A stretch of 64,000 bases of DNA from NCBI GenBank assembly GCA_009995045.1, contig JAACQG010000014.1:1-64000 (forward strand). Reading direction: 5' to 3'. The DNA is from Alphaproteobacteria bacterium (lineage in GTDB: Bacteria; Pseudomonadota; Alphaproteobacteria; Micavibrionales; Micavibrionaceae). Both the position numbers and the translations under genes were made by a program. The notes beneath the pieces were generated by a model. That model saw only the letters and a list, made by a program, of their open reading frames with translations, was not told where the DNA came from and did not search any database. Position 1 is the stretch's first letter, and every line of letters begins with the position of its first letter. Below, one piece after another: positions 1 through 64,000 of this stretch.

Positions 1-2589
1 GCCCGTATCGTCGGGGATGTTATGGGTAAATATCACCCGCATGGCGATTCCGCGATTTATGATTCAATGGTGCGTATGGCACAACCATGGTCGCTTCGTC
101 TTCCTCTCGTAGACGGCCAAGGGAACTTCGGTTCCATGGATGGCGACAGCCCCGCCGCGATGCGTTATACCGAGGCCCGCCTCGACAAAGCCGCCGAAAC
201 AATCCTTCAGGACATCGAAAAAGACACCGTAGATTTTCGTCCTAACTACGATGAAAGCATGAGCGAACCTGTCGTTCTGCCATCACGTATTCCAAACCTG
301 CTCGTCAATGGGGCAGGGGGGATCGCCGTGGGTATGGCCACAAACATCCCGCCACATAACTTGATCGAGGTGATTGACGCGTGTGTTGCGATGGTGTCAA
401 ACCCCACCATCACCACCGAAGAAATCAACGAAATCATCCCCGGTCCTGACTTCCCGACAGGTGCCCAAATCATGGGTAAAAACGGAATCTATAAAGCGTA
501 CCACACGGGCAATGGCTCCGTCGTGATGCGCGCCAAAACCTCAATCGAGGAAATCGGCAAACGCGAAGCCATCATCGTCCACGAAGTGCCATATCAGGTC
601 AATAAGGGCAAACTCCTTGAGCGTCTTGGTGAAGTAGGCCGTGATAAAATCGTCGAAAACATCGCCGAAATTCGCGACGAATCTGACCGCGACGGTGTCC
701 GCGTCGTGATCGAGCTTAAGCAAAACGCCATCCCCGATGTCGTTCTCAACCAGTTATTCAAACACACCGCACTTCAAACAAATTTCGCCTGCAACATGGT
801 TGCCTTGCACAACGGCAAGCCGCAAATGATGCTGATCCGCGACATGATTAAGGCCTTCGTAAAATTCCGCGAAGAGGTCATAACCCGCCGCACAATTTAC
901 GAACTTGGCAAAGCGCGCGACCGTGCGCATGTCTTGGCTGGTCTTGCTGTCGCCGTTGCCAATATCGACGAAATCATCGCGCTCATCCGCAACGCGCCAA
1001 ACCCCGCCGAAGCCAAAGCGGGCCTTCTCGCAAAAAGCTGGAACGCAAAAGACATCGCCCCTCTCATTGAGCTGATCGACGATCCTGAATATCCGCTCAA
1101 CGATGACGGCACATATCAAATGTCAGAGGTTCAGGCAAAAGCCATCCTCGATCTACGCCTCCACCGCCTTACTGGCCTAGAGCGTGATAAAATCGCTGGC
1201 GAGCTCAGCGAAATTACCGATCAAATCGCCGAATATCTGGCGATTCTCGGCGACCGTGAAAAACTCCTCACTGTGCTTGTCGATGAGCTTGAAGAGGTCA
1301 AAACAAAATTCGGAACCCCGCGCCGCACCGTTCTTTGCGACGCAGAATTCGAAATGGATATGGAAGACCTTATTCAACGCGAAGAAATGGTCGTCACAAT
1401 CACCCATGGCGGATACGTCAAACGCGTGCCTCTTGATACATACCGCGCTCAACGCCGCGGCGGTAAAGGGCGCGCAGGCATGGCAACCAAAGACGAAGAT
1501 TTCGTCTCCGACCTATTCGTTGCCTCAACCCACACCCCGATTTTATTCTTCACCTCACGCGGTATCGTGCACAAGATGAAGGTCTACCAATTGCCGCTCG
1601 GCAACCCGACCTCAAAAGGCAAAGCCATCATCAACCTGTTGCCGCTTGAAAAAGACGAAAACGTCAATGTCTATATGCGCATGCCTGAAGACCCCGACGA
1701 AGTCGAAGGCAAGAACATCATGTTCGCAACAAGCCACGGAACCGTGCGCCGCAACATGCTATCGGATTTTGCCAATATCCGTTCCAATGGGCTTATCGCC
1801 ATGAAACTAGGTGATGACGAAAGCCTCGTATCGGTTCAAATCTGCGAAGAAGACGAAGACGTATTGCTCGCAACAAGGCTGGGCAAAGCCATCCGCTTCC
1901 CCGTGACCGAAATCCGCGTTTTTGCGGGACGAAACTCAACCGGTGTGCGCGGCGTGAAGATGAAGGATAAAACGGACGAGGTCATCTCAATGTCCATCCT
2001 CAAACATCTCGACGTCACCCCCGATGAACGCAACGCCTACCTCAAGGCCGCATCACAAATCATCGGCAGCGATGACGAAAACTTTGAATACGAAGAAACC
2101 GAACTCGAGCTATCCCCTGAGCGCTTCTCAGAAATGCTGAGCAAGGAACAAATCGTCCTCACCGTATCCAACAAAGGCTTCGGCAAGCGCACCTCCGCTT
2201 ACGAATACCGTACCTCTGGACGCGGCGGCATGGGTGTCACCAACATGAACCTCACTAAGAAGAACGGCGGCGAAGTTGTCGCAACCTTCCCTGTCACTGA
2301 CAGTCATCAAATCATGCTCGTGACCGACCAAGGAAAGCTCATCCGCACCCCCGTCGAAAACATCCGCACCACAGGGCGCAGCGCCCAAGGTGTCACAATC
2401 TTCAAGGTCAATAACGACGAAAACGTAGTCTCCGTCGCTTGGCTCGTCCAAGAAGATGATGACGAAGATGACATTGAAGGCGTGGAAGCAGACGGCGCAA
2501 ATGAAGCAGAAGCGGGACAAGAACCCGATGAAAGCGCACCAGAAGCTGGCGCAGAATCTGAAGCCGAAAGCCCTGATAGCGAAGAATAA
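1..2589 (+). CDS. gyrA: DNA gyrase subunit A (5' end outside window)
   Basis: GyrA breaks and rejoins DNA in the gyrase A2B2 complex, introducing negative supercoils. The frame is open from base 1, so the N-terminal part lies upstream of the window. The active-site tyrosine is in AAMRYTE (codon 166-168, equivalent to E. coli Tyr122). The quinolone region reads GDSAIYD, with Ser (49-51) and Asp (61-63) at the positions of E. coli Ser83 and Asp87, the usual susceptible state. QRRGGKG at 1450-1470 is the GyrA box, which separates GyrA from ParC. The protein ends in a long Asp/Glu-rich tail from about 2449. Ends 10 bp before the convergent lipoprotein gene. Confidence 0.98.
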
Positions 2590-2599
2590 GCCTTAAGCT

Positions 2600-3016
2600 T
2601 TACTGATCATCAATGATCAAGCATCCAGCGTCAAAAACGGCATCGGCGTCGCTTTGATCATCGAAAGTTGCTTTTATGTCGGCGTGCCCGCTCATTGCAT
2701 CATAATCAATGATGTCCTTGCTGACCTTGCTGGATGAAACTTTCGGACAATCGCCCAAATCATCCTTCGCGCTGTCATAAATTGCGCTTGTTGTGCCTTG
2801 GGCAGCATCATCAAATTTGCGGGCATCATCGGTAATAGTAAAGCTTATCGTCTTTCCGTCTTTTTCGATATTCGTAACGGCCTTTGAAACACTCGCACCT
2901 TCAATGCTGCGCTCCACTTTCGCATTGCCATCACCACTGTCCTGTGGTGCTTCGCATGCCCCGGCCAGTGCAAGGACACTAAAGCCAGCTAAAATTATTA
3001 ATGCGTTGTGTTTCAT
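2600..3016 (-). CDS. small exported protein, probable lipoprotein
   Basis: Unknown function, 138 residues. The first 20 residues are a short positively charged start followed by a hydrophobic stretch and LAGAC, so Cys21 could be a lipidation site, although position -3 is Ala instead of the usual Leu, which makes the lipobox weak. Two further cysteines lie near residues 89 and 131 and could form a disulfide. The mature part is rich in Asp and Lys. The start is supported by AAGGAG six bases upstream of the ATG. It is divergent from coaD with 56 bp between them. Confidence 0.75.
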   Translation of the reverse strand: MKHNALIILAGFSVLALAGACEAPQDSGDGNAKVERSIEGASVSKAVTNIEKDGKTISFTITDDARKFDDAAQGTTSAIYDSAKDDLGDCPKVSSSKVSKDIIDYDAMSGHADIKATFDDQSDADAVFDAGCLIIDDQ

Positions 3017-3072
3017 AGAAGCTCCTTTTATATATGTTTATCAACGCGCATTAGCATAAAAGGTTCACATTA

Positions 3073-3585
3073 ATGAGTGCAGAAAACGGAAAATACCTCA
3101 CCGGCGTATATCCTGGTACATTCGACCCCATCACAAAGGGGCATTTGCACCTCATCCGTCGCGCCAGCCGCATGGTGGATAAACTCATCATCGCCGTCGC
3201 CGACAATAAGCGCAAAGGGCCGCTCTTTACCTATGAGGAACGCATGAGCCTGATCCGTGAAGATATCGCCAATATGAACGAAAAGGGCTGCGAGATCGAA
3301 GTACAAAGCTTCGATAACCTCCTCGTCCATTTCGCCCGCGATGTTAACGCGTCATGCATCTTTCGGGGCTTGCGCGCCGTTTCCGATTTCGAATATGAAT
3401 TCCAACTCACCGGCATGAACGCAAAGCTCGACCCCGAAATTGAAACCGTCTTCCTCATGGCCTCTGAAAAATGGCAATTCGTCTCCGCCAGCTTTGTAAA
3501 AGAGATCTGCTCATTGGGCGGAAATATCGAAGAATTCGTCACCCCACACGTCGCAAGCAAGTTAAAAGAAAAATTTAGCACTTAA
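3073..3585 (+). CDS. coaD: phosphopantetheine adenylyltransferase
   Basis: Transfers AMP from ATP to 4'-phosphopantetheine to give dephospho-CoA, the fourth step of coenzyme A synthesis, in the cytoplasm. The nucleotidyltransferase signature YPGTFDPITKGHLHLI is present at the N-terminus (the T-x-G-H form), and RGLRAVSDFEYEFQ and the late FVSASFVKEI match conserved family segments. Length 170 fits the family (about 160-170). The ATG has only a weak AAAGG nine bases upstream. It is followed by tRNA-Lys on the same strand. Confidence 0.97.
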   Translation: MSAENGKYLTGVYPGTFDPITKGHLHLIRRASRMVDKLIIAVADNKRKGPLFTYEERMSLIREDIANMNEKGCEIEVQSFDNLLVHFARDVNASCIFRGLRAVSDFEYEFQLTGMNAKLDPEIETVFLMASEKWQFVSASFVKEICSLGGNIEEFVTPHVASKLKEKFST

Positions 3586-3599
3586 ATCGCATCAAAAGC

Positions 3600-3628
3600 T
3601 TGACGTAGGAGTCTGAAAAACATATGTT
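3600..3628 (+). promoter_or_regulatory. sigma-70 promoter for tRNA-Lys
   Basis: TTGACG at 3600-3605 and TATGTT at 3623-3628 are separated by exactly 17 bases. The site lies just after coaD and about 40 bases before the tRNA, so it probably drives tRNA-Lys. Confidence 0.6.
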
Positions 3629-3638
3629 TCGTCCATTC

Positions 3639-3657
3639 AAAGGCCACACGGCCTTTT
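3639..3657 (+). terminator. hairpin between coaD and tRNA-Lys
   Basis: AAAGGCC, loop ACAC, GGCCTTT form a perfect 7-bp stem followed by only four T. It may be a weak terminator for coaD or a structured leader of the tRNA precursor, since it lies downstream of the tRNA promoter. Confidence 0.45.
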
Positions 3658-3666
3658 AAAAATAAT

Positions 3667-3742
3667 GATCGCGTAGCTCAGCTGGTAGAGCAACTGACTT
3701 TTAATCAGTAGGTCCAGGGTTCAAATCCCTGCGCGATCACCA
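3667..3742 (+). tRNA. tRNA-Lys (TTT)
   Basis: A full cloverleaf can be read: acceptor GATCGCG pairs with CGCGATC, the anticodon arm is ACTGA-CTTTTAA-TCAGT with anticodon TTT, and the T arm is CAGGG-TTCAAAT-CCCTG. The encoded 3' end is ACCA. Single copy in this window. Confidence 0.97.
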
Positions 3743-3759
3743 TTATTTCAATGACTTAG

Positions 3760-3783
3760 CCATCTCCCTCGAGGTGGTTTTTT
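3760..3783 (+). terminator. terminator after tRNA-Lys
   Basis: CCATCTC, loop CCTC, GAGGTGG (one G-T pair) followed by six T. The stem sequence is nearly the same as in the terminator after the alcohol dehydrogenase at 5567-5593. Confidence 0.75.
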
Positions 3784-3787
3784 GTTT

Positions 3788-3815
3788 ATGGGACACTCAT
3801 GGGACACTTGAGTGT
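3788..3815. repeat. tandem 10-mer and inverted repeat behind tRNA-Lys
   Basis: ATGGGACACT occurs twice, at 3788-3797 and 3799-3808. Overlapping it, ACACTCA at 3793-3799 is the exact reverse complement of TGAGTGT at 3809-3815. Short repeats of this kind just behind a tRNA gene suggest an old recombinase site, but no integrase gene is left. From 3816 to 4023 I see only AT-rich sequence with no supported gene. Confidence 0.5.
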
Positions 3816-4023
3816 ATTAAAATATGATGAATCCGTTTTTTCTCATATTCAAAATCTGACAATAGATCACAATAATTTTGTTCATACCCCCTTAACATAT
3901 TGTTTTTAAATGATTAACGCGAATGCGTTATTCTAAATATAGATAAGAAGAGAAGATAAGGCTTTAAGAAGCCCCTAGAATTCAGCAACCACTTTTCCTG
4001 TTCTAAACATCGGGAGTAACTCC

Positions 4024-4185
4024 ATGATTTCATTCTCTGGACGTCATTATCCCGTTTCTATTACTCTGCAATGCTTGCGTTGGTATGTGTCTTATGCTCT
4101 GAGCTATCCGAACATTGAAGAGATGATGGGGGAGCGCTACTTTTAGATTGATCATGCAAACCTGAACCGTTGAGTTTATCTATGA
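4024..4185 (+). pseudogene. IS6-family transposase remnant (N-terminus only)
   Basis: The frame from ATG 4024 reads ISFSGRHYPVSITLQCLRW and then YALSYPNIEEMMGER, which follows the N-terminus of IS6/IS26-type transposases (GRH, the LRWY block, SY..IEEMM.ER). A stop at 4144-4146 and another at 4171-4173 break it, but the same frame continues with IDHANLNR, matching the family's VDH..I.RW segment. The DDE catalytic core is absent. GGGAG lies seven bases upstream of the ATG. From 4186 to 4402 I find no gene. This is a dead fragment, left by an insertion near the tRNA. Confidence 0.8.
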
Positions 4186-4402
4186 AGCACTGTTAGAGCA
4201 AAAAGCCAAAAAGCAAAAACGCGCTCCTGCAAGAGGGCTTTTTTATTAAAGCTTTTACCAGCCTGTTTTTAAGCATTCAATCTATACAAGCCATTTGCCT
4301 TTGGCAATTTCAAGCCCATATTAAAATGGAACTTAACGAGGGTTTAATCGTTAGTATCACTAAACAATCAAACCTTAAAATCACATCAAACTAGGAGATA
4401 TC

Positions 4403-5536
4403 ATGAAAGTTTTTGGCTATGGCACTCAATCCTCGGACATTGAATTAGGCCCCGTAACATTCGACAGAGTGGACGCACGCGAGGGTGAGGTAGAGTTCAA
4501 GGTGCTGTATTGCGGCGTCTGCCATTCCGACTTGCACCAAATCAAAAACGATTGGCAAAATTCAAAATACCCATGCGTACCGGGACATGAAATTTTAGGG
4601 CAAGTAACCACCGTTGGTGAGGGCGTAACCAAATTCAAAAAAGGCGACCTCATCGGGGTAGGGTGCATGGTCAATAGCTGTCAAACATGTGACCCGTGTA
4701 AAAACGATGTAGAAAATTACTGCCAAGGCCCCAAAAGCTGCACATTAACCTATAACGGCCCTAAAAATCCGGACGGAACAAATTCATATGGCGGATACAG
4801 CAGCCACATGGTTGTACGCGAAGAGTTTGGCATCACGATCCCTGATAATCTTGACCCTAAATATGTCGGCCCAATCATGTGCGCGGGTATCACTGTTTAC
4901 TCACCCATGCGTCATTGGAATTTACAAAAAGGTAAAGTCCTCGGCGTCGCTGGCATTGGTGGTTTAGGGCATATGGCCATTAAGCTCGGAAAAGCGTTAG
5001 GCGCAGAAGTCGTCGCCTTTACACGAAGCGAAGACAAAAGAGACGAAATTCTGGAAATGGGCGCGGACAAAGTTGTCATTTCAAAAAGTGACGAAGAAAT
5101 GAAAGAGGCCGCACAAAGCCTAGACCTCCTCATCAACACAATCCCCGTCGGGCATGACATCGCGCCATATATCAACCTCATGAAAACCGATTCAACGATT
5201 GTGATCGTCGGTAACATGATTGAGTTTCCTGCATTCTCACCAGGTCCCTTGGTCTTTAACCGCATTCAAATCGCGGGATCGCTTATTGGCGGCATCAAAG
5301 AAACACAAGAGGTCCTCGATCTATGTGCGAAACATGACATCAAACCGACCGTAAAGATGATCAAAATGGATGAAATCAATGACGTTTTGAAATCACTGGA
5401 AGAAGGCAATGAATCTGACTTTAGACATGTCATTGATATGGAATCGCTGCACAGCAAAATTGATGAAATCAAAGGCTCTGCAAAAGAGTTGGATCAACCG
5501 ACACGCGGTGAAGTCGTCAACCGAAAAGCGGCATAG
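4403..5536 (+). CDS. zinc-dependent alcohol dehydrogenase, CAD/YahK type
   Basis: A medium-chain dehydrogenase that should interconvert aldehydes and primary alcohols with NAD(P)H in the cytoplasm. Catalytic zinc ligands are visible in CGVCHSD (Cys37) and GHE (His62); the structural zinc site is the four-cysteine set CQTCDPCKNDVENYC (Cys93, 96, 99, 107). GIGGLGH is the Rossmann turn, and FTRSEDKRDE after it, with basic and Ser residues, suggests NADP(H) as in CAD/YahK proteins. Length 377 is slightly long because of a Lys/Glu-rich C-terminal extension. AGGAG precedes the ATG. It stands alone between the IS scar and a terminator; the substrate cannot be read from sequence. Confidence 0.9.
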   Translation: MKVFGYGTQSSDIELGPVTFDRVDAREGEVEFKVLYCGVCHSDLHQIKNDWQNSKYPCVPGHEILGQVTTVGEGVTKFKKGDLIGVGCMVNSCQTCDPCKNDVENYCQGPKSCTLTYNGPKNPDGTNSYGGYSSHMVVREEFGITIPDNLDPKYVGPIMCAGITVYSPMRHWNLQKGKVLGVAGIGGLGHMAIKLGKALGAEVVAFTRSEDKRDEILEMGADKVVISKSDEEMKEAAQSLDLLINTIPVGHDIAPYINLMKTDSTIVIVGNMIEFPAFSPGPLVFNRIQIAGSLIGGIKETQEVLDLCAKHDIKPTVKMIKMDEINDVLKSLEEGNESDFRHVIDMESLHSKIDEIKGSAKELDQPTRGEVVNRKAA

Positions 5537-5566
5537 CTATAACATTAGATTAGAGTGTTACGAACA

Positions 5567-5593
5567 AGCCATCTCTTATGAGGTGGCTTTTTT
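5567..5593 (+). terminator. terminator after alcohol dehydrogenase
   Basis: AGCCATCTC, loop TTAT, GAGGTGGCT (one G-T pair) followed by a run of T. A strong intrinsic terminator for the plus-strand gene. Confidence 0.85.
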
Positions 5594-5633
5594 GCCAGAT
5601 ATAAAGGCGGCGCAGATTTTTTTAAATCAATGC

Positions 5634-7256
5634 TTACCGAACGCGTTTAGTATACTCCGCTTTTGGCGCGGCTTTTCCGAATAACCATCCCTGCGCTTTA
5701 TCAATGCCGATATCAACCAGATAATCCATCTGCTCTTGTGTCTCCACCATTTCCGCAACTGTTGTCACGCCTAAATCCTGACACATCCGCGCAAGGTTTC
5801 TCACCATGGCCTCATCACGCGAAGAGTTCAATGCATCGCCAATATATTTGCCATCAATCTTAACGCAATCAATATCAAGCGCATTTAAATACTGAAAACT
5901 TGCCGCGCCAGCGCCAAAATCATCAAGGCACACTTCAAATTTTCTTTTGCGGATTTCTTGGATATAACGATTTACCTGTTCCAAATCTCCAATCGCGGTG
6001 CTTTCAGTGATTTCAAAAAGCATATTATCGGGGCTAACATGTTCAGTCTCCAAGATGCCTATCATGCTCTTGAAAAAACGCTCGCTCTGGATTGATTGTC
6101 CCGAAATATTAACCGCAATTTTAAGCGAAGGCTCAACTTTCGATTTTTTGTTAATAAAGCCAACCGCCTGTTTCAAAATGGCAATATCAATATCCGCGGC
6201 CATACCAATATCTTCACCAAACGTAATCAATTCATAAGGGGAGTCATTGCCACTAAAACGAACCAAAGCCTCATAATGCGCAATGCTCTCATCAGCCAAA
6301 TAAACAATAGGTTGGTAATGTAACGTAAAGGCTTGCTGACCGATCAAATTACGAAGGCGGGAGATCTTACCCGCGTTTTTATGAAGGTAATCATCAAACC
6401 CACCCGACAAATTTTCACCGACCGCGTCCAAACCTTCTTCTTCAAGCTGATTAATTGTGTAAATCAATGCGCGGCGGGCTTCTCGCTCGTTCAATTTGTC
6501 CAGAGTCGCATCAACAGTTTTGGATTTAATGCCTAGATTCTGCTCATCACCAGAAAACTTTTTCAAAAGCGCCTGAATTTTTACTTCAATAAAATCCGTC
6601 GTCGTTTCGGCGTCGTGAATAATGGCATATTTGTTATTATCGACTTGGCTGGCGGTATTCCCCTCAAACGATTGTTCCTTCAATATGCTTTGTAATTTTT
6701 CAGTAAAATTATTGGCATCTTCAAAGGATAAGGTCTCTTTATATTCCTCGATTTTATCCATTTCCAAAAATGTAATATCAAGGTCTTTGCCTTTGCTCTT
6801 TGCCGACTGAAATGCCTTAATCGCGGCGGACTCAAATTGCTTTTCACTGAGCAATCTTGTGTCTTCCTGATAATCACCAACCGCCAAGAAATCAAAGAAG
6901 GCTTGATTGGAATTAAGTGCTAAATAGATGGACGTACTATCTTGAATGGTCATCCCGACAATAAGGGCTTTATGCTCTTGTGATTTTTTTGCATTGCATA
7001 TCGAAACCATAAGCGGGCCAATACGCCCGGCCTTTTTAACGCCCTTAATCAACGCACGCAAATTCGCGTGAGAGTCCTCACAGAATATATCCAGCCAATC
7101 CTTACCTGTCACATCTTGCGGCGTCAGCCCCGTCAGAGATTGCACTTGACCGGCGGCAAATTTTATTTTGCTTGATGTATCAATTTCAATAAGTAAATCC
7201 GAGGCCGCAAAAGCAAAGGCGACAAACCGATTACTGTTATCTTTATCCGTGCTCAT
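5634..7256 (-). CDS. PAS - degenerate GGDEF - EAL c-di-GMP phosphodiesterase
   Basis: Predicted to hydrolyse cyclic di-GMP. Residues about 10-110 look like a PAS sensor domain (LLIEIDTSSKIKFAAG, LTGLTPQDVTGK). Residues about 130-250 look like a GGDEF fold without the GG(D/E)EF motif. The EAL domain is complete: EALVRF (Glu329), VNISGQ, FEITES, CLDDFGAG (Asp445-Asp446), VKIDG, AEMVE and the late QGWLFG, so the metal and catalytic residues for phosphodiesterase activity are present. There are no membrane segments, so it should be cytoplasmic. Convergent with the alcohol dehydrogenase. The signal sensed by the PAS domain is unknown. Confidence 0.93.
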   Translation of the reverse strand: MSTDKDNSNRFVAFAFAASDLLIEIDTSSKIKFAAGQVQSLTGLTPQDVTGKDWLDIFCEDSHANLRALIKGVKKAGRIGPLMVSICNAKKSQEHKALIVGMTIQDSTSIYLALNSNQAFFDFLAVGDYQEDTRLLSEKQFESAAIKAFQSAKSKGKDLDITFLEMDKIEEYKETLSFEDANNFTEKLQSILKEQSFEGNTASQVDNNKYAIIHDAETTTDFIEVKIQALLKKFSGDEQNLGIKSKTVDATLDKLNEREARRALIYTINQLEEEGLDAVGENLSGGFDDYLHKNAGKISRLRNLIGQQAFTLHYQPIVYLADESIAHYEALVRFSGNDSPYELITFGEDIGMAADIDIAILKQAVGFINKKSKVEPSLKIAVNISGQSIQSERFFKSMIGILETEHVSPDNMLFEITESTAIGDLEQVNRYIQEIRKRKFEVCLDDFGAGAASFQYLNALDIDCVKIDGKYIGDALNSSRDEAMVRNLARMCQDLGVTTVAEMVETQEQMDYLVDIGIDKAQGWLFGKAAPKAEYTKRVR

Positions 7257-7462
7257 AGGTATAATTTTCTCAATAGCTTTATATATATTCGCCTAAGTCT
7301 ATGTATATTTCCTTAAGTTTATTTATATTTTCAAACGATACAGAATCTTTCTGCTAAATGAAATCACCGCATCGAATTAAACTACGATTTTTATAAAGGC
7401 TTTGTGAATTTTCACCGCATATTGAATAGTTGATAAGCCATATATATCAGCGTGATAAGAGT

Positions 7463-7486
7463 AAAAACCCGCAGTGCTACAGCGGG
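7463..7486 (-). terminator. terminator of the phage-like cassette
   Basis: CCCGC ... GCGGG (7468-7472 with 7482-7486) with a further G-C and T-A pair inside, flanked by A5 on one side and T6 on the other, so it can act in both directions. It begins right behind the stop codon at 7492. Confidence 0.8.
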
Positions 7487-7491
7487 CTTTT

Positions 7492-7839
7492 TTATACCTC
7501 TTGCGATACGATAGAAAGCGCACGCTCAACATACGCCAAACCACCCAGTGCGCCGTAGTCATCTTTCCAATTGGGAAAGCGCGGATCATTCGACAGGCTG
7601 GCAAAGTAGAATGTTCCATTCTCACCCTCGCGAATGATGTCCCATGATATAACGCGTTGCTTATTCGGTTGATCCTGTCCGGTTTTGGCATTCTTACCAA
7701 TAAGCTCTTTCACGCCGTTATTATCAAGCACGCTATACCCTTGCGCTACCCACCAAGACGCCGCCATATCATTAATGGTGTTCAATGACTGTGTTGCATC
7801 ATGGTGGCTTTTAAATTCCAAAATTAAATATGTGTCCAT
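7492..7839 (-). CDS. hypothetical protein, phage-associated type
   Basis: 115 residues from ATG 7839, chosen because GGAG stands six bases upstream; an upstream ATG at 7851 would overlap the previous gene further. The sequence (TYLILEFKSHHDAT, LIGKNAKTGQDQP, GTFYFASLSNDPRFPNW) resembles small accessory proteins found among tail genes of alphaproteobacterial prophages, as I remember them; I cannot give a function. It is the last gene of a three-gene minus-strand cassette, followed directly by a terminator. No signal peptide or membrane segment. Confidence 0.75.
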   Translation of the reverse strand: MDTYLILEFKSHHDATQSLNTINDMAASWWVAQGYSVLDNNGVKELIGKNAKTGQDQPNKQRVISWDIIREGENGTFYFASLSNDPRFPNWKDDYGALGGLAYVERALSIVSQEV

Positions 7840-8540
7840 GTGAGGCTCCATTTATCTGCCAGATACTGGCCAATCAAATTAAATTCCTGAGGGCTTAATC
7901 TTCGGTCATAAAACATCATTTCCGCAATTTTACCACTAAGCTTAGTGGTGCCGCCTTGACCGAACGCGCCAATATAGTCGGCGTGGTTCGTTGTGGTATA
8001 ATCAACCGCCCATATTGCCGCGCTTTCATTTTGCGCGTTGGTATTGCCCAAATTAATATTATCGCCATACCCTGAACGACCCTCACCAAAATAAACATTG
8101 GCAATCTTTCCCGCGCTACCATCAACGGAAATATCATAATCGGCATCTAATTTATTGCTGTTCACAAAGACATATTCATTATCAAACGAACCGCTACCAC
8201 CGACAATAGGGGAAATGCCCAACATATTAAGCGATTTTACGGCAAAAATAAGCGTTTTATAACTTGTCGGCGGTATATTGAGAAAATCATTGGCGTATTG
8301 AATAACATTTAACCCGTTTAAGGTATCGCTATTGGTCAGGGGCTGATCCGCGCCAGTGGCTTGCGTTGCATGAAAACCATGGCCTGATTTATCATCCCAT
8401 TGAATTACAGCACCGCCGGCTTGGGTGATGCTCGCCTGATCGGATGCATCCAGCCAAAGCTGTAAGCCGCCGATTTGTGTCGGAATCTCCGATGCCGATC
8501 GCTGGTTTGCTGACGCAATCCCATTTAAAAATCCGAGCAT
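7824..8540 (-). CDS. LamG/concanavalin A-like lectin domain protein, phage-tail type
   Basis: 238 residues. The segment GLQLWLDASDQASI, then VIQWDDKSGHGFHATQAT and the late KIAEMMFYDRRLSPQEFNLI with a closing YLADKW are the typical pattern of LamG-type jelly-roll domains found in phage tail or receptor-binding proteins and in some surface proteins. No catalytic residues are evident, so a binding role is more likely. No signal peptide is seen, which fits a virion or tail protein better than a secreted one. Its 3' end overlaps the start region of the next gene, indicating translational coupling. Confidence 0.8.
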   Translation of the reverse strand: MLGFLNGIASANQRSASEIPTQIGGLQLWLDASDQASITQAGGAVIQWDDKSGHGFHATQATGADQPLTNSDTLNGLNVIQYANDFLNIPPTSYKTLIFAVKSLNMLGISPIVGGSGSFDNEYVFVNSNKLDADYDISVDGSAGKIANVYFGEGRSGYGDNINLGNTNAQNESAAIWAVDYTTTNHADYIGAFGQGGTTKLSGKIAEMMFYDRRLSPQEFNLIGQYLADKWSLTWTHI

Positions 8541-8572
8541 ATTTCACTCCTTTTCGTTGCATGTGAATTGAA

Positions 8573-8908
8573 CTAGAATTTCTCAGAAATATAGACGCTG
8601 CCGCCCGCAGAGACTTGCCGCACAGCGATATGCGTATATCGCGCAGAGGCTTCTGCACCGATTGCAATGTCGTAATAAACGCCTTTAGGGAAGAAATGAT
8701 CGCTGGTGTCGGCTGTCACCGAAGCACCGCCAAAATTAATATAAACATCCTCGCTCGCATAGATACTAACCACGCGTGTTTCGTCGTCAAATGGTGTGCT
8801 GTTTCTCGCGGATGATCCGCTTGATGAAATAACATGCGCACAATTGGGTTTTAATCGAAGCGCCTGAATAGCGCTATCATTTGCATCAGTGGGTAATCGT
8901 GTAGACAT
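8573..8908 (-). CDS. hypothetical phage-type structural protein
   Basis: 111 residues from ATG 8908, which has AAGGAG at the right distance; the open frame further upstream runs through a terminator hairpin and is probably not coding. The pattern RVVSIYASEDVYINFGG, HFFPKGVYYDIAIG, HIAVRQVSAGGSVYI resembles small beta-rich proteins encoded among the tail genes of alphaproteobacterial phages. No signal peptide. First gene of the three-gene cassette; 32 bp before the LamG gene. Function unknown. Confidence 0.75.
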   Translation of the reverse strand: MSTRLPTDANDSAIQALRLKPNCAHVISSSGSSARNSTPFDDETRVVSIYASEDVYINFGGASVTADTSDHFFPKGVYYDIAIGAEASARYTHIAVRQVSAGGSVYISEKF

Positions 8909-8933
8909 CGTTTTCTCCTTTTTCCTTTTGGCC

Positions 8934-8973
8934 ATAAAAAAATCCGCCCATGCTGAATCAACAGATAGGCGGA
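8934..8973 (-). terminator. intrinsic terminator in the cassette leader
   Basis: TCCGCC (8943-8948) pairs with GGCGGA (8968-8973) and on the minus strand is followed by seven T. It lies 26 bases upstream of the first cassette gene, with no minus-strand gene before it, so it would end a short leader or small RNA instead of a coding transcript. A TTGACA box is at 9025-9030 on the minus strand, without a clear -10. Confidence 0.6.
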
Positions 8974-9127
8974 CGGCTATGTCCTTTAACAATGTGAGTG
9001 AAGGATGGTCTATATTTTAGCGGATGTCAAGAAAAATAGGAATATTTTCTTAAATCATTTCCATTTTATTTCTGTGTGAGCAATTAACCATATTGCTTTT
9101 CGTATAAACCATCGCCATGATAGCGCC

Positions 9128-9823
9128 ATGAGCGAAGAGAACCAGCATACAAAAGAACATGTCGAAAAACCCGTTAAATCGGGTATGGCGGCAAGGATTC
9201 GTCGATACCTTCTGACAGGGATCGTCGTTACTGCGCCGATCACAATCACGGTATATCTCACATATGTGTTCCTGACATTCATCGATAAAAATGTCGAAAA
9301 AATCATTCCCAATGCGATCATCAATCAATATTTCGGCGGCGGCGCAATTCCTGGGATCGGCCTGATCGCAGCCCTTGTATTCTTCATTGTTATCGGCTGG
9401 CTTGCCACGAATTTTCTGGGGCGCTTTATTATTCGCATCTATGAATATGTGCTTGATCGCATGCCTGTCATTCGCAACATCTACGGTGCAATCAAACAAA
9501 TATTCGAAACAATCGCCGCCAGCCAGTCTTCAGCCTTCCGCGAAGCTGTTATGCTCGAATATCCGCGCAAAGGTGTTTATTCAATCGGCTTTGTCACCGG
9601 CACAACCGAGGGCGAAGTACAAGACGCAACAAAAGCAGAGACAATCAATGTCTTCGTCCCAACCACGCCAAACCCAACATCTGGCTATTTGTTATTCGTG
9701 CCGAAAAAAGAGCTGATCTATTTAAAGATGACCGTCGAAGAAGCCGTCAAATTGGTGGTATCCGCAGGGATCATAACCCCACCAACGCCCGAGCAAAAAG
9801 CCGCGCTTAACAAAAAACCATAA
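9128..9823 (+). CDS. DUF502 family inner membrane protein
   Basis: 231 residues. Two hydrophobic segments, about residues 27-52 (YLLTGIVVTAPITITVYLTY) and 75-100 (IGLIAALVFFIVIGWL), are followed by the conserved family part MPVIRNIYGAIKQIFETI and YPRKGVYSIGFVTG, then TTPNPTSGYLLFVP. These are hallmarks of the DUF502 family, widespread in proteobacteria and of unknown role. Divergent from the phage-like cassette and 55 bp upstream of cysE, possibly co-transcribed with it. No obvious ribosome site before the ATG. Confidence 0.9.
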   Translation: MSEENQHTKEHVEKPVKSGMAARIRRYLLTGIVVTAPITITVYLTYVFLTFIDKNVEKIIPNAIINQYFGGGAIPGIGLIAALVFFIVIGWLATNFLGRFIIRIYEYVLDRMPVIRNIYGAIKQIFETIAASQSSAFREAVMLEYPRKGVYSIGFVTGTTEGEVQDATKAETINVFVPTTPNPTSGYLLFVPKKELIYLKMTVEEAVKLVVSAGIITPPTPEQKAALNKKP

Positions 9824-9878
9824 AAAAACTTTGGGCAAATCTGTAAAAAGCATTATATTCCAATGCTAATAAGGAAAA

Positions 9879-10595
9879 ATGATGTTTGAAACGATAAAAT
9901 CCATACAACAACGCGACCCCGCCAAACCAACTTTCTTGGAGGTTTTCTTCGCATATAATGGCTTTCACGCGATTGTCTGGCACAAGATATCAAATTTCTT
10001 TTGGCGCCTAAACCTCCACGCGCTCGCACGCTTTACCGCCAATATTGGCCGCATCTTCACCGCCATCGAAATCCATCCCGAGGCAACAATCGGCAAGCGC
10101 CTATTCATCGACCACGGAACAGGGGTCGTGATCGGACAAACCGCAATCATCAAAGATGACGTCACAATCTACCACGGCGTCACATTGGGCGGAGTAGGGC
10201 GCGCCAGCGACAAATGCAGCAAACGTCACCCAACCCTCGAAGACGGCGCAATGGTCGGCTCAGGCGCGCAAGTGCTCGGCAACATCACCATCGGTAAAAA
10301 GGCCCGCATCGGTTCAAATTCAGTGGTCACAAATGACGTGCCAGACGGCTGCACCGCCATCGGCATACCCGCCCGCGTGATCTGCAAAGATAAAGACGGC
10401 CAAGGCGGCGGCGCATACGGCCTGCCTTCACGCAAAGAACTCGACAGCCTCTCCAGCACAATCGACGGTCTTATGATTGATGTCGCCCGCATCAAACGGG
10501 CCATCAATATGGAAGTCGGTGATTACGACTCCCAAGCCTCCGGCTCCGCCGACGCGTGGAATAGGGGTGATGATGATAAGGACGCTGCGGAATAG
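9879..10595 (+). CDS. cysE: serine O-acetyltransferase
   Basis: Acetylates L-serine with acetyl-CoA to O-acetylserine, the precursor for cysteine synthesis. The N-terminal helical part (DPAKPTFLEVFFAYNGFHAI) and the left-handed beta-helix with hexapeptide repeats are clear: IHPEATIGKRLFIDHGTG, VIGQTAIIKDDVTIYHGVTLGG, GNITIGKKARIGSNSVV. The catalytic histidines are in FIDHGTG and YHGVTLGG. 238 residues is the short CysE form typical of alphaproteobacteria and Gram-positives. Start 9879 or the next codon 9882, with AAGGA upstream. It ends 3 bp before the convergent gene. Confidence 0.95.
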   Translation: MMFETIKSIQQRDPAKPTFLEVFFAYNGFHAIVWHKISNFFWRLNLHALARFTANIGRIFTAIEIHPEATIGKRLFIDHGTGVVIGQTAIIKDDVTIYHGVTLGGVGRASDKCSKRHPTLEDGAMVGSGAQVLGNITIGKKARIGSNSVVTNDVPDGCTAIGIPARVICKDKDGQGGGAYGLPSRKELDSLSSTIDGLMIDVARIKRAINMEVGDYDSQASGSADAWNRGDDDKDAAE

Positions 10596-10598
10596 TGA

Positions 10599-11081
10599 TT
10601 AATCAAAATCAAGAGCTTGATCATCTAAGATTATTCCCAAACCCACTTTAAGGTTGTCAACGACAATGCGTTTTTTACCTTGTCTTGGTAGTCGAATATT
10701 TAGACTTAAGCATGCGTTAATCAAAACCTCAATAAGGATTGAATCGGGGACGCAAAAGCAAAAGTCACTAGATCCAAGCATGCCTTTTTTAGTGCCATAA
10801 AATATTGTGGTTGTATTGTCTTTTGGAATATCAGCAAGCTTGGAAAAGCGCTTCGTGGTGTCGTGCGAAGCACCATGCATATGCGATGTATGTGCAACAA
10901 AAGTAATGGCAGAATCATTCATTTTAGCAGATGTATAGTCTTTTATAGACGTAAAGTTATCTGAGAATAAATGAGGCAATTCATTATAGTAAAATAATAT
11001 GAGGCGTTCTTCGTATGGCATTTTAATGTCTCTTGTAAGAATGAACAGTAAGTCGAAAAATAGAGCCACAATAAATAACAT
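10599..11081 (-). CDS. hypothetical protein with N-terminal membrane anchor
   Basis: 160 residues from ATG 11081, just behind the recG stop at 11086; an upstream in-frame start would lie inside recG. Residues 2-16 (LFIVALFFDLLFIL) are a hydrophobic anchor or signal sequence without a clear cleavage site. The rest has no motif I recognise; it contains HTSHMHGASHD, a His-rich stretch, and several Cys. Tightly linked to recG and convergent with cysE. Codon use looks more AT-rich than its neighbours, which may indicate recent arrival or weak constraint. Confidence 0.6.
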   Translation of the reverse strand: MLFIVALFFDLLFILTRDIKMPYEERLILFYYNELPHLFSDNFTSIKDYTSAKMNDSAITFVAHTSHMHGASHDTTKRFSKLADIPKDNTTTIFYGTKKGMLGSSDFCFCVPDSILIEVLINACLSLNIRLPRQGKKRIVVDNLKVGLGIILDDQALDFD

Positions 11082-11085
11082 TGTT

Positions 11086-13167
11086 TTAACCACTCCGTAA
11101 ATACTGTATCGCCTGATCGCGCTCAAACAAATACAAGAGTACCTTAAGCGCTTTGCCGCGATCACTCTCCAAATCGGGATCGCGCGATATAATCAACTGC
11201 GCGTCATCGCGTGCCGCCGCCAGCAATTCCCCATGCACATTCAAGTCCGCCAACCGAAACCGCGGCAATCCGCTCTGCTTCACACCCAAAATATCACCGC
11301 CACCGCGCAGTTCCAAATCCTTCTCCGCGATTAAAAATCCGTCTTCGGTCTCGCGCATAATGCTCAATCGCTCTTTCGCGGTTGCCCCCAGTGGCCCTGC
11401 ATAAACAAGAAAACAATAAGATTGTTCCCCGCCGCGCCCAACACGCCCGCGAAGCTGATGAAGCTGCGACAAACCAAAACGCTCGGCATGCTCAATGACC
11501 ATCACGGTCGCTTCGGGCACATTAACACCTACCTCAATCACCGTCGTTGCGACCAAAATATTCAGCTCACCCGCCGCAAATCGCTGCATAACCTCGTCTT
11601 TTTCTGCCGGTTTCATCCGCCCATGCACAAGGCCAACCTTGCCGAAATGCTCTTTAAGGATGTCATAGCGCTCCTCCGCCGCTGCCAAATCCAAAATCTC
11701 GGAATCCTCGACCAAAGGGCAAACCCAATACACGCGGCTACCATCTTTAATCTTGCGCCCAACACCATCAATCATGCTGTCCAATTTGTCATTAGACACC
11801 AGCAAAGTCTCAATCGGCTTACGCCCCGCTGGCTTTTCATCCAGCTTGGAAACATCCATATCCCCATACGCCGTCAGCGTCAGTGTGCGCGGAATAGGGG
11901 TGGCAGTCATAACAAGCACATCCGTCCCGCGCCCTTTGCCCGACAGCATAAGCCGTTGATGCACACCAAAGCGATGCTGCTCGTCAATCACCGCCAGCCC
12001 AAGGTCAGCAAAATCAACACCATCTTGAAAAATCGCATGCGTCCCGATAATCACCTGCGCCGCGCCATTGCGGATTTGATCCAAAATCACCTCACGCCCC
12101 GCGCCCTTATCGCGCCCCGTCAATGTCACAAACCGCACACCGCATGCATCCAGCCAAGGCTTCAAACTCTCCGCATGTTGTCGCGCTAAAATCTCGGTCG
12201 GCGCCATAATCGCGGCCTGTGCCCCTGTCTCGACCGCATTCAACATCGCCATTGCCGCAACCACTGTCTTACCCGCGCCAACATCCCCCTGAAGCAAGCG
12301 CAGCATCTTCGCGTCTTCCCCCATATCCGCGTCAATCTCGCCCAATGATTTTTCCTGCGCCCCCGTTAAATCAAACGGCAACAACGCCCGAAGCTTGTCA
12401 CGCAACCGCCCATCGCCCTTATAGCTGCGCCCGTCAATGCGTCGCTGGCGATGCCGCACAAGCGCGAGGGTCAATTGATTGGCCAATAACTCGTCATAGG
12501 CAATGCGCTGGCGAAAGCGATGCTCGGGCAATAATTCACTCTCGCTTTCGGGCAAATGCACCGCTTCAATCGCCTCATGCCAATCATGCCATTTCTCGCG
12601 CGCCTTATATGTCGGCTCAAGCCACTCTCCCAGCTTGGGCACGCAGTCAAGCGCCCCATCCATCGCCTTACGCACCGTCTTATTCGTCACCCCCGCCGTA
12701 AGCGGGTAAATCGGCTCAATGCTCTCCAATGTCTCACGATCGGCAACCGTGGCTATGTCGGGATGCACAATCTGCGCATTACCCTGATAATATTCGACCT
12801 TCCCGCTAATGATCCGCGTCTCGCGATCAGGAAGCTGCTTTTCCACCCATGCGTTATTCGCATGAAAAAACACCAACGTCATCGTCCCGCTATCATCACG
12901 CACCTTCACCCGATAGGGCATCCCTTTACGTGCATTGGGCGCGTGAGAAACCACACTCACCTCCATCGTCGCAATGCGCCCATTGGGCGCGTCACTGATC
13001 GGCGGCGAAAAACGCCGATCCACAAAATCAACAGGCAGATGAAATAACAAATCCAAAATCTTCGGCCCACCAATAAGCTTTTCAAACAATTTCGCATTCT
13101 TCGGCCCAACCCCGGGCAGGGCGGTCAAAGGGCGAAATAAAGCATCTAATTCAAACGGACGTGACAT
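11086..13167 (-). CDS. recG: ATP-dependent DNA helicase RecG
   Basis: Branch-migrating helicase that remodels stalled forks and Holliday junctions. The N-terminal wedge/OB domain (residues about 60-160, ATMEVSVVSHAPNARKG) is followed by the two RecA-like domains: Walker A LLQGDVGAGKTVVAAMAM near residue 290, DEQHRFGVHQR near 395, and motif VI GRVGRGGEQSYCFLVY. RecG hallmarks GGGDILGVKQSGLPRFRLADL are at the C-terminus. 693 residues is the normal length. It follows the DUF2157-like gene by 2 bp on the same strand, so these may share a transcript. Confidence 0.97.
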   Translation of the reverse strand: MSRPFELDALFRPLTALPGVGPKNAKLFEKLIGGPKILDLLFHLPVDFVDRRFSPPISDAPNGRIATMEVSVVSHAPNARKGMPYRVKVRDDSGTMTLVFFHANNAWVEKQLPDRETRIISGKVEYYQGNAQIVHPDIATVADRETLESIEPIYPLTAGVTNKTVRKAMDGALDCVPKLGEWLEPTYKAREKWHDWHEAIEAVHLPESESELLPEHRFRQRIAYDELLANQLTLALVRHRQRRIDGRSYKGDGRLRDKLRALLPFDLTGAQEKSLGEIDADMGEDAKMLRLLQGDVGAGKTVVAAMAMLNAVETGAQAAIMAPTEILARQHAESLKPWLDACGVRFVTLTGRDKGAGREVILDQIRNGAAQVIIGTHAIFQDGVDFADLGLAVIDEQHRFGVHQRLMLSGKGRGTDVLVMTATPIPRTLTLTAYGDMDVSKLDEKPAGRKPIETLLVSNDKLDSMIDGVGRKIKDGSRVYWVCPLVEDSEILDLAAAEERYDILKEHFGKVGLVHGRMKPAEKDEVMQRFAAGELNILVATTVIEVGVNVPEATVMVIEHAERFGLSQLHQLRGRVGRGGEQSYCFLVYAGPLGATAKERLSIMRETEDGFLIAEKDLELRGGGDILGVKQSGLPRFRLADLNVHGELLAAARDDAQLIISRDPDLESDRGKALKVLLYLFERDQAIQYLRSG

Positions 13168-13169
13168 AT

Positions 13170-14444
13170 TTATACGGCACTGTTTTTGATCTTGTTGCTC
13201 ATCTTAACACCGACAATGCTCAAAACACCAAGTGCTACTCCACTTATCATCAGGGCTACAGGCCATCCAACCGCATCGGCAAAATAAGTACTGGAATAAT
13301 ATCCTATGAATGATAACAGAGCCAAAATTGAAGAAAATATTAAAGCTTTGCTATTCAATTTCGATCCTGCGAAAATCAAAAACGCAGGAGCAATTACAAA
13401 TAGGATATCAAACGGGCTTAGATATAGCAGCGACATAAGTCCCGTGAACAAAATGGATGACCCAAAGAAATGCCAAAGAAAAGTTTTGGTGGAATATCGT
13501 TTGATCCATTCCGCCGCAAATATCATAGATAAGCCAGTTACAACGCTGACAAAGGAAAAGAATTCTTTATCAAAATAAGACCAGCTATAGGAATATTGTT
13601 TGCAGTATAGGGCTATAAAAATAAGTACGGAAAAGACTGTGAATGTACGGCTCTTGAATATATAGCCTGCCGCGATCATGCCTATATATAAGGCCGTTAA
13701 AACGCTCTCGAATTCCGTATTCCCTAAAAAATAATATGCGCTTGAAGCAATGGCTACATTGGCAATTAAAAAAGGAAGAAAAGAAATAGCGTGATAATCT
13801 GAACACCTGACCTTATAGGCAAAAACAAAAAAACTAACACCCGTAACCAGCCAGATTATCTGAGTATTGATACCTAAATATTCATACAATGTGCCGGTAA
13901 AAACAAAACCGTAAAACAAGCTGAGAAACAAAAAACTCTGTGTACGATATAGCAAAAATGAAAGCAGATATAAAAGCATAGCGCTGCCAAAAACAAACAC
14001 GCCCGCTAATAAAACATCGTTGCCCTGCGCAAACTCTTTCAGCAAAACAAATAATCCCGTGGGAATAAGGATTGCCGATAGAACCCATAAAAACACACTG
14101 GCTTTTTTAGTGGAGTCGTCCTTATACAGTAACAAACCAACAACATATGATAACAAGCCTGTTCCTAGACTTAGAATAACGCGCGTAAATCCATCAAGGT
14201 CAGGCCACATCATGCTGATAAAAATGAAAAGGCCGGATAAAATCAGGACGCCCGCCATGTAAGATACAAGCGTAAGCGCAAAGCTCGATTGCCCTCTTTT
14301 AACTTTCGAAGGGGTATTTGAATGCAAAGACTTTTCAATATCCCGTGCGTTTAAATTATGATCATGCGCAAGCTTAACAATTGTAGAGAGGGCTTTGGTC
14401 TGCGCTGTGCTGTATTCTTGTGTCATAGCGATGGCTTTCTGCAC
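13170..14444 (-). CDS. DUF2157-like multi-pass membrane protein
   Basis: 424 residues. A charged N-terminal region of about 55 residues (HDHNLNARDIEKSL) is followed by roughly a dozen hydrophobic segments, the pattern of DUF2157 proteins. Function unknown. The start is GTG 14444, which has AAGAGA upstream inside the end of the preceding gene; ATG 14426 is the alternative. It lies 6 bp behind the gene at 14451-15065, and these two kinds of protein are often neighbours, so they probably act as a pair in the inner membrane. It runs straight into recG. Confidence 0.8.
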   Translation of the reverse strand: MQKAIAMTQEYSTAQTKALSTIVKLAHDHNLNARDIEKSLHSNTPSKVKRGQSSFALTLVSYMAGVLILSGLFIFISMMWPDLDGFTRVILSLGTGLLSYVVGLLLYKDDSTKKASVFLWVLSAILIPTGLFVLLKEFAQGNDVLLAGVFVFGSAMLLYLLSFLLYRTQSFLFLSLFYGFVFTGTLYEYLGINTQIIWLVTGVSFFVFAYKVRCSDYHAISFLPFLIANVAIASSAYYFLGNTEFESVLTALYIGMIAAGYIFKSRTFTVFSVLIFIALYCKQYSYSWSYFDKEFFSFVSVVTGLSMIFAAEWIKRYSTKTFLWHFFGSSILFTGLMSLLYLSPFDILFVIAPAFLIFAGSKLNSKALIFSSILALLSFIGYYSSTYFADAVGWPVALMISGVALGVLSIVGVKMSNKIKNSAV

Positions 14445-14450
14445 TGCGAT

Positions 14451-15065
14451 TTAATCTCTTAAAACCCATCCAACGTGATCGAGATTGTAATAACGGTTAT
14501 CATCCATACCGCGAATCGGTAAAAACGAAGTCTCAAGGCTGTAACCCCATTGATTGCGGCTACGATTATTACGCTGATAAAATTCCGTCATAATATTGCC
14601 TCCGCCTGAATCCCGTCTGGAAATCTCATACCCGTCAGGCGCAATATTTGCAGCTGAAAATTTTGCATTTTCAAGTTTCTCCAAACGAATAGGAACAGAC
14701 ATACCTTCTTTTTCTTCTGCTGGATTAAATGCATCATCGGGCAAGGAATAACCAACCGGTTCGGCGATAAGCGTATCGGCGTGAATATAATAAATCTGTG
14801 GTTTCTCTCTATTGAGATTACCGATATTTAGATTGCCATTCTTGTCTCGGGTAGGATATCTGAATGTAAAACTCAGAGAGTCATTTATAACGCTGATTTC
14901 AAAATAGATTGAATTGTTATTCAAATTTGTGACAATGGCATCATATTTTGGTTTCTCAATATCATTGCTGGAAATATTCTTAGACGCGAGGAAAAAAGCG
15001 GCAAAAAGAATAGGCAGTAATATTGCTGCTATCATTGAAGCATTATTTTTGATAAAAGTTTTCAC
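14451..15065 (-). CDS. membrane-anchored protein of the DUF2157 pair (possibly GDYXXLXY-like)
   Basis: 204 residues with one N-terminal transmembrane segment (residues about 12-27, IAAILLPILFAAFF) and a large outside domain rich in polar residues. Its place directly before a DUF2157-like gene suggests the GDYXXLXY family often encoded there, but the name-giving motif is not obvious, so the family assignment is inference. The start ATG is 30 bp from the divergent sdhE start, so both share a small promoter region. Confidence 0.65.
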   Translation of the reverse strand: MKTFIKNNASMIAAILLPILFAAFFLASKNISSNDIEKPKYDAIVTNLNNNSIYFEISVINDSLSFTFRYPTRDKNGNLNIGNLNREKPQIYYIHADTLIAEPVGYSLPDDAFNPAEEKEGMSVPIRLEKLENAKFSAANIAPDGYEISRRDSGGGNIMTEFYQRNNRSRNQWGYSLETSFLPIRGMDDNRYYNLDHVGWVLRD

Positions 15066-15095
15066 GGTACTCTCCTACTGCAGGCTTTAGATGAT

Positions 15096-15365
15096 ATGAC
15101 TTTAGAATCAATTGAAAACACACGCAAACGTTTAATATTCCGTTCCGACCATCGCGGAACAAAGGAAATGGACCTGCTGCTTGGCAGCTTCGCGAAAAAA
15201 TACGTGCCGGATATGAGCATCGAAGAACTTGCGCAATTCGAAGAACTGCTCAACGAAAACGATCCCAATCTCTATAACTGGATCACAGGACAAGAGCCCG
15301 AACCTGACGCCATAAAAAGCCCGCTATTCGTCACCCTCAAAAATCACAAATACGCCCAAGGTTAA
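15096..15365 (+). CDS. sdhE: FAD assembly factor SdhE
   Basis: Small protein that helps attach FAD covalently to the flavoprotein subunit of succinate dehydrogenase. 89 residues with the diagnostic HRGTKEMDLLLG (RGxxE motif at residues 20-24) and the following FEELLNENDPNLYNWITG, as in SdhE/Sdh5/YgfY proteins. Located just before mfd, an arrangement common in alphaproteobacteria. ATG 15096 gives the expected N-terminus; ATG 15091 is out of frame. Confidence 0.94.
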   Translation: MTLESIENTRKRLIFRSDHRGTKEMDLLLGSFAKKYVPDMSIEELAQFEELLNENDPNLYNWITGQEPEPDAIKSPLFVTLKNHKYAQG

Positions 15366-15406
15366 GACTGGCAATTCAAAGCGTCGCGGGCTATATACCT
15401 TTTAAT

Positions 15407-18400
15407 ATGGAAGCCACAGCCCGAAAGACCGAAAACACAGACGCCATAATCTACGGCGCGATCGAAGGACAAGACGCCCGCATCTTGGCCGAAAAAGCGC
15501 GTGAGATCATGCCTGAGGATAAGGTGCTCGTGCATGTCGCTCTCGACGACAGCCGCATCGCCACGCTTAAAGAGTTGCTCAACTTCTTTGCCCCCGATGT
15601 CAAAATCATCGAATTCCCCGCATGGGATTGCCTCCCCTATGACCGCGTATCACCTAATGCGGAAATCGTCGCACAACGCGTCGGCGCCCTCACGCAACTT
15701 CTCGCATGGCAGGGAGAAGCCAAACGTTACCCGCGCATATTGCTAACAACTGTCAATGCAATCACACAACGTGTTATGCCCAAATCCGCCCTCGAAAACG
15801 CATCCTTCATCGCAACCAAAGGCGGCACATTAAACCTCGAATCCCTACAAACCTTCCTCACCCAAAACGGATATAGCCGCACCGAAACCGTCCGCGAGGC
15901 AGGGGAATACGCCATGCGCGGCGGCATTCTCGACCTCTATCCACCGGGGCGTGAGCAGCCTGTTCGCCTTGATCTGTTCGGTGATGAAATCGAAACCATG
16001 CGCGCCTTCGACCCGCTCACCCAACGCACCCACAAGGACGTCAGCACCTTCACCCTTCAACCCGTGACTGAGTTTTTCCTCGACGAAGAATCGATTGACC
16101 GCTTCCGCACCGGCTATCGCGAACATTTCGGTGTCATCCAAAATGACCCCCTCTACGAATCTGTCTCCGAAGGGCGTCGCTATAACGGAATGGAACACTG
16201 GCTGCCGCTCTTTTACGATGAAATGGACACGCTGCTGGACTATACAGGGCCATATGCGCTTACCCTCGACCACCACGCCCGCAGCGCCCATGACGAGCGT
16301 TTCGAACAAATCGAAGATTTCTTCCAATCACGCAAAATGCTTGTCGCCAGCCAAACGCAGAAAAAATCCAAAGATGTAAGCCTGTCGGGCACTGTCTATC
16401 GTCCGCTCCCCACCGCGAAATTATACATGCAAGACGCGCAGTGGATCGGCATCATAAAAGGCGCTGAATTCCTTTCACCCTTCGGCGCAGTCGGCGACGA
16501 AAACACAGCCGTCAAAAAAGCCAGAGATTTCTCCGATATCCGCGCATTGCCCGACGGCGATGTTATCGGTGAGTTTAAAACGCATTTGCGTAAATTCACC
16601 GACCGCAAAACCCTCATCGTCTGTTATTCCGAAGGATCACGCCAACGCGTTCAAGGGCTGTTTGAGTCTGCAAATATCGAAGACATCAAAATCATCGACA
16701 CCGCCGATCACCTCAAAAAACTCAAAAACCATGAGCTTGGGCTCGCTGTTCTCGCGCTTGAACATGGCTTTAATACACATGATCTCGCGGTTCTCACCGA
16801 ACAAGATATCCTCGGTGACCGCCTCTCCCGCAAAGCCGCCAAACGCAAAAAAGCCGACAACTTCCTGCGCGAAGTCTCCAGCCTGAATGAGGGCGACCTC
16901 GTCACCCATATCGACCACGGCATCGGAAAATTCCTCGAACTCGAAACCGTCACAATCGGCAAAATCCACCATGACTGCCTAAAAATCGAATATGCAGGCG
17001 GGGATCGCCTCTTCGTGCCCGTCGAAAATATCGAAGTTCTCGCCCGTTTCGGCGGCGAAGAAAACGCATCAACCCTCGACAAACTCGGCGGGGCAGGGTG
17101 GCAAGCCCGCAAAGCAAAGGTCAAGAAAGACCTCATGGCCATGGCCGATGGCCTGCTCAAACTCGCCGCAGAGCGCACATTGAAAAAATCAGAACCCATC
17201 GAAATCTCGAAAGATTTATACAACAAATTCGCCGCAAAATTCCCCTACGCCGAAACCGAAGACCAAGAACGCGCCATCGAAGACACCCTTGCCTCCATGG
17301 CGGGAACGCATCCCATGGACCGCCTCGTCTGTGGCGATGTCGGCTTCGGCAAGACCGAGGTTGCCCTGCGCGCCGCCTATGTCGCCGCCATGGACGGATA
17401 TCAGGTCGCCATCGTCGCCCCCACAACCTTGCTCGCCCGTCAACACTATCTCGGCTTCAAACGCCGTTTCGAGGGATCTGGCCTACGCATCGAACAACTC
17501 TCGCGCATGGTCACCGCAAAAGACGCCACCGCCACAAAAGACGGCCTGCGTGATGGATCGGTCAATATCGTGATCGGCACGCACGCCTTATTCGGCAAAG
17601 GCATCAGCTTCAATAACCTCGGCCTGCTGGTCGTTGATGAGGAACAACGTTTCGGCGTCAAACAAAAAGAACGCCTCAAAGAGCTAAAAGCCAATGTCCA
17701 TATCTTAACGCTGACCGCCACGCCAATCCCGCGCACCCTGCAGATGTCGCTGACGGGCGTTAAGGAAATGTCTCTCATCACAACCCCGCCGGTTGACCGC
17801 TTGGCGGTGCGCACATTCGTCATGCCCATGGACACCATGATCATCCGCGAAGCCCTGCTGCGCGAGCATTACCGCGGTGGGCAATCCTTCTATGTCTGCC
17901 CCCGTGTCAAGGATATGCAAGACCTCGAAGACATGCTCAAAGAACACGTTCCCGAAGTCAAAGTCATAACCGCCCACGGTCAAATGACCCCACAAGACCT
18001 CGAAGACCGCATGACCGCGTTTTATGACGGGCAATATGATGTGCTGCTGGCCACCAACATCATCGAAAGCGGGATCGACATCCCCACCGCCAACACCATG
18101 ATCATCCACCGCGCCGATATGTTCGGCCTCGCGCAGCTCTATCAAATCCGCGGACGCATTGGCCGCTCAAAGGTGCGCGCATACGCCTATCTCACATACC
18201 CACCCAACGACATGCTCAACCCACAGGCGCAAAAACGCCTCGAAGTCATGGAAACCCTTGATACCCTCGGTAGCGGCTTCCAACTCGCATCCCACGATAT
18301 GGATATCCGCGGGGCAGGGAACCTGCTCGGCGATCAACAGTCGGGGCATATCAAAGAAGTCGGCGTGGAGCTATATCAACAAATGCTCGAAGAAGCCGTC

Positions 18401-18895
18401 GCCATGGCGCGCGAAGGTGTCTCCCTTGATGATCTGCCAGAGGATAAAGGCTGGAGCCCGACAATCAATATCGGCACATCCGTTATGATCCCCGAAAGCT
18501 ACGTCCCCGATCTTGGCGTGCGCATGAGCCTGTATCGCCGCCTCTCCGAATTGCTTGAACCTGACGATGTTGAGAACTTCGCCGCCGAGCTGATCGACCG
18601 TTTCGGCGATTTGCCCGACGAGGTGCAAAACCTCATCACCATCGTAACCATCAAGCAGCTCTGCAAAAAAGCAGGGATCAGCAGCGTCGAGGCAGGGCCA
18701 AAAGGCGTCGTCATGGCCTTCCACAACAATACGCCCCCCAATATTGAAGGGCTAATGCATTGGATGACCAGCAAAGGCGGAACCCTAAAACTCCGCCCCG
18801 ACCACAAACTCGTCTCCATACGCAACTGGGAAACCCCCGCAAAACGCGTAAAAGGCGTACAAAACATGATGAAGGAATTGGCAACAATCGCTTAA
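15407..18895 (+). CDS. mfd: transcription-repair coupling factor
   Basis: Removes RNA polymerase stalled at DNA damage and recruits UvrA. 1162 residues. The UvrB-homology part is at the N-terminus (FPAWDCLPYDRVSPNAE). The RNA polymerase-interacting CarD-like domain is near residues 490-560 (GDLVTHIDHGIGKFLELE). The translocase has Walker A CGDVGFGKTEVALRAA near 641, VVDEEQRFGVKQ near 742, and QIRGRIGRSKVRAYAYL. The C-terminal domain that masks the UvrA-binding region is present (LSELLEPDDVENFAAELIDR). It follows sdhE by 41 bp. No clear ribosome site before the ATG. Confidence 0.98.
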   Translation: MEATARKTENTDAIIYGAIEGQDARILAEKAREIMPEDKVLVHVALDDSRIATLKELLNFFAPDVKIIEFPAWDCLPYDRVSPNAEIVAQRVGALTQLLAWQGEAKRYPRILLTTVNAITQRVMPKSALENASFIATKGGTLNLESLQTFLTQNGYSRTETVREAGEYAMRGGILDLYPPGREQPVRLDLFGDEIETMRAFDPLTQRTHKDVSTFTLQPVTEFFLDEESIDRFRTGYREHFGVIQNDPLYESVSEGRRYNGMEHWLPLFYDEMDTLLDYTGPYALTLDHHARSAHDERFEQIEDFFQSRKMLVASQTQKKSKDVSLSGTVYRPLPTAKLYMQDAQWIGIIKGAEFLSPFGAVGDENTAVKKARDFSDIRALPDGDVIGEFKTHLRKFTDRKTLIVCYSEGSRQRVQGLFESANIEDIKIIDTADHLKKLKNHELGLAVLALEHGFNTHDLAVLTEQDILGDRLSRKAAKRKKADNFLREVSSLNEGDLVTHIDHGIGKFLELETVTIGKIHHDCLKIEYAGGDRLFVPVENIEVLARFGGEENASTLDKLGGAGWQARKAKVKKDLMAMADGLLKLAAERTLKKSEPIEISKDLYNKFAAKFPYAETEDQERAIEDTLASMAGTHPMDRLVCGDVGFGKTEVALRAAYVAAMDGYQVAIVAPTTLLARQHYLGFKRRFEGSGLRIEQLSRMVTAKDATATKDGLRDGSVNIVIGTHALFGKGISFNNLGLLVVDEEQRFGVKQKERLKELKANVHILTLTATPIPRTLQMSLTGVKEMSLITTPPVDRLAVRTFVMPMDTMIIREALLREHYRGGQSFYVCPRVKDMQDLEDMLKEHVPEVKVITAHGQMTPQDLEDRMTAFYDGQYDVLLATNIIESGIDIPTANTMIIHRADMFGLAQLYQIRGRIGRSKVRAYAYLTYPPNDMLNPQAQKRLEVMETLDTLGSGFQLASHDMDIRGAGNLLGDQQSGHIKEVGVELYQQMLEEAVAMAREGVSLDDLPEDKGWSPTINIGTSVMIPESYVPDLGVRMSLYRRLSELLEPDDVENFAAELIDRFGDLPDEVQNLITIVTIKQLCKKAGISSVEAGPKGVVMAFHNNTPPNIEGLMHWMTSKGGTLKLRPDHKLVSIRNWETPAKRVKGVQNMMKELATIA

Positions 18896-18977
18896 TTTCT
18901 TCCATGTGATCAACAAACATGGCATAATAAAGCGGTAAGTTGAGTCACATCTCGGCCCCCCCACTAAAGGATGCCCT

Positions 18978-19394
18978 ATGTTATTAGAATACGCAGAACG
19001 CCGTATCGCAGAAGCATTAAAGCTCGCCAAAGGCAACCAAGCCCGCGCAAGACAACAGGTCATCGCATGGGCGCTAAGCGATGATAAACTCCTTAAAGCC
19101 CTCACAAAATCCCATTTAAGCGGAATCGTTGCCTATAATATCGAACGCGTAGCCTCTGGTCGCGCCGCCGCCGCCCGAAAAAATCAAAAACCAATTCAAA
19201 ATCCTGCCGCCGCCACAGCAAAACCAAAAAAAGAACCGGATTTCGGCGTTGAATTATTGCGCGCCGTCGCCAGTTCATCGTCCGAAGTCTTCGGCCTGGA
19301 AAACGGCAGCGCGGGAATAGGGCGCCCCAAACAAGTATCGCAAAACCACATCAACGCAATCCGCGCGATTGCATCCAAATCAAAAAAGTCTTAA
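18978..19394 (+). CDS. conserved hypothetical protein
   Basis: 138 residues, cytoplasmic, no membrane segment. The N-terminal half (ERRIAEALKLAKGNQARAR, LKALTKSHLSGIVAYNIERV) is the kind of conserved helical block seen in uncharacterised alphaproteobacterial proteins; then a Pro/Ala/Lys-rich linker and a C-terminal tail rich in Ser and Lys. Function unknown. AAAGGA six bases upstream supports the ATG. It lies between mfd and the AmgK-like kinase, on the same strand. Confidence 0.8.
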   Translation: MLLEYAERRIAEALKLAKGNQARARQQVIAWALSDDKLLKALTKSHLSGIVAYNIERVASGRAAAARKNQKPIQNPAAATAKPKKEPDFGVELLRAVASSSSEVFGLENGSAGIGRPKQVSQNHINAIRAIASKSKKS

Positions 19395-19436
19395 ACATCT
19401 GCACACAATCCCGCTTAGTGATATCAGGACCAACAA

Positions 19437-20495
19437 ATGCTTAACGCCGTGAGAGAGACGCCAATCCAATTTGACGAAAACCAACGCGCTGACTTCCTTG
19501 CCAAACACGGCTGGGACATCATCAGCACGGTCGGACAAGATTCATCGGTGCGCCGTTATTTCCGCCTGCGCGGCATTGGCGCAAAAAGCGATCAATCCGC
19601 AATCCTCATGGAAACCGTCCCCGACAATTCCCCCCACGCAACACCGGGGCATAGCGTTTCTTCATTCATCGAAATTTCAAAATGGCTTAACAGCATCGGC
19701 GCAAACGCTCCTGATATATATGAAGTTGACGAACAAAACGGCCTGCTAATCCTCGAAGATTTCGGCGCAACATGCTTTAAATACGCGAGCCTATCCGGCC
19801 AAGACCCCGCGCAGCTATACACCATCGCCGCCCAAACGCTCGATCACATCGCCGCGCAAAATTGCCCACTTGATCTCCCCCAATATTACGAAAGCCACGT
19901 CCATAAACGCCATCGTCGCGTTGTCGATTGGTACATGCCGCTGGCAAGACAATCCAAAAACGAAGACGGTTTGGTTGAGGCGTATAAAAACATTTGGGCG
20001 GATATCGAAAACAGCCTGCCGCCATGCCCCCAAGGATTCGTCCATGTCGATTACCACGCGGAAAACCTGATGTGGATCGCGCAAGAACAAGGGATCAAAC
20101 GCTGCGGTATTCTTGACTTCCAAGGCGCCATGATCGGCCCCGCGCCCTATGATCTTGCCAACCTCCTCGAAGATGCCCGCACGGATGTGCCGCTTGACCT
20201 AAAGGAAAGCATCCTCGCTAAACATGATGAGACATTCCGCGCATGGTTCCGTGTTCTCGCAACACAATTCCATTGCCGCGTTATCGGCCAATTCTTGAAG
20301 ATCGCCATCGCCGATAACAATCCCCAATATCTTCCATACATTCCCCGCCTCGAAAAATACCTGCGCGAGGCCCTGAACGATCCACTCCTAAAGCCGCTTA
20401 AGACGTTTTTTGATGAGCATGGTGTATATTTTGATAAAATGGATGCAGAGGATCTTCAGAACCTAAAAACCCTCATAAGGCCGGATGCTTTTTAA
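19437..20495 (+). CDS. aminoglycoside phosphotransferase-fold sugar kinase, AmgK-like
   Basis: 352 residues of the APH/choline kinase fold. The catalytic loop is FVHVDYHAENLMW (HxDxxxxN) and the metal-binding Asp is in CGILDFQGAMIGPAPYDLANLL. The N-terminal segment DSSVRRYFRL is typical of COG3178 proteins, which include AmgK, the anomeric kinase that phosphorylates MurNAc/GlcNAc in cell-wall recycling. The substrate is inferred from family resemblance; no MurU-like nucleotidyltransferase is next to it here, so the AmgK role is likely but not certain. Confidence 0.8.
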   Translation: MLNAVRETPIQFDENQRADFLAKHGWDIISTVGQDSSVRRYFRLRGIGAKSDQSAILMETVPDNSPHATPGHSVSSFIEISKWLNSIGANAPDIYEVDEQNGLLILEDFGATCFKYASLSGQDPAQLYTIAAQTLDHIAAQNCPLDLPQYYESHVHKRHRRVVDWYMPLARQSKNEDGLVEAYKNIWADIENSLPPCPQGFVHVDYHAENLMWIAQEQGIKRCGILDFQGAMIGPAPYDLANLLEDARTDVPLDLKESILAKHDETFRAWFRVLATQFHCRVIGQFLKIAIADNNPQYLPYIPRLEKYLREALNDPLLKPLKTFFDEHGVYFDKMDAEDLQNLKTLIRPDAF

Positions 20496-20519
20496 GATAT
20501 AGAAAAGCCAAGCAACAGC

Positions 20520-21491
20520 TTAACTTTGCTTGTCATCGTCATGCGGCAAAATCGTCTTTTTAAATTGTGTTCCCGATTTAAGAAGAACAGGAATAGCGGC
20601 AACAATGGCACCGCACATGCTAATAATGCCTACTTGAATAGATGTAGCAAACGCGGTTTCAAATGGAACATTGATAAGCCCTAAGCCGTACACAAATGCC
20701 CCCTCACGAATGCCCCATCCGCCATACCCAATCGGCAAGCTTGATACCAGTGTGATCACGGGAATAACCGCGAAGAAATACAGAACTGAGAAATCAATCC
20801 CCATTGACATCATTATAGTATAAACGGCAGCAAAATAGGACATCTGTGCAACCAAACTAGACACTAAAACACTGCTAATAACCGATCTATTGGTCAAAAT
20901 TGCCCGAAAATATTGAAAGCACATGGCTATTTTCCGGTGCGAGAAGATAATCTTTTTGCGGAGCTTTTCAAATAAGAAAACAGCAAAAACCAAACTCGAC
21001 CCTAAAATCATACAAATCAAAAATAGGGTTTTTTCAAACAAATCTGGCGAAACAATGGAGTTAAAAACGGGCAAACATATAATAGTTAATACAATAAGCC
21101 CGAACAGGGTAAAAAAGCGATCCAGGCCTGTTGCCGCGATTGAGCGCGTCAATGACACACCGCTTTTAACGCTCATGGCAACGCGTACAATTATCCCGCC
21201 AATGGATGTGATAAAAAGATAATTAGCAATTAAGCTCATCAAATTTACTTTCACCGCAAAAGCAAAATCAATTTTCTTCTCATAAACATTGATTAAGGAC
21301 AGCCAGCGAAAAGAGAGCGCTAAAATCTGAAGATATATAAAACCAAGCGCAAAAATCCAAGCATCAATATGGATATCACCTATGGAAACCTTAAACTTAG
21401 AACGATCCATGCTAAAAATCAGAACCCCCATAATGAGAGCTGAAATAGAAATTTTTTGTAACAATTTATGGTTTTTTATTAGCTGTATCAT
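20520..21491 (-). CDS. flippase-like integral membrane protein (LPG synthase TM family)
   Basis: 323 residues with about eight transmembrane segments. The pattern WIFALGFIYLQILALSFRW, NYLFITSIGGIIVRV, AATGLDRFFTLFGLI and SLPIGYGGWGIREGAFVYGL fits the lysylphosphatidylglycerol synthetase TM region/UPF0104 family. The soluble catalytic domain of MprF is missing, so a lipid-flipping or lipid-linked transport role is more likely than aminoacyl-lipid synthesis. Convergent with the kinase and divergent from aspC. The partner glycosyltransferase, if any, is not in this window. Confidence 0.8.
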   Translation of the reverse strand: MIQLIKNHKLLQKISISALIMGVLIFSMDRSKFKVSIGDIHIDAWIFALGFIYLQILALSFRWLSLINVYEKKIDFAFAVKVNLMSLIANYLFITSIGGIIVRVAMSVKSGVSLTRSIAATGLDRFFTLFGLIVLTIICLPVFNSIVSPDLFEKTLFLICMILGSSLVFAVFLFEKLRKKIIFSHRKIAMCFQYFRAILTNRSVISSVLVSSLVAQMSYFAAVYTIMMSMGIDFSVLYFFAVIPVITLVSSLPIGYGGWGIREGAFVYGLGLINVPFETAFATSIQVGIISMCGAIVAAIPVLLKSGTQFKKTILPHDDDKQS

Positions 21492-21508
21492 ATACGTTAA
21501 AGTGATGA

Positions 21509-23902
<2,394 letters not shown>

Positions 23903-24113
23903 CCGCATATCCCCTTATAGCATTTGGTTTCTTTAATAAGTTGTAATGATATTACCCTAATTATGCAATATATCTATTGTGCATATGCGAATTTTTGAAT
24001 ATTAGTCTGTGGATAGTTATATAAGAGAGGCCTTATATAGACAGCAATGCAAATTTTATGCGTTTCGTAAATAATCATTAAACGCTCTTAAATAAAGCAT
24101 ATCGAATCACGCA

Positions 24114-24228
24114 TAAAAAAACCGGGCTCAAACCACTTGCGTGATAGGCCCGGCGAGTTGAACAGGGAGGTTTCACACCCCTAAGGATGTAAGAACTAAA
24201 ATTAGTCCTTGTCGCCCGAAAGCGATAT
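24114..24228 (-). ncRNA. candidate small RNA downstream of the LysR gene
   Basis: On the minus strand, TATTAT (24235-24240) with a weak TTTAGG 17 bases upstream could start a transcript near 24228. It would hold a TCGC/GCGA hairpin, a second hairpin bounded by AAGGA and TCCTT, an open stretch containing ACCTCCCTG that could pair with ribosome-binding sites, and a terminator: CCGGGC (24122-24127) with GCCCGG (24148-24153), then seven T. No open reading frame fits. The rest of the gap 23909-24350 is AT-rich with no gene. Confidence 0.45.
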
Positions 24229-24350
24229 ATTCTTATAATAAAGGGTGCCTAAAATAACCTAAAAGTATTTTAGCAGGATAGATATGCGTTTTTAGCATAA
24301 TAAATATTAGAATACATGCATGTAGTGCATTTTGTAGTATGCAAAAAAAA

Positions 24351-25247
24351 CTACATCGCCTGCTTATCAATGCTTTTCAGCAAAAATTCACGCAACGCCG
24401 CAATCCGCTTTGAATGGCGTCTTTCCTCTGCATATACAAAATACATATCCACAGCAGGGCGCTCAATCTCGGGCAAGACCATCTGTAAATCATGCCGAAC
24501 CCCAATCAAATAATCAGGAAGCACCGCGATTCCCGCACCTGTTTTAACGGCTTTATGGATCGCATACATGGAATTCATCATCAACAAATTATAATGATTA
24601 TCGACATCAACCTGCGCCAAATCAAACAACCAGTTCGGCTCTGCAAATGGTGCATAGGTATCTTGGGGGAAGCCAATCAAACAATGATCTTTCAAATCTT
24701 CCGGCTTTTTCGGAATGCCGTTTTCTTCCAAATATTCCTGTGACGCACACATGTGAAAATGCACCTGCGTCAAATGCCGCTGCACAATATCAACCTGCTT
24801 GGATTTACGAAGCCGCAGCGCCGCATCCGCCTCGCGCATACCCAAATTCAAAATTCTGTCTTCAAATAAAATCGTCAGTTGAATGGAGGGGAATGAGCTA
24901 TGAAACTCACGCAATTGCGGCGCAAGCCATGTCGAGCCAATGAAATCAGAGACAGTAACCGTGAGCGGCCCTTCCGCCAAATCCTTTGTATCCGCCAATT
25001 GCCCCTCAATCAAAGACAGTTTGGAGAAAATATCAGACACAGCTTTTTTTAAAATCTCACCCTGTTCGGTCAAAACCAAACCACGCGGATGGCGGTGAAA
25101 CAACACCGAATCCAAGCTTTCCTCAAGCGTGCTAATCTGACGGGAAACAGATGATTGGTTTAAGTTAAGAGAGTCTCCAGCCGCGGTAAAGCTTCCCGCT
25201 TCGGCAACTGCATGAAAAATACGAAGTTTATCCCAATCCATAGACAT
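24351..25247 (-). CDS. LysR-family regulator, LsrB/VtlR type
   Basis: 298 residues. The N-terminal winged helix (WDKLRIFHAVAEAGSFTAAG, NLNQSSVSRQISTLE) and RHPRGLVLTEQGEIL are close to LsrB of Sinorhizobium and VtlR of Brucella, which sit next to trxB as here and control redox, envelope or small-RNA genes. The C-terminal half is the periplasmic-binding-like effector domain. It lies 116 bp behind trxB on the same strand... trxB is downstream of it, so both could share a transcript. The next sequence along the transcript contains the candidate small RNA and terminator near 24114. Confidence 0.9.
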   Translation of the reverse strand: MSMDWDKLRIFHAVAEAGSFTAAGDSLNLNQSSVSRQISTLEESLDSVLFHRHPRGLVLTEQGEILKKAVSDIFSKLSLIEGQLADTKDLAEGPLTVTVSDFIGSTWLAPQLREFHSSFPSIQLTILFEDRILNLGMREADAALRLRKSKQVDIVQRHLTQVHFHMCASQEYLEENGIPKKPEDLKDHCLIGFPQDTYAPFAEPNWLFDLAQVDVDNHYNLLMMNSMYAIHKAVKTGAGIAVLPDYLIGVRHDLQMVLPEIERPAVDMYFVYAEERRHSKRIAALREFLLKSIDKQAM

Positions 25248-25363
25248 AGTGTGACAGCGCCCTAATTATAAAATCTCTATGGGCTATTCCTAACAACCAT
25301 TCTCAAAAGAGGCAATCTTTAATAGCAATTTGCAATGCAATAAGTGCATGACATAAACTGTAT

Positions 25364-27282
<1,919 letters not shown>

Positions 27283-27400
27283 AGCGGCTTAAAAGAAAAC
27301 CACTTTTCCTCACGGAAAACACTTGCATCAATCGATGCGCAACTTTATATCAACATAACACTATATTTAAGTAATAATGATACAACCATTAAGGGATGAC

Positions 27401-27877
27401 ATGCGCCGTTCAAAATTAGACAAAATCGACAAGAAAATCCTCCGCGATCTACAGGATAACGGCAGGATCACAAATGTTGAACTGGCCAGAAATGTCGGTA
27501 TATCCGCGCCGCCTTGCCTGCGCCGTGTCCGCGCCCTCGAAGAAGCGGGATATATCAAAAGCTACCACGCGGAAGTTGATTCATCCATTCTCGGCTTCGC
27601 AGTGACAATCTTCGCCCTTGTGAAATTAACATCACAAGCCGAAAAAGACCTCGAGAAATTTGAAGCACAAAGCAAAGAATGGCCAATGGTGCGTGAATGT
27701 CACATGCTTGCGGGCGATGTTGATTTTATGCTCAAAGTTGTCGCAAAGGATTGGGACGCATACCAAGACTTCCTAACCCACCAACTCACCGCCGCGCCAA
27801 ACGTAACATCCGTAAAATCATCCCTCGCAATCCGCAGCGCAAAAGATGAGCCAGGCGTACCGATCGAAGTTGAATAG
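27401..27877 (+). CDS. Lrp/AsnC family transcriptional regulator
   Basis: 158 residues from ATG 27401, preferred because AAGGG is seven bases upstream; ATG 27377 lacks a ribosome site. The helix-turn-helix is LDKIDKKILRDLQDNGRI with NVELARNVGISAPPCLRRV, then the RAM ligand-binding domain with the GDVDFMLKVVA segment. Such proteins form octamers that respond to amino acids. Divergent from the ELM1-trxB pair, which it may control; the target and ligand are not visible in the sequence. Confidence 0.93.
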   Translation: MRRSKLDKIDKKILRDLQDNGRITNVELARNVGISAPPCLRRVRALEEAGYIKSYHAEVDSSILGFAVTIFALVKLTSQAEKDLEKFEAQSKEWPMVRECHMLAGDVDFMLKVVAKDWDAYQDFLTHQLTAAPNVTSVKSSLAIRSAKDEPGVPIEVE

Positions 27878-27917
27878 GTTGCCGATTAAGTTCAGCCTTT
27901 ACAAACGTTAAGCGCGA

Positions 27918-28391
27918 TTACTTAAACGCAACATTCAAGATTTCGTAATCAATCTTACCTTTTGGTGTGCGAACACCAACGCTATCACCCTCAGCCTTGC
28001 CAATCAAAGCTTTAGCAAGCGGCGTTGAGAGAGAAATCAGACCGTTATCCATATCCGCGTCATAATCGCCGACAATCTGATAGGTAAATTCTTCGTCGGT
28101 CTCTTCATTAACAATCGTAACCGTCGCGCCGAATTTCACAACATCACCCGATAAGGTTGTCGGATCAATAATCTTGGCACGCCCAAGGACAGCCTCAAGC
28201 GTCTGAATGCGTCCCTCAATAAAGCTCTGCTGCTCACGCGCCGCGTGATACTCCGCATTCTCTTTCAAATCACCATGCTCGCGCGCAACGGCAATATCCT
28301 CGATCACACGTGGACGCTGTACTTTTTTGAGGTCTTCAAATTCCGCACTTAACTTCTCAAAACCAATCTTTGTAACAGGAAACTGTTCCAT
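27918..28391 (-). CDS. greA: transcription elongation factor GreA
   Basis: Binds the secondary channel of RNA polymerase and stimulates cleavage of backtracked RNA. 157 residues: an N-terminal coiled coil ([18 protein letters not shown]) with the acidic tip [15 protein letters not shown], then the C-terminal FKBP-like domain ([27 protein letters not shown]). AAAGGA lies seven bases upstream of the ATG. It comes after the terminator of the car operon at about 28500, so it is probably transcribed on its own. Confidence 0.97.
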
Positions 28392-28497
28392 TTTTTGTCC
28401 TTTAAAATACTGTTATTATTAGAAAATATCAATTTTCTTCATTTCGTTTGACGGTTTTGACCCTGGGGGTAGGGTGCGTGTCCGTGAAAACCAAAAT

Positions 28498-28524
28498 ACA
28501 AAAACCCGCCTCGTTTGCGGCGGG
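28498..28524 (-). terminator. terminator of the car operon
   Basis: CCCGCC (28505-28510), eight-base loop, GGCGGG (28519-28524), followed on the minus strand by five T. It separates the carA-to-SH3 operon from greA. Confidence 0.85.
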
Positions 28525-28570
28525 AATTAAGGAAGGCTATGCCAAATTATGATTTTCGTCAAGATGTTGT

Positions 28571-28987
28571 CTAACTGTTATGTCCAGCAACATACTGCAT
28601 TTGAACCCATCCGAAATCACCATCGTCATTATATGATATTTGGCACCATTCAAAATTCTTATTACATCCCTCGATATATCCGCCTTCACCAGGCGCAATA
28701 AAACCGATTTTTGTAAATTGAATGCCAGGCCCAACGCGCACATTCACACGTCCGACAGTATTGTTATAATAAGGGATATCTGGTGATAAGCGGCTCTGCC
28801 AAGCTGGAGCAATTACTTCCGCTTCTTCCTGCGGAGTTGTTTCCCCGGCGTCATATTGGCTTGCATCTACACATGACATTAACATCACGGAAGCGATGGC
28901 TAAGAAAATGAAAGGCAATGTTAAAAGCTTGTGGATTGCACAATGTATCATGCCCATGCCAACGAAAAAGTCGGCAATGGGTTCCAC
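28571..28987 (-). CDS. SH3b-domain lipoprotein
   Basis: 138 residues from GTG 28987, which has GAGAG just upstream; ATG codons at 28957 or 28951 are alternatives and would give a more usual signal peptide. The hydrophobic segment LLTLPFIFLAIASVMLMSC ends in a lipobox with Cys, so it is likely a lipoprotein. The C-terminal half is a bacterial SH3 domain: GRVNVRVGPGIQFTKIG, WCQISYNDDGDFGWVQMQYV, which in other proteins binds peptidoglycan. It starts 11 bp after the carB stop and is the last gene of the car operon, although no metabolic link is evident. Confidence 0.8.
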   Translation of the reverse strand: MEPIADFFVGMGMIHCAIHKLLTLPFIFLAIASVMLMSCVDASQYDAGETTPQEEAEVIAPAWQSRLSPDIPYYNNTVGRVNVRVGPGIQFTKIGFIAPGEGGYIEGCNKNFEWCQISYNDDGDFGWVQMQYVAGHNS

Positions 28988-28998
28988 AGTCTCTCTAT

Positions 28999-31900
28999 CT
29001 AAGCCGCATCACGCTTCTTCGCGCCATACTCGTTCTTCGGGAAATAATCCTGAAGCGCGCGCACATCGATATCTTTCGCTTTAATCGCCTTAATCGCTTG
29101 AACCGCCGCTGTCGCCGCCGTCAAAAGCGTGTAGTAAGGAATTTTGTTCATAAGACCCATGCGACGGATATTCGTTGAATCTGCGACGGCCTGCGATGAT
29201 TTATTGGTGGTATTGATCATCAACGCAACTTCACCATTGATAATCGCATCCAAAATATGCGGCTGCCCTTCAAGCACCTTATTAATCCGTGAAACTTTCA
29301 CCCCTTGCTCATCAAGGTAACGACATGTACCGCCCGTGGCGATGAGGTCAAAGCCCATCCCCTCAAGATCGCGCGCAATCGGAAGCAAATCTTCCTTGTC
29401 ATCATCTTTAACAGAGAGGAAAACCTTCCCTGATTTCGGCAGCAATGTCTTCGCCGCCAATTGTGATTTCGCAATCGCATGCGCAAGATCTTTATCAATG
29501 CCCATGACCTCTCCGGTCGATTTCATCTCTGGCCCAAGAAGCGGTTCCACACCAGGAAAGCGGTCAAACGGGAAGACCGGCGCTTTAACCGCGCTGTGAT
29601 CGGGGGACATGCCAACAAGCATGTGCTTGAAATCCTTAAGCTTTTCACCCGCCATGATGCGCGCTGCAATCTTCGCAACAGGAACACCAGTCGCCTTGGC
29701 AACAAACGGAACAGTACGCGAAGCACGTGGGTTTACCTCGATAATATAAATATCAAGCTCACCAGTATTTTCGTTACGACGCGTAGCGTATTGTACATTC
29801 ATCAAGCCTTTAACCTTCAATGCCTTCGCCAGCTGTATCGTCTGCTTCTCAATCTCGACAACCGTTTTATATGGCAATGAATGCGGTGGCAAAACACACG
29901 CCGAGTCGCCTGAGTGAATCCCCGCTTCTTCGATATGCTCCATAATGCCGCAGACATAAACATCCTCACCATCGCATAACGCATCAACATCAATCTCAAT
30001 CGCTGATTTCAAATACCGATCAAGCAAAACAGGCGAGCCCTTGGAAACCTTCACCGCGCGGGTGATATATTCATGCAACTCATCCATTGAATGCACGATC
30101 TGCATACCCTGTCCGCCAAGCACGTAAGACGGGCGAATAACAAGCGGGAAGCCAAGCTTCTCTGCCAATGTAAATGCCTCTTCCGCAGAATGGGCGAGGG
30201 CGTTTGGCGGTTGCATCAATTTAAGTTTATTCAACAAATCAGCAAATCGCTCACGATCCTCCGCCAAATCAATCGCATCGGGGTCCGTCCCAAGGATAGG
30301 GATGCCCGCCGCAAGCAGCGCATCCGCGAGCCTAAGCGGTGTTTGCCCGCCAAGCTGCACAATCACACCTTTGACCTTGCCCGATGCCTGCTCGGCGCGG
30401 ATAAGCTCGATAACGTCTTCCTCGGTCAATGGTTCGAAATACAGGCGATCCGACGTATCATAATCCGTCGATACCGTTTCAGGGTTGCAATTGACCATGA
30501 TCGTCTCATACCCCGCATCCCGCAGCGCATACGCCGCATGCACACAGCAATAATCAAACTCAATCCCTTGCCCAATGCGGTTCGGCCCACCGCCAAGGAT
30601 AATCACTTTTTCTTTATCCGATGGATCAATCTCACTCTCGGCTGGCTGTAAACCATTGCCCTCGTAACATCCATACATATATGGCGTGCCCGATGGAATT
30701 TCACCGGCGCAGGTATCAACGCGTTTATAAACAGGGTGAATATTATGCGAATGACGCGCTTTACGCACATCGGTCTCTTTCAAATCAAGCAGCGTCGCAA
30801 GCTGTTTATCGGAAAAACCAAGCTTCTTAATGCGCATCCATCCCTCGGGGTCAGACGGAAGACCGTTATCAACAATGCCTTTTTCCGCAACAACGATGTT
30901 TTCCATGCGATCAAGATACCAACGATCAACCTTCGAAAGCTGATAGATTTTATCCTTGCTAATCCCATGACGCAGCGCATCGGCAATATACAAAAGCCGT
31001 TCAGGCGACGTCTTAGCAACATGTGATAAAATCTTGTCTTGAATAGATTCTTTTTCATTCTCGCTAAGTGATTCCGGGCGCGGCACAATCGGCTCTAAAC
31101 CATTAATCCCATATTCCAATGAGCGCATCGCTTTTTGGAAGCTTTCCTCAAAACTACGCCCAATCGCCATGGCCTCACCCACAGATTTCATTGCCGTGGT
31201 CAGGGAATTGCTCGCGCCTTTAAATTTCTCAAACGCAAAGCGCGGTATTTTTGTAACAACATAATCAATGGTTGGCTCAAACGAGGCCGGAATTTTCCCG
31301 CCGGTAATATCGTTATCAAGCTCATCAAGCGTATAACCAACCGCCAATTTCGCCGCAACCTTCGCAATCGGAAAGCCCGTCGCTTTTGACGCAAGCGCGG
31401 AAGAGCGTGAAACCCGTGGGTTCATCTCAATAACAACCATGCGACCCGTATCAGGACACATCCCGAACTGCACATTCGATCCGCCCGTTTCCACGCCAAT
31501 CGCGCGCAAAACCTTCAAGCTCGCATTGCGCATAATCTGATATTCTTTATCCGTGAGCGTAAGGGCAGGGGCGACAGTAATCGAATCCCCCGTATGCACA
31601 CCCATCGGGTCAATATTCTCAATCGAACAAATAATGATGCAGTTGTCGTTCTTGTCGCGAACAACCTCCATCTCGTATTCCTTCCAACCAAGAAGGGATT
31701 CATCAATCAAAACCTCGGTCGTCGGCGATGCCTCCAACCCCTCGGCAACAATCTTTTCAAACTCATCACGGTTATAAGCAACGCCGCCACCCGTACCGCC
31801 CATGGTAAAGGACGGACGAATAATCGACGGCAATCCCAATTCTTTAAGCGCCTCGCGCGCTTCGGCCATATTATGAACAACGGCTGATTTCGGGGATTCA

Positions 31901-32322
31901 AGGCCAATCGATTTCATGCAATCAATAAACCGCTCACGGTTTTCTGCCTTGTCAATCACATCCGCATTCGCCCCGATAAGCTCAATGCCAAGCTCTTCAA
32001 GCACACCCATCTCATCAAGCGCAAGCGCAGTATTCAGCGCGGTCTGCCCACCCATCGTCGCAAGCAACGCATCTGGACGCTCCTTTTCAAGGATCTTCGC
32101 AACAACCTTCGGCGTAATCGGCTCGATATAGGTCGCATCCGCCATCTCTGGGTCGGTCATAATGGTTGCGGGGTTGGAGTTGATCAGAACAATCCGATAC
32201 CCTTCCTCACGAAGCGCCTTACACGCCTGCGCACCGGAGTAGTCAAACTCACACGCCTGCCCGATAATGATGGGGCCTGCGCCGATAATTGCAATGGATT
32301 TGATATCTGTTCTTTTTGGCAT
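28999..32322 (-). CDS. carB: carbamoyl-phosphate synthetase large subunit
   Basis: Makes carbamoyl phosphate from bicarbonate, ATP and ammonia delivered by CarA, feeding arginine and pyrimidine synthesis. 1107 residues. Two ATP-grasp halves are visible: [20 protein letters not shown] with [15 protein letters not shown] in the first, and [16 protein letters not shown] with [15 protein letters not shown] in the second; [16 protein letters not shown] and [16 protein letters not shown] mark the metal sites. The C-terminal MGS-like allosteric domain is present ([18 protein letters not shown]). It is separated from carA by two carbonic anhydrase genes in the same direction. Confidence 0.98.
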
Positions 32323-32428
32323 TTTCTCGGATCTCTCTATAGTGGTTCCGAAAACGATTAAGTAAGCTAATCTACCGCAGAGTTCAAGGATTAATCCGAT
32401 TTAATTCAAAACAATTCCAAGGATAGCT

Positions 32429-33097
32429 TTAACCGTGATGACAGCCATGCGCATCATGATCATGAGATGAAGAAGGCGGATCAAAATGCGTAATGTTTTC
32501 GAAGGCGCCAGAAGCTTCGTTGAATTCCAGTAAATTCCCGCCCTCCATATCAAAAATCCACCCTTTTATCTTTAGGCGATCTTCGCTTAATGCTTTTTTA
32601 ACGGAGGGGTATTGCCCTATATTTCTCATGCTTTGCAAGACGGTTTGCTGTTCCGTCTCACGTAAAAGTGCTTCATGAGAAGCGTTGACACCAACAATGC
32701 TCTGCGCATTATGGAGCGCTAAGCGCGCAACGCTTACAAAGCTGCTGATCTCGGGATCATCTATATCTTCGGCAAGGGCTTTAATCGCGCCGCAATGTGT
32801 ATGCCCCATGAGGACAAGGCTAGGAACTTTCATGTGTTCTATTGCATAGTGAAGGCTTGCGGATAAATTTGTACCTGACTGATGGGGGCGAACAATGGCG
32901 CCCATTGCTTTAAAGGCAAAGAAGGCACCTGAGTCCGCATCCAGTATTTTGGCAGGATTAGCGCGCGAATCGATACAAGACATGATGAGATGCTCTGGCT
33001 TTTGCCCTTCTCGGACAAGGCGTAGCATTTCTGGGTCAACGCCTTTATATGCCTCACCACGAAATCTCTTAAACCCTTCGAGTAATCTTTCAGTCAT
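32429..33097 (-). CDS. beta-carbonic anhydrase (copy 2 of the operon)
   Basis: Interconverts CO2 and bicarbonate. 222 residues. Zinc ligands and catalytic residues are all present: SCIDSR gives Cys41, Asp43 and Arg45; GHTHCGA gives His99 and Cys102. The C-terminus carries a His-rich tail (SSHDHDAHGCHHG) that could bind metal. It is a paralogue of the next gene upstream, with the same residue numbering. It lies between that gene (95 bp gap) and carB (106 bp gap), all in one direction, so it likely supplies bicarbonate for CarB. Confidence 0.93.
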   Translation of the reverse strand: MTERLLEGFKRFRGEAYKGVDPEMLRLVREGQKPEHLIMSCIDSRANPAKILDADSGAFFAFKAMGAIVRPHQSGTNLSASLHYAIEHMKVPSLVLMGHTHCGAIKALAEDIDDPEISSFVSVARLALHNAQSIVGVNASHEALLRETEQQTVLQSMRNIGQYPSVKKALSEDRLKIKGWIFDMEGGNLLEFNEASGAFENITHFDPPSSSHDHDAHGCHHG

Positions 33098-33192
33098 GTA
33101 CGCAGCTTTCTTTATTCCTAGATCAATTCTTATGATCTTTGGAATTAACAGTACGTATTAATTTATGTCAATTAATAAAATCGCGCACACGC

Positions 33193-33828
33193 TTAGTCTT
33201 GGCGGCAATCATCATATTCGCTTGAACCGCTGATGATTTCGAACTGCTCTGATTTGGGGTTATATTCCAATAAATCCCCGCCCTGCATATCAAACAACCA
33301 TGGCTTAATCTTAACGCGGCCTTCGACGAGGGCGCTTTTAACGCTCGGGTAATCTCGGATGTTCTTAACGCTCTGCAACACCACTTCCTGCTCCGTGCGC
33401 GCTAAAATCTCATCATGCCCCTCACAACAGTTTTTAGCCGTCTGCAGCGCGCCGCTGGCGACACTGATAAAGCTTGAAATCGCTTCGTCATCAATATTAT
33501 CCGCCAATGCCTGAATCGCACCGCATTGCGTGTGACCCATAATGATAATGGTATCAACCTTATTATAGTGAAGCGCAAATTGAAGCGCCGCCGATAATGC
33601 GGTTTCTTTGGAATAGGGGCGAACAATCGCGCCCATGGCCTTATGCTCGAAAAACGTACCCGGCGGCGCGCGAAAAATCGTGCCGGGATTGGATCGGGAA
33701 TCGATACAGGAAATGATGAAAAATCTGGGCGATTGTCCCTCCGCCACAAGCTTGGGCATGGCTGGGTTGTCTGCGCTATATTGGTATCGACGAAAACTCG
33801 CCAATCCCTTTAGCAACTCACCAACCAT
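33193..33828 (-). CDS. beta-carbonic anhydrase (copy 1 of the operon)
   Basis: 211 residues. SCIDSR (Cys41, Asp43, Arg45) and GHTQCGA (His99, Cys102) are the zinc and catalytic residues of beta-class enzymes. The FKAMGAIVRP-type segment (HKAMGAIVRPYSKET) and the late LFDMQGGDLLEYN are shared with copy 2. The start lies two bases after the carA stop codon, so the two are translationally coupled. No signal peptide, so cytoplasmic. Two additional Cys follow near residue 133 (KNCCEGH). Confidence 0.93.
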   Translation of the reverse strand: MVGELLKGLASFRRYQYSADNPAMPKLVAEGQSPRFFIISCIDSRSNPGTIFRAPPGTFFEHKAMGAIVRPYSKETALSAALQFALHYNKVDTIIIMGHTQCGAIQALADNIDDEAISSFISVASGALQTAKNCCEGHDEILARTEQEVVLQSVKNIRDYPSVKSALVEGRVKIKPWLFDMQGGDLLEYNPKSEQFEIISGSSEYDDCRQD

Positions 33829-33830
33829 AT

Positions 33831-35009
33831 CTATGCCGCTTCCTCAATATACGCGCGGAAACGATCAAACAGATAATAACTATCCATCGGGCCGGGGGAC
33901 GCTTCAGGGTGATACTGCACTGAAAACACTGGCTTACCTGTCACTCTTAAACCTTCGTTTGAACCATCGAATAATGAAACATGCGATTCTTCAACACCCT
34001 CGGGAAGGCTATCCGCAATCACCGCAAAACCATGGTTCTGAGATGTAATCTCGACTTTCCCTGTCACAAGGTCTTTCACGGGCTGATTCGCGCCGCGATG
34101 CCCAAGATGCATTTTCTCTGTGCGACCACCCAAGGCCTGCGCCAGCAATTGATGCCCAAGGCAAATGCCAAAGATCGGCATATTCTTTTCCATCAACCCT
34201 TGGATCATTGGCGTGGCATAAACACCCGTCGCCGCAGGATCGCCCGGACCATTCGACAGGAAAACACCATCGGGCTTCAATGCCAAAATCTCTTCTGCCG
34301 TGGTCTCCGCGGGCACAACCGTCACATCAAACCCTGCATTGGCAAGGCAGCGCAAAATATTAAGCTTCGCGCCATAATCAACGGCAACGACTTTGTGCGT
34401 TGGGCTGTCTTGATTTGTATGCCCATCTTCAATCGTCCAGCATTTCTGCGTCCAATGATAACTCTCCTTGCATGAAACATCCTTGGCAAGATCCATCCCC
34501 TTGAGGCCAGGCCAATCTGATGCCTGCTTAATAAGCGCGTCCAGATCAAACTTGCCTGACGGATCATGACAAACAACACCCTTGGGCGCGCCGTTTTCGC
34601 GGATATAACGTGTCAACGCACGCGTATCAACACCGCTAATGCCCGGAAGATTGTATTGCTTAAGCCAAGCATCCAAATGCTGCATGTTGCGCCAGCTCGA
34701 CGGCTCGGTCACATCTTCGCGCACAACAAGGGCGCGCGCCGCGGGGGTGATCGTCTCCATATCCGCGTCATTCGTGCCGACATTACCAATATGGGGGAAT
34801 GTGAAATTGATAATTTGCCCTGCATAGGATGGATCAGTCAGTGTTTCCTGATATCCCGTCATTGCGGTGTTAAAGCAAACTTCGCCTACGCTGCCAGACT
34901 TTCCGCCTGTTTCAGCGCCAAAGCCGCGTCCGAAGATAACGGTTCCATCTGCAAAAACAATCACAGCCGTTGCATTAGGGGGCTGTTTCGGGGTAGATAC
35001 TTTTGTCAT
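33831..35009 (-). CDS. carA: carbamoyl-phosphate synthetase small subunit
   Basis: Glutamine amidotransferase subunit that passes ammonia to CarB. 392 residues from ATG 35009, which gives the family start; the frame upstream to 35057 is not conserved-looking. N-terminal domain: VCFNTAMTGYQETLTDPSYAG. Class I amidotransferase triad: Cys in FGICLGHQLLAQALGG, His and Glu in VQYHPEASPGP. Next to it, divergent, is yqeY. First gene of carA - CA - CA - carB - SH3. Confidence 0.97.
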   Translation of the reverse strand: MTKVSTPKQPPNATAVIVFADGTVIFGRGFGAETGGKSGSVGEVCFNTAMTGYQETLTDPSYAGQIINFTFPHIGNVGTNDADMETITPAARALVVREDVTEPSSWRNMQHLDAWLKQYNLPGISGVDTRALTRYIRENGAPKGVVCHDPSGKFDLDALIKQASDWPGLKGMDLAKDVSCKESYHWTQKCWTIEDGHTNQDSPTHKVVAVDYGAKLNILRCLANAGFDVTVVPAETTAEEILALKPDGVFLSNGPGDPAATGVYATPMIQGLMEKNMPIFGICLGHQLLAQALGGRTEKMHLGHRGANQPVKDLVTGKVEITSQNHGFAVIADSLPEGVEESHVSLFDGSNEGLRVTGKPVFSVQYHPEASPGPMDSYYLFDRFRAYIEEAA

Positions 35010-35104
35010 GAGTTTTGTCTTTCTAGCCTGCCGTTTGTGTGGTCTCGCTAAAAACAAAGTTCTTAATGGCTTTGGCCTTAAAAATAAAGAGAAAAAGTAA
35101 GAAA

Positions 35105-35563
35105 ATGGACAAAAGATCTGAATTAAACGCCGCGATGAAAGATGCGATGAAGAATAAAAACCAAACAGCGCTCTCCACGATCCGCCTGATTACGGCTGCG
35201 ATGAAGGACCGTGATATCGCCGCGCGCGGCAATGGTAAGGCCGATGGTATCGAAGATGATGAAATCCTCTCCATGCTTCAATCCATGATCAAGCAACGCC
35301 AAGAATCAGCGCAAACCTATTGCGATGCGGGGCGCGAAGAACTGGCTGAACGTGAAGAAGCTGAAATTGAAGTCATCAAAAAATTCCTCCCCCAACAACT
35401 GGCTGAGGAAGAAGTAAACGCCGCCATTGAAAAAATCATTGCCGAGCAAGAGGCAAGCAGCATCAAAGATATGGGAAAAGTCATGGGCGTGTTGAAAAAA
35501 CAATACGCGGGTCAAATCGATATGGGCAAAGCCGGTGGCTTGGTAAAACAAAAGCTCGGCTAG
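35105..35563 (+). CDS. GatB/YqeY domain protein
   Basis: 152 residues from ATG 35105; an earlier in-frame start at 35039 adds a Lys-rich tail without family features. The block MDKRSELNAAMKDAMKNKNQ, STIRLITAAMKDRDIAARG and the C-terminal DMGKVMGVLKKQYAGQIDM are the YqeY family, related to the tail domain of the GatB amidotransferase subunit. Its role is not firmly known; a link to tRNA-dependent amidation or tRNA binding is assumed. Located before dnaG-rpoD as in many alphaproteobacteria. Confidence 0.93.
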   Translation: MDKRSELNAAMKDAMKNKNQTALSTIRLITAAMKDRDIAARGNGKADGIEDDEILSMLQSMIKQRQESAQTYCDAGREELAEREEAEIEVIKKFLPQQLAEEEVNAAIEKIIAEQEASSIKDMGKVMGVLKKQYAGQIDMGKAGGLVKQKLG

Positions 35564-35596
35564 GCAGCCAAGCTCTGTTTAAAATTCCTATAAAAT

Positions 35597-35663
35597 AAAG
35601 CCCACGATGGCGAAGCAAACCGAAGGTTTGTTCGTAAACTTTTATAAAGTGCGGGCTTTTTTA
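35597..35663. terminator. compound hairpin between yqeY and the first tiny gene
   Basis: An inner 10-bp stem (35612-35621 with 35624-35633, one G-T pair) lies within an outer stem AAAGCCC/GGGCTTT followed by six T on the plus strand. It serves yqeY, and from the other side the tiny gene that ends at 35665. Confidence 0.75.
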
Positions 35664-35664
35664 T

Positions 35665-35784
35665 CTATGGTTTAATCAATTTCATGAGGCTTTCTTTAGC
35701 GTCGCGGACGATGTCCATCATGTTTTCGCTGTTTCCATACTCAATTAATTTAAGCTTGCTCGTTTCTTGAAAAATCTCTGGCAT
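35665..35784 (-). CDS. tiny protein 1 of the MP..F..IEYG pair (39 aa)
   Basis: A 39-residue open frame not called by ordinary length cut-offs. GGGAG stands six bases before the ATG, a TTGCGA/TATATT promoter with 17-base spacing is at 35828-35856, and a terminator follows the stop directly. The protein begins MPEIFQETSKLKLIEYG and has a Met/Lys-rich C-terminal helix. It shares MP-x-(I/L)-F and K-(L/I)-IEYG with the second tiny gene at 35953-36081. No signal peptide. Function unknown. Confidence 0.65.
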   Translation of the reverse strand: MPEIFQETSKLKLIEYGNSENMMDIVRDAKESLMKLIKP

Positions 35785-35827
35785 GCGTTACTCCCTGTTA
35801 CTACCGTTTTTTATATTACTTGACTAT

Positions 35828-35856
35828 AATATACACATAATAAGTGTTTATCGCAA
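35828..35856 (-). promoter_or_regulatory. promoter of tiny gene 1
   Basis: On the minus strand TTGCGA (35851-35856) and TATATT (35828-35833) are 17 bases apart, 44 bases before the start codon. Confidence 0.6.
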
Positions 35857-35942
35857 ATTTGATATATTAACACACTGATTTATATCTATAAAAAGGCTTT
35901 CAATAATCGTGGGTTTGCATAACATTTTTGATGCATCGCAAT

Positions 35943-35967
35943 AAAAAACCGCCTATTTGGCGGTTTT
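35943..35967 (-). terminator. terminator of tiny gene 2
   Basis: AAAACCGCC (35945-35953), five-base loop, GGCGGTTTT (35959-35967): a perfect 9-bp stem ending in a T run on the minus strand; it overlaps the stop codon of the tiny gene. Confidence 0.85.
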
Positions 35968-36081
35968 AAAAGTTAGGATTTTCCCGAAAAAGGCTAAAAT
36001 ATCTTTTAAAGAAAAATCGTCATGGGCATCATGACCATATTCAATGATCTTGAAGTCTTTTTTATCAAAAAGTGGCGGCAT
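35953..36081 (-). CDS. tiny protein 2 of the MP..F..IEYG pair (42 aa)
   Basis: A 42-residue frame with AAAGGA eight bases before the ATG, a TTGCTA/TAAAAT promoter (17-base spacing) at 36155-36183, and a strong terminator on its stop codon. It begins MPPLFDKKDFKIIEYG and continues with an acidic/His stretch and an amphipathic helix (LKDILAFFGKIL). The N-terminal half is related to tiny protein 1, so they are probably an ancient tandem duplication. Function unknown. The region 36082-36306 holds this promoter and that of dnaG. Confidence 0.65.
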   Translation of the reverse strand: MPPLFDKKDFKIIEYGHDAHDDFSLKDILAFFGKILTFKTAK

Positions 36082-36154
36082 TCATTATGTCCTTTAAACT
36101 CTCTATTATCACCAAGCACACAGCTCTAACGGCTGATTTGCTTATATTACCATT

Positions 36155-36183
36155 ATTTTATATGCGATATTATAACTTAGCAA
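36155..36183 (-). promoter_or_regulatory. promoter of tiny gene 2
   Basis: TTGCTA (36178-36183) and TAAAAT (36155-36160) on the minus strand with 17 bases between them. Confidence 0.55.
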
Positions 36184-36306
36184 GATATTTTGTAATATAT
36201 TGACCCATCTTTGAGGTTATATGTGCATAAAATGTCTTTGTCGTAATTTTTCATCGACATCAAAATTCTCAATTACTTTCCCTAAAGCTTCTGCTAACGT
36301 GGCTTT

Positions 36307-38193
36307 ATGTCGATTCCGCCGCGCTTTTTGGATGATATCCGTAACCGTTTGACCCTCTCTGAGATCATCGGACGGCGCATCTCTGTGAAAAGAGCAGGCC
36401 GCGAATCCAAGGCCTGCTGCCCGTTCCACAACGAAAAATCACCATCCTTTACCATTAATGACGATAAACAATTTTATCATTGCTTCGGCTGTGGCGCGCA
36501 TGGCGATGTCATTGGCTTTGTCATGCAGCATGACAACGTCTCCTTCGTTGACGCCGTAGAAATGCTCGCCGCCGATGCTGGCCTCACCATGCCCAAGCCC
36601 GACCCAATGGCCGCAAAGAAAGCCGAGAAACAACGCGGCCTCCATGATCTCATGGATGAGGCAACATCATGGATGCAAGAACAGGCAAAAAAGCCGCAAA
36701 ATAACGACATTCTCGCCTATCTCGAACAACGCGGCATGGACGCGGATATCCGCAGCGGCTTCCGCCTCGGTTACGCCCCCGCAGATGGCCAAGCCCTGCG
36801 CAAGGCAATGCTGGCAAAAGGCTTCAGTGACACGCAAATGCTTGAGGTCGGCATCCTCAAGAAATCCCAAAAAGGCGGCGACCCATACGTATTCTTCCGC
36901 GACCGCGTCATGTTCCCCGTATCCGACAGACGGGGCAGGGTGGTCGCCTATGGCGGGCGTGTACTGCCCGAACATATCCGTCCATTGGATCCCAATAGCG
37001 ATTATAAACCGGCAAAATACATCAACTCCTCCGACACACCGCTCTTTGATAAGGGGCAAATGCTCTACGCCGAGAGCTTCGCCCGCCAAGCCGCGCGTGA
37101 AGGGCATACCGTGATCGTCACCGAGGGCTACATGGATGTCATCGCCTGTCACAAGGCTGGCTTCAAAGGCGCCGTCGCCCCCATGGGAACGGCCCTTACC
37201 GAAGAGCAAATCCTCTCCCTCTGGCAAATGATCCCCCCCGAAGCCAATAGAGGCGAAAAAAGCCCTATCCTCTGCTTCGATGGCGATAGCGCCGGACGCG
37301 CCGCCGCCGGACGCGCATGTCAGCGCATCTTGCCACTCATCAAACCCGATCAATCCGCCCGCTTTGCCTTTCTTCCCGATGGTGAGGACCCGGACAGCCT
37401 GATCCGTGGCCAAGGCGCAAACGCCTTCAAATCCTTCCTCCAAGCCGCGCTCACCCTGTTTGATTTTATCTGGGCGAGCCACACCGCCGGGCGCACATTC
37501 GAAACCCCCGAACAACGCGCAGGATTAGAAAAAGCGCTCTACGATGATGTCGCAAAAATCCAGGATACAAACATCCAGCGCCACTATAAAAACCTCGTGC
37601 GTGATAAAATCTCCGAAACATTCTTCCGCAGAAATGTCGGCGGCGGCAACCCGAATGCAATCCGCCCAAAGATGAAAAAACCAAACGCCCGCCCCAATGT
37701 TATCAAGCTGCGCAAACCCCAGCGCGGCAATCACGAGATCAAACACCGCATCCTCCTCGCTGCAGTGATCAACTACCCGCAGATATACGAAACAATCGAA
37801 GAAAGCTTTGGTGAGTTTGATATCGCAAACCCAACGCTTGCAAAAATACGCCAATCCATCATCATAACCCTCAGTGAAAATCCGGACCTTGACTTTGATG
37901 CTCTTCAATCCTATTTCGTTGATCAGGGGCTAGGTAAAGAAATCCGTGACATATGCTGCGAATCTGTATATGTTCACGCTGCTTTTTGTAGACCCGTCAA
38001 ACGCGGCGAATCTGAAGAGGATATTGATTACGGCGACATCGCGCAAAAATGGCTGGCACTCCGCGAGAGTATGAAATCCGGCATGATCGATGAAGAAATA
38101 CGCGATGGATGGAAACAAGCCATGCAGTCAGCCAGTCAGGATGAAGAAGCGAAGTTGAGTAATATGATTAAAAACCGCGGATCAGATGATTAG
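36307..38193 (+). CDS. dnaG: DNA primase
   Basis: Synthesises RNA primers for replication. 628 residues. Zinc-binding N-terminus: CCPFHNEKSPSF with YHCFGCG (residues about 37-64). RNA polymerase domain with GGRVLPEHIRP and KYINSSDTPLFDKG, then the TOPRIM segment VTEGYMDVIACHKAGF near residue 272 and CFDGDSAGRAAAGRA with the metal-binding acids. The C-terminal part is the DnaB-binding domain. It is followed 124 bp later by rpoD, the old macromolecular-synthesis gene order. Confidence 0.97.
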   Translation: MSIPPRFLDDIRNRLTLSEIIGRRISVKRAGRESKACCPFHNEKSPSFTINDDKQFYHCFGCGAHGDVIGFVMQHDNVSFVDAVEMLAADAGLTMPKPDPMAAKKAEKQRGLHDLMDEATSWMQEQAKKPQNNDILAYLEQRGMDADIRSGFRLGYAPADGQALRKAMLAKGFSDTQMLEVGILKKSQKGGDPYVFFRDRVMFPVSDRRGRVVAYGGRVLPEHIRPLDPNSDYKPAKYINSSDTPLFDKGQMLYAESFARQAAREGHTVIVTEGYMDVIACHKAGFKGAVAPMGTALTEEQILSLWQMIPPEANRGEKSPILCFDGDSAGRAAAGRACQRILPLIKPDQSARFAFLPDGEDPDSLIRGQGANAFKSFLQAALTLFDFIWASHTAGRTFETPEQRAGLEKALYDDVAKIQDTNIQRHYKNLVRDKISETFFRRNVGGGNPNAIRPKMKKPNARPNVIKLRKPQRGNHEIKHRILLAAVINYPQIYETIEESFGEFDIANPTLAKIRQSIIITLSENPDLDFDALQSYFVDQGLGKEIRDICCESVYVHAAFCRPVKRGESEEDIDYGDIAQKWLALRESMKSGMIDEEIRDGWKQAMQSASQDEEAKLSNMIKNRGSDD

Positions 38194-38317
38194 AGATCGG
38201 CGCGTAAATGGGGGACTTTTTAATAAAGCCTAAAAAGATACACAAAAGGTCGCATTTATAATGCCTAAGGCCTTTATATTTCTATGTAATTAAGATTTAA
38301 TTGAAAGTTGAGAATCA

Positions 38318-40270
38318 ATGTCACCAAAATCAGTTGGAAACACAGCAGTGAGCGACAAACAGCAAGAAGAAAACCAAGAATCATCACCCGTAGGCAAGGG
38401 GACAATTTCAACAATTGTCAAAAAACTTGTCAAACAAGGTAAGGACAAAGGCTTCCTCACCTATGATGAAATCAACAAGGCGCTCCCCGCCAACGAATAC
38501 GCATCCGATCAAATCGAAGATGCGATGGCAACGTTTTCCGACATGGGCGTACAGCTCGTCGAAAAAGAAGACGATGCAACCGAAGAAGCGGAAGGCAATG
38601 AAAACGCTGGCGGTAACATCGCCGATGATGATACGGGCCGTACCGACGACCCCGTACGCATGTATTTACGCGAAATGGGCGCGGTGGAATTACTCTCTCG
38701 TGAAGGCGAGATCGCAATTGCAAAGCGCATTGAAGCAGGGCGTGAAATGATGATTGGCGGAATTTGCGAATCCCCACTCGCAATCGAATCCATCATCGCT
38801 TGGCACAAAGCATTAGAAGAAGGCGACATTCTCCTGCGTGAGGTTATCGACCTCGACGCCACATATAATGCTGGCCCCGACGACGAAGAAGTCGAAAACG
38901 CAGAAGAAGATGAATCCGCTGGCGAAGTATCCGAAGAAGATTCCGACGCCAAAGACGAAGAAAAAGAAGGCGAAGACGGAGAAGAAGCGGAAGAAGAAGC
39001 CGCAATGTCTCTCGCCGCGATGGAAGAAGAGCTTGCCCCGCAAGTATACGAAATCTTCGGCAACATCAAAAAAACCTACAAGAAAATGCGCAAAGCACAA
39101 GACGAGCGCATTGAAGCCCTCCAAAAGGGTAAAGAGCCAGACGAAGCCATCACCAAAAAATACAACAAGGCCAAAGAAGAAATGGTCGGCTTGATGAATG
39201 AGGTGAAGCTCCACAATGCCCGTATCGAACAGTTGATTGACCGCCTCTACGGTACAAACCGTGACCTTGTAACCCTCGAGGGTAAGCTCATGCGCGTTGC
39301 CGTAAACTGTAAGGTTAAGCGCGAGAGCTTCCTTGAAGAATATTACGGATCAGAACTTGACCCAACATGGCTCAAGCGTGTCGGCGCGCTCAAAGGCAAA
39401 GGCTGGTCAGATTTCGCATCCAAGCACGAAGAAGAAATCGAAAACATCCGCACACAAATCGGCCTCGTTTCCGAAGAAGCAATGCTCCCCATCAAAGAAT
39501 GGCGCCGTATCATCGGCACCGTTCAAAAAGGTGAGCGCGAAGCCGCCCGCGCGAAAAAAGAAATGGTCGAGGCAAACTTGCGTCTCGTGATTTCCATCGC
39601 CAAAAAATACACAAACCGCGGCCTCCAATTCCTTGATCTCATTCAAGAGGGAAATATCGGCCTCATGAAGGCGGTTGATAAATTCGAATATCGCCGCGGC
39701 TACAAATTCTCGACCTATGCAACATGGTGGATCAGACAGGCAATCACGCGCTCAATCGCGGATCAGGCCCGCACAATCCGCATTCCTGTGCACATGATCG
39801 AAACCATCAACAAACTCGTGCGCACATCCCGTCAAATGATGCACGAAATCGGTCGCGAACCAACCCCCGAAGAGCTTTCTCAACGCTTACACATGCCTTT
39901 AGATAAGGTTCGTAAGGTCTTAAAAATCGCCAAAGAACCAGTGTCTCTCGAAACACCAATTGGTGACGAAGAAGACAGCTCATTGGGTGACTTCATCGAA
40001 GACAAAAACGCCATCGCACCGATCGACAGCGCGATCCATTCCAACTTGCGTGAAACCACAACTCGCGTCCTCGCCTCTCTCACCCCCCGTGAAGAGCGCG
40101 TGCTTAGAATGCGCTTTGGTATCGGCATGAACACGGATCACACACTTGAGGAGGTTGGACAACAATTCAACGTGACTCGCGAGCGTATCCGCCAGATCGA
40201 AGCCAAAGCCCTGCGCAAGCTTAAGCACCCAAGCCGCTCGCGCAAACTCCGCAGCTTCTTGGACACATAA
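38318..40270 (+). CDS. rpoD: RNA polymerase primary sigma factor (sigma-70)
   Basis: Housekeeping sigma factor that directs RNA polymerase to promoters. 650 residues. Region 1.1 is at the N-terminus ([20 protein letters not shown]), region 1.2 at [21 protein letters not shown], region 2 at [19 protein letters not shown] and [20 protein letters not shown], region 3 at [14 protein letters not shown], and region 4.2 at [20 protein letters not shown]. The non-conserved region between 1.2 and 2 contains a long run of Glu and Asp (about nt 38876-39000). No strong ribosome site is seen before the ATG. Confidence 0.98.
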
Positions 40271-40299
40271 AAGTTACAGTTTCAGATTAAAGAATAGGC

Positions 40300-41571
40300 C
40301 TAAGCCATTGCGTAGACTGCGCGATTGCGCCCGCCTTCTTTTGCCTCATACAACGCTTCATCGGCTTTTTTGAGCAATTCATCAATGCTCATCTCATTGT
40401 TAAAAGAAACATTCGTAAACCCAATACTGACCGTATACGTCAATTCCTCATTTGTCCCCTCATCGGAAACATAAGGGCAGGGGTTGTTTTCAACATCGTG
40501 ACAAAGCCGCTCTAGCGCCTCTTTGCCGGTCTCATAGTTGGTCTTCGGTAAAACAACCGCAAATTCCTCACCGCCAATGCGCCCGATAATATCACCGCCG
40601 CGCAATGATTTCTTAAGCACCGCAGAAAAATGCTTCAAAACCGCATCCCCAATATCATGCCCATATGTGTCATTAACCGATTTAAAGTGATCCAAATCAG
40701 TCAGCGCAACAATCATTTGCTCCTGATCACGATACGCACGCGTCTTCGCGGCTTCCGACCTGTTCATAAACGCACGGCGATTGCTTAAGCCTGTAAGCGG
40801 ATCTTCCAAGGCCTGCTTGAGCAACATCGTGTGATAGACGCGCGTGCGCTTGGCAAGAGGATAAAAAATAAACGCCGCCTCAAACAGCAAAACAACAAGA
40901 ACAACAAGCAACCCACCAAGTTGCAGTCTATGGAAGAACTCAATGCGCAATATTACCTCAGTTTGATAATCCGCAAGCGCTTTATTGAGAATGGGTTGTA
41001 GCAGCGATCTCGCTTTTCGCTGCAAGAATTTCTGCGCCTCAACCCTCTCAATGCTTTTATCAGCGGCTTCATACGACGCATATAAATTGGCCTTGTCTAT
41101 ATAGGCATTGATATTGTTATCAAGCAAAAAGGGTTGTTCAAAATACACTTTGTTCAAAGAGGGGCTCAGCGGGTTCAGCAAGCTTTGCTCTTTTATTGAG
41201 GCAATAGTTTTTTCATGATTGGTTTTTAATTGATTAACCGCCTGCGTCAGCATATCAAAATCAAGCTCTTCCCCCAACGAATAATGCTTGGCTGCGCTTG
41301 ACGAAATTTGTTCAACCAATGCACGTTCCTGATTTATAAAAAACGAATTACGAATACTGCTCTGTTGAATCTGTGTGATGGATGAGGTGATGACATGAAC
41401 AATAAGACTAATTCCAGCGATCAACAAAAATGCCGTTGTATATGCTTTTGTAAAAGAACCCGCCGCATCTTTTTTATCCTGAAACGGCATAGAAATATTC
41501 ATCCGCCGCATAAGCGACTGAGGTTTTTTACGTTTTTTTACCGTGCTCTTTTGCTCGTTAGTGACTGTCAT
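40300..41571 (-). CDS. membrane-bound diguanylate cyclase (GGDEF)
   Basis: Makes cyclic di-GMP from two GTP. 423 residues. Transmembrane segments near residues 43-63 (AFLLIAGISLIVHVI) and 220-240 (GGLLVVLVVLLFEAAFIFYP) bracket a periplasmic, mainly helical sensor domain. The GGDEF domain at the C-terminus has DPLTGLSNRRAF, the active site RIGGEEFAVVL, and an RGGD inhibitory site five residues before it, so product feedback is expected. Convergent with rpoD. Together with the EAL protein at 5.6 kb it shows active c-di-GMP signalling. Confidence 0.94.
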   Translation of the reverse strand: MTVTNEQKSTVKKRKKPQSLMRRMNISMPFQDKKDAAGSFTKAYTTAFLLIAGISLIVHVITSSITQIQQSSIRNSFFINQERALVEQISSSAAKHYSLGEELDFDMLTQAVNQLKTNHEKTIASIKEQSLLNPLSPSLNKVYFEQPFLLDNNINAYIDKANLYASYEAADKSIERVEAQKFLQRKARSLLQPILNKALADYQTEVILRIEFFHRLQLGGLLVVLVVLLFEAAFIFYPLAKRTRVYHTMLLKQALEDPLTGLSNRRAFMNRSEAAKTRAYRDQEQMIVALTDLDHFKSVNDTYGHDIGDAVLKHFSAVLKKSLRGGDIIGRIGGEEFAVVLPKTNYETGKEALERLCHDVENNPCPYVSDEGTNEELTYTVSIGFTNVSFNNEMSIDELLKKADEALYEAKEGGRNRAVYAMA

Positions 41572-41720
41572 TGCCCAATAATATCAACTGCGCATGCCAT
41601 GCGCATATGCTCACCTTATAATTATGCCCAAGATAAATTTTAGCGAAAAAGTATGAATTTTCCCCTAACAGGCTCAAAAAGCGTTTCTTTTTTGAAGTGA
41701 TTAAGGTAAGTAAAACATGT

Positions 41721-41797
41721 GGGCCTGTAGCTCAGCTGGTTAGAGCAGTCCGCTCATAACGGATTGGTCGTTGGTTCAAGTCCGACCAGGCCCACCA
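41721..41797 (+). tRNA. tRNA with CAT anticodon, most like tRNA-Ile2
   Basis: Acceptor GGGCCTG pairs with CAGGCCC; anticodon stem GTCCG-CTCATAA-CGGAT gives CAT; T arm GTTGG-TTCAAGT-CCGAC (one mismatched edge) and encoded CCA. The variable part TTGGTCG and the stem are like tRNA-Ile2 (lysidine at the first anticodon base) more than like elongator Met; the identity is inference. Confidence 0.88.
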
Positions 41798-41986
41798 CTT
41801 AAAACTGTCATAGATGAATAGAAAAAATTCAGCCGCAAGCGCTTCAATCGCTATCGGCTTGAACCAACATTCTATAAAAAACTATTCGCGAGAGCGAATA
41901 GGCTTCAAGTCCGACCAGGCCCACCACTTAAAACTGTCATGAATGAATAGAAAAAATTCAGCCGCAAGCGCTTCAATCGCTATCGG
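41775..41986. repeat. 83-bp direct repeat carrying the tRNA 3' end
   Basis: Bases 41775-41857 (from the T loop of the tRNA through 60 bases beyond it) are repeated at 41904-41986 with 2 differences. Between them is CTTGAACCAAC (41858-41868), the exact reverse complement of the tRNA T-arm bases 41770-41780, and an 8-bp perfect hairpin CTATTCGC-GAGA-GCGAATAG (41882-41901). The second copy is a tRNA 3' fragment, not a gene. Confidence 0.9.
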
Positions 41987-42085
41987 TATGACTGTGTTCG
42001 TAATCAAAACTTCGAAATTGTTTTTGTATAAAATATCGCCCATCCTGTTAAAATAGGGAAGCAACATCGCGGTAGGGGGACTAGC

Positions 42086-42679
42086 ATGAAAATATTTCGC
42101 TCAGCGATAAAGGCATCGCCCGAAACGGGTCGCCCGAAACGCTTTTGGAAAACACCCATTCAGCCACCTATAGGAATAGAGCAGTGGGCTTTCCCGCTGC
42201 TTATCAGGTTGCCGTTTTTGATCGTTGGGTCTGGTTTCTTTTTACTTGGTATATACGCATGTCTTCATGTTATATGGGCGCTTATTGACGCCATGATTGG
42301 TGTTGCGCTGCCCAAAGGCTTTTTATTTGGCGTGGCCATCTCCGTTGTGTTCACTGGGCTAGGCGCTATGGCGATGTGGGTTTTCTTTATCCCTGCTAAA
42401 GTCGTAATATTTAATACATCGCAAAAGACAGCCGAGCTAACGCAGCGCTATCCGTTCGGCATAAAACTCTACAGAGTTTATAAATTCTGCGATATTCAAG
42501 CCCCTGAAGTGAGCTGGCATCGCGACGCTGAGTACATGGATGGCGGTTTTTGGGAGCTGATATTGACCCTTCCTGATGGCCGCAGCATTCCATGTGTGCC
42601 GAACGCGCTGAACCTATCGGAGCAAAAAGAGCAAGCAGAACAATGGCGTGACAGCATCATTGAATTGCTAAACGCCTAG
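42086..42679 (+). CDS. hypothetical inner membrane protein
   Basis: 197 residues. Two hydrophobic segments, about residues 41-70 (LLIRLPFLIVGSGFFLLGIY) and 80-105 (FLFGVAISVVFTGLGAMAMW), are followed by a soluble domain with VVIFNTSQKTAELTQRYPFG and WELILTLPDGRSIPC. This shape (two TM, then a small beta-rich domain) resembles bacterial PH-like membrane proteins, but I cannot place it in a family. GGGGG lies seven bases before the ATG. It is just downstream of the repeated tRNA fragment and convergent with the SulP gene. Confidence 0.8.
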   Translation: MKIFRSAIKASPETGRPKRFWKTPIQPPIGIEQWAFPLLIRLPFLIVGSGFFLLGIYACLHVIWALIDAMIGVALPKGFLFGVAISVVFTGLGAMAMWVFFIPAKVVIFNTSQKTAELTQRYPFGIKLYRVYKFCDIQAPEVSWHRDAEYMDGGFWELILTLPDGRSIPCVPNALNLSEQKEQAEQWRDSIIELLNA

Positions 42680-42688
42680 AGCCTGCCC

Positions 42689-44338
42689 TTAATCCTTCTC
42701 AACCGTATCCGCATAATCCGTAACAACACCATAATGCGGGTCTTCGATGGTATTGACCTCAACCATGTTTTTCGCATTCTTAAGCAAAAGCTTGCAGTCA
42801 CGCGACAAATGCACTAGATGCAGCGTCTTTCCCGCCTCTTGGTATTTCGTCGCAAGCGCATCAATCGCCTCAAGCGCGGAGTGATCCCAAACGCGGGCAT
42901 CTTTAAAATCAATCACAATGTCGTCCGCGTCCTCATCGTTGCTAGGATGGAATAAATCCCGAAACTTCGAGATAGAACCAAAGAACAATGGGCCATGCAG
43001 CTTGTAGACTTTGTGATGAGGCTCACCGTGTTCAGGGTTATGCTTTTCAACCCAGATATGCTTCGCCGATTTCCATGCATAAACAAGCGCCGAAACAATC
43101 ACCCCAACAATAACAGCCAAGGCAAGGTCATGCGCAATCGTAACCCCCGTCACCAAAAGAATAACAAACGCATCCTCCATCGGAATCTTATGCATGATGC
43201 GAACCGATGCCCATGCAAATGTGCCAATCACCACCATCATCATCAATCCGGTCAGTGCCGCCATCGGGATCATCTCGATCCATTTGGACGCAAACAAAAT
43301 AAAGCAGAGCAGCGCAATCGCTGCGGTAATCCCCGATAATCGCCCACGACCACCGGATTTAATGTTGATCATGGATTGCCCAATCATCGCGCAGCCACCC
43401 ATCGCGCCAAAAAAACCACAGGTCAAATTCGCCGCGCCCTGCGCCATGCATTCCTGCGATGTGCGCCCGCGTGTCTCGGTCATTTCATCAATCAAGGTCA
43501 GCGTCAAAAGGCTCTCAATCAAACCAATCGCCGCCAAAGTAAACGCAATCGGCAAAACAATAAATAATGTCTCAAGCGTCATCGGCACCATCGGAATGTG
43601 AAATTCAGGCGGCCCGCCCGCAACACTCGCCAAATCTCCAACCGTACGCGTATCCAAATCAAGCCCGATCACAAGCGCCGACACAATCAAAATTGACGCA
43701 AGCGGGGCAGGGATCAAAGTGCTGATCTTCGGCAATTTGGGCCATAAAAAGATAATCAACATGGTCAAAACCGTCAGCCCCACCATAAGATGCATCTCGC
43801 TTCCCTGCATCCATCCGCCATTAAAGAGAACGCTAATCGCGCTATGGCTGGATTCGGCGGCATGGTCGCCCGCCGCTGCGACTGTCTCGCCCACGGCCTC
43901 AACCGCTTTATTGGCCTTAAACTGCCCAAGCTGCGCAAGGAAAATAACAATCGCCAATCCATTCACAAACCCGAGCATGACGGGATGCGGAACAAGGCGG
44001 ATAAATTTCCCCATATTAAACGCACCCGCCAAAAACTGTATAATCCCCGTCAAAACAATCGCGGCAAACAGATATTCAACCCCGTAAACCATAACAAGGC
44101 CAACCATCGCCACCGCCATCGCGCCCGTCGCGCCGGAAATCATTCCGCTGCGTCCGCCGAAAAACGACGTAATCAAGCCAACAAAAAACGCCGCATATAG
44201 CCCGACAAGCGGCTCAACCCCCGCAACAAACGCAAACGCAATTGCTTCCGGTACAAGCGCAAGCGCCACAGTAAGCCCCGATAACATATCGGTTTTGGGG
44301 TTGTCGGTAAGATTGAATTTGCGAACAAGGCGAAGCAT
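42689..44338 (-). CDS. SulP family anion transporter (sulfate or bicarbonate)
   Basis: 549 residues. Eleven to thirteen transmembrane segments precede a C-terminal STAS domain (from about residue 440: FFGSISKFRDLFHP, VIDFKDARVWDHSALEAIDA). The N-terminal signature DMLSGLTVALALVPEAIAFA and the FGGRSGMISGATGAMAV segment are typical for SulP proteins. Members carry sulfate, bicarbonate (BicA type) or other anions; the substrate cannot be read here. The presence of two carbonic anhydrases nearby makes bicarbonate an attractive but unproven idea. Confidence 0.9.
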   Translation of the reverse strand: MLRLVRKFNLTDNPKTDMLSGLTVALALVPEAIAFAFVAGVEPLVGLYAAFFVGLITSFFGGRSGMISGATGAMAVAMVGLVMVYGVEYLFAAIVLTGIIQFLAGAFNMGKFIRLVPHPVMLGFVNGLAIVIFLAQLGQFKANKAVEAVGETVAAAGDHAAESSHSAISVLFNGGWMQGSEMHLMVGLTVLTMLIIFLWPKLPKISTLIPAPLASILIVSALVIGLDLDTRTVGDLASVAGGPPEFHIPMVPMTLETLFIVLPIAFTLAAIGLIESLLTLTLIDEMTETRGRTSQECMAQGAANLTCGFFGAMGGCAMIGQSMINIKSGGRGRLSGITAAIALLCFILFASKWIEMIPMAALTGLMMMVVIGTFAWASVRIMHKIPMEDAFVILLVTGVTIAHDLALAVIVGVIVSALVYAWKSAKHIWVEKHNPEHGEPHHKVYKLHGPLFFGSISKFRDLFHPSNDEDADDIVIDFKDARVWDHSALEAIDALATKYQEAGKTLHLVHLSRDCKLLLKNAKNMVEVNTIEDPHYGVVTDYADTVEKD

Positions 44339-44440
44339 ATTGCTGATTTCCTGTAATAATATTCTAAAGATGGGCGGACACTATGAAACCCTCACCACAA
44401 TGTCTATACAGCATGCAAAGAAAAATCTCCATTTTTTCTT

Positions 44441-44468
44441 TTGACTTATTCGAAAAAACCCTTATAAA
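44441..44468 (+). promoter_or_regulatory. promoter of rpsD
   Basis: TTGACT (44441-44446) and TATAAA (44463-44468) with a 16-base spacer. The transcript would have a leader of about 170 bases before rpsD, with one GCGC-TAA-GCGC hairpin-like palindrome near 44582; S4 could bind such a leader, but I see no firm pseudoknot. The rest of the gap 44339-44644 shows no gene. Confidence 0.5.
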
Positions 44469-44644
44469 TCCTCATATTCCTGAGAGATGACGCAAGTGGT
44501 CATGTTGAAGTGATTCAATCCTAAGGTAGGAAATCGGGACATTAAAAAACAAATCTAAGATGATTTGACCGTTCAAAAACCGCGCTAAGCGCAGAGGCGA
44601 TCAAATAACGAAGATTTAAAATTGTCTAAGAAAGGACATTAACT

Positions 44645-45268
44645 ATGAGTGGTAAGCGCTTATCAGCAAAACACAAAATCGACCGCCGTTTGGCATGTAA
44701 CCTATGGGGTCGTGCAAAATCACCGTTTAACACACGTCAAACAATTCCAGGTATGCACGGCGCAAACGCACGTCGCGGCAAACAATCTGACTATGGTATC
44801 CAGCTTTTCGCAAAGCAAAAGCTAAGAGGTTACTACGGTAACATTGGTGAAAAACAATTCCGTCGCTACTATAAAGAAGCTGACCGTCTTAAAGGCGATA
44901 CAGGTCAAAACCTCATTGGTCTTCTTGAGCGCCGCCTTGACGCAGTGATCTACCGCGCACAATTCGTACCAACCGTTTTCGGCGCACGCCAATTCATCAA
45001 CCACAAACATGTGACAGTAAACGGCCAAATCGTTAACATCCCGTCATATATGGTGAAAGAAGGCGACGTTATCGAAATCCGCGAAAAGGGCAAATTGATC
45101 CCAATGGTTATCGAAGCAACACAAAAGCCAGAACGCGAAGTTCCCGAATACATCGACGTTGACCACAAAGCAATGAAGGCAACATTCCTTCGCACACCAT
45201 CTTTGGAAGATGTGCCATACCCGGTTCAAATGGAACCAAACCTCGTGGTCGAATTCTATTCACGCTAA
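44645..45268 (+). CDS. rpsD: 30S ribosomal protein S4
   Basis: Binds 16S rRNA early in small-subunit assembly and can repress its own mRNA. 207 residues: the N-terminal part has [20 protein letters not shown] and [20 protein letters not shown], followed by the S4 RNA-binding domain [20 protein letters not shown] with [19 protein letters not shown]. No zinc cysteines, so the C-minus form. AAAGGA lies about ten bases upstream of the ATG. Stands as a single gene with its own promoter and terminator. Confidence 0.98.
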
Positions 45269-45290
45269 GACGTGACACATTAAGAATTAT

Positions 45291-45324
45291 AAAAGCCGCT
45301 TTCACCTTTGATAGCGGCTTTTTT
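45291..45324 (+). terminator. terminator of rpsD
   Basis: AAAAGCCGCT and AGCGGCTTTT form a perfect 10-bp stem, ending in TTTTTT. Confidence 0.92.
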
Positions 45325-45433
45325 AGTGGTATAATTACCCTGTAAACCACTGCGTAAACCCTCTTAACATATTGAAACATAAAGATATTGTGAGGGGTTT
45401 TTGTAATTAGATAAAATTTTATGTATTATTATG

Positions 45434-45449
45434 TTAACAAATGGTTAAC
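45434..45449. promoter_or_regulatory. CtrA-type binding site
   Basis: TTAA (45434-45437), seven bases, TTAAC (45445-45449) is the full consensus of the alphaproteobacterial cell-cycle regulator CtrA. It lies 22 bases before the start codon of the next gene, where binding could either activate or block its transcription. Confidence 0.6.
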
Positions 45450-45470
45450 GTTTAAGACGAAAGCAGTAAA

Positions 45471-45803
45471 ATGAAATACCAAGAAATAACAAAAAACGAA
45501 TTCAGCGACAAAATCGGCTCCGTAAAAATCGGCGCCCAAAATGTTCAGCTCTGCGACCACATTCAAGTTGTTAATGGTCGTTATCACGTATCTGCGCTTT
45601 TCACCGATGAAAAAGAAACCAAAGCGTTAAACGACATGGGCGCAACCACAAAGAAAATGTACAACGGAACACAAGTTGCGTATCTCAACGAAGAGATGCT
45701 TCAAAACGCCAAGCCCATCTATCAAGACGGCATGACCGCGGATTTGATCTCTCGCTTGATAAAAGCGATGAAGAACTTAAACGCTCAACGCGCCGCCGCA
45801 TAA
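45471..45803 (+). CDS. hypothetical protein behind a CtrA-type site
   Basis: 110 residues, soluble, with mixed charge and no motif I know: begins KYQEITKNEFSDKIGSVKIG and ends with a short helix KAMKNLNAQRAAA. No signal peptide. The only strong clue to its role is the CtrA-type site directly upstream, suggesting cell-cycle or motility-phase expression. Convergent with trmJ, with a GC-rich hairpin between them. No clear ribosome site, so the ATG is chosen for lack of another. Confidence 0.7.
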   Translation: MKYQEITKNEFSDKIGSVKIGAQNVQLCDHIQVVNGRYHVSALFTDEKETKALNDMGATTKKMYNGTQVAYLNEEMLQNAKPIYQDGMTADLISRLIKAMKNLNAQRAAA

Positions 45804-45816
45804 TTTTTTTCTTAAC

Positions 45817-45854
45817 GCCGAACCCCTCAAATATCACGCTTCGAGTGGTTCGGC
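45817..45854. terminator. hairpin between convergent genes
   Basis: GCCGAACC (45817-45824) pairs with GGTTCGGC (45847-45854). There is a T run at 45804-45810, so it may end transcripts from the trmJ side. Confidence 0.6.
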
Positions 45855-45864
45855 GACCAAATCC

Positions 45865-46608
45865 TCATTCAATCTTTGATCCGCGCAACGCACTGACAAT
45901 CCCATGCAGTGTCTTGACCTCTTGATCGCTCAAATCATTACGCACAAACATATTGCGAATATTACGCACCATGGCTGCCTTCACGCTGCCGGTCTTAAAA
46001 AACCGTGTATCATCCAATTCACGCTCTAACCGCGATAAAAATTCATCCAGCTTATCCTGCGTGACCGGCGCGCTATCGCCCATCGGCACAATTTTATCAT
46101 CCACCGCGCTGTCTCCGTATGAACGCACAGATGAAAGCGCATAAGCAATCAACAAAACGCATTGCCCCAAATTCAACGATGAAAAATCAGGATTGGTCGG
46201 AACATTGATAATCGCATGACACCGCGATAAATCATCATTCTCTAATCCCGTACGCTCTGGCCCGAACACAAATCCAACCTGCGCCGCATGCCCGCCCTGA
46301 ACCGCCTTTGCATCGCGCACCACCGCATCAGGCGTGAAAACAGGTTTCACCATATCCCGCGCCCGCGCCGTAGTTGCATAAAGCTTGTGAAGATCCGCCG
46401 CCGCATCGCTAAGCGTATCAAAGACCTGAACATGAATGTGATCAAACGCACCCGCGCCCATGTCAATCGCGCGATCATTCGGCCATCCGTCACGGGGGCG
46501 AACAAGGCGCAAATCCGTAATGCCGAAATTCATCATCGCCCGCGCCGCCGCGCCGATATTTTCGCCCATCTGCGGCGCAACTAAAATAAAGGCCGTGCGA
46601 TCAAACAT
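45865..46608 (-). CDS. trmJ: tRNA 2'-O-methyltransferase, TrmJ type
   Basis: SPOUT-class enzyme that methylates the ribose of tRNA position 32. 247 residues. The family motifs are NIGAAARAMMNFG (motif 1), FGPERTGLENDDLSRC (motif 2) and SLNLGQCVLLIAYAL (motif 3, with the knot). The C-terminal extension of about 80 residues is typical of TrmJ dimers. It follows gltX by 8 bp on the same strand. Confidence 0.93.
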   Translation of the reverse strand: MFDRTAFILVAPQMGENIGAAARAMMNFGITDLRLVRPRDGWPNDRAIDMGAGAFDHIHVQVFDTLSDAAADLHKLYATTARARDMVKPVFTPDAVVRDAKAVQGGHAAQVGFVFGPERTGLENDDLSRCHAIINVPTNPDFSSLNLGQCVLLIAYALSSVRSYGDSAVDDKIVPMGDSAPVTQDKLDEFLSRLERELDDTRFFKTGSVKAAMVRNIRNMFVRNDLSDQEVKTLHGIVSALRGSKIE

Positions 46609-46616
46609 AATATGAA

Positions 46617-47957
46617 CTAGCCCTTGAGGCGCTGCGCCGCCTTGTCAGGGCCAATAAGCAGCAAAAGGCTCGCCATATCCGGCCCATGCTCCATCCCCGT
46701 CAACGCCTGGCGCAATGGCATAAACAACCCGCGCCCTTTGCGTCCCGTGCTCTCCTTAAGTGCGCTAGTCCACGCGCTCCATGTATTCTCATCCCACGGG
46801 GCAGGGGGGATCGACGCCATCGCATTGGCAATGTAATCCTTGTTGTCGTCCTCAATCACTGGCGTAACTGGCCCTTTGGCCACCTCCCACCATTCCTTGA
46901 TGTCGGAAACCTTCTCGAGATTGGCCTTAACCGCATCCCAAAAATCCGCATCCAAATCATGAAGCCCCATCTCGGCAAGACGAATTCTCACATCATCAAA
47001 GCTAATCTCGTGAATAATTTTGGAGTTAAGGCGCAGCAATTCATCGGGATCAAGCTTAGGTGTGCCGCGTGAAAATTTATCAAACCCAAAACTATCAACA
47101 AGCGGCTGTATCTGCTCAAACGCCTCAATCGGCTCTGACGTGCCAAGGCGCGAAAGCAAGCTACAAACCGACATCGGCTCAAGCCCTTCATTGTCACGAA
47201 TATCCAAAATACTAAGCGACCCAAGGCGCTTAGATAATTTCGCCCCTTCCGCATCCGAAATAAGCGGCAAATGCGCAAAATCCGGCACCTTATCCGTTAG
47301 CGCTTCAAACATTTGCACATGCGTCGCGGTGTTGGAAACATGATCCTCGCCGCGCACAACATGCGTGATCTTAAAATCAACATCATCAATCACCGAGCAT
47401 AAATGATAAAGCGGGCTGCCATCTTCACGCAGCACCACGGGATCGGATAAATCCTTGCCATGGAATTTCACATCGCCGCGAATATGGTCTTTCCATTCAA
47501 TCGGTTCCGCCAGCAATTTAAAGCGCCAATGCGGCTTGCGCCCTTCGGCTTCATACGCCGCAATCTGCTCATCGGTCAGCTCAAGCGCCACGCGATCATA
47601 AATCGGCGGTTTCCCGCGTGACAAAAGCGATTTACGCTTCAGCGATAATTCCTCTGGCGTTTCATAACACGCATAAATACGACCATCGCCTTTAAGCTTT
47701 TCAATCTGCGCCGTGTAGCGATCCATGCGGTCTTTTTGATTGGCCTTCTCATCCCAATCCAACCCAAGCCAAACAAGGCTCTCCTCAATCGCTTTCTCAT
47801 ATTCAACCTTCGAACGCTCTGGATCGGTATCGTCAATGCGCAACAAATAATGCCCACCTTGGCTGCGTGCAAATAACCACGTAATCAAAGCTGTTCGGGC
47901 ATTCCCAATATGAAGCATCCCGGTGGGTGAGGGGGCAAAGCGTACACGTACTGACAT
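46617..47957 (-). CDS. gltX: glutamyl-tRNA synthetase
   Basis: Charges tRNA-Glu. 446 residues from ATG 47957, selected because AAAGGAG is five bases upstream and MSVRVRFAPSPTGMLHIG is the conserved start; the frame to 48008 is spurious. Class I motifs: HIGN (HIGH type) in PTGMLHIGNARTALITW and KLSKR in GAKLSKRLGS. Other residues: LLRIDDTDPERS and FKITHVVRGEDHVSNT. Together with trmJ downstream it forms a tRNA pair. Confidence 0.97.
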   Translation of the reverse strand: MSVRVRFAPSPTGMLHIGNARTALITWLFARSQGGHYLLRIDDTDPERSKVEYEKAIEESLVWLGLDWDEKANQKDRMDRYTAQIEKLKGDGRIYACYETPEELSLKRKSLLSRGKPPIYDRVALELTDEQIAAYEAEGRKPHWRFKLLAEPIEWKDHIRGDVKFHGKDLSDPVVLREDGSPLYHLCSVIDDVDFKITHVVRGEDHVSNTATHVQMFEALTDKVPDFAHLPLISDAEGAKLSKRLGSLSILDIRDNEGLEPMSVCSLLSRLGTSEPIEAFEQIQPLVDSFGFDKFSRGTPKLDPDELLRLNSKIIHEISFDDVRIRLAEMGLHDLDADFWDAVKANLEKVSDIKEWWEVAKGPVTPVIEDDNKDYIANAMASIPPAPWDENTWSAWTSALKESTGRKGRGLFMPLRQALTGMEHGPDMASLLLLIGPDKAAQRLKG

Positions 47958-48050
47958 AAAATCTCCTTTGTGTAATCTATAGGCAAATTCGCACCTAAAA
48001 TAAAGCAATTAAACATTGACATAATAACGTATCACGGCTATTTTCCTGCC

Positions 48051-48350
48051 ATGAAAAATAATCGCCCTCAAAAATACGAAATCTCCGCTCTTGGGCCTAC
48101 ATTCATAGTAGGCGCTATTCCTATAATGATGTTAATGGAGGCGTTCCAAATGTCAGCTCAAGATGCGATTGATCATCTTATGTCACCTCCTGCCGCGCGT
48201 GAGCCAATTTTGGTCGCTACCAAAGAAGTGTGCGAAACAAAAATGGGGCAGGCAGCGAGACGTGCGGCGAGGTATCAGGGCGTGGATTCAATCAGCCGCT
48301 TTAAAATAGGCATAAAACCTGTAGAAGCTAATCCTGTTGAGCCAAGTTAA
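48051..48350 (+). CDS. hypothetical protein with one hydrophobic segment
   Basis: 99 residues. Residues about 12-30 (LGPTFIVGAIPIMMLMEAFQ) are hydrophobic and might be a membrane anchor; the rest is basic. No family recognised. It is divergent from gltX and overlaps the last codons of the convergent nadE by 4 bp. There is no strong ribosome site, so its reality is moderate. Confidence 0.5.
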   Translation: MKNNRPQKYEISALGPTFIVGAIPIMMLMEAFQMSAQDAIDHLMSPPAAREPILVATKEVCETKMGQAARRAARYQGVDSISRFKIGIKPVEANPVEPS

Positions 48351-49912
48351 TCAAACTTATATTTATTCGTCATCGGATAGCGACGATCGCGGCCAAAGGC
48401 GCGGGTGGTAATCTTTGTCCCCGGCGGCGCTTGATAGCGTTTATACTCCGATAGGCGCAATAATCGCGCAACCTGCTCAATCACCGCCATATCATGCCCG
48501 CGCGCCGCAATCACCGCAAAGCTATCCTCATTCTTAATCAAGCCCGTCAAGATATCGTCCAAAACATCATATTCAGGCAAGCTATCCTGATCCGTCTGAT
48601 CATCGCGCAATTCTGCCGATGGTGCTTTTGTGATAATCCGCTCTGGGATCACCATGCCCTGTTCATTGCGCCACCGCGAAAGAGCGTAAACTTGTGTTTT
48701 ATAAACATCCTTCAGCGCGTTAAACCCGCCATTCATATCCCCGTAAAGCGTGGCATAACCAACCGCCATCTCGGATTTATTGCCCGTCGTCACAACCATC
48801 TTCCCCGACGCATTCGACAAAGCCATCAAGATAAGCCCACGAGATCGGCTCTGCATATTCTCATGCGCAATCCCGCTTAAGCCCTTAATCGTACCCTCAA
48901 ACGCATCCATCGCATCTTTGATCGGATAGCTGTCATAGGAAACGCCAAGCATCGCCGCGCAATGCTCCGCATCATAAAGACTATCATCCGATGTGAAGGG
49001 TGAAGGCATCATCACGCATTGAACCCGATCCGCGCCCAACGCATCAACCGCAATCGCCGCCGTCAACGCGCTATCAATACCGCCCGATAGCCCAATCAAA
49101 ACACCGGGAAAGCCATTCTTCTCAACATAATCCGACAACCCAAGCGTGAGCGCCGCATAAATCGCCGCCAACGGCTCTAAATCCTGCCCCGATGACTTCG
49201 CGCCCAATGCCGCAACATCCTCTTCAAACGACCGAAGGCGCTGCGTCACCGTGCCATGTTCATCCATCACAAACGAACCACCATCAAAAACAAGCTCATC
49301 CTGCCCGCCAATTTGATTCACATAGACAAGCGGCAATCCGCTCTCACACACCCGCGCCGCTGCAAGATCCTCGCGCACCGCACCCTTGCCCTGATACCAT
49401 GGACTTCCATTGGGGATGATCAATATCTGCGCGCCCTGCGCCTTAAGATGCGTCGCGACATCGTCATACCACATATCCTCGCAGATCATCACACCAAGCG
49501 TGCAGCCCTTAAACGAAACAACATCCGGCAAGCCGCCCGCTTCAAATACGCGAACTTCATCAAAAACCCCGTAATTAGGAAGGTGATGCTTGCGCGTAAC
49601 GCTCAAAATCTCACCACCATGAATCAGCAACGTTGCATTATAAATTTTGCCATCAATCCGCCAAGGACAAGTCAGCAACGCTCCCGCACCATAACGCCCC
49701 GATGCATCACATATCACTTTAACATGACGCTCTATCGCGTTGATAAAATTTGGATTTGTGATCAAGTCTTCTGGCGGATATCCGCTCAACACCAATTCAG
49801 GAAACACAACAAGATCGCTATCCGCCGCCGCCCAAACGCTCAGGATTTTTTCGGCATTACCGTCCAAATCCCCAAGCGTAGGGTTAATCTGCGCCAGCGT
49901 CATGCTAATCAT
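48347..49912 (-). CDS. nadE: glutamine-dependent NAD+ synthase
   Basis: Last step of NAD synthesis: amidates nicotinate adenine dinucleotide using glutamine. 521 residues. The N-terminal carbon-nitrogen hydrolase domain has VVFPELVLSGYPPEDL and the active Cys in GVMICEDMWYD. The C-terminal synthetase has the PP-loop GLSGGIDSALTAAIA and TTGNKSEMAVGYATLYGD. ATG 49912 or the fourth codon are both possible starts. It follows the DAHP synthase gene by 3 bp. Confidence 0.97.
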   Translation of the reverse strand: MISMTLAQINPTLGDLDGNAEKILSVWAAADSDLVVFPELVLSGYPPEDLITNPNFINAIERHVKVICDASGRYGAGALLTCPWRIDGKIYNATLLIHGGEILSVTRKHHLPNYGVFDEVRVFEAGGLPDVVSFKGCTLGVMICEDMWYDDVATHLKAQGAQILIIPNGSPWYQGKGAVREDLAAARVCESGLPLVYVNQIGGQDELVFDGGSFVMDEHGTVTQRLRSFEEDVAALGAKSSGQDLEPLAAIYAALTLGLSDYVEKNGFPGVLIGLSGGIDSALTAAIAVDALGADRVQCVMMPSPFTSDDSLYDAEHCAAMLGVSYDSYPIKDAMDAFEGTIKGLSGIAHENMQSRSRGLILMALSNASGKMVVTTGNKSEMAVGYATLYGDMNGGFNALKDVYKTQVYALSRWRNEQGMVIPERIITKAPSAELRDDQTDQDSLPEYDVLDDILTGLIKNEDSFAVIAARGHDMAVIEQVARLLRLSEYKRYQAPPGTKITTRAFGRDRRYPMTNKYKFD

Positions 49913-49915
49913 GTG

Positions 49916-51319
49916 TTATTCCGCCGCAGCTGCTTCAGCAGGTCTAATCGCATCATCCTGACGCGCCGCCTTAAGCTCATCCGAAATCAAAAACGCCAAT
50001 TCAAGTGACTGGTTCGCGTTCAAGCGTGGGTCACACGCCGTGTGATAACGGCTGGAAAGGTCTTCCGCGCCAATATCCTGCGCACCACCAACACATTCGG
50101 TCACATCCTCGCCGGTCATTTCAAAATGAACCCCGCCCGGATGCGTGCCTTCGGTTTTATGAACCGCAAAGAACCCGCGCACTTCTTGTAAAATATTGTC
50201 AAAGCGACGGGTCTTATATCCTGTTTCAGATGTGAACGTGTTGCCATGCATCGGATCGCACGACCAAACAACCGAGCGCCCTTCCTCTTTCACACGACGC
50301 ACAAGCGGCGAAAGCTTTTCTTCAACCTGATCATGCCCCATGCGCGCAATCAACGTCAGACGACCCGGAATATTGTCGGGGTTCACCGTATCAATCAAAC
50401 GAATAAGCTCATCCGGCTCAAGCGTAGGCGAGCATTTCAGACCAAGCGGGTTCTTAATCCCGCGAATAAATTCAATTTGTCCGTTTTCCGCCTGATGGGT
50501 GCGCGCACCAATCCAGAGGAAATGTGCCGAAGTATCATAATAATCACCCGTCAAACTGTCCTGACGCGTCATCGCTTCCTCATAATTCAAATGAAGCGCT
50601 TCATGCGATGTGAAGAAATCTGTCTGACGCAGGGCAGGGACGGTCTCCGAAGAAACGCCGCACGCCGCCATGAAACGCAGCGCATCATCAATGCGCGACG
50701 CAAGGTCTTCATAACGCTCACCCAATGGACTGTCTTGCACGAAATCAAGGTTCCACCCATGCACACGGCTCAAATCCGCATAGCCACCCTTTGAAAATGC
50801 GCGCAGCAAATTAAGTGTCGCCGACGCCTGATGATAAGATTGAATAAGGCGTTGAGGATCGGGGATACGCGCTTCGGGCGTAAACTCAAGCGAGTTAATA
50901 TTATCCCCGCGATAGCTCGGCAACGTCACGCCGTCTTTTGTTTCGGTGTCGCTTGAACGCGGCTTAGCAAACTGCCCCGCAATGCGCCCAACCTTTACAA
51001 CAGGAAGCGACCCACCATAGGTAAGCGCAACCGACATCTGCAAAATCACGCGAAACGTATCACGAATATGGTTCGCCCCAAACTCTGCAAAGCTCTCCGC
51101 GCAATCACCGCCTTGCAACAAAAACGCTTTCCCATTGGCAACATCACCAAGCTCTTTCTGCAACGCACGTGCCTCACCCGCAAACACAAGCGGCGGCAAT
51201 GCGCGAAGCTGCGCTTCCGCTGTCTCAAGCGCCACTTGATCTGTATAGGTTGGCATCTGAAGCGTTTCTTTTGTTCTCCAGCTGCTCGGTGTCCAATTTT
51301 GTGCATTTTGTGCCGTCAT
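49916..51319 (-). CDS. DAHP synthase, class II (plant-like)
   Basis: First enzyme of the shikimate pathway, condensing phosphoenolpyruvate with erythrose 4-phosphate. 467 residues. Class II features: [15 protein letters not shown] near the start, [52 protein letters not shown], and [15 protein letters not shown]. Class II enzymes are usual in alphaproteobacteria. Possible feedback by aromatic amino acids cannot be judged. It ends 3 bp before nadE on the same strand. Confidence 0.96.
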
Positions 51320-51393
51320 CGCACTCTTTCCTTATTTTTTATATCTTTAAGAGAAATAGTTATAATCCAAACAAGATCAACACGCAAAGCCTT

Positions 51394-51433
51394 GTTTCGC
51401 AAGGAAACAGTTCAAAAGTTTCGCAAGGAAACA
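51394..51433. repeat. tandem palindromes upstream of the HD phosphodiesterase gene
   Basis: GTTTCGCAAGGAAACA occurs at 51394-51409 and 51418-51433, 24 bases apart. Each holds the inverted repeat GTTTC-GCAAG-GAAAC. It could be a double operator for the gene at 51544, or hairpins in the leader of the aromatic gene transcript. Confidence 0.7.
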
Positions 51434-51543
51434 ATGCAATCAATGATCTGGCTTTTATAGATGTGACCTTAAGTATTAATGTGATACCATATTAAAGAAG
51501 AAAAATTATAACGTTAATCACACGCAGTTATTTGTCAAAACCT

Positions 51544-52689
51544 ATGCAATGTATTGATAATATTGAAAAAAAACTAAATACCATCGCGACATCCCTAACC
51601 GGTTTGCAACGTGAGCAAAGCTGGCCGTGTGAAGAATTGCTCAACCAAGCCGTGTATCAAACGCAAAATTTCCTCCATCCGCATTTAGAAAAATTACAAA
51701 ACACCGCGCAAATATTACTCGAAACCACAGAAGGCGCGCACAGCAAAGCCGTGGATGTTGAGACACTTTTTCGCGCATGGCACATGGATAAAAACCCGCC
51801 ATCGCTTCTGTCGCTATGTATATTTCTGCTGGAACACCTCGCTGTAAAACCATCACCTGATGATGCCAATATGCTGATCGTCTCCGCAATTTTAGGGCAA
51901 ATACATAACGAACCCGCATATCACAACGATATGCATTTCCGAAAAGTGCTCTCCCAAGCCATCCGCCTCATCATCGTCAATAACGATATATATGAGGGAA
52001 CCAGCCGCGCCCTCGACACAAAACAAATCTGCACATTGCTCTCCGCCGCCTGCATCCACGACCTCGATCATGACGGGCAGGGCAATGTCGTTAAAGGAAT
52101 CCACATCGAAGGCCGCGCAGAAAAACACTCTTATAACATCGTAAAACCCTATCTCGCCGCCGCAGGATGTGATGACGAGACCCTCAAAACGCTTCTGACA
52201 ATGCTTCTAACCACCGATGTATCCCCGCTTGACGATCCCACAAACCCAATGATGCAAATGAAGGCCGCATATCGATTTCATTTCCTCGGCGAAAAAATAA
52301 AAGCACACAGCCTCAATCTTTCAACCGACATCCGCGCCCTCGAAAAAGACCCCGCGCTCACAACGCTATGCATGCTCCTTCACGAAGCCGATATCGCAAC
52401 ATCCGCAGGGGTGACATACGACGTCACAAAATATGAAACCACCCTGATCATGGAAGAGTTTAAGGACGACAAAGCCTATCCATCCGACGTGGTAACTTTC
52501 CTCGACCAAGTCTGCCATCGCCGCTTCCTCAGCGCCGCCGCGTTAAAACTATATGCTGGAAATATGGCGCGTATATGCGCACTGGCGGAGCAAGACGTGA
52601 AAAACGGAAATGAGGCATACGGCCCGTCAAATCTCTCCAACTTCCTCATGCCACATGCTGAGCATAGCAATAACAAAACACTCAATTAA
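51544..52689 (+). CDS. HD phosphodiesterase with class I cyclic-nucleotide PDE signature
   Basis: 381 residues from ATG 51544 (a TTG four codons earlier is the alternative; neither has a ribosome site). Metal and catalytic residues match class I 3',5'-cyclic nucleotide phosphodiesterases: AYHNDMHFRKV (His127, Asn128, His131), then HDLDHDGQGNVV (His172, Asp173, His176, Asn181), which fits the full class I signature H-D-[LIVMFY]-x-H-x-[AG]-x2-[NQ]-x-[LIVMFY], and LHEADI with Asp283. Probably hydrolyses cAMP or cGMP in the cytoplasm. No membrane or sensor domain; the 120 N-terminal residues are helical and unassigned. No partner cyclase is present in this window. Confidence 0.85.
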   Translation: MQCIDNIEKKLNTIATSLTGLQREQSWPCEELLNQAVYQTQNFLHPHLEKLQNTAQILLETTEGAHSKAVDVETLFRAWHMDKNPPSLLSLCIFLLEHLAVKPSPDDANMLIVSAILGQIHNEPAYHNDMHFRKVLSQAIRLIIVNNDIYEGTSRALDTKQICTLLSAACIHDLDHDGQGNVVKGIHIEGRAEKHSYNIVKPYLAAAGCDDETLKTLLTMLLTTDVSPLDDPTNPMMQMKAAYRFHFLGEKIKAHSLNLSTDIRALEKDPALTTLCMLLHEADIATSAGVTYDVTKYETTLIMEEFKDDKAYPSDVVTFLDQVCHRRFLSAAALKLYAGNMARICALAEQDVKNGNEAYGPSNLSNFLMPHAEHSNNKTLN

Positions 52690-52693
52690 CCCA

Positions 52694-52713
52694 GATACTA
52701 CAAAGATAGTATC
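52694..52713. terminator. hairpin between HD phosphodiesterase and gor
   Basis: GATACTA, loop CAAAGA, TAGTATC: a perfect 7-bp stem without a strong T run, between two convergent genes. Confidence 0.5.
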
Positions 52714-52733
52714 AAGACATTACGTCGAAGGTA

Positions 52734-54086
52734 TTAGGTAAGCGTCACAAATTCTTCCGCGCTTGTCGGGTGAATGGGCATGGTACGGTCAAAATCCGCT
52801 TTCGTCGCTCCGCAATTCATTGCAACCGCAAACCCTTGCAAGATTTCCGGCGCATCCAATCCAATCATATGCAGCCCCAAAACCCGATCAGATTTGATAT
52901 CCACAATCATCTTCATCAAACTACGCTCCATTTTCTTGGCAAGCTGGTTGCGCATCGGCGTAAATTTGGAAAGAAAGACACTGACCTCATATCCCTCGTT
53001 CTCCGCCTGTTCCTGCGTTAAACCAATTGTCGCAATCGGTGGGTCGGAAAACACGGCTGTTGCGATATTATCGTAATGAACACTGCGATCGCGTTGCGTG
53101 TTAAACAAACGATCCGCAATCACATGCCCTTCTTTAATCGCCACAGGGGTTAAATTATCCTGGTTCGCCACATCGCCACACGCATAAATATTGCTCACCG
53201 AGCTTTGATAATCCTCATTCACATCAATCTGCCCGTTATCAAGGCGCGCAACGCCCGCCGCCTCAAGGTTCAGGCCACCAGTCTCTGGCGTGCGTCCAAT
53301 CGCGGCAAGCGGCACATCACATTCAAACGCCTCCCCCGTATCGGTATGAATAACAAAGCCATCATCTGTTTTCTCACAGGATTGAAGATCCGTATTAAAA
53401 TGCACACCAATCCCTTGCTCGCGCATGGAATCCGCCAAATGCGAACGCAGATCATCATCAAACCCCCGCAAAAACATCTCCCCGCGATACAGCAAATCAA
53501 CCTTTGCCCCAATGCCATGCAAAATATGCGCAAATTCCACCGCAATATATCCACCGCCAACAATCACCACGCGCTTGGGCGGGGTAGGCCAGCTAAACAT
53601 ATCATCCGATGTCGCCATCAAATCACCGCCATCTTGATGAGGAACGCGTGGTTTGCCACCAACCGCAATCAAGATTTTATCGGCGCTCACAACGCGTCCA
53701 TCCACATCAACCGTATGCGCATCAATAAATGTGGCAAAGCCATTTAAAATCTCAACACCATTATTTTCCAATGTGCTCTCATACGCCTTGTTCAACCGCG
53801 TAATCTCCGCACGTTGATGCTTAATCAATGTGTTCCAATCAAATCCAATCTCATCGGGAACATCCCATCCATAGCCTTTCGCATCACGAAAATGCCCATG
53901 ATAATCCGCGCCATAGGCCATAATCTTTTTCGGTACACATCCAAGGTTCACACATGTCCCGCCAAGCGCCGAAGCCTCCGCCACGCCAACTTTCGCGCCA
54001 TGAGACGCCGCAATACGCGCCGAGCGAACCCCCGCCGATCCCGCGCCAATCACAAAATAATCGTAATCATAATTCCGTTCGTTCAT
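52734..54086 (-). CDS. gor: glutathione reductase
   Basis: FAD enzyme that reduces oxidised glutathione with NADPH. 450 residues. FAD-binding GAGSAGVRSARIAASHG at the N-terminus; redox disulfide in GGTCVNLGCVPKKIM; NADPH-binding VVIVGGGYIAVEFAHILHG; the C-terminal His-Glu of the active site is HPTSAEEFVTL. Close to the plant/alphaproteobacterial form. It follows the lpxL-type gene by 3 bp in the same direction. Confidence 0.93.
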   Translation of the reverse strand: MNERNYDYDYFVIGAGSAGVRSARIAASHGAKVGVAEASALGGTCVNLGCVPKKIMAYGADYHGHFRDAKGYGWDVPDEIGFDWNTLIKHQRAEITRLNKAYESTLENNGVEILNGFATFIDAHTVDVDGRVVSADKILIAVGGKPRVPHQDGGDLMATSDDMFSWPTPPKRVVIVGGGYIAVEFAHILHGIGAKVDLLYRGEMFLRGFDDDLRSHLADSMREQGIGVHFNTDLQSCEKTDDGFVIHTDTGEAFECDVPLAAIGRTPETGGLNLEAAGVARLDNGQIDVNEDYQSSVSNIYACGDVANQDNLTPVAIKEGHVIADRLFNTQRDRSVHYDNIATAVFSDPPIATIGLTQEQAENEGYEVSVFLSKFTPMRNQLAKKMERSLMKMIVDIKSDRVLGLHMIGLDAPEILQGFAVAMNCGATKADFDRTMPIHPTSAEEFVTLT

Positions 54087-54089
54087 GCT

Positions 54090-54944
54090 CTAATCTTTCC
54101 ATCTCTTATGAAGCCATAGCCATTGCGCCGGCTCGTCTTTAATCCAATCTTCCAACATAACATTGGCGCGAAGCATCACGCTTTCAACCGCCTCATCTTT
54201 TTTAAATGTAAGCGGCGTATATAAAATCACCCGCAAATTAACACCATCACCGCGAACCACGCGCACGGGAATAATATCCTTGTCGTATTTCTGCGCCAAT
54301 TGCACCCATACGGGGTTGGTCATCGCCCCCCGCCCAAAAAACGGAATGCTCAAACCCTCATTATATTTTTGATCAATCATAATGCCGACATTGCGTCCGC
54401 CCTTAACCGCCTTCATCAAGCTGCGCCCACCGGCTTGCGATTTCGCATGCGCATTTAATCGCCCATCCAATGTCCGCGCTTTGTTGAGCATGGCATGAGA
54501 ATAAGGGTTATTCGGCGCCCGATATGTCGCATCAATCGGCAGGCCAAGTTGCAAAAACATAGACGCCTGCGCCACTTCAAAATTCGCCAAATGCGCACCG
54601 ATAAATATGGCTGATTTTTCACCGCTGATGTAATCGGCCAAATACTCCGCACCTTCAATCACCGTATAATCACGCGCAATCTCTTCCAGATGCGCATATT
54701 CCGCCATAAACCGCCCCAAATTATCCCACATATCAAGAATAATTTGATCCAGCTCTTGCGCGTTAAGATCAGGAAACGCCCGCTCCAGATTACGCCGCGC
54801 CTTTCGCGTCGCCGCAAGCCGCGCACCAATATTGCGCCCAATCCATCCGCCAACATTCGACGTGGTCGCAACAGGCAAAATTTTGAATACAAAAAACAGG
54901 CAATACAGCAAAGCCGCTTCCAGCAAATATCGGATCTTTGTCAT
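54090..54944 (-). CDS. lpxL: lipid A acyltransferase (LpxL/HtrB family)
   Basis: Adds a secondary acyl chain to the Kdo2-lipid IVA precursor at the inner membrane. 284 residues: one N-terminal membrane segment (LEAALLYCLFFVFKILPV), the HX4(D/E) catalytic motif GAHLANFEVAQAS, and FFGRGAMTNPVWVQLA, a family segment. It begins one base after lpxK ends and is the third gene of waaA-lpxK-lpxL. Which fatty acid it transfers cannot be told. Confidence 0.92.
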   Translation of the reverse strand: MTKIRYLLEAALLYCLFFVFKILPVATTSNVGGWIGRNIGARLAATRKARRNLERAFPDLNAQELDQIILDMWDNLGRFMAEYAHLEEIARDYTVIEGAEYLADYISGEKSAIFIGAHLANFEVAQASMFLQLGLPIDATYRAPNNPYSHAMLNKARTLDGRLNAHAKSQAGGRSLMKAVKGGRNVGIMIDQKYNEGLSIPFFGRGAMTNPVWVQLAQKYDKDIIPVRVVRGDGVNLRVILYTPLTFKKDEAVESVMLRANVMLEDWIKDEPAQWLWLHKRWKD

Positions 54945-55940
54945 CTAAAGCGCCTCGCGCAAAAACGCCGTAACCGCATCCGCATCATCAAATTGCATAA
55001 AGACGGGCAGGGTGACAATATCGCCTCGCTCATCCTCAGGCAGACGAAGGTAATCTTTCTGCGTCGTAATAAGCGCCGCGCCATGCTTGGCTGCTGTCTC
55101 ACGCAACGCGGCAATATCGGCGCTCTCATACGGGCAATGATCGGCAAATGCCTCACTGGCAACGATGTCATACCCCAAGCCATGCGACAAAAAGTCAAAA
55201 AACTTCTGCGGATAACCAAGCCCGGCAAACGCCAGATACTTCTGATCCTTTGGCGGCATATGATCTTGATCCGCCTCCAAATGCGCCGAAAACACAGGAA
55301 CGTCTTCGGGCAGCAGATCACGCGCCCCCGACTTATCCTCGCCAATCACAAAAAACGCATCCGCCTTCGCCAATCCGCTCTGCAATGGCTCACGCAATGG
55401 CCCGGCAGGCATCATCAACCCATTGCCAAAACCCATCTCACCATTGACCACAATAATCTTGATATCCTTATGAATACCCGGATTTTGCAATCCGTCATCC
55501 ATCACAATCATGTCCGCCCCACGCGACATACCAAGCCTCGCACCCTCAAAACGATCCGCCGAAACAATCGTCGGCGCATGCTTGGCCAGAATAAGCGACT
55601 CATCACCAACATCCCACGCGGAATGCGCATTGGGATCGACAATAATCGGCCCACGCTCCGCACCGCCATACCCGCGCATCAAGAAAAACGGGTTTTGCGC
55701 AATACCGCTTTCCTTTACCATTTCGGCAAATCGAATACAGGTCGGCGTTTTCCCCGTCCCGCCCGCGCTCAAATTACCAATGCAAATAACTGGGATATCC
55801 ACCTTCTTTGCCGCGCTCATCGTCTGATGCACCTTGAACCCAACCCCATAAAGCCAAGAAAGCGGCTTTAATAATTTCGCATTCACCGCAAGGCTCTCGC
55901 CCTGTTTGGGATACCAAAAAGAAGGCGTATTATGCGGCAT
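54945..55940 (-). CDS. lpxK: tetraacyldisaccharide 4'-kinase
   Basis: Phosphorylates the lipid A disaccharide at the 4' position. 331 residues from ATG 55940, chosen because AAGGA precedes it and MPHNTPSFWYPKQGES is the family start. P-loop GNLSAGGTGKTPT; RGYGGAERGPIIV and VSADRFEGARLG; MDDGLQNPGIHKDI. Its start overlaps the waaA stop by 11 bp, so the two are coupled. Confidence 0.95.
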   Translation of the reverse strand: MPHNTPSFWYPKQGESLAVNAKLLKPLSWLYGVGFKVHQTMSAAKKVDIPVICIGNLSAGGTGKTPTCIRFAEMVKESGIAQNPFFLMRGYGGAERGPIIVDPNAHSAWDVGDESLILAKHAPTIVSADRFEGARLGMSRGADMIVMDDGLQNPGIHKDIKIIVVNGEMGFGNGLMMPAGPLREPLQSGLAKADAFFVIGEDKSGARDLLPEDVPVFSAHLEADQDHMPPKDQKYLAFAGLGYPQKFFDFLSHGLGYDIVASEAFADHCPYESADIAALRETAAKHGAALITTQKDYLRLPEDERGDIVTLPVFMQFDDADAVTAFLREAL

Positions 55941-57219
55941 GGCGTATTCCTTCATCAATAATCGGTTGGATATGCTTAAGAACAATATCAATAACATGTC
56001 CTTTCGCATTCGCAAAATCATAGGCACGCCGCACATACTCATCACGCGCAGCATCATCACTCAAAAGCCATTCCAGCTTTTGCAAAAGATCATCTTGGTC
56101 ATGAACCGAAATACAGGCATTATGCGCCTGCATATCATCATAAATATCCGCCAAATTCTGCACATGCTTGCCATGAACAACCGCACAGTGTAATTGCGCT
56201 GGCTCAAGCGGATTATGCCCGCCGCCGCCATCCGCGCTTAACGATCGGCCAACATAAACGATAGAGCCTAATCGATAAAAAAGCCCCATCTCACCCATCG
56301 TATCGGCGATATAGATGCTGGTGTTGTCATCGGGCTGAACCTTATCGGCGCCGCGCAACATCACGTTATGATGATCCGCCTCCAACGCCACTAAAATCGC
56401 TGCCCCACGGTTGGGGTGGCGCGGAATAATAATCGACAATAAATCGGGATACGCGGCCTCTAACATCCCGTGAAGATCCGCCGCAATGCTTTCTTCGCCA
56501 TCATGCGTGCTGGCATAAACGATCACAGGGCGTGCCCCCACACTGATACGCATCATCGCTAAATCCTTGGCATCAAACCCAAGCGGCGCGGCGCTGTATT
56601 TCAAATTCCCACTCGCAACAACATCGCGCGCACCAAGACTCATAAAATTCTCCGCATCATCATCACTCTGCGCAAGGATCACATCAAACGTGGACAAAAG
56701 CGTCGCAATGCTCCCCCGCACCAGCCGCCACCGCGCCAGTGATTGCTTCGAGAGCCGCGCATTGATGAGCGCCGCGGGAGTATTGCGCGCTTTAATGGCC
56801 GATAACATATTCGGCCATAATTCCGATTCCATCCAAAACGCAGCATCAGGGCACCAATGATCCAAAAACCGCGCAACCCATTGCGGATGATCCAAAGGAA
56901 TAAATTGATGAAAGGCGCGGGCGGGCAGGGCGTCTTCCATATGCTTGGCCGAGGTCTGCGTCCCGGTCGTCACCAAAATATGCGCATCGGGCGTTTGCTT
57001 TATAATCGAATGCACCAAAATAAGCGCTGACTGCGCCTCACCCACACTGGCCGCATGCACCCAAAACACATGCCCATCTGGGCGCGGCTTGGCGCTTATC
57101 CCTCTGCGCTCATCAAGCCGCTCTGCATTTTCCTTGCCCTTTGCAACGCGCGCACGAAGCAGGCGATTAAGCAAAGGCTCGGATTGTGTCATTATGGAGG
57201 TATAAAACTTTAACATCAT
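55930..57219 (-). CDS. waaA: Kdo transferase
   Basis: Attaches Kdo residues to lipid IVA, building the inner core of lipopolysaccharide. 429 residues. FYTSIMTQSEPLLNRLL and RVAKGKENAERLDERRG are the family start; WVHAASVGEAQSALIL holds the catalytic Glu; ALINARLSKQSLARWRL, and the C-terminal GGGGHNPLEPAQLHCAVVHG contains the nucleotide-binding HNxxEP motif. Start M1 gives the normal length; an ATG nine codons on is less likely. First of three lipid A genes. Confidence 0.95.
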   Translation of the reverse strand: MMLKFYTSIMTQSEPLLNRLLRARVAKGKENAERLDERRGISAKPRPDGHVFWVHAASVGEAQSALILVHSIIKQTPDAHILVTTGTQTSAKHMEDALPARAFHQFIPLDHPQWVARFLDHWCPDAAFWMESELWPNMLSAIKARNTPAALINARLSKQSLARWRLVRGSIATLLSTFDVILAQSDDDAENFMSLGARDVVASGNLKYSAAPLGFDAKDLAMMRISVGARPVIVYASTHDGEESIAADLHGMLEAAYPDLLSIIIPRHPNRGAAILVALEADHHNVMLRGADKVQPDDNTSIYIADTMGEMGLFYRLGSIVYVGRSLSADGGGGHNPLEPAQLHCAVVHGKHVQNLADIYDDMQAHNACISVHDQDDLLQKLEWLLSDDAARDEYVRRAYDFANAKGHVIDIVLKHIQPIIDEGIRHAA

Positions 57220-57257
57220 TAATAGGTACTAAAGAAAAAAACATGTAAAATAAAGAT

Positions 57258-57587
57258 ATGAAACGCATTCTCAGCAATCAAAACAAAGATAAAAAAGCCG
57301 AGCTCCGTAAGCTCGTGCTCATACAACTGTCAAAAATGCGAACAAAAATGAAGCGCGAACATCCCGGAATGCTAGAAGGGCTGCGCGAAAAGATGGAGGC
57401 AAGTCAGCAAAATCAGGCGTCGCAACCATTCAAACCAACGCCGCCAGAAACGGCACAGGCAAAACCCGATCTCGCAATTGACCACGTCAAAAACAAAGAA
57501 ACCATCGAAAAAATGCTGAATTTAAAATCAGACAATCCCGGTTTTGAAAAAGCCGTAAAAGCAATTTTATCTAAACAGAAACATTAG
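57258..57587 (+). CDS. hypothetical basic helical protein
   Basis: 109 residues, very rich in Lys, Gln and Met, with predicted long helices (KKAELRKLVLIQLSKMRTKM; MLEGLREKMEASQQNQ) and a Pro-rich linker. No motif known. It is divergent from waaA and overlaps the 3' end of the convergent secreted-protein gene by 4 bp. The ATG lacks a good ribosome site, so its reality is moderate. Confidence 0.55.
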   Translation: MKRILSNQNKDKKAELRKLVLIQLSKMRTKMKREHPGMLEGLREKMEASQQNQASQPFKPTPPETAQAKPDLAIDHVKNKETIEKMLNLKSDNPGFEKAVKAILSKQKH

Positions 57588-58531
57588 AGAATACAGTCAC
57601 CAGCACCGGCGGGGTTGTTTGCGTCTGGTCCCGCGCCAGAAGGCTTCCAATGACATCCAGGCACCAAACAGACATGCTCAAAATAAAAATATGGCGGCTG
57701 GTCATTGCGTGAATTATCCTCAACCACCAAACCTGTTTTAAGTCTACTCGGTCCACCAGTCCCACACCCAGCAGTGGTCGGGAAGAAGTCCTCGAATTTA
57801 GTTTTTACAGGGTCGCGCTCCCACGGAGTAGTCGCTCCTGCGGGCGGTAAGGCCTCGTCAATCTTTGTCCCAAATTCAGACGCAACACTCGCGCAGCTCC
57901 CTGCTGGAAAACGTTTGTCATTGCCACTGGCGTAATCGTCAAATGTAAAAAAACCATCACTCGCAGCAATAGCAACAAAGTTCAAACATTTCGCCTTTTG
58001 CCAAACCGCCTGCATGATGTCACATGCATATGCTCCGCTGCCTATACTGCTTTCAAATGCATACGCGTCACCTGATGCTTCTGATGGCGCAGAACCTCCC
58101 CATCCGCCGCTTGCAGTGAGACGCCCACCAAGTAAAGAAGCATTGAAATTAGCGTTATCATAACTCACCAACGCATTTGAAATAAGCGCTTCAAGAGATG
58201 TTTTCATATGGCCTACAGGGATAGGAGCGGGACTCCAACGTTGTGTTTCGCTAAACATATCTTTCGCATGCTCCGCAAGCCCACGCAGGTGGTTGTCAAA
58301 ACATGTGTATTCCAAAACACTATCTGGCTTATAAATCAGATTTTGGTTTTGTGTAATCTCACGCTGAGCTTCTAACCACGCGCGCGCTTCCAATGATTTA
58401 TAATAATCCATATCGCACGGGCTAGGTGCAAATTGCGCTGAAACACTGGTGGAAAATAACAGCGTACATAACAAGACAGCTAAAAACCTGGTATCTTTAA
58501 TCCATAAAAATGTCTTGTTTCTATAAAACAT
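57584..58531 (-). CDS. secreted protein of unknown family, paralogue A
   Basis: 315 residues with a signal peptide (LAVLLCTLLFSTSVSA, cleavage near residue 32). The mature part has the block KPDSVLEYTCFD (residues 68-79), ALISNALVSYDNANF, and the late CLVPGCHWKPSG near the C-terminus, all shared with the next gene. Ten or so cysteines in the mature part could form disulfides in the periplasm. Function unknown. Third gene in a minus-strand group with 58612-59673 and 59670-60137. Confidence 0.8.
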   Translation of the reverse strand: MFYRNKTFLWIKDTRFLAVLLCTLLFSTSVSAQFAPSPCDMDYYKSLEARAWLEAQREITQNQNLIYKPDSVLEYTCFDNHLRGLAEHAKDMFSETQRWSPAPIPVGHMKTSLEALISNALVSYDNANFNASLLGGRLTASGGWGGSAPSEASGDAYAFESSIGSGAYACDIMQAVWQKAKCLNFVAIAASDGFFTFDDYASGNDKRFPAGSCASVASEFGTKIDEALPPAGATTPWERDPVKTKFEDFFPTTAGCGTGGPSRLKTGLVVEDNSRNDQPPYFYFEHVCLVPGCHWKPSGAGPDANNPAGAGDCIL

Positions 58532-58611
58532 AATGCCCTTTGCTCTCTTTATAGTGTATTCGATTTTGCCCTATTTGCGCAAATATCATTTTAAATCTAT
58601 CGCATAAAAAA

Positions 58612-59673
58612 TTACGGTGCATCTTTACATGTGCCTACACTGCTGCCACTTGGCTCATAATAGCATCCGGGAGTTGGACATACATATTCCGCATATTGTC
58701 TTGTCGAAACTAATGTTACAGTACCTGTCGTACCATAAGAAAATTTCTCTTGCTTAACCATCACACCCGTTGGCACGGGTTCGGCGCAAGTCCCGCTAGA
58801 TGAGGGGATGAACATATCAGAGTAGGTCACAATGTTATCTTTAAGCGCATATGTACCCCCGTCATTATTCGCAACGGCAATAGCCGCAGATGTAATAGGG
58901 TTTATACCGCCGCATTGCAATTGACCGCTCGGCAATGAATCGCGCGGATCCGCAGCCACTATATCTTCAAATGTCATGAAAAAAGTGGCCGGGTTGATAT
59001 TCTTACATTTAGCAAGCTCGTAAACATCCCGCATATTGGAACACGCAAGGCTAGCCGCGCCAACAGATGCCTTAACATCACTGCTGATCCCTGCGGAGCC
59101 GCCCAAAAATTCATGATCAAAATTGCTATTCACAAAGCTGGACATCCCCTGCATCACAAGACGGTTAAGTGACACATCCAGATAAGTATCAGCAGTGTAA
59201 ACATTGATATCAATATCAGAACCATCAGGCGTAGAAACACTTGAATAAGATCCACCACCACTACCAAGCCATAGATTGGTCTCCGAGAAAATCAAACCCG
59301 CAGTCTCGGCTGTGCGCTTAACTTGCCCATCAAAACATGTATATTCCAAAACACTGTCGGGTTTGCGCACCAAAAGCGCACTAATCATAATTTCCCGATT
59401 CGCCTCAAGATAAGAGCGCGCATAAATCTGGTTCATGAAATCACCATCACATGAATCATTCTCATGCTTTGCTTCATTGGGTGAACCTGGGGCATTAGGC
59501 CCATCTGAAGGATTTGAAGGTGTATTCGGCGTAAAAGCTTCCGAACACGGCACACTGCCAACATCTGGCAAGCCGGGAATAACAGACGTGCACTGCGCAT
59601 ATGCATCACCAGATGCCCCGAACAAAGCGATAAACGCAGCCGCACAAGCGAGAGTGGTGAGGCGTTTCATCAT
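58612..59673 (-). CDS. secreted protein of unknown family, paralogue B
   Basis: 353 residues from ATG 59673 (GGGAG five bases upstream; the first part of the open frame, up to 59733, lies inside the previous gene). Signal peptide LTTLACAAAFIALFGASG with cleavage near residue 26, then a Pro/Asn/Ser-rich stretch. Shared with paralogue A: KPDSVLEYTCFD (104-115), FSETN.W, SFVNSNFDHEFLGG, CPTPGCYYEPSG. Its ATGA start overlaps the stop of the previous gene. Function unknown; protein-protein or surface role likely. Confidence 0.8.
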   Translation of the reverse strand: MMKRLTTLACAAAFIALFGASGDAYAQCTSVIPGLPDVGSVPCSEAFTPNTPSNPSDGPNAPGSPNEAKHENDSCDGDFMNQIYARSYLEANREIMISALLVRKPDSVLEYTCFDGQVKRTAETAGLIFSETNLWLGSGGGSYSSVSTPDGSDIDINVYTADTYLDVSLNRLVMQGMSSFVNSNFDHEFLGGSAGISSDVKASVGAASLACSNMRDVYELAKCKNINPATFFMTFEDIVAADPRDSLPSGQLQCGGINPITSAAIAVANNDGGTYALKDNIVTYSDMFIPSSSGTCAEPVPTGVMVKQEKFSYGTTGTVTLVSTRQYAEYVCPTPGCYYEPSGSSVGTCKDAP

Positions 59674-60137
59674 TGCGCGCTCCCATTCTTTAAACTGCGT
59701 ATATTTACAAAACGCGACTGCGCCGCATCCCACTGATAAACATCATAGTCAAAATCATTATCAGGATGGTTAAAGCTGAGCAGGCTGCGAACGCCGTGAT
59801 GCTCATCATATGCAACCATCATTTTGCGCGCTTCAAATGACCCAAGCTCAGCCAATCCATCGCCCGTAGTCGCAACTACATCAAAATGATTGCGGGTATC
59901 ATTGATCGCACGCGCAAGTATAAATTCATCAATGCTATCGTTATTCAAATCCACCCGCGCAACCCGTGAAAAACGATAGTGATCAGAGATATTGGCGAGA
60001 TCATGAGCTTTAGCGTTATTTTTATCAATAAAATCGAGGCTTTCCGCCGCGTATGACGGAATTGCAAAAGCACAAACCACCAAAAAACATACCGATAATA
60101 TAAAACGAGAAACGGTCAAAACCTGCCCACCATGCAA
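59670..60137 (-). CDS. secreted FG-GAP-like protein
   Basis: 155 residues by the longest frame. Signal peptide about residues 10-30 (SRFILSVCFLVVCAFAIP, ending SYA). The segment RVDLNNDSIDEFILAR is like the Asp/Asn-rich metal-binding loop of FG-GAP/VCBS repeats. Start uncertain: the frame begins with TTG at 60137; TTG 60119 with GGGCAGG upstream is equally possible. Overlaps the next gene by 4 bp, so these are coupled; the group may be a three-gene secreted system. Confidence 0.65.
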   Translation of the reverse strand: MHGGQVLTVSRFILSVCFLVVCAFAIPSYAAESLDFIDKNNAKAHDLANISDHYRFSRVARVDLNNDSIDEFILARAINDTRNHFDVVATTGDGLAELGSFEARKMMVAYDEHHGVRSLLSFNHPDNDFDYDVYQWDAAQSRFVNIRSLKNGSAQ

Positions 60138-60239
60138 AAAAAGCTCAAAACTTGTTATTCATTTTAGCAGACATTGGGGTGTATGAGCAAAAATAAAAGC
60201 GTTTTGCATCACAGACTTATTCAATTTTTGAAAAAGGGC

Positions 60240-60467
60240 CTAACCCTTAAGGTCAATATCAAGAATGCTCATGTTGAAATCATACGAAGTTTCACCTTCA
60301 TCAACCAGCTTGTATAGAACACCAACAAATTCACCATTCAAAATCACTTCGACAGAATCATTCGCCTTTTCGCGCATCTTCAATGCAAACCCTTCAGATT
60401 TGAAGGTTCTGGCAAGATAGGCTTGTAATTGGGATACTTCTTCCGGCTTGATATTGTCGTCTGACAT
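60240..60467 (-). CDS. DUF3126 family protein
   Basis: 75 residues, cytoplasmic. EEVSQLQAYLARTFKSEGFA, VEVILNGEFVGVLYKL and YDFNMSILDIDL match the DUF3126 family, found mostly in alphaproteobacteria, with no known function. AAGGAG is upstream of the ATG, 14 bp behind the olsA-type gene on the same strand, so likely co-transcribed with olsBA. Confidence 0.9.
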   Translation of the reverse strand: MSDDNIKPEEVSQLQAYLARTFKSEGFALKMREKANDSVEVILNGEFVGVLYKLVDEGETSYDFNMSILDIDLKG

Positions 60468-60481
60468 GTAGGCTCCTTATA

Positions 60482-61258
60482 TTATGCGGCTAAATCTATA
60501 TATCCATTGGATACGGCCTTATGGGTATCCTTGGCAAGTGTTTTTCTATCATCATATGCGGCAATATCAAGTGTATCGTGAAAAACAATCCGCATCACCG
60601 CCCCACGAGATTTGGCAAAACGCCACAAATGCGCAGGCAATTCCGTCGTCATGTCGCGGTGCCACGCATAGAGATCGCGATCATCCTGCGTCACGGGCAC
60701 ACGCTTATCCGATGTCATGACCTTAATCGTCACGGGCTGAATTTTCATCGCGGCAATTCCCGCATCAATCGCCCGCGCAAACAATCCCGTTTTAAAATCA
60801 ATCACCGTTTGCCCGTCCGTAGACGTACCCTCAGGAAACACAATCAAGCTATCGCCGCGCTGCAAACATTCCTCAACCCCCTTGCTCGCAAGTTCGGGAT
60901 TGCTTGAGCCGCGAATAACATAGGCCGTCTGCCGCAACCCCGCCAAAAACCCAAAAACGGGCCATTTCGCAACATCGGCTTTCGAAACGAAGGAGTAGGG
61001 GATAACACTGCCGATCACCGGAATATCAAGATACGATAAATGATTGCTCATCACGATCATCTGCCCGTCTTTATACGCAGATCCACTGACCTGAACACGA
61101 ATGCCAAAAATAAAACACACACATTTCATCCAATACATCGGCAAAACGCGCGATGCATCACCTTTGCTAAACGCCATAACGATGATCTGCGGTGGAACAA
61201 AAACCAGACAAAGAAAAACAAACGCCAAAAATTTGAGGCTAGCGATAACAACCCGCAT
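60482..61258 (-). CDS. olsA: 1-acyl-glycerol-3-phosphate-type acyltransferase, OlsA-like
   Basis: 258 residues, one N-terminal hydrophobic segment. The acyltransferase motifs are NHLSYLDIP (HX4D) and VFPEGTSTDGQTV. It would convert lyso-ornithine lipid to ornithine lipid, acting after OlsB; a PlsC role in phospholipid synthesis cannot be excluded. The start codon overlaps the olsB stop as TAATG, so the two are coupled. The name olsA rests on this pairing. Confidence 0.88.
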   Translation of the reverse strand: MRVVIASLKFLAFVFLCLVFVPPQIIVMAFSKGDASRVLPMYWMKCVCFIFGIRVQVSGSAYKDGQMIVMSNHLSYLDIPVIGSVIPYSFVSKADVAKWPVFGFLAGLRQTAYVIRGSSNPELASKGVEECLQRGDSLIVFPEGTSTDGQTVIDFKTGLFARAIDAGIAAMKIQPVTIKVMTSDKRVPVTQDDRDLYAWHRDMTTELPAHLWRFAKSRGAVMRIVFHDTLDIAAYDDRKTLAKDTHKAVSNGYIDLAA

Positions 61259-62091
61259 TATTCGGAGCTATCCGATACACCCTTACCGGGGATATCCTTT
61301 TGTATCTTGCGCTCAAAATGCTTGCGATAGCGATCGGTCACATTGCGCGTATCCATGATGATGCATACATCGGTAGTGTTAAATTGTTTATCAATAAACG
61401 CCCCATCGCCAATCACCGCACCAACACGCAAATACCCCTTAATCAACGGCGGAAGCTCATTAAATCCGCGTTTTGCCTCATATTCATCCTTGGGGATGAT
61501 ATCCATATTGATGTAACACCCTTTGAGCGCCCGCGTGCGAATCTCTTCCGGTGCAAGATGGTAATGATGCAAATAAGATAGCGGCAAAGAAATGCTCTTG
61601 ATATCTGTGCTATGCAGGCTCGCACAACCAAACATAATCCCGATATCGTGATTAGAGATATATTCCGCAATCCCTTCCCACAATAAATTCATAATTGATT
61701 TCGTACGATATTCCGGCATCACGCAGGAACGCCCAAGCTCAAGCAAATTATGCCCTGAATTCAAAAGCGGCGTTAAATCATATTCATCACTGGAATAAAA
61801 TTGACCAATCCGCTTCGCCGCATCTTGCTGCAACAGGCGATATGTCCCAACGATCTTATCGCCGCGCGCATGATCAATCACAATCAAATGATCCGCATAT
61901 TCATCAAAATCATCAAAATCAAGCCGCGCCAGCGCCATCTCGTTATTCGGTTTTGCTGCAAATTCTTCGTAGAAAACTTGATAGCGCAATCGCTGCGCCG
62001 CTTCAATTTGCGCGGGATCATGCGTCAATCGCACGGAAATCGTATCGGTGTTAATCGCCGGGGCTTTTGGGGGAGCGGATTGAGTAGTCAA
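61258..62091 (-). CDS. olsB: ornithine N-acyltransferase, OlsB-like
   Basis: 277 residues of the GNAT-fold family related to OlsB, which links a hydroxy fatty acid from acyl carrier protein to ornithine, the first step of ornithine lipid synthesis. Seen: AAQRLRYQVFYEEFAAKPN, VGTYRLLQQDAAKRIGQFYS, LLELGRSCVMPEYRTKSI, IMFGCASLHSTD, GFNELPPLIKGYLRVGA. The pair with an acyltransferase in TAATG overlap is typical of olsBA. Ornithine lipids often replace phospholipid under phosphate limitation; regulation is not evident here. Confidence 0.92.
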   Translation of the reverse strand: MTTQSAPPKAPAINTDTISVRLTHDPAQIEAAQRLRYQVFYEEFAAKPNNEMALARLDFDDFDEYADHLIVIDHARGDKIVGTYRLLQQDAAKRIGQFYSSDEYDLTPLLNSGHNLLELGRSCVMPEYRTKSIMNLLWEGIAEYISNHDIGIMFGCASLHSTDIKSISLPLSYLHHYHLAPEEIRTRALKGCYINMDIIPKDEYEAKRGFNELPPLIKGYLRVGAVIGDGAFIDKQFNTTDVCIIMDTRNVTDRYRKHFERKIQKDIPGKGVSDSSE

Positions 62092-62331
62092 AGCACATAA
62101 CCTTCTAGTGTATCTATAGCTATCCTATGCTTTTGAGGGGCGGGGTCAAGGATGATTTGCACTTACATTATGTGTTCTAGCGCCACGAAATCAGGAGGCG
62201 CTTTCGTGCGCACGTTTATCGAACAGCTAAACCTCACCTTCAATGATGCCGTCATTCCTTGATCAAGAGTTATCATGCATTATGAGCGCACACTCAAGAT
62301 AAGGAGATGAAGTGAGAATTATAAGGCGGGA

Positions 62332-63495
62332 TTACTTAATGAAAAGGTGAACTTCGCTCGATGTCGCCGTTGCGCTTTCATTGTATGAAAGGTCAATGCG
62401 GTTTGTATCAAGGCCAAGCTGCGTCAGTGTACGAAGCACTTTTTCCGCATTGCGGCGTGCGCGTGTCGTTTCAATCGCAACTTCTGCCGCGTTTCCACTG
62501 GTCGGGCTAACCGCAACCAAATCAAAACGCGCATCAGGATAACGCTTCAACGCTTCTGTCGCTGCCGTATAAACGGGCTGTTCATAATCAACATCAGGAC
62601 GATCAAACTTAATCTTCGCCAAAGCACGTGGACCAGCCAAAGATGCCGGCGCGCTCTGCGTAACAGATGAGCTCGCCATCGTATCGCCGCCGTTAAACGT
62701 CGCTACGTTTGAAAACGGACGGTTCGAAAGGCTCTTACCAAATAAATCACCATTGCTAACACCCAACGCCAATGTACGAAGGTTATTACGCTCTGACGCA
62801 AGATAGCTGGTTGTGCGGGTGATGTCGTCATTCACAGTATTAAGAACACGTTCAATCAATGTGATCGTGTTGTTGATGCTGTCTTCTAGCTCGGAAAGCT
62901 TGATGTGGTCTTCTTCAACCGCGCCTGATACTGAATACGCCGCGCGTGTGTTTTCCAACAAATAAGATGCCTCAGACGCCGCGCCAGATGTATTCACCGC
63001 GATACCATTAAGGTCAGACAGACTGTTGCTCAATGATTCAAGGCTGCGCTCTGCTTTATCAAGGCGGCCAACAAGGCGCGGGTTACCGGGCGTTGTTCCA
63101 CTTTGAAGTTGCGTATTGATCGTTGCGATATTTGCGTAATATTCCGCTGAACGCACTTCATTCGCGCGTTGAATTTGATTCAGGCTGTTGGTGATGTTCG
63201 TAATACGGCTTTGGATTTGCCCCAAAGTGCGCGCCAAATCACCAATCTGCGCAGATATGATCGACTTCCCGCCATCGTAATAGCTGTCATTCATGATCTC
63301 TTTTGCTGTAATCTCGCGAATCTCTACAGGTTTGGAATAAACCCCCTGTCTAAGGCTCTCGGGAATAGGGCCGCTCGTAATTATAAGCGATGGCGAACGA
63401 TTATCTTGCGCCTGCGTTTGGATTGGAAAAGCCGCAATAACCATCGTTATCGCCGCAGTCGTAAGTAATAATTTTGTCTTCATGTCGCGCAACAT
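62332..63495 (-). CDS. periplasmic coiled-coil protein with OmpA-like C-terminus
   Basis: 387 residues. Signal peptide about residues 5-29 (KLLLTTAAITMVIAAF, ending TQA-QD). Residues about 80-260 form long Ser/Asn/Leu-rich helices (IGDLARTLGQIQSRITNITN; RTTSYLASERNNLRTL). The C-terminal 100 residues, with ARRNAEKVLRTLTQLGLDTN and RIDLSYNES, have the spacing of an OmpA/MotB-type peptidoglycan-binding domain, though weak. No known family; perhaps an envelope or secretion-apparatus component. AGGAAC is upstream of the ATG. Confidence 0.75.
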   Translation of the reverse strand: MLRDMKTKLLLTTAAITMVIAAFPIQTQAQDNRSPSLIITSGPIPESLRQGVYSKPVEIREITAKEIMNDSYYDGGKSIISAQIGDLARTLGQIQSRITNITNSLNQIQRANEVRSAEYYANIATINTQLQSGTTPGNPRLVGRLDKAERSLESLSNSLSDLNGIAVNTSGAASEASYLLENTRAAYSVSGAVEEDHIKLSELEDSINNTITLIERVLNTVNDDITRTTSYLASERNNLRTLALGVSNGDLFGKSLSNRPFSNVATFNGGDTMASSSVTQSAPASLAGPRALAKIKFDRPDVDYEQPVYTAATEALKRYPDARFDLVAVSPTSGNAAEVAIETTRARRNAEKVLRTLTQLGLDTNRIDLSYNESATATSSEVHLFIK

Positions 63496-63690
63496 AATGT
63501 TCCTGTTTTGTAATGCTTGTTTGGTCGGATATCGAGAGGATACAACTCAAATAATAGATTACTCTATTGCAAGAGCATCGCTTTATCAACGCTCAGTGTC
63601 AAGCACAACACTGATTCTATCAATAATTTTATAACGATAACATCCAATGCATGCAAATAGTGTAATTGAAGGGTTGCATTATAAAAAGTT

Positions 63691-63719
63691 TTGGCGTAAC
63701 TTCCCGCTCGATTTGATAA
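63691..63719 (+). promoter_or_regulatory. promoter of tRNA-Arg
   Basis: TTGGCG (63691-63696) and TGATAA (63714-63719) with a 17-base spacer, about 10 bases before the tRNA. Confidence 0.55.
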
Positions 63720-63728
63720 AAATCGTGT

Positions 63729-63805
63729 GCGCCCGTAGCTCAGCTGGATAGAGTACTTGACTACGAATCAAGGGGTCAGGAGTTCGAATCTCTTCGGGCG
63801 CACCA
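63729..63805 (+). tRNA. tRNA-Arg (ACG)
   Basis: Acceptor GCGCCCG with CGGGCGC, anticodon arm CTTGA-CTACGAA-TCAAG with anticodon ACG, T arm and encoded ACCA. The A at the wobble position is normally changed to inosine. The remaining bases to 64000 show no supported gene. Confidence 0.96.
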
Positions 63806-64000
63806 TTTATCTCCTTTACACCTCCCAAAACATTATACTATAGCGCGATAACCAATCACCCAATCACGCGTCATGCTTGTCTGTTATGATCATCAAAACC
63901 CTTAAGGGATTTAGGGGTTTCGCTCTGTTGCTGTGTGCTTTGAGAATGCAAATTATGCATATGAAGGCTAACCGTGATGCATCAAACGCATACTAATCAT

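What the first reader, a model, noticed from the sequence alone, without database searches (positions are those of the whole stretch)
35665..36183. Pair of tiny related genes of the form MP..F...(K)IEYG, each with promoter and terminator
Two unreported-size frames (39 and 42 codons) lie in tandem on the minus strand in a 740-bp gap. Both begin MP-x-(I/L)-F and share K-(L/I)-IEYG near residue 15. Each has a good ribosome site, its own -35/-10 with 17-base spacing, and a hairpin terminator at its end. Chance would not give all of these twice. They look like an undescribed family of very small proteins, possibly regulators or membrane-active peptides (the C-terminus of the second is an amphipathic helix).
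Basis: partly seen in the sequence, partly recalled or inferred. Interest (0 to 1): 0.8.

Follow-up and report, generated by a model that had tools for sequence, protein, structure and literature searches.

The report
New tiny protein family beside dnaG
Two tiny neighbouring genes belong to a real, apparently unnamed family of roughly 40-amino-acid proteins that relatives of the predatory bacterium Micavibrio keep next to their DNA-primase gene; what they do is not yet known.

Summary
Both minus-strand frames (35665-35784, 39 aa; 35953-36081, 42 aa) are genuine genes. A profile of the family finds 39 copies in 32 of 105 genomes of the window's taxonomic family, which includes M. aeruginosavorus ARL-13 (itself a non-carrier), and no convincing copy in the other genomes searched. 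An exact DNA pattern in a collection of 84,980 species gave 27 stretches, 26 in the same lineage. The form is MPx(I/V)FxKNxKIxVIEYG, then a variable amphipathic C-terminal helix. Changes are strongly synonymous-biased. Where both flanks are on the contig, the genes lie between yqeY and dnaG, divergent from dnaG. A motif search recovers a shared TTGC-N17-extended -10 promoter; gene 1 is its best match in the window, gene 2 is weaker. Terminator hairpins follow 10 of 28 testable copies, 0.01 expected. Pfam, NCBIfam, PHROGs, PADLOC and PDB sequences give no consistent match. AlphaFold gives a C-terminal helix, no N-terminal fold. Best reading: a lineage-restricted cytoplasmic small protein whose N-terminus docks on a partner and whose helix binds membrane or partner. 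The mechanism is inference.

The parts
35665..35784 (-). small gene 1 (yqeY-proximal copy), 39 aa, MPEIFQETSKLKLIEYGNSENMMDIVRDAKESLMKLIKP
35953..36081 (-). small gene 2 (dnaG-proximal copy), 42 aa, MPPLFDKKDFKIIEYGHDAHDDFSLKDILAFFGKILTFKTAK
35827..35856 (-). promoter of gene 1: TTGCGA-17-TATATT with TG before the -10, member of the motif shared by relatives
   Evidence: rank 1 of 127,942 with its own site left out of the model
36155..36183 (-). possible promoter of gene 2: TTGCTA-17-TAAAAT, weaker
   Evidence: rank 24 of 127,942; 36% of shuffles score as well
35791..35795 (-). ribosome site GGGAG of gene 1
   Evidence: sequence
36090..36093 (-). ribosome site AGGA of gene 2
   Evidence: sequence
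35943..35967 (-). terminator of gene 2 (AAAACCGCC-AAATA-GGCGGTTTT, then T run), overlapping its last codons
   Evidence: sequence
35597..35662 (.). two-way terminator-like hairpin shared by gene 1 and the convergent yqeY (AAAGCCC...GGGCTTT around an inner hairpin)
   Evidence: read from the sequence; not scored by the scans
35105..35563 (+). yqeY, convergent neighbour
   Evidence: Pfam YqeY, E 4.9e-47; synteny
36307..38193 (+). dnaG (primase), divergent neighbour
   Evidence: Pfam Zn_ribbon_DnaG E 1.5e-35, DNAG_N E 6.5e-35; synteny

Best explanation
Shown: the two genes are members of a lineage-restricted family of about 40-aa proteins under purifying selection, held at the yqeY-dnaG locus, many copies with their own predicted promoter. 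Inferred: the product is a cytoplasmic two-part adaptor or regulator. Its nearly fixed first 17 residues (MPx(I/V)FxKNxKIxVIEYG), which do not fold alone in prediction, dock on one conserved protein partner, probably as an added beta strand. Its variable but amphipathic C-terminal helix, basic in most members though neutral in the window's two copies, holds it on the inner membrane face or packs against itself or the partner. After duplication in the window's genus each copy kept its place and probably took on its own expression timing or partner preference.
For: Family of 39 genes in 32 of 105 family genomes, 12 of 39 genera. M1 P2 F5 I14 Y16 G17 invariant over 34 aligned members, E15 at 91%. 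Rows were gathered with a motif filter that fixes most of these, but every gene found by the profile also passes that filter or shows the same form (G120 and G121). pS exceeds pN in every pair printed, e.g. G004_2/G007_2 with 13 synonymous and 1 non-synonymous change; codon-position identity there is 0.98/1.00/0.68. Two members keep the MP start with GTG in place of ATG. The tail's hydrophobic moment exceeds shuffles of the same residues, mean z 1.8 over 37 genes, 17 of 37 at p<0.05; mean tail charge +2.1. AlphaFold: helix 19-37 and helix 25-40 for the two window proteins, no N-terminal strand or fold, pTM 0.30 and 0.28, as expected for a docking peptide. Position-wise orthology of the two copies in six genomes: rank 2 of 32 label arrangements.
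Against: No partner is known and nothing here shows translation. Membrane binding rests on amphipathicity alone; a heptad-like helix can also dimerise. AlphaFold confidence is modest. 20 of 37 tails do not reach p<0.05 for the moment, and 7 of 37, all in the window's genus and both window copies among them, have net charge 0 or below. In one close pair (G099/G100) the non-coding flanks are as conserved as the frame, 0.94 and 0.92 against 0.91. The gene is absent from many relatives, ARL-13 included, so the partner does not need it.
Confidence: 0.4

Rival explanations
1. Membrane-active or toxic peptide: an amphipathic PSM-like or type I toxin-like peptide acting on the producer's own or a prey cell's membrane.
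For: Small size, amphipathic helix, tandem copies in one genus; one of 34 members gives a weak NCBIfam hit to a phenol-soluble modulin, E 0.1.
Against: The strongest constraint lies in the first 17 residues, not in the helix. With the promoter model, 23 of 37 genes have a sense site above 12 bits (17 of the model's sites come from this set) and 0 of 37 an antisense one over the gene or the 150 bases after it; the best antisense candidate of the window, at 35811-35840 (+), reaches 13.8 bits and 10.1. No export-signal program was run.
Confidence: 0.17
2. Local regulator of dnaG: the small protein binds primase or the shared divergent promoter region and couples primase level or activity to the growth phase.
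For: In all 30 carriers with the dnaG start on the same stretch the gene is upstream of and divergent from dnaG (28, G120 and G121). In 27 of the 28 the nearest copy starts within 340 bp of dnaG (the other at 690), while the yqeY side takes inserts of up to 1.2 kb. [quoted passage not shown]
Against: Vertical inheritance at a conserved locus explains the synteny as well, and inserts may simply be better tolerated at 3' ends of genes. In G073 no dnaG lies within the 762 bp held upstream before the contig ends. No convincing shared operator beyond the promoter was found. Many relatives with dnaG lack the gene.
Confidence: 0.13
3. The conserved thing is an RNA (small RNA or dual-function RNA) and the frames are incidental.
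For: Short predicted transcripts with own promoter and terminator; in G099/G100 the flanks are as conserved as the frame.
Against: Codon-pattern conservation and highly diverged synonymous sites; no Rfam family.
Confidence: 0.04
4. Precursor of a ribosomally made modified or exported peptide with a fixed leader and variable core.
For: Fixed N-terminus and variable C-terminus.
Against: The identified neighbours within about 1.5 kb are carA, yqeY and dnaG, though frames between the small gene and yqeY in some carriers were not identified; no fixed residue in the tail; the tail tends to keep helix amphipathicity rather than vary freely.
Confidence: 0.04
5. Chance frames in an AT-rich gap.
For: Frames are short.
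Confidence: 0.01

Closest known systems
Lineage-restricted small-protein families of the kind collected in the global smORF catalogue (PMC11364881; passages seen)
   Same: Under 100 codons, conserved in one lineage, no Pfam domain
   Different: This one spans 12 genera, has a sharply fixed 17-residue N-terminus, one fixed locus and a tandem duplication in one genus. Whether its members are already in that catalogue as unnamed clusters could not be checked.
Phenol-soluble modulins
   Same: Short peptide with an amphipathic helix
   Different: Conserved N-terminal non-helical motif; only 1 of 34 members gives a weak hit. General features of modulins are recalled.
Type I toxin peptides (Fst, Ldr, TisB and similar; recalled)
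   Same: Size, own promoter and terminator, tandem copies
   Different: No antisense promoter by the model used, 0 of 37 genes; constraint lies in the N-terminus
Ketol-acid reductoisomerase IlvC N-terminus (KNKKVAVIGYG; enzyme name recalled)
   Same: Chance likeness to KNxKIxVIEYG behind several weak profile hits
   Different: Part of an enzyme of about 360 aa; read in two genomes only, E 0.077 and 0.095 there; rejected

Membership tests
Lineage-restricted small-protein family | Reading frame conserved across genera with excess synonymous change | tested here: met
   (12 of 39 genera)
Lineage-restricted small-protein family | No relative outside the lineage | tested here: met
   these are samples and an exact pattern, so distant forms could be missed
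Lineage-restricted small-protein family | Product is translated | not testable with these tools
   needs ribosome profiling or mass spectrometry
Named family in Pfam, NCBIfam, PHROGs or PADLOC | Profile match at a trustworthy E-value in most members | tested here: not met
   34 members scanned. Best: a PHROG without name E 0.0022 (1 member), PADLOC REase_II E 0.0057 (1), a PHROG 'antitoxin' E 0.02 (1), Pfam COMM_domain E 0.028 (1), NCBIfam IscR E 0.055 (1); the most members for any family is 3 of 34 (DUF2480, E 0.099)
Phenol-soluble modulin | NCBIfam model match | tested here: not met
   E 0.1 in 1 of 34 members
Phenol-soluble modulin | Cytolytic activity and dedicated exporter | not tested
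   no assay; only about 1.5 kb on each side was read in most relatives
Type I toxin-antitoxin | Antisense RNA overlapping the toxin transcript | tested here: inconclusive
   0 of 37 genes with an antisense site above 12 bits, but the model knows one promoter type and RNA was not measured; a plus-strand candidate at 35811-35840 is 5th of 127,942
Type I toxin-antitoxin | Toxicity on expression | not testable with these tools
   bench test needed
RiPP precursor | Modification or export genes beside the precursor | tested here: not met
   identified neighbours within about 1.5 kb are carA, yqeY, dnaG; inserts in some carriers were not identified

The most novel reading that the evidence does not exclude
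The family is a primase-directed switch: a 40-aa protein encoded back to back with dnaG that binds DnaG through its fixed N-terminus and holds it at the membrane, keeping replication off while these presumed epibiotic predators search for prey, with two copies timed to different phases in the window's genus.
Probability: 0.06. Interest if true: 0.85.

Novelty: new member of a known kind. Interest (0 to 1): 0.5.

Why it matters
It adds a well-supported small-protein family, named in none of the libraries searched, to a lineage whose sequenced isolate ARL-13 is an obligate predator (PMC3189940), at a locus next to a core replication gene. The fixed 17-residue motif is a clean bait for finding a partner. 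It also suggests that the yqeY-dnaG gap in this lineage repeatedly hosts small genes.

Tried and rejected
Tried without result: hmmscan of Pfam, NCBIfam, PHROGs and PADLOC and a PDB sequence search (only weak, inconsistent hits, best PDB E 0.49). Phage and plasmid tblastn (one weak hit each, E 6 and 8). Viral contig pattern scan (0). Rfam (three tRNAs only).

Rejected: two of the repeated weak profile hits in frames of about 360-390 aa were read and are ketol-acid reductoisomerase; the others were not read. The E 0.03 hit in G006 lies in a 421-aa frame. The best class-level hits outside the family, E 0.003 in a 522-aa frame and E 0.008 with two stops inside, are not small genes. The one Muribaculaceae stretch matches over 49 bases, that is with an 11-base gap, which is out of frame. 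The 38-aa neighbour gene in genus g29 is not a detectable homologue: 49 of 496 shuffles score as high. A shared operator beyond the promoter was not established: a 14-base motif beat its shuffles (59.5 against 37-41) but is degenerate and has no fixed place. Fold searches were not run, since a lone helix with pTM 0.3 gives meaningless matches.

Limits: one search's output was cut in the middle, so non-carrier loci are described only from the part printed. G006 has its dnaG at a contig end with 190 bp upstream, so its absence is not shown. Motif sets left out near-duplicates and short upstreams: 34 of 37 genes, 26 of 30 dnaG-proximal regions (there G073 and G106 too). The shuffled controls used fewer random starts than the real runs. 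Gene-level counts use 37 of the 39 copies (those of G120 and G121 left out). One search used six of the seven two-copy genomes (G004, near twin of G007, left out). The DnaG tree holds 84 genomes, has few columns and many open forks, lists G006 as a non-carrier and lacks G073. The promoter instances were picked by hand hits, so those ranks and counts are somewhat favoured.

Full report
Observation. The 743-base gap between yqeY (35105-35563, +) and dnaG (36307-38193, +; both named by Pfam) holds two minus-strand frames of 39 and 42 codons exactly as described. A degenerate pattern made from their common form matches the window only at these two genes and never in 100 shuffles.

Family. Single-sequence searches of 58 relatives already returned tandem pairs in the same genus and single copies in other genera. 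A profile of 20 members found 39 copies at E 1.1e-9 or better in 32 of 105 genomes of the taxonomic family (12 of 39 genera), with a clear gap to the next match at E 0.03. Seven of the 8 genomes of the window's genus carry the family, each with two copies; the eighth, G006, has its dnaG at a contig end. The other 25 carriers have one copy at that threshold. Outside the family the best match in the order search (143 genomes, the family included) is E 0.086; in a class sample of 385 genomes the best outside match is E 0.003 inside a 522-aa frame; in a phylum sample of 398 genomes only the window's own genome matches at E 0.01. The DNA pattern in the collection of 84,980 species gave 27 stretches: 26 in records titled Micavibrio sp. 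or Alphaproteobacteria bacterium, whose contig lengths equal those of genomes already seen in the family, and one in a Muribaculaceae record with an out-of-frame gap. Viral contigs gave none. One family genome, G079, has the length of M. aeruginosavorus ARL-13, 2,481,983 bp (PMC3189940, passages seen), which places the window in that predator's family; this genome gave no match and has 719 bp with other frames at the place. The family name Micavibrionaceae is recalled.

Coding. Nei-Gojobori counts on 37 genes show pS above pN in every pair printed (those above 60% nucleotide identity), for example 9 synonymous to 2 non-synonymous changes for G099/G100 and 13 to 1 for the yqeY-proximal copies of G004/G007. 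Codon-position identities for the latter are 0.98/1.00/0.68, with 0.70-0.80 in the flanking non-coding DNA. Not every pair shows that contrast with the flanks: G099/G100 has 0.94 and 0.92 in the flanks against 0.91 in the frame, G016/G118 0.83 upstream against 0.87. Two members begin with GTG in place of ATG yet keep the MP start.

Anatomy of the protein. Over 34 aligned members M1, P2, F5, I14, Y16 and G17 are invariant, E15 is 91%, K10 88%, K7 82%. The rows were collected with a motif filter that fixes most of these letters, yet no gene found by the profile fell outside it. The tail is variable in sequence but repeats hydrophobic residues at alignment columns 27, 30, 34 and 37-38, with K in 62% at column 31. 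Its helical hydrophobic moment exceeds shuffles of the same residues (mean z 1.8; 17 of 37 genes at p<0.05, both window copies among them). Its mean charge is +2.1, but 7 of 37 tails, all in the window's genus and both window copies included, have charge 0 or below. AlphaFold gives a C-terminal helix (19-37 and 25-40 in the two window proteins), no globular fold and no N-terminal strand (mean pLDDT 73.1 and 67.8, pTM 0.30 and 0.28). I read this as a docking peptide plus an amphipathic helix; the beta-strand docking is inference from the alternating pattern of residues 10-17.

Locus. Among the 30 carrier loci dnaG was found in 28 and yqeY in 29. The two without dnaG (G106, G073) end at a contig border; the one without yqeY (G035) shows its end in a longer stretch (L124). 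The two remaining carriers, G120 and G121, have the gene about 150 bp from dnaG. The small gene points away from dnaG and toward yqeY wherever these are seen. Of the 60 stretches fetched for, 6 are carriers; among the 54 others at least 10 have a collapsed gap of 33-89 bp and many have other inserts (output cut, so a lower bound; some end at contig borders). On a rough DnaG tree of 84 genomes the carrier label needs 10 changes against 25.3 in shuffles (0 of 500 as low), so inheritance looks largely vertical with repeated losses.

Expression signals. A motif search in 34 upstream regions recovered TTGC(A)-N17-TATGTATA (log-likelihood 136 against 62-72 in three shuffled sets that were searched with fewer starts; 20 of 34 regions score 12 bits or more). 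With the window's own site left out of the model gene 1's promoter is the best of 127,942 window positions and gene 2's is 24th; in the cruder shuffle test gene 2's site is unremarkable (36% of shuffles as good). With the same kind of model 23 of 37 genes have a sense site above 12 bits and 0 of 37 an antisense one. Terminator hairpins were found after 10 of 28 genes with enough downstream sequence, 0.01 expected; 9 genes were not testable.

Paralogues. In six genomes of the window's genus the dnaG-proximal and yqeY-proximal copies resemble their positional counterparts more than the other copy; the observed labelling ranks 2nd of 32. This suggests one duplication at the base of the genus, but the test is small.

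Function. The libraries searched name no such family. Constraint concentrated in a non-folding N-terminus with a helix that keeps mainly its physical character fits an adaptor or regulator better than a membrane-lytic peptide, whose helix should be the constrained part. A cis role at dnaG is possible but vertical inheritance explains the synteny as well. The papers listed by the searches do not, by title and abstract start, describe this family; two were seen in passages only (PMC3189940, PMC11364881).

Noticed in passing
L062:1267-1383 (-), and the same place in L122 and L123: In genus g29 a second 38-aa gene (MTNAYDKELNV...) follows the family member, with its own ribosome site and terminator, present in three genomes; not a detectable homologue and the G035 copy has no Pfam hit.
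   Followed up: partly
L074 (G064), yqeY-dnaG gap: Another genus has a tandem pair of similar-looking 102-aa frames in the same gap, same direction; one of the two was tested and has no Pfam hit. The gap may be a hotspot for small paired genes.
   Followed up: partly
L126 (G117), yqeY-dnaG gap: A 99-aa frame without Pfam hit lies between the family member and yqeY.
   Followed up: partly
window 45401-45430 (+) and 57248-57277 (-): The next best matches to the promoter model lie 41 and 29 bases upstream of longer frames, so TTGC-N17 with extended -10 may be a general promoter type of this organism.
   Followed up: no
window 35811-35840 (+): A plus-strand promoter-like site overlaps gene 1's promoter region and points across the 3' end of gene 2; 5th of 127,942 positions, not above 12 bits in the model and without such a site in the other genes.
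   Followed up: partly
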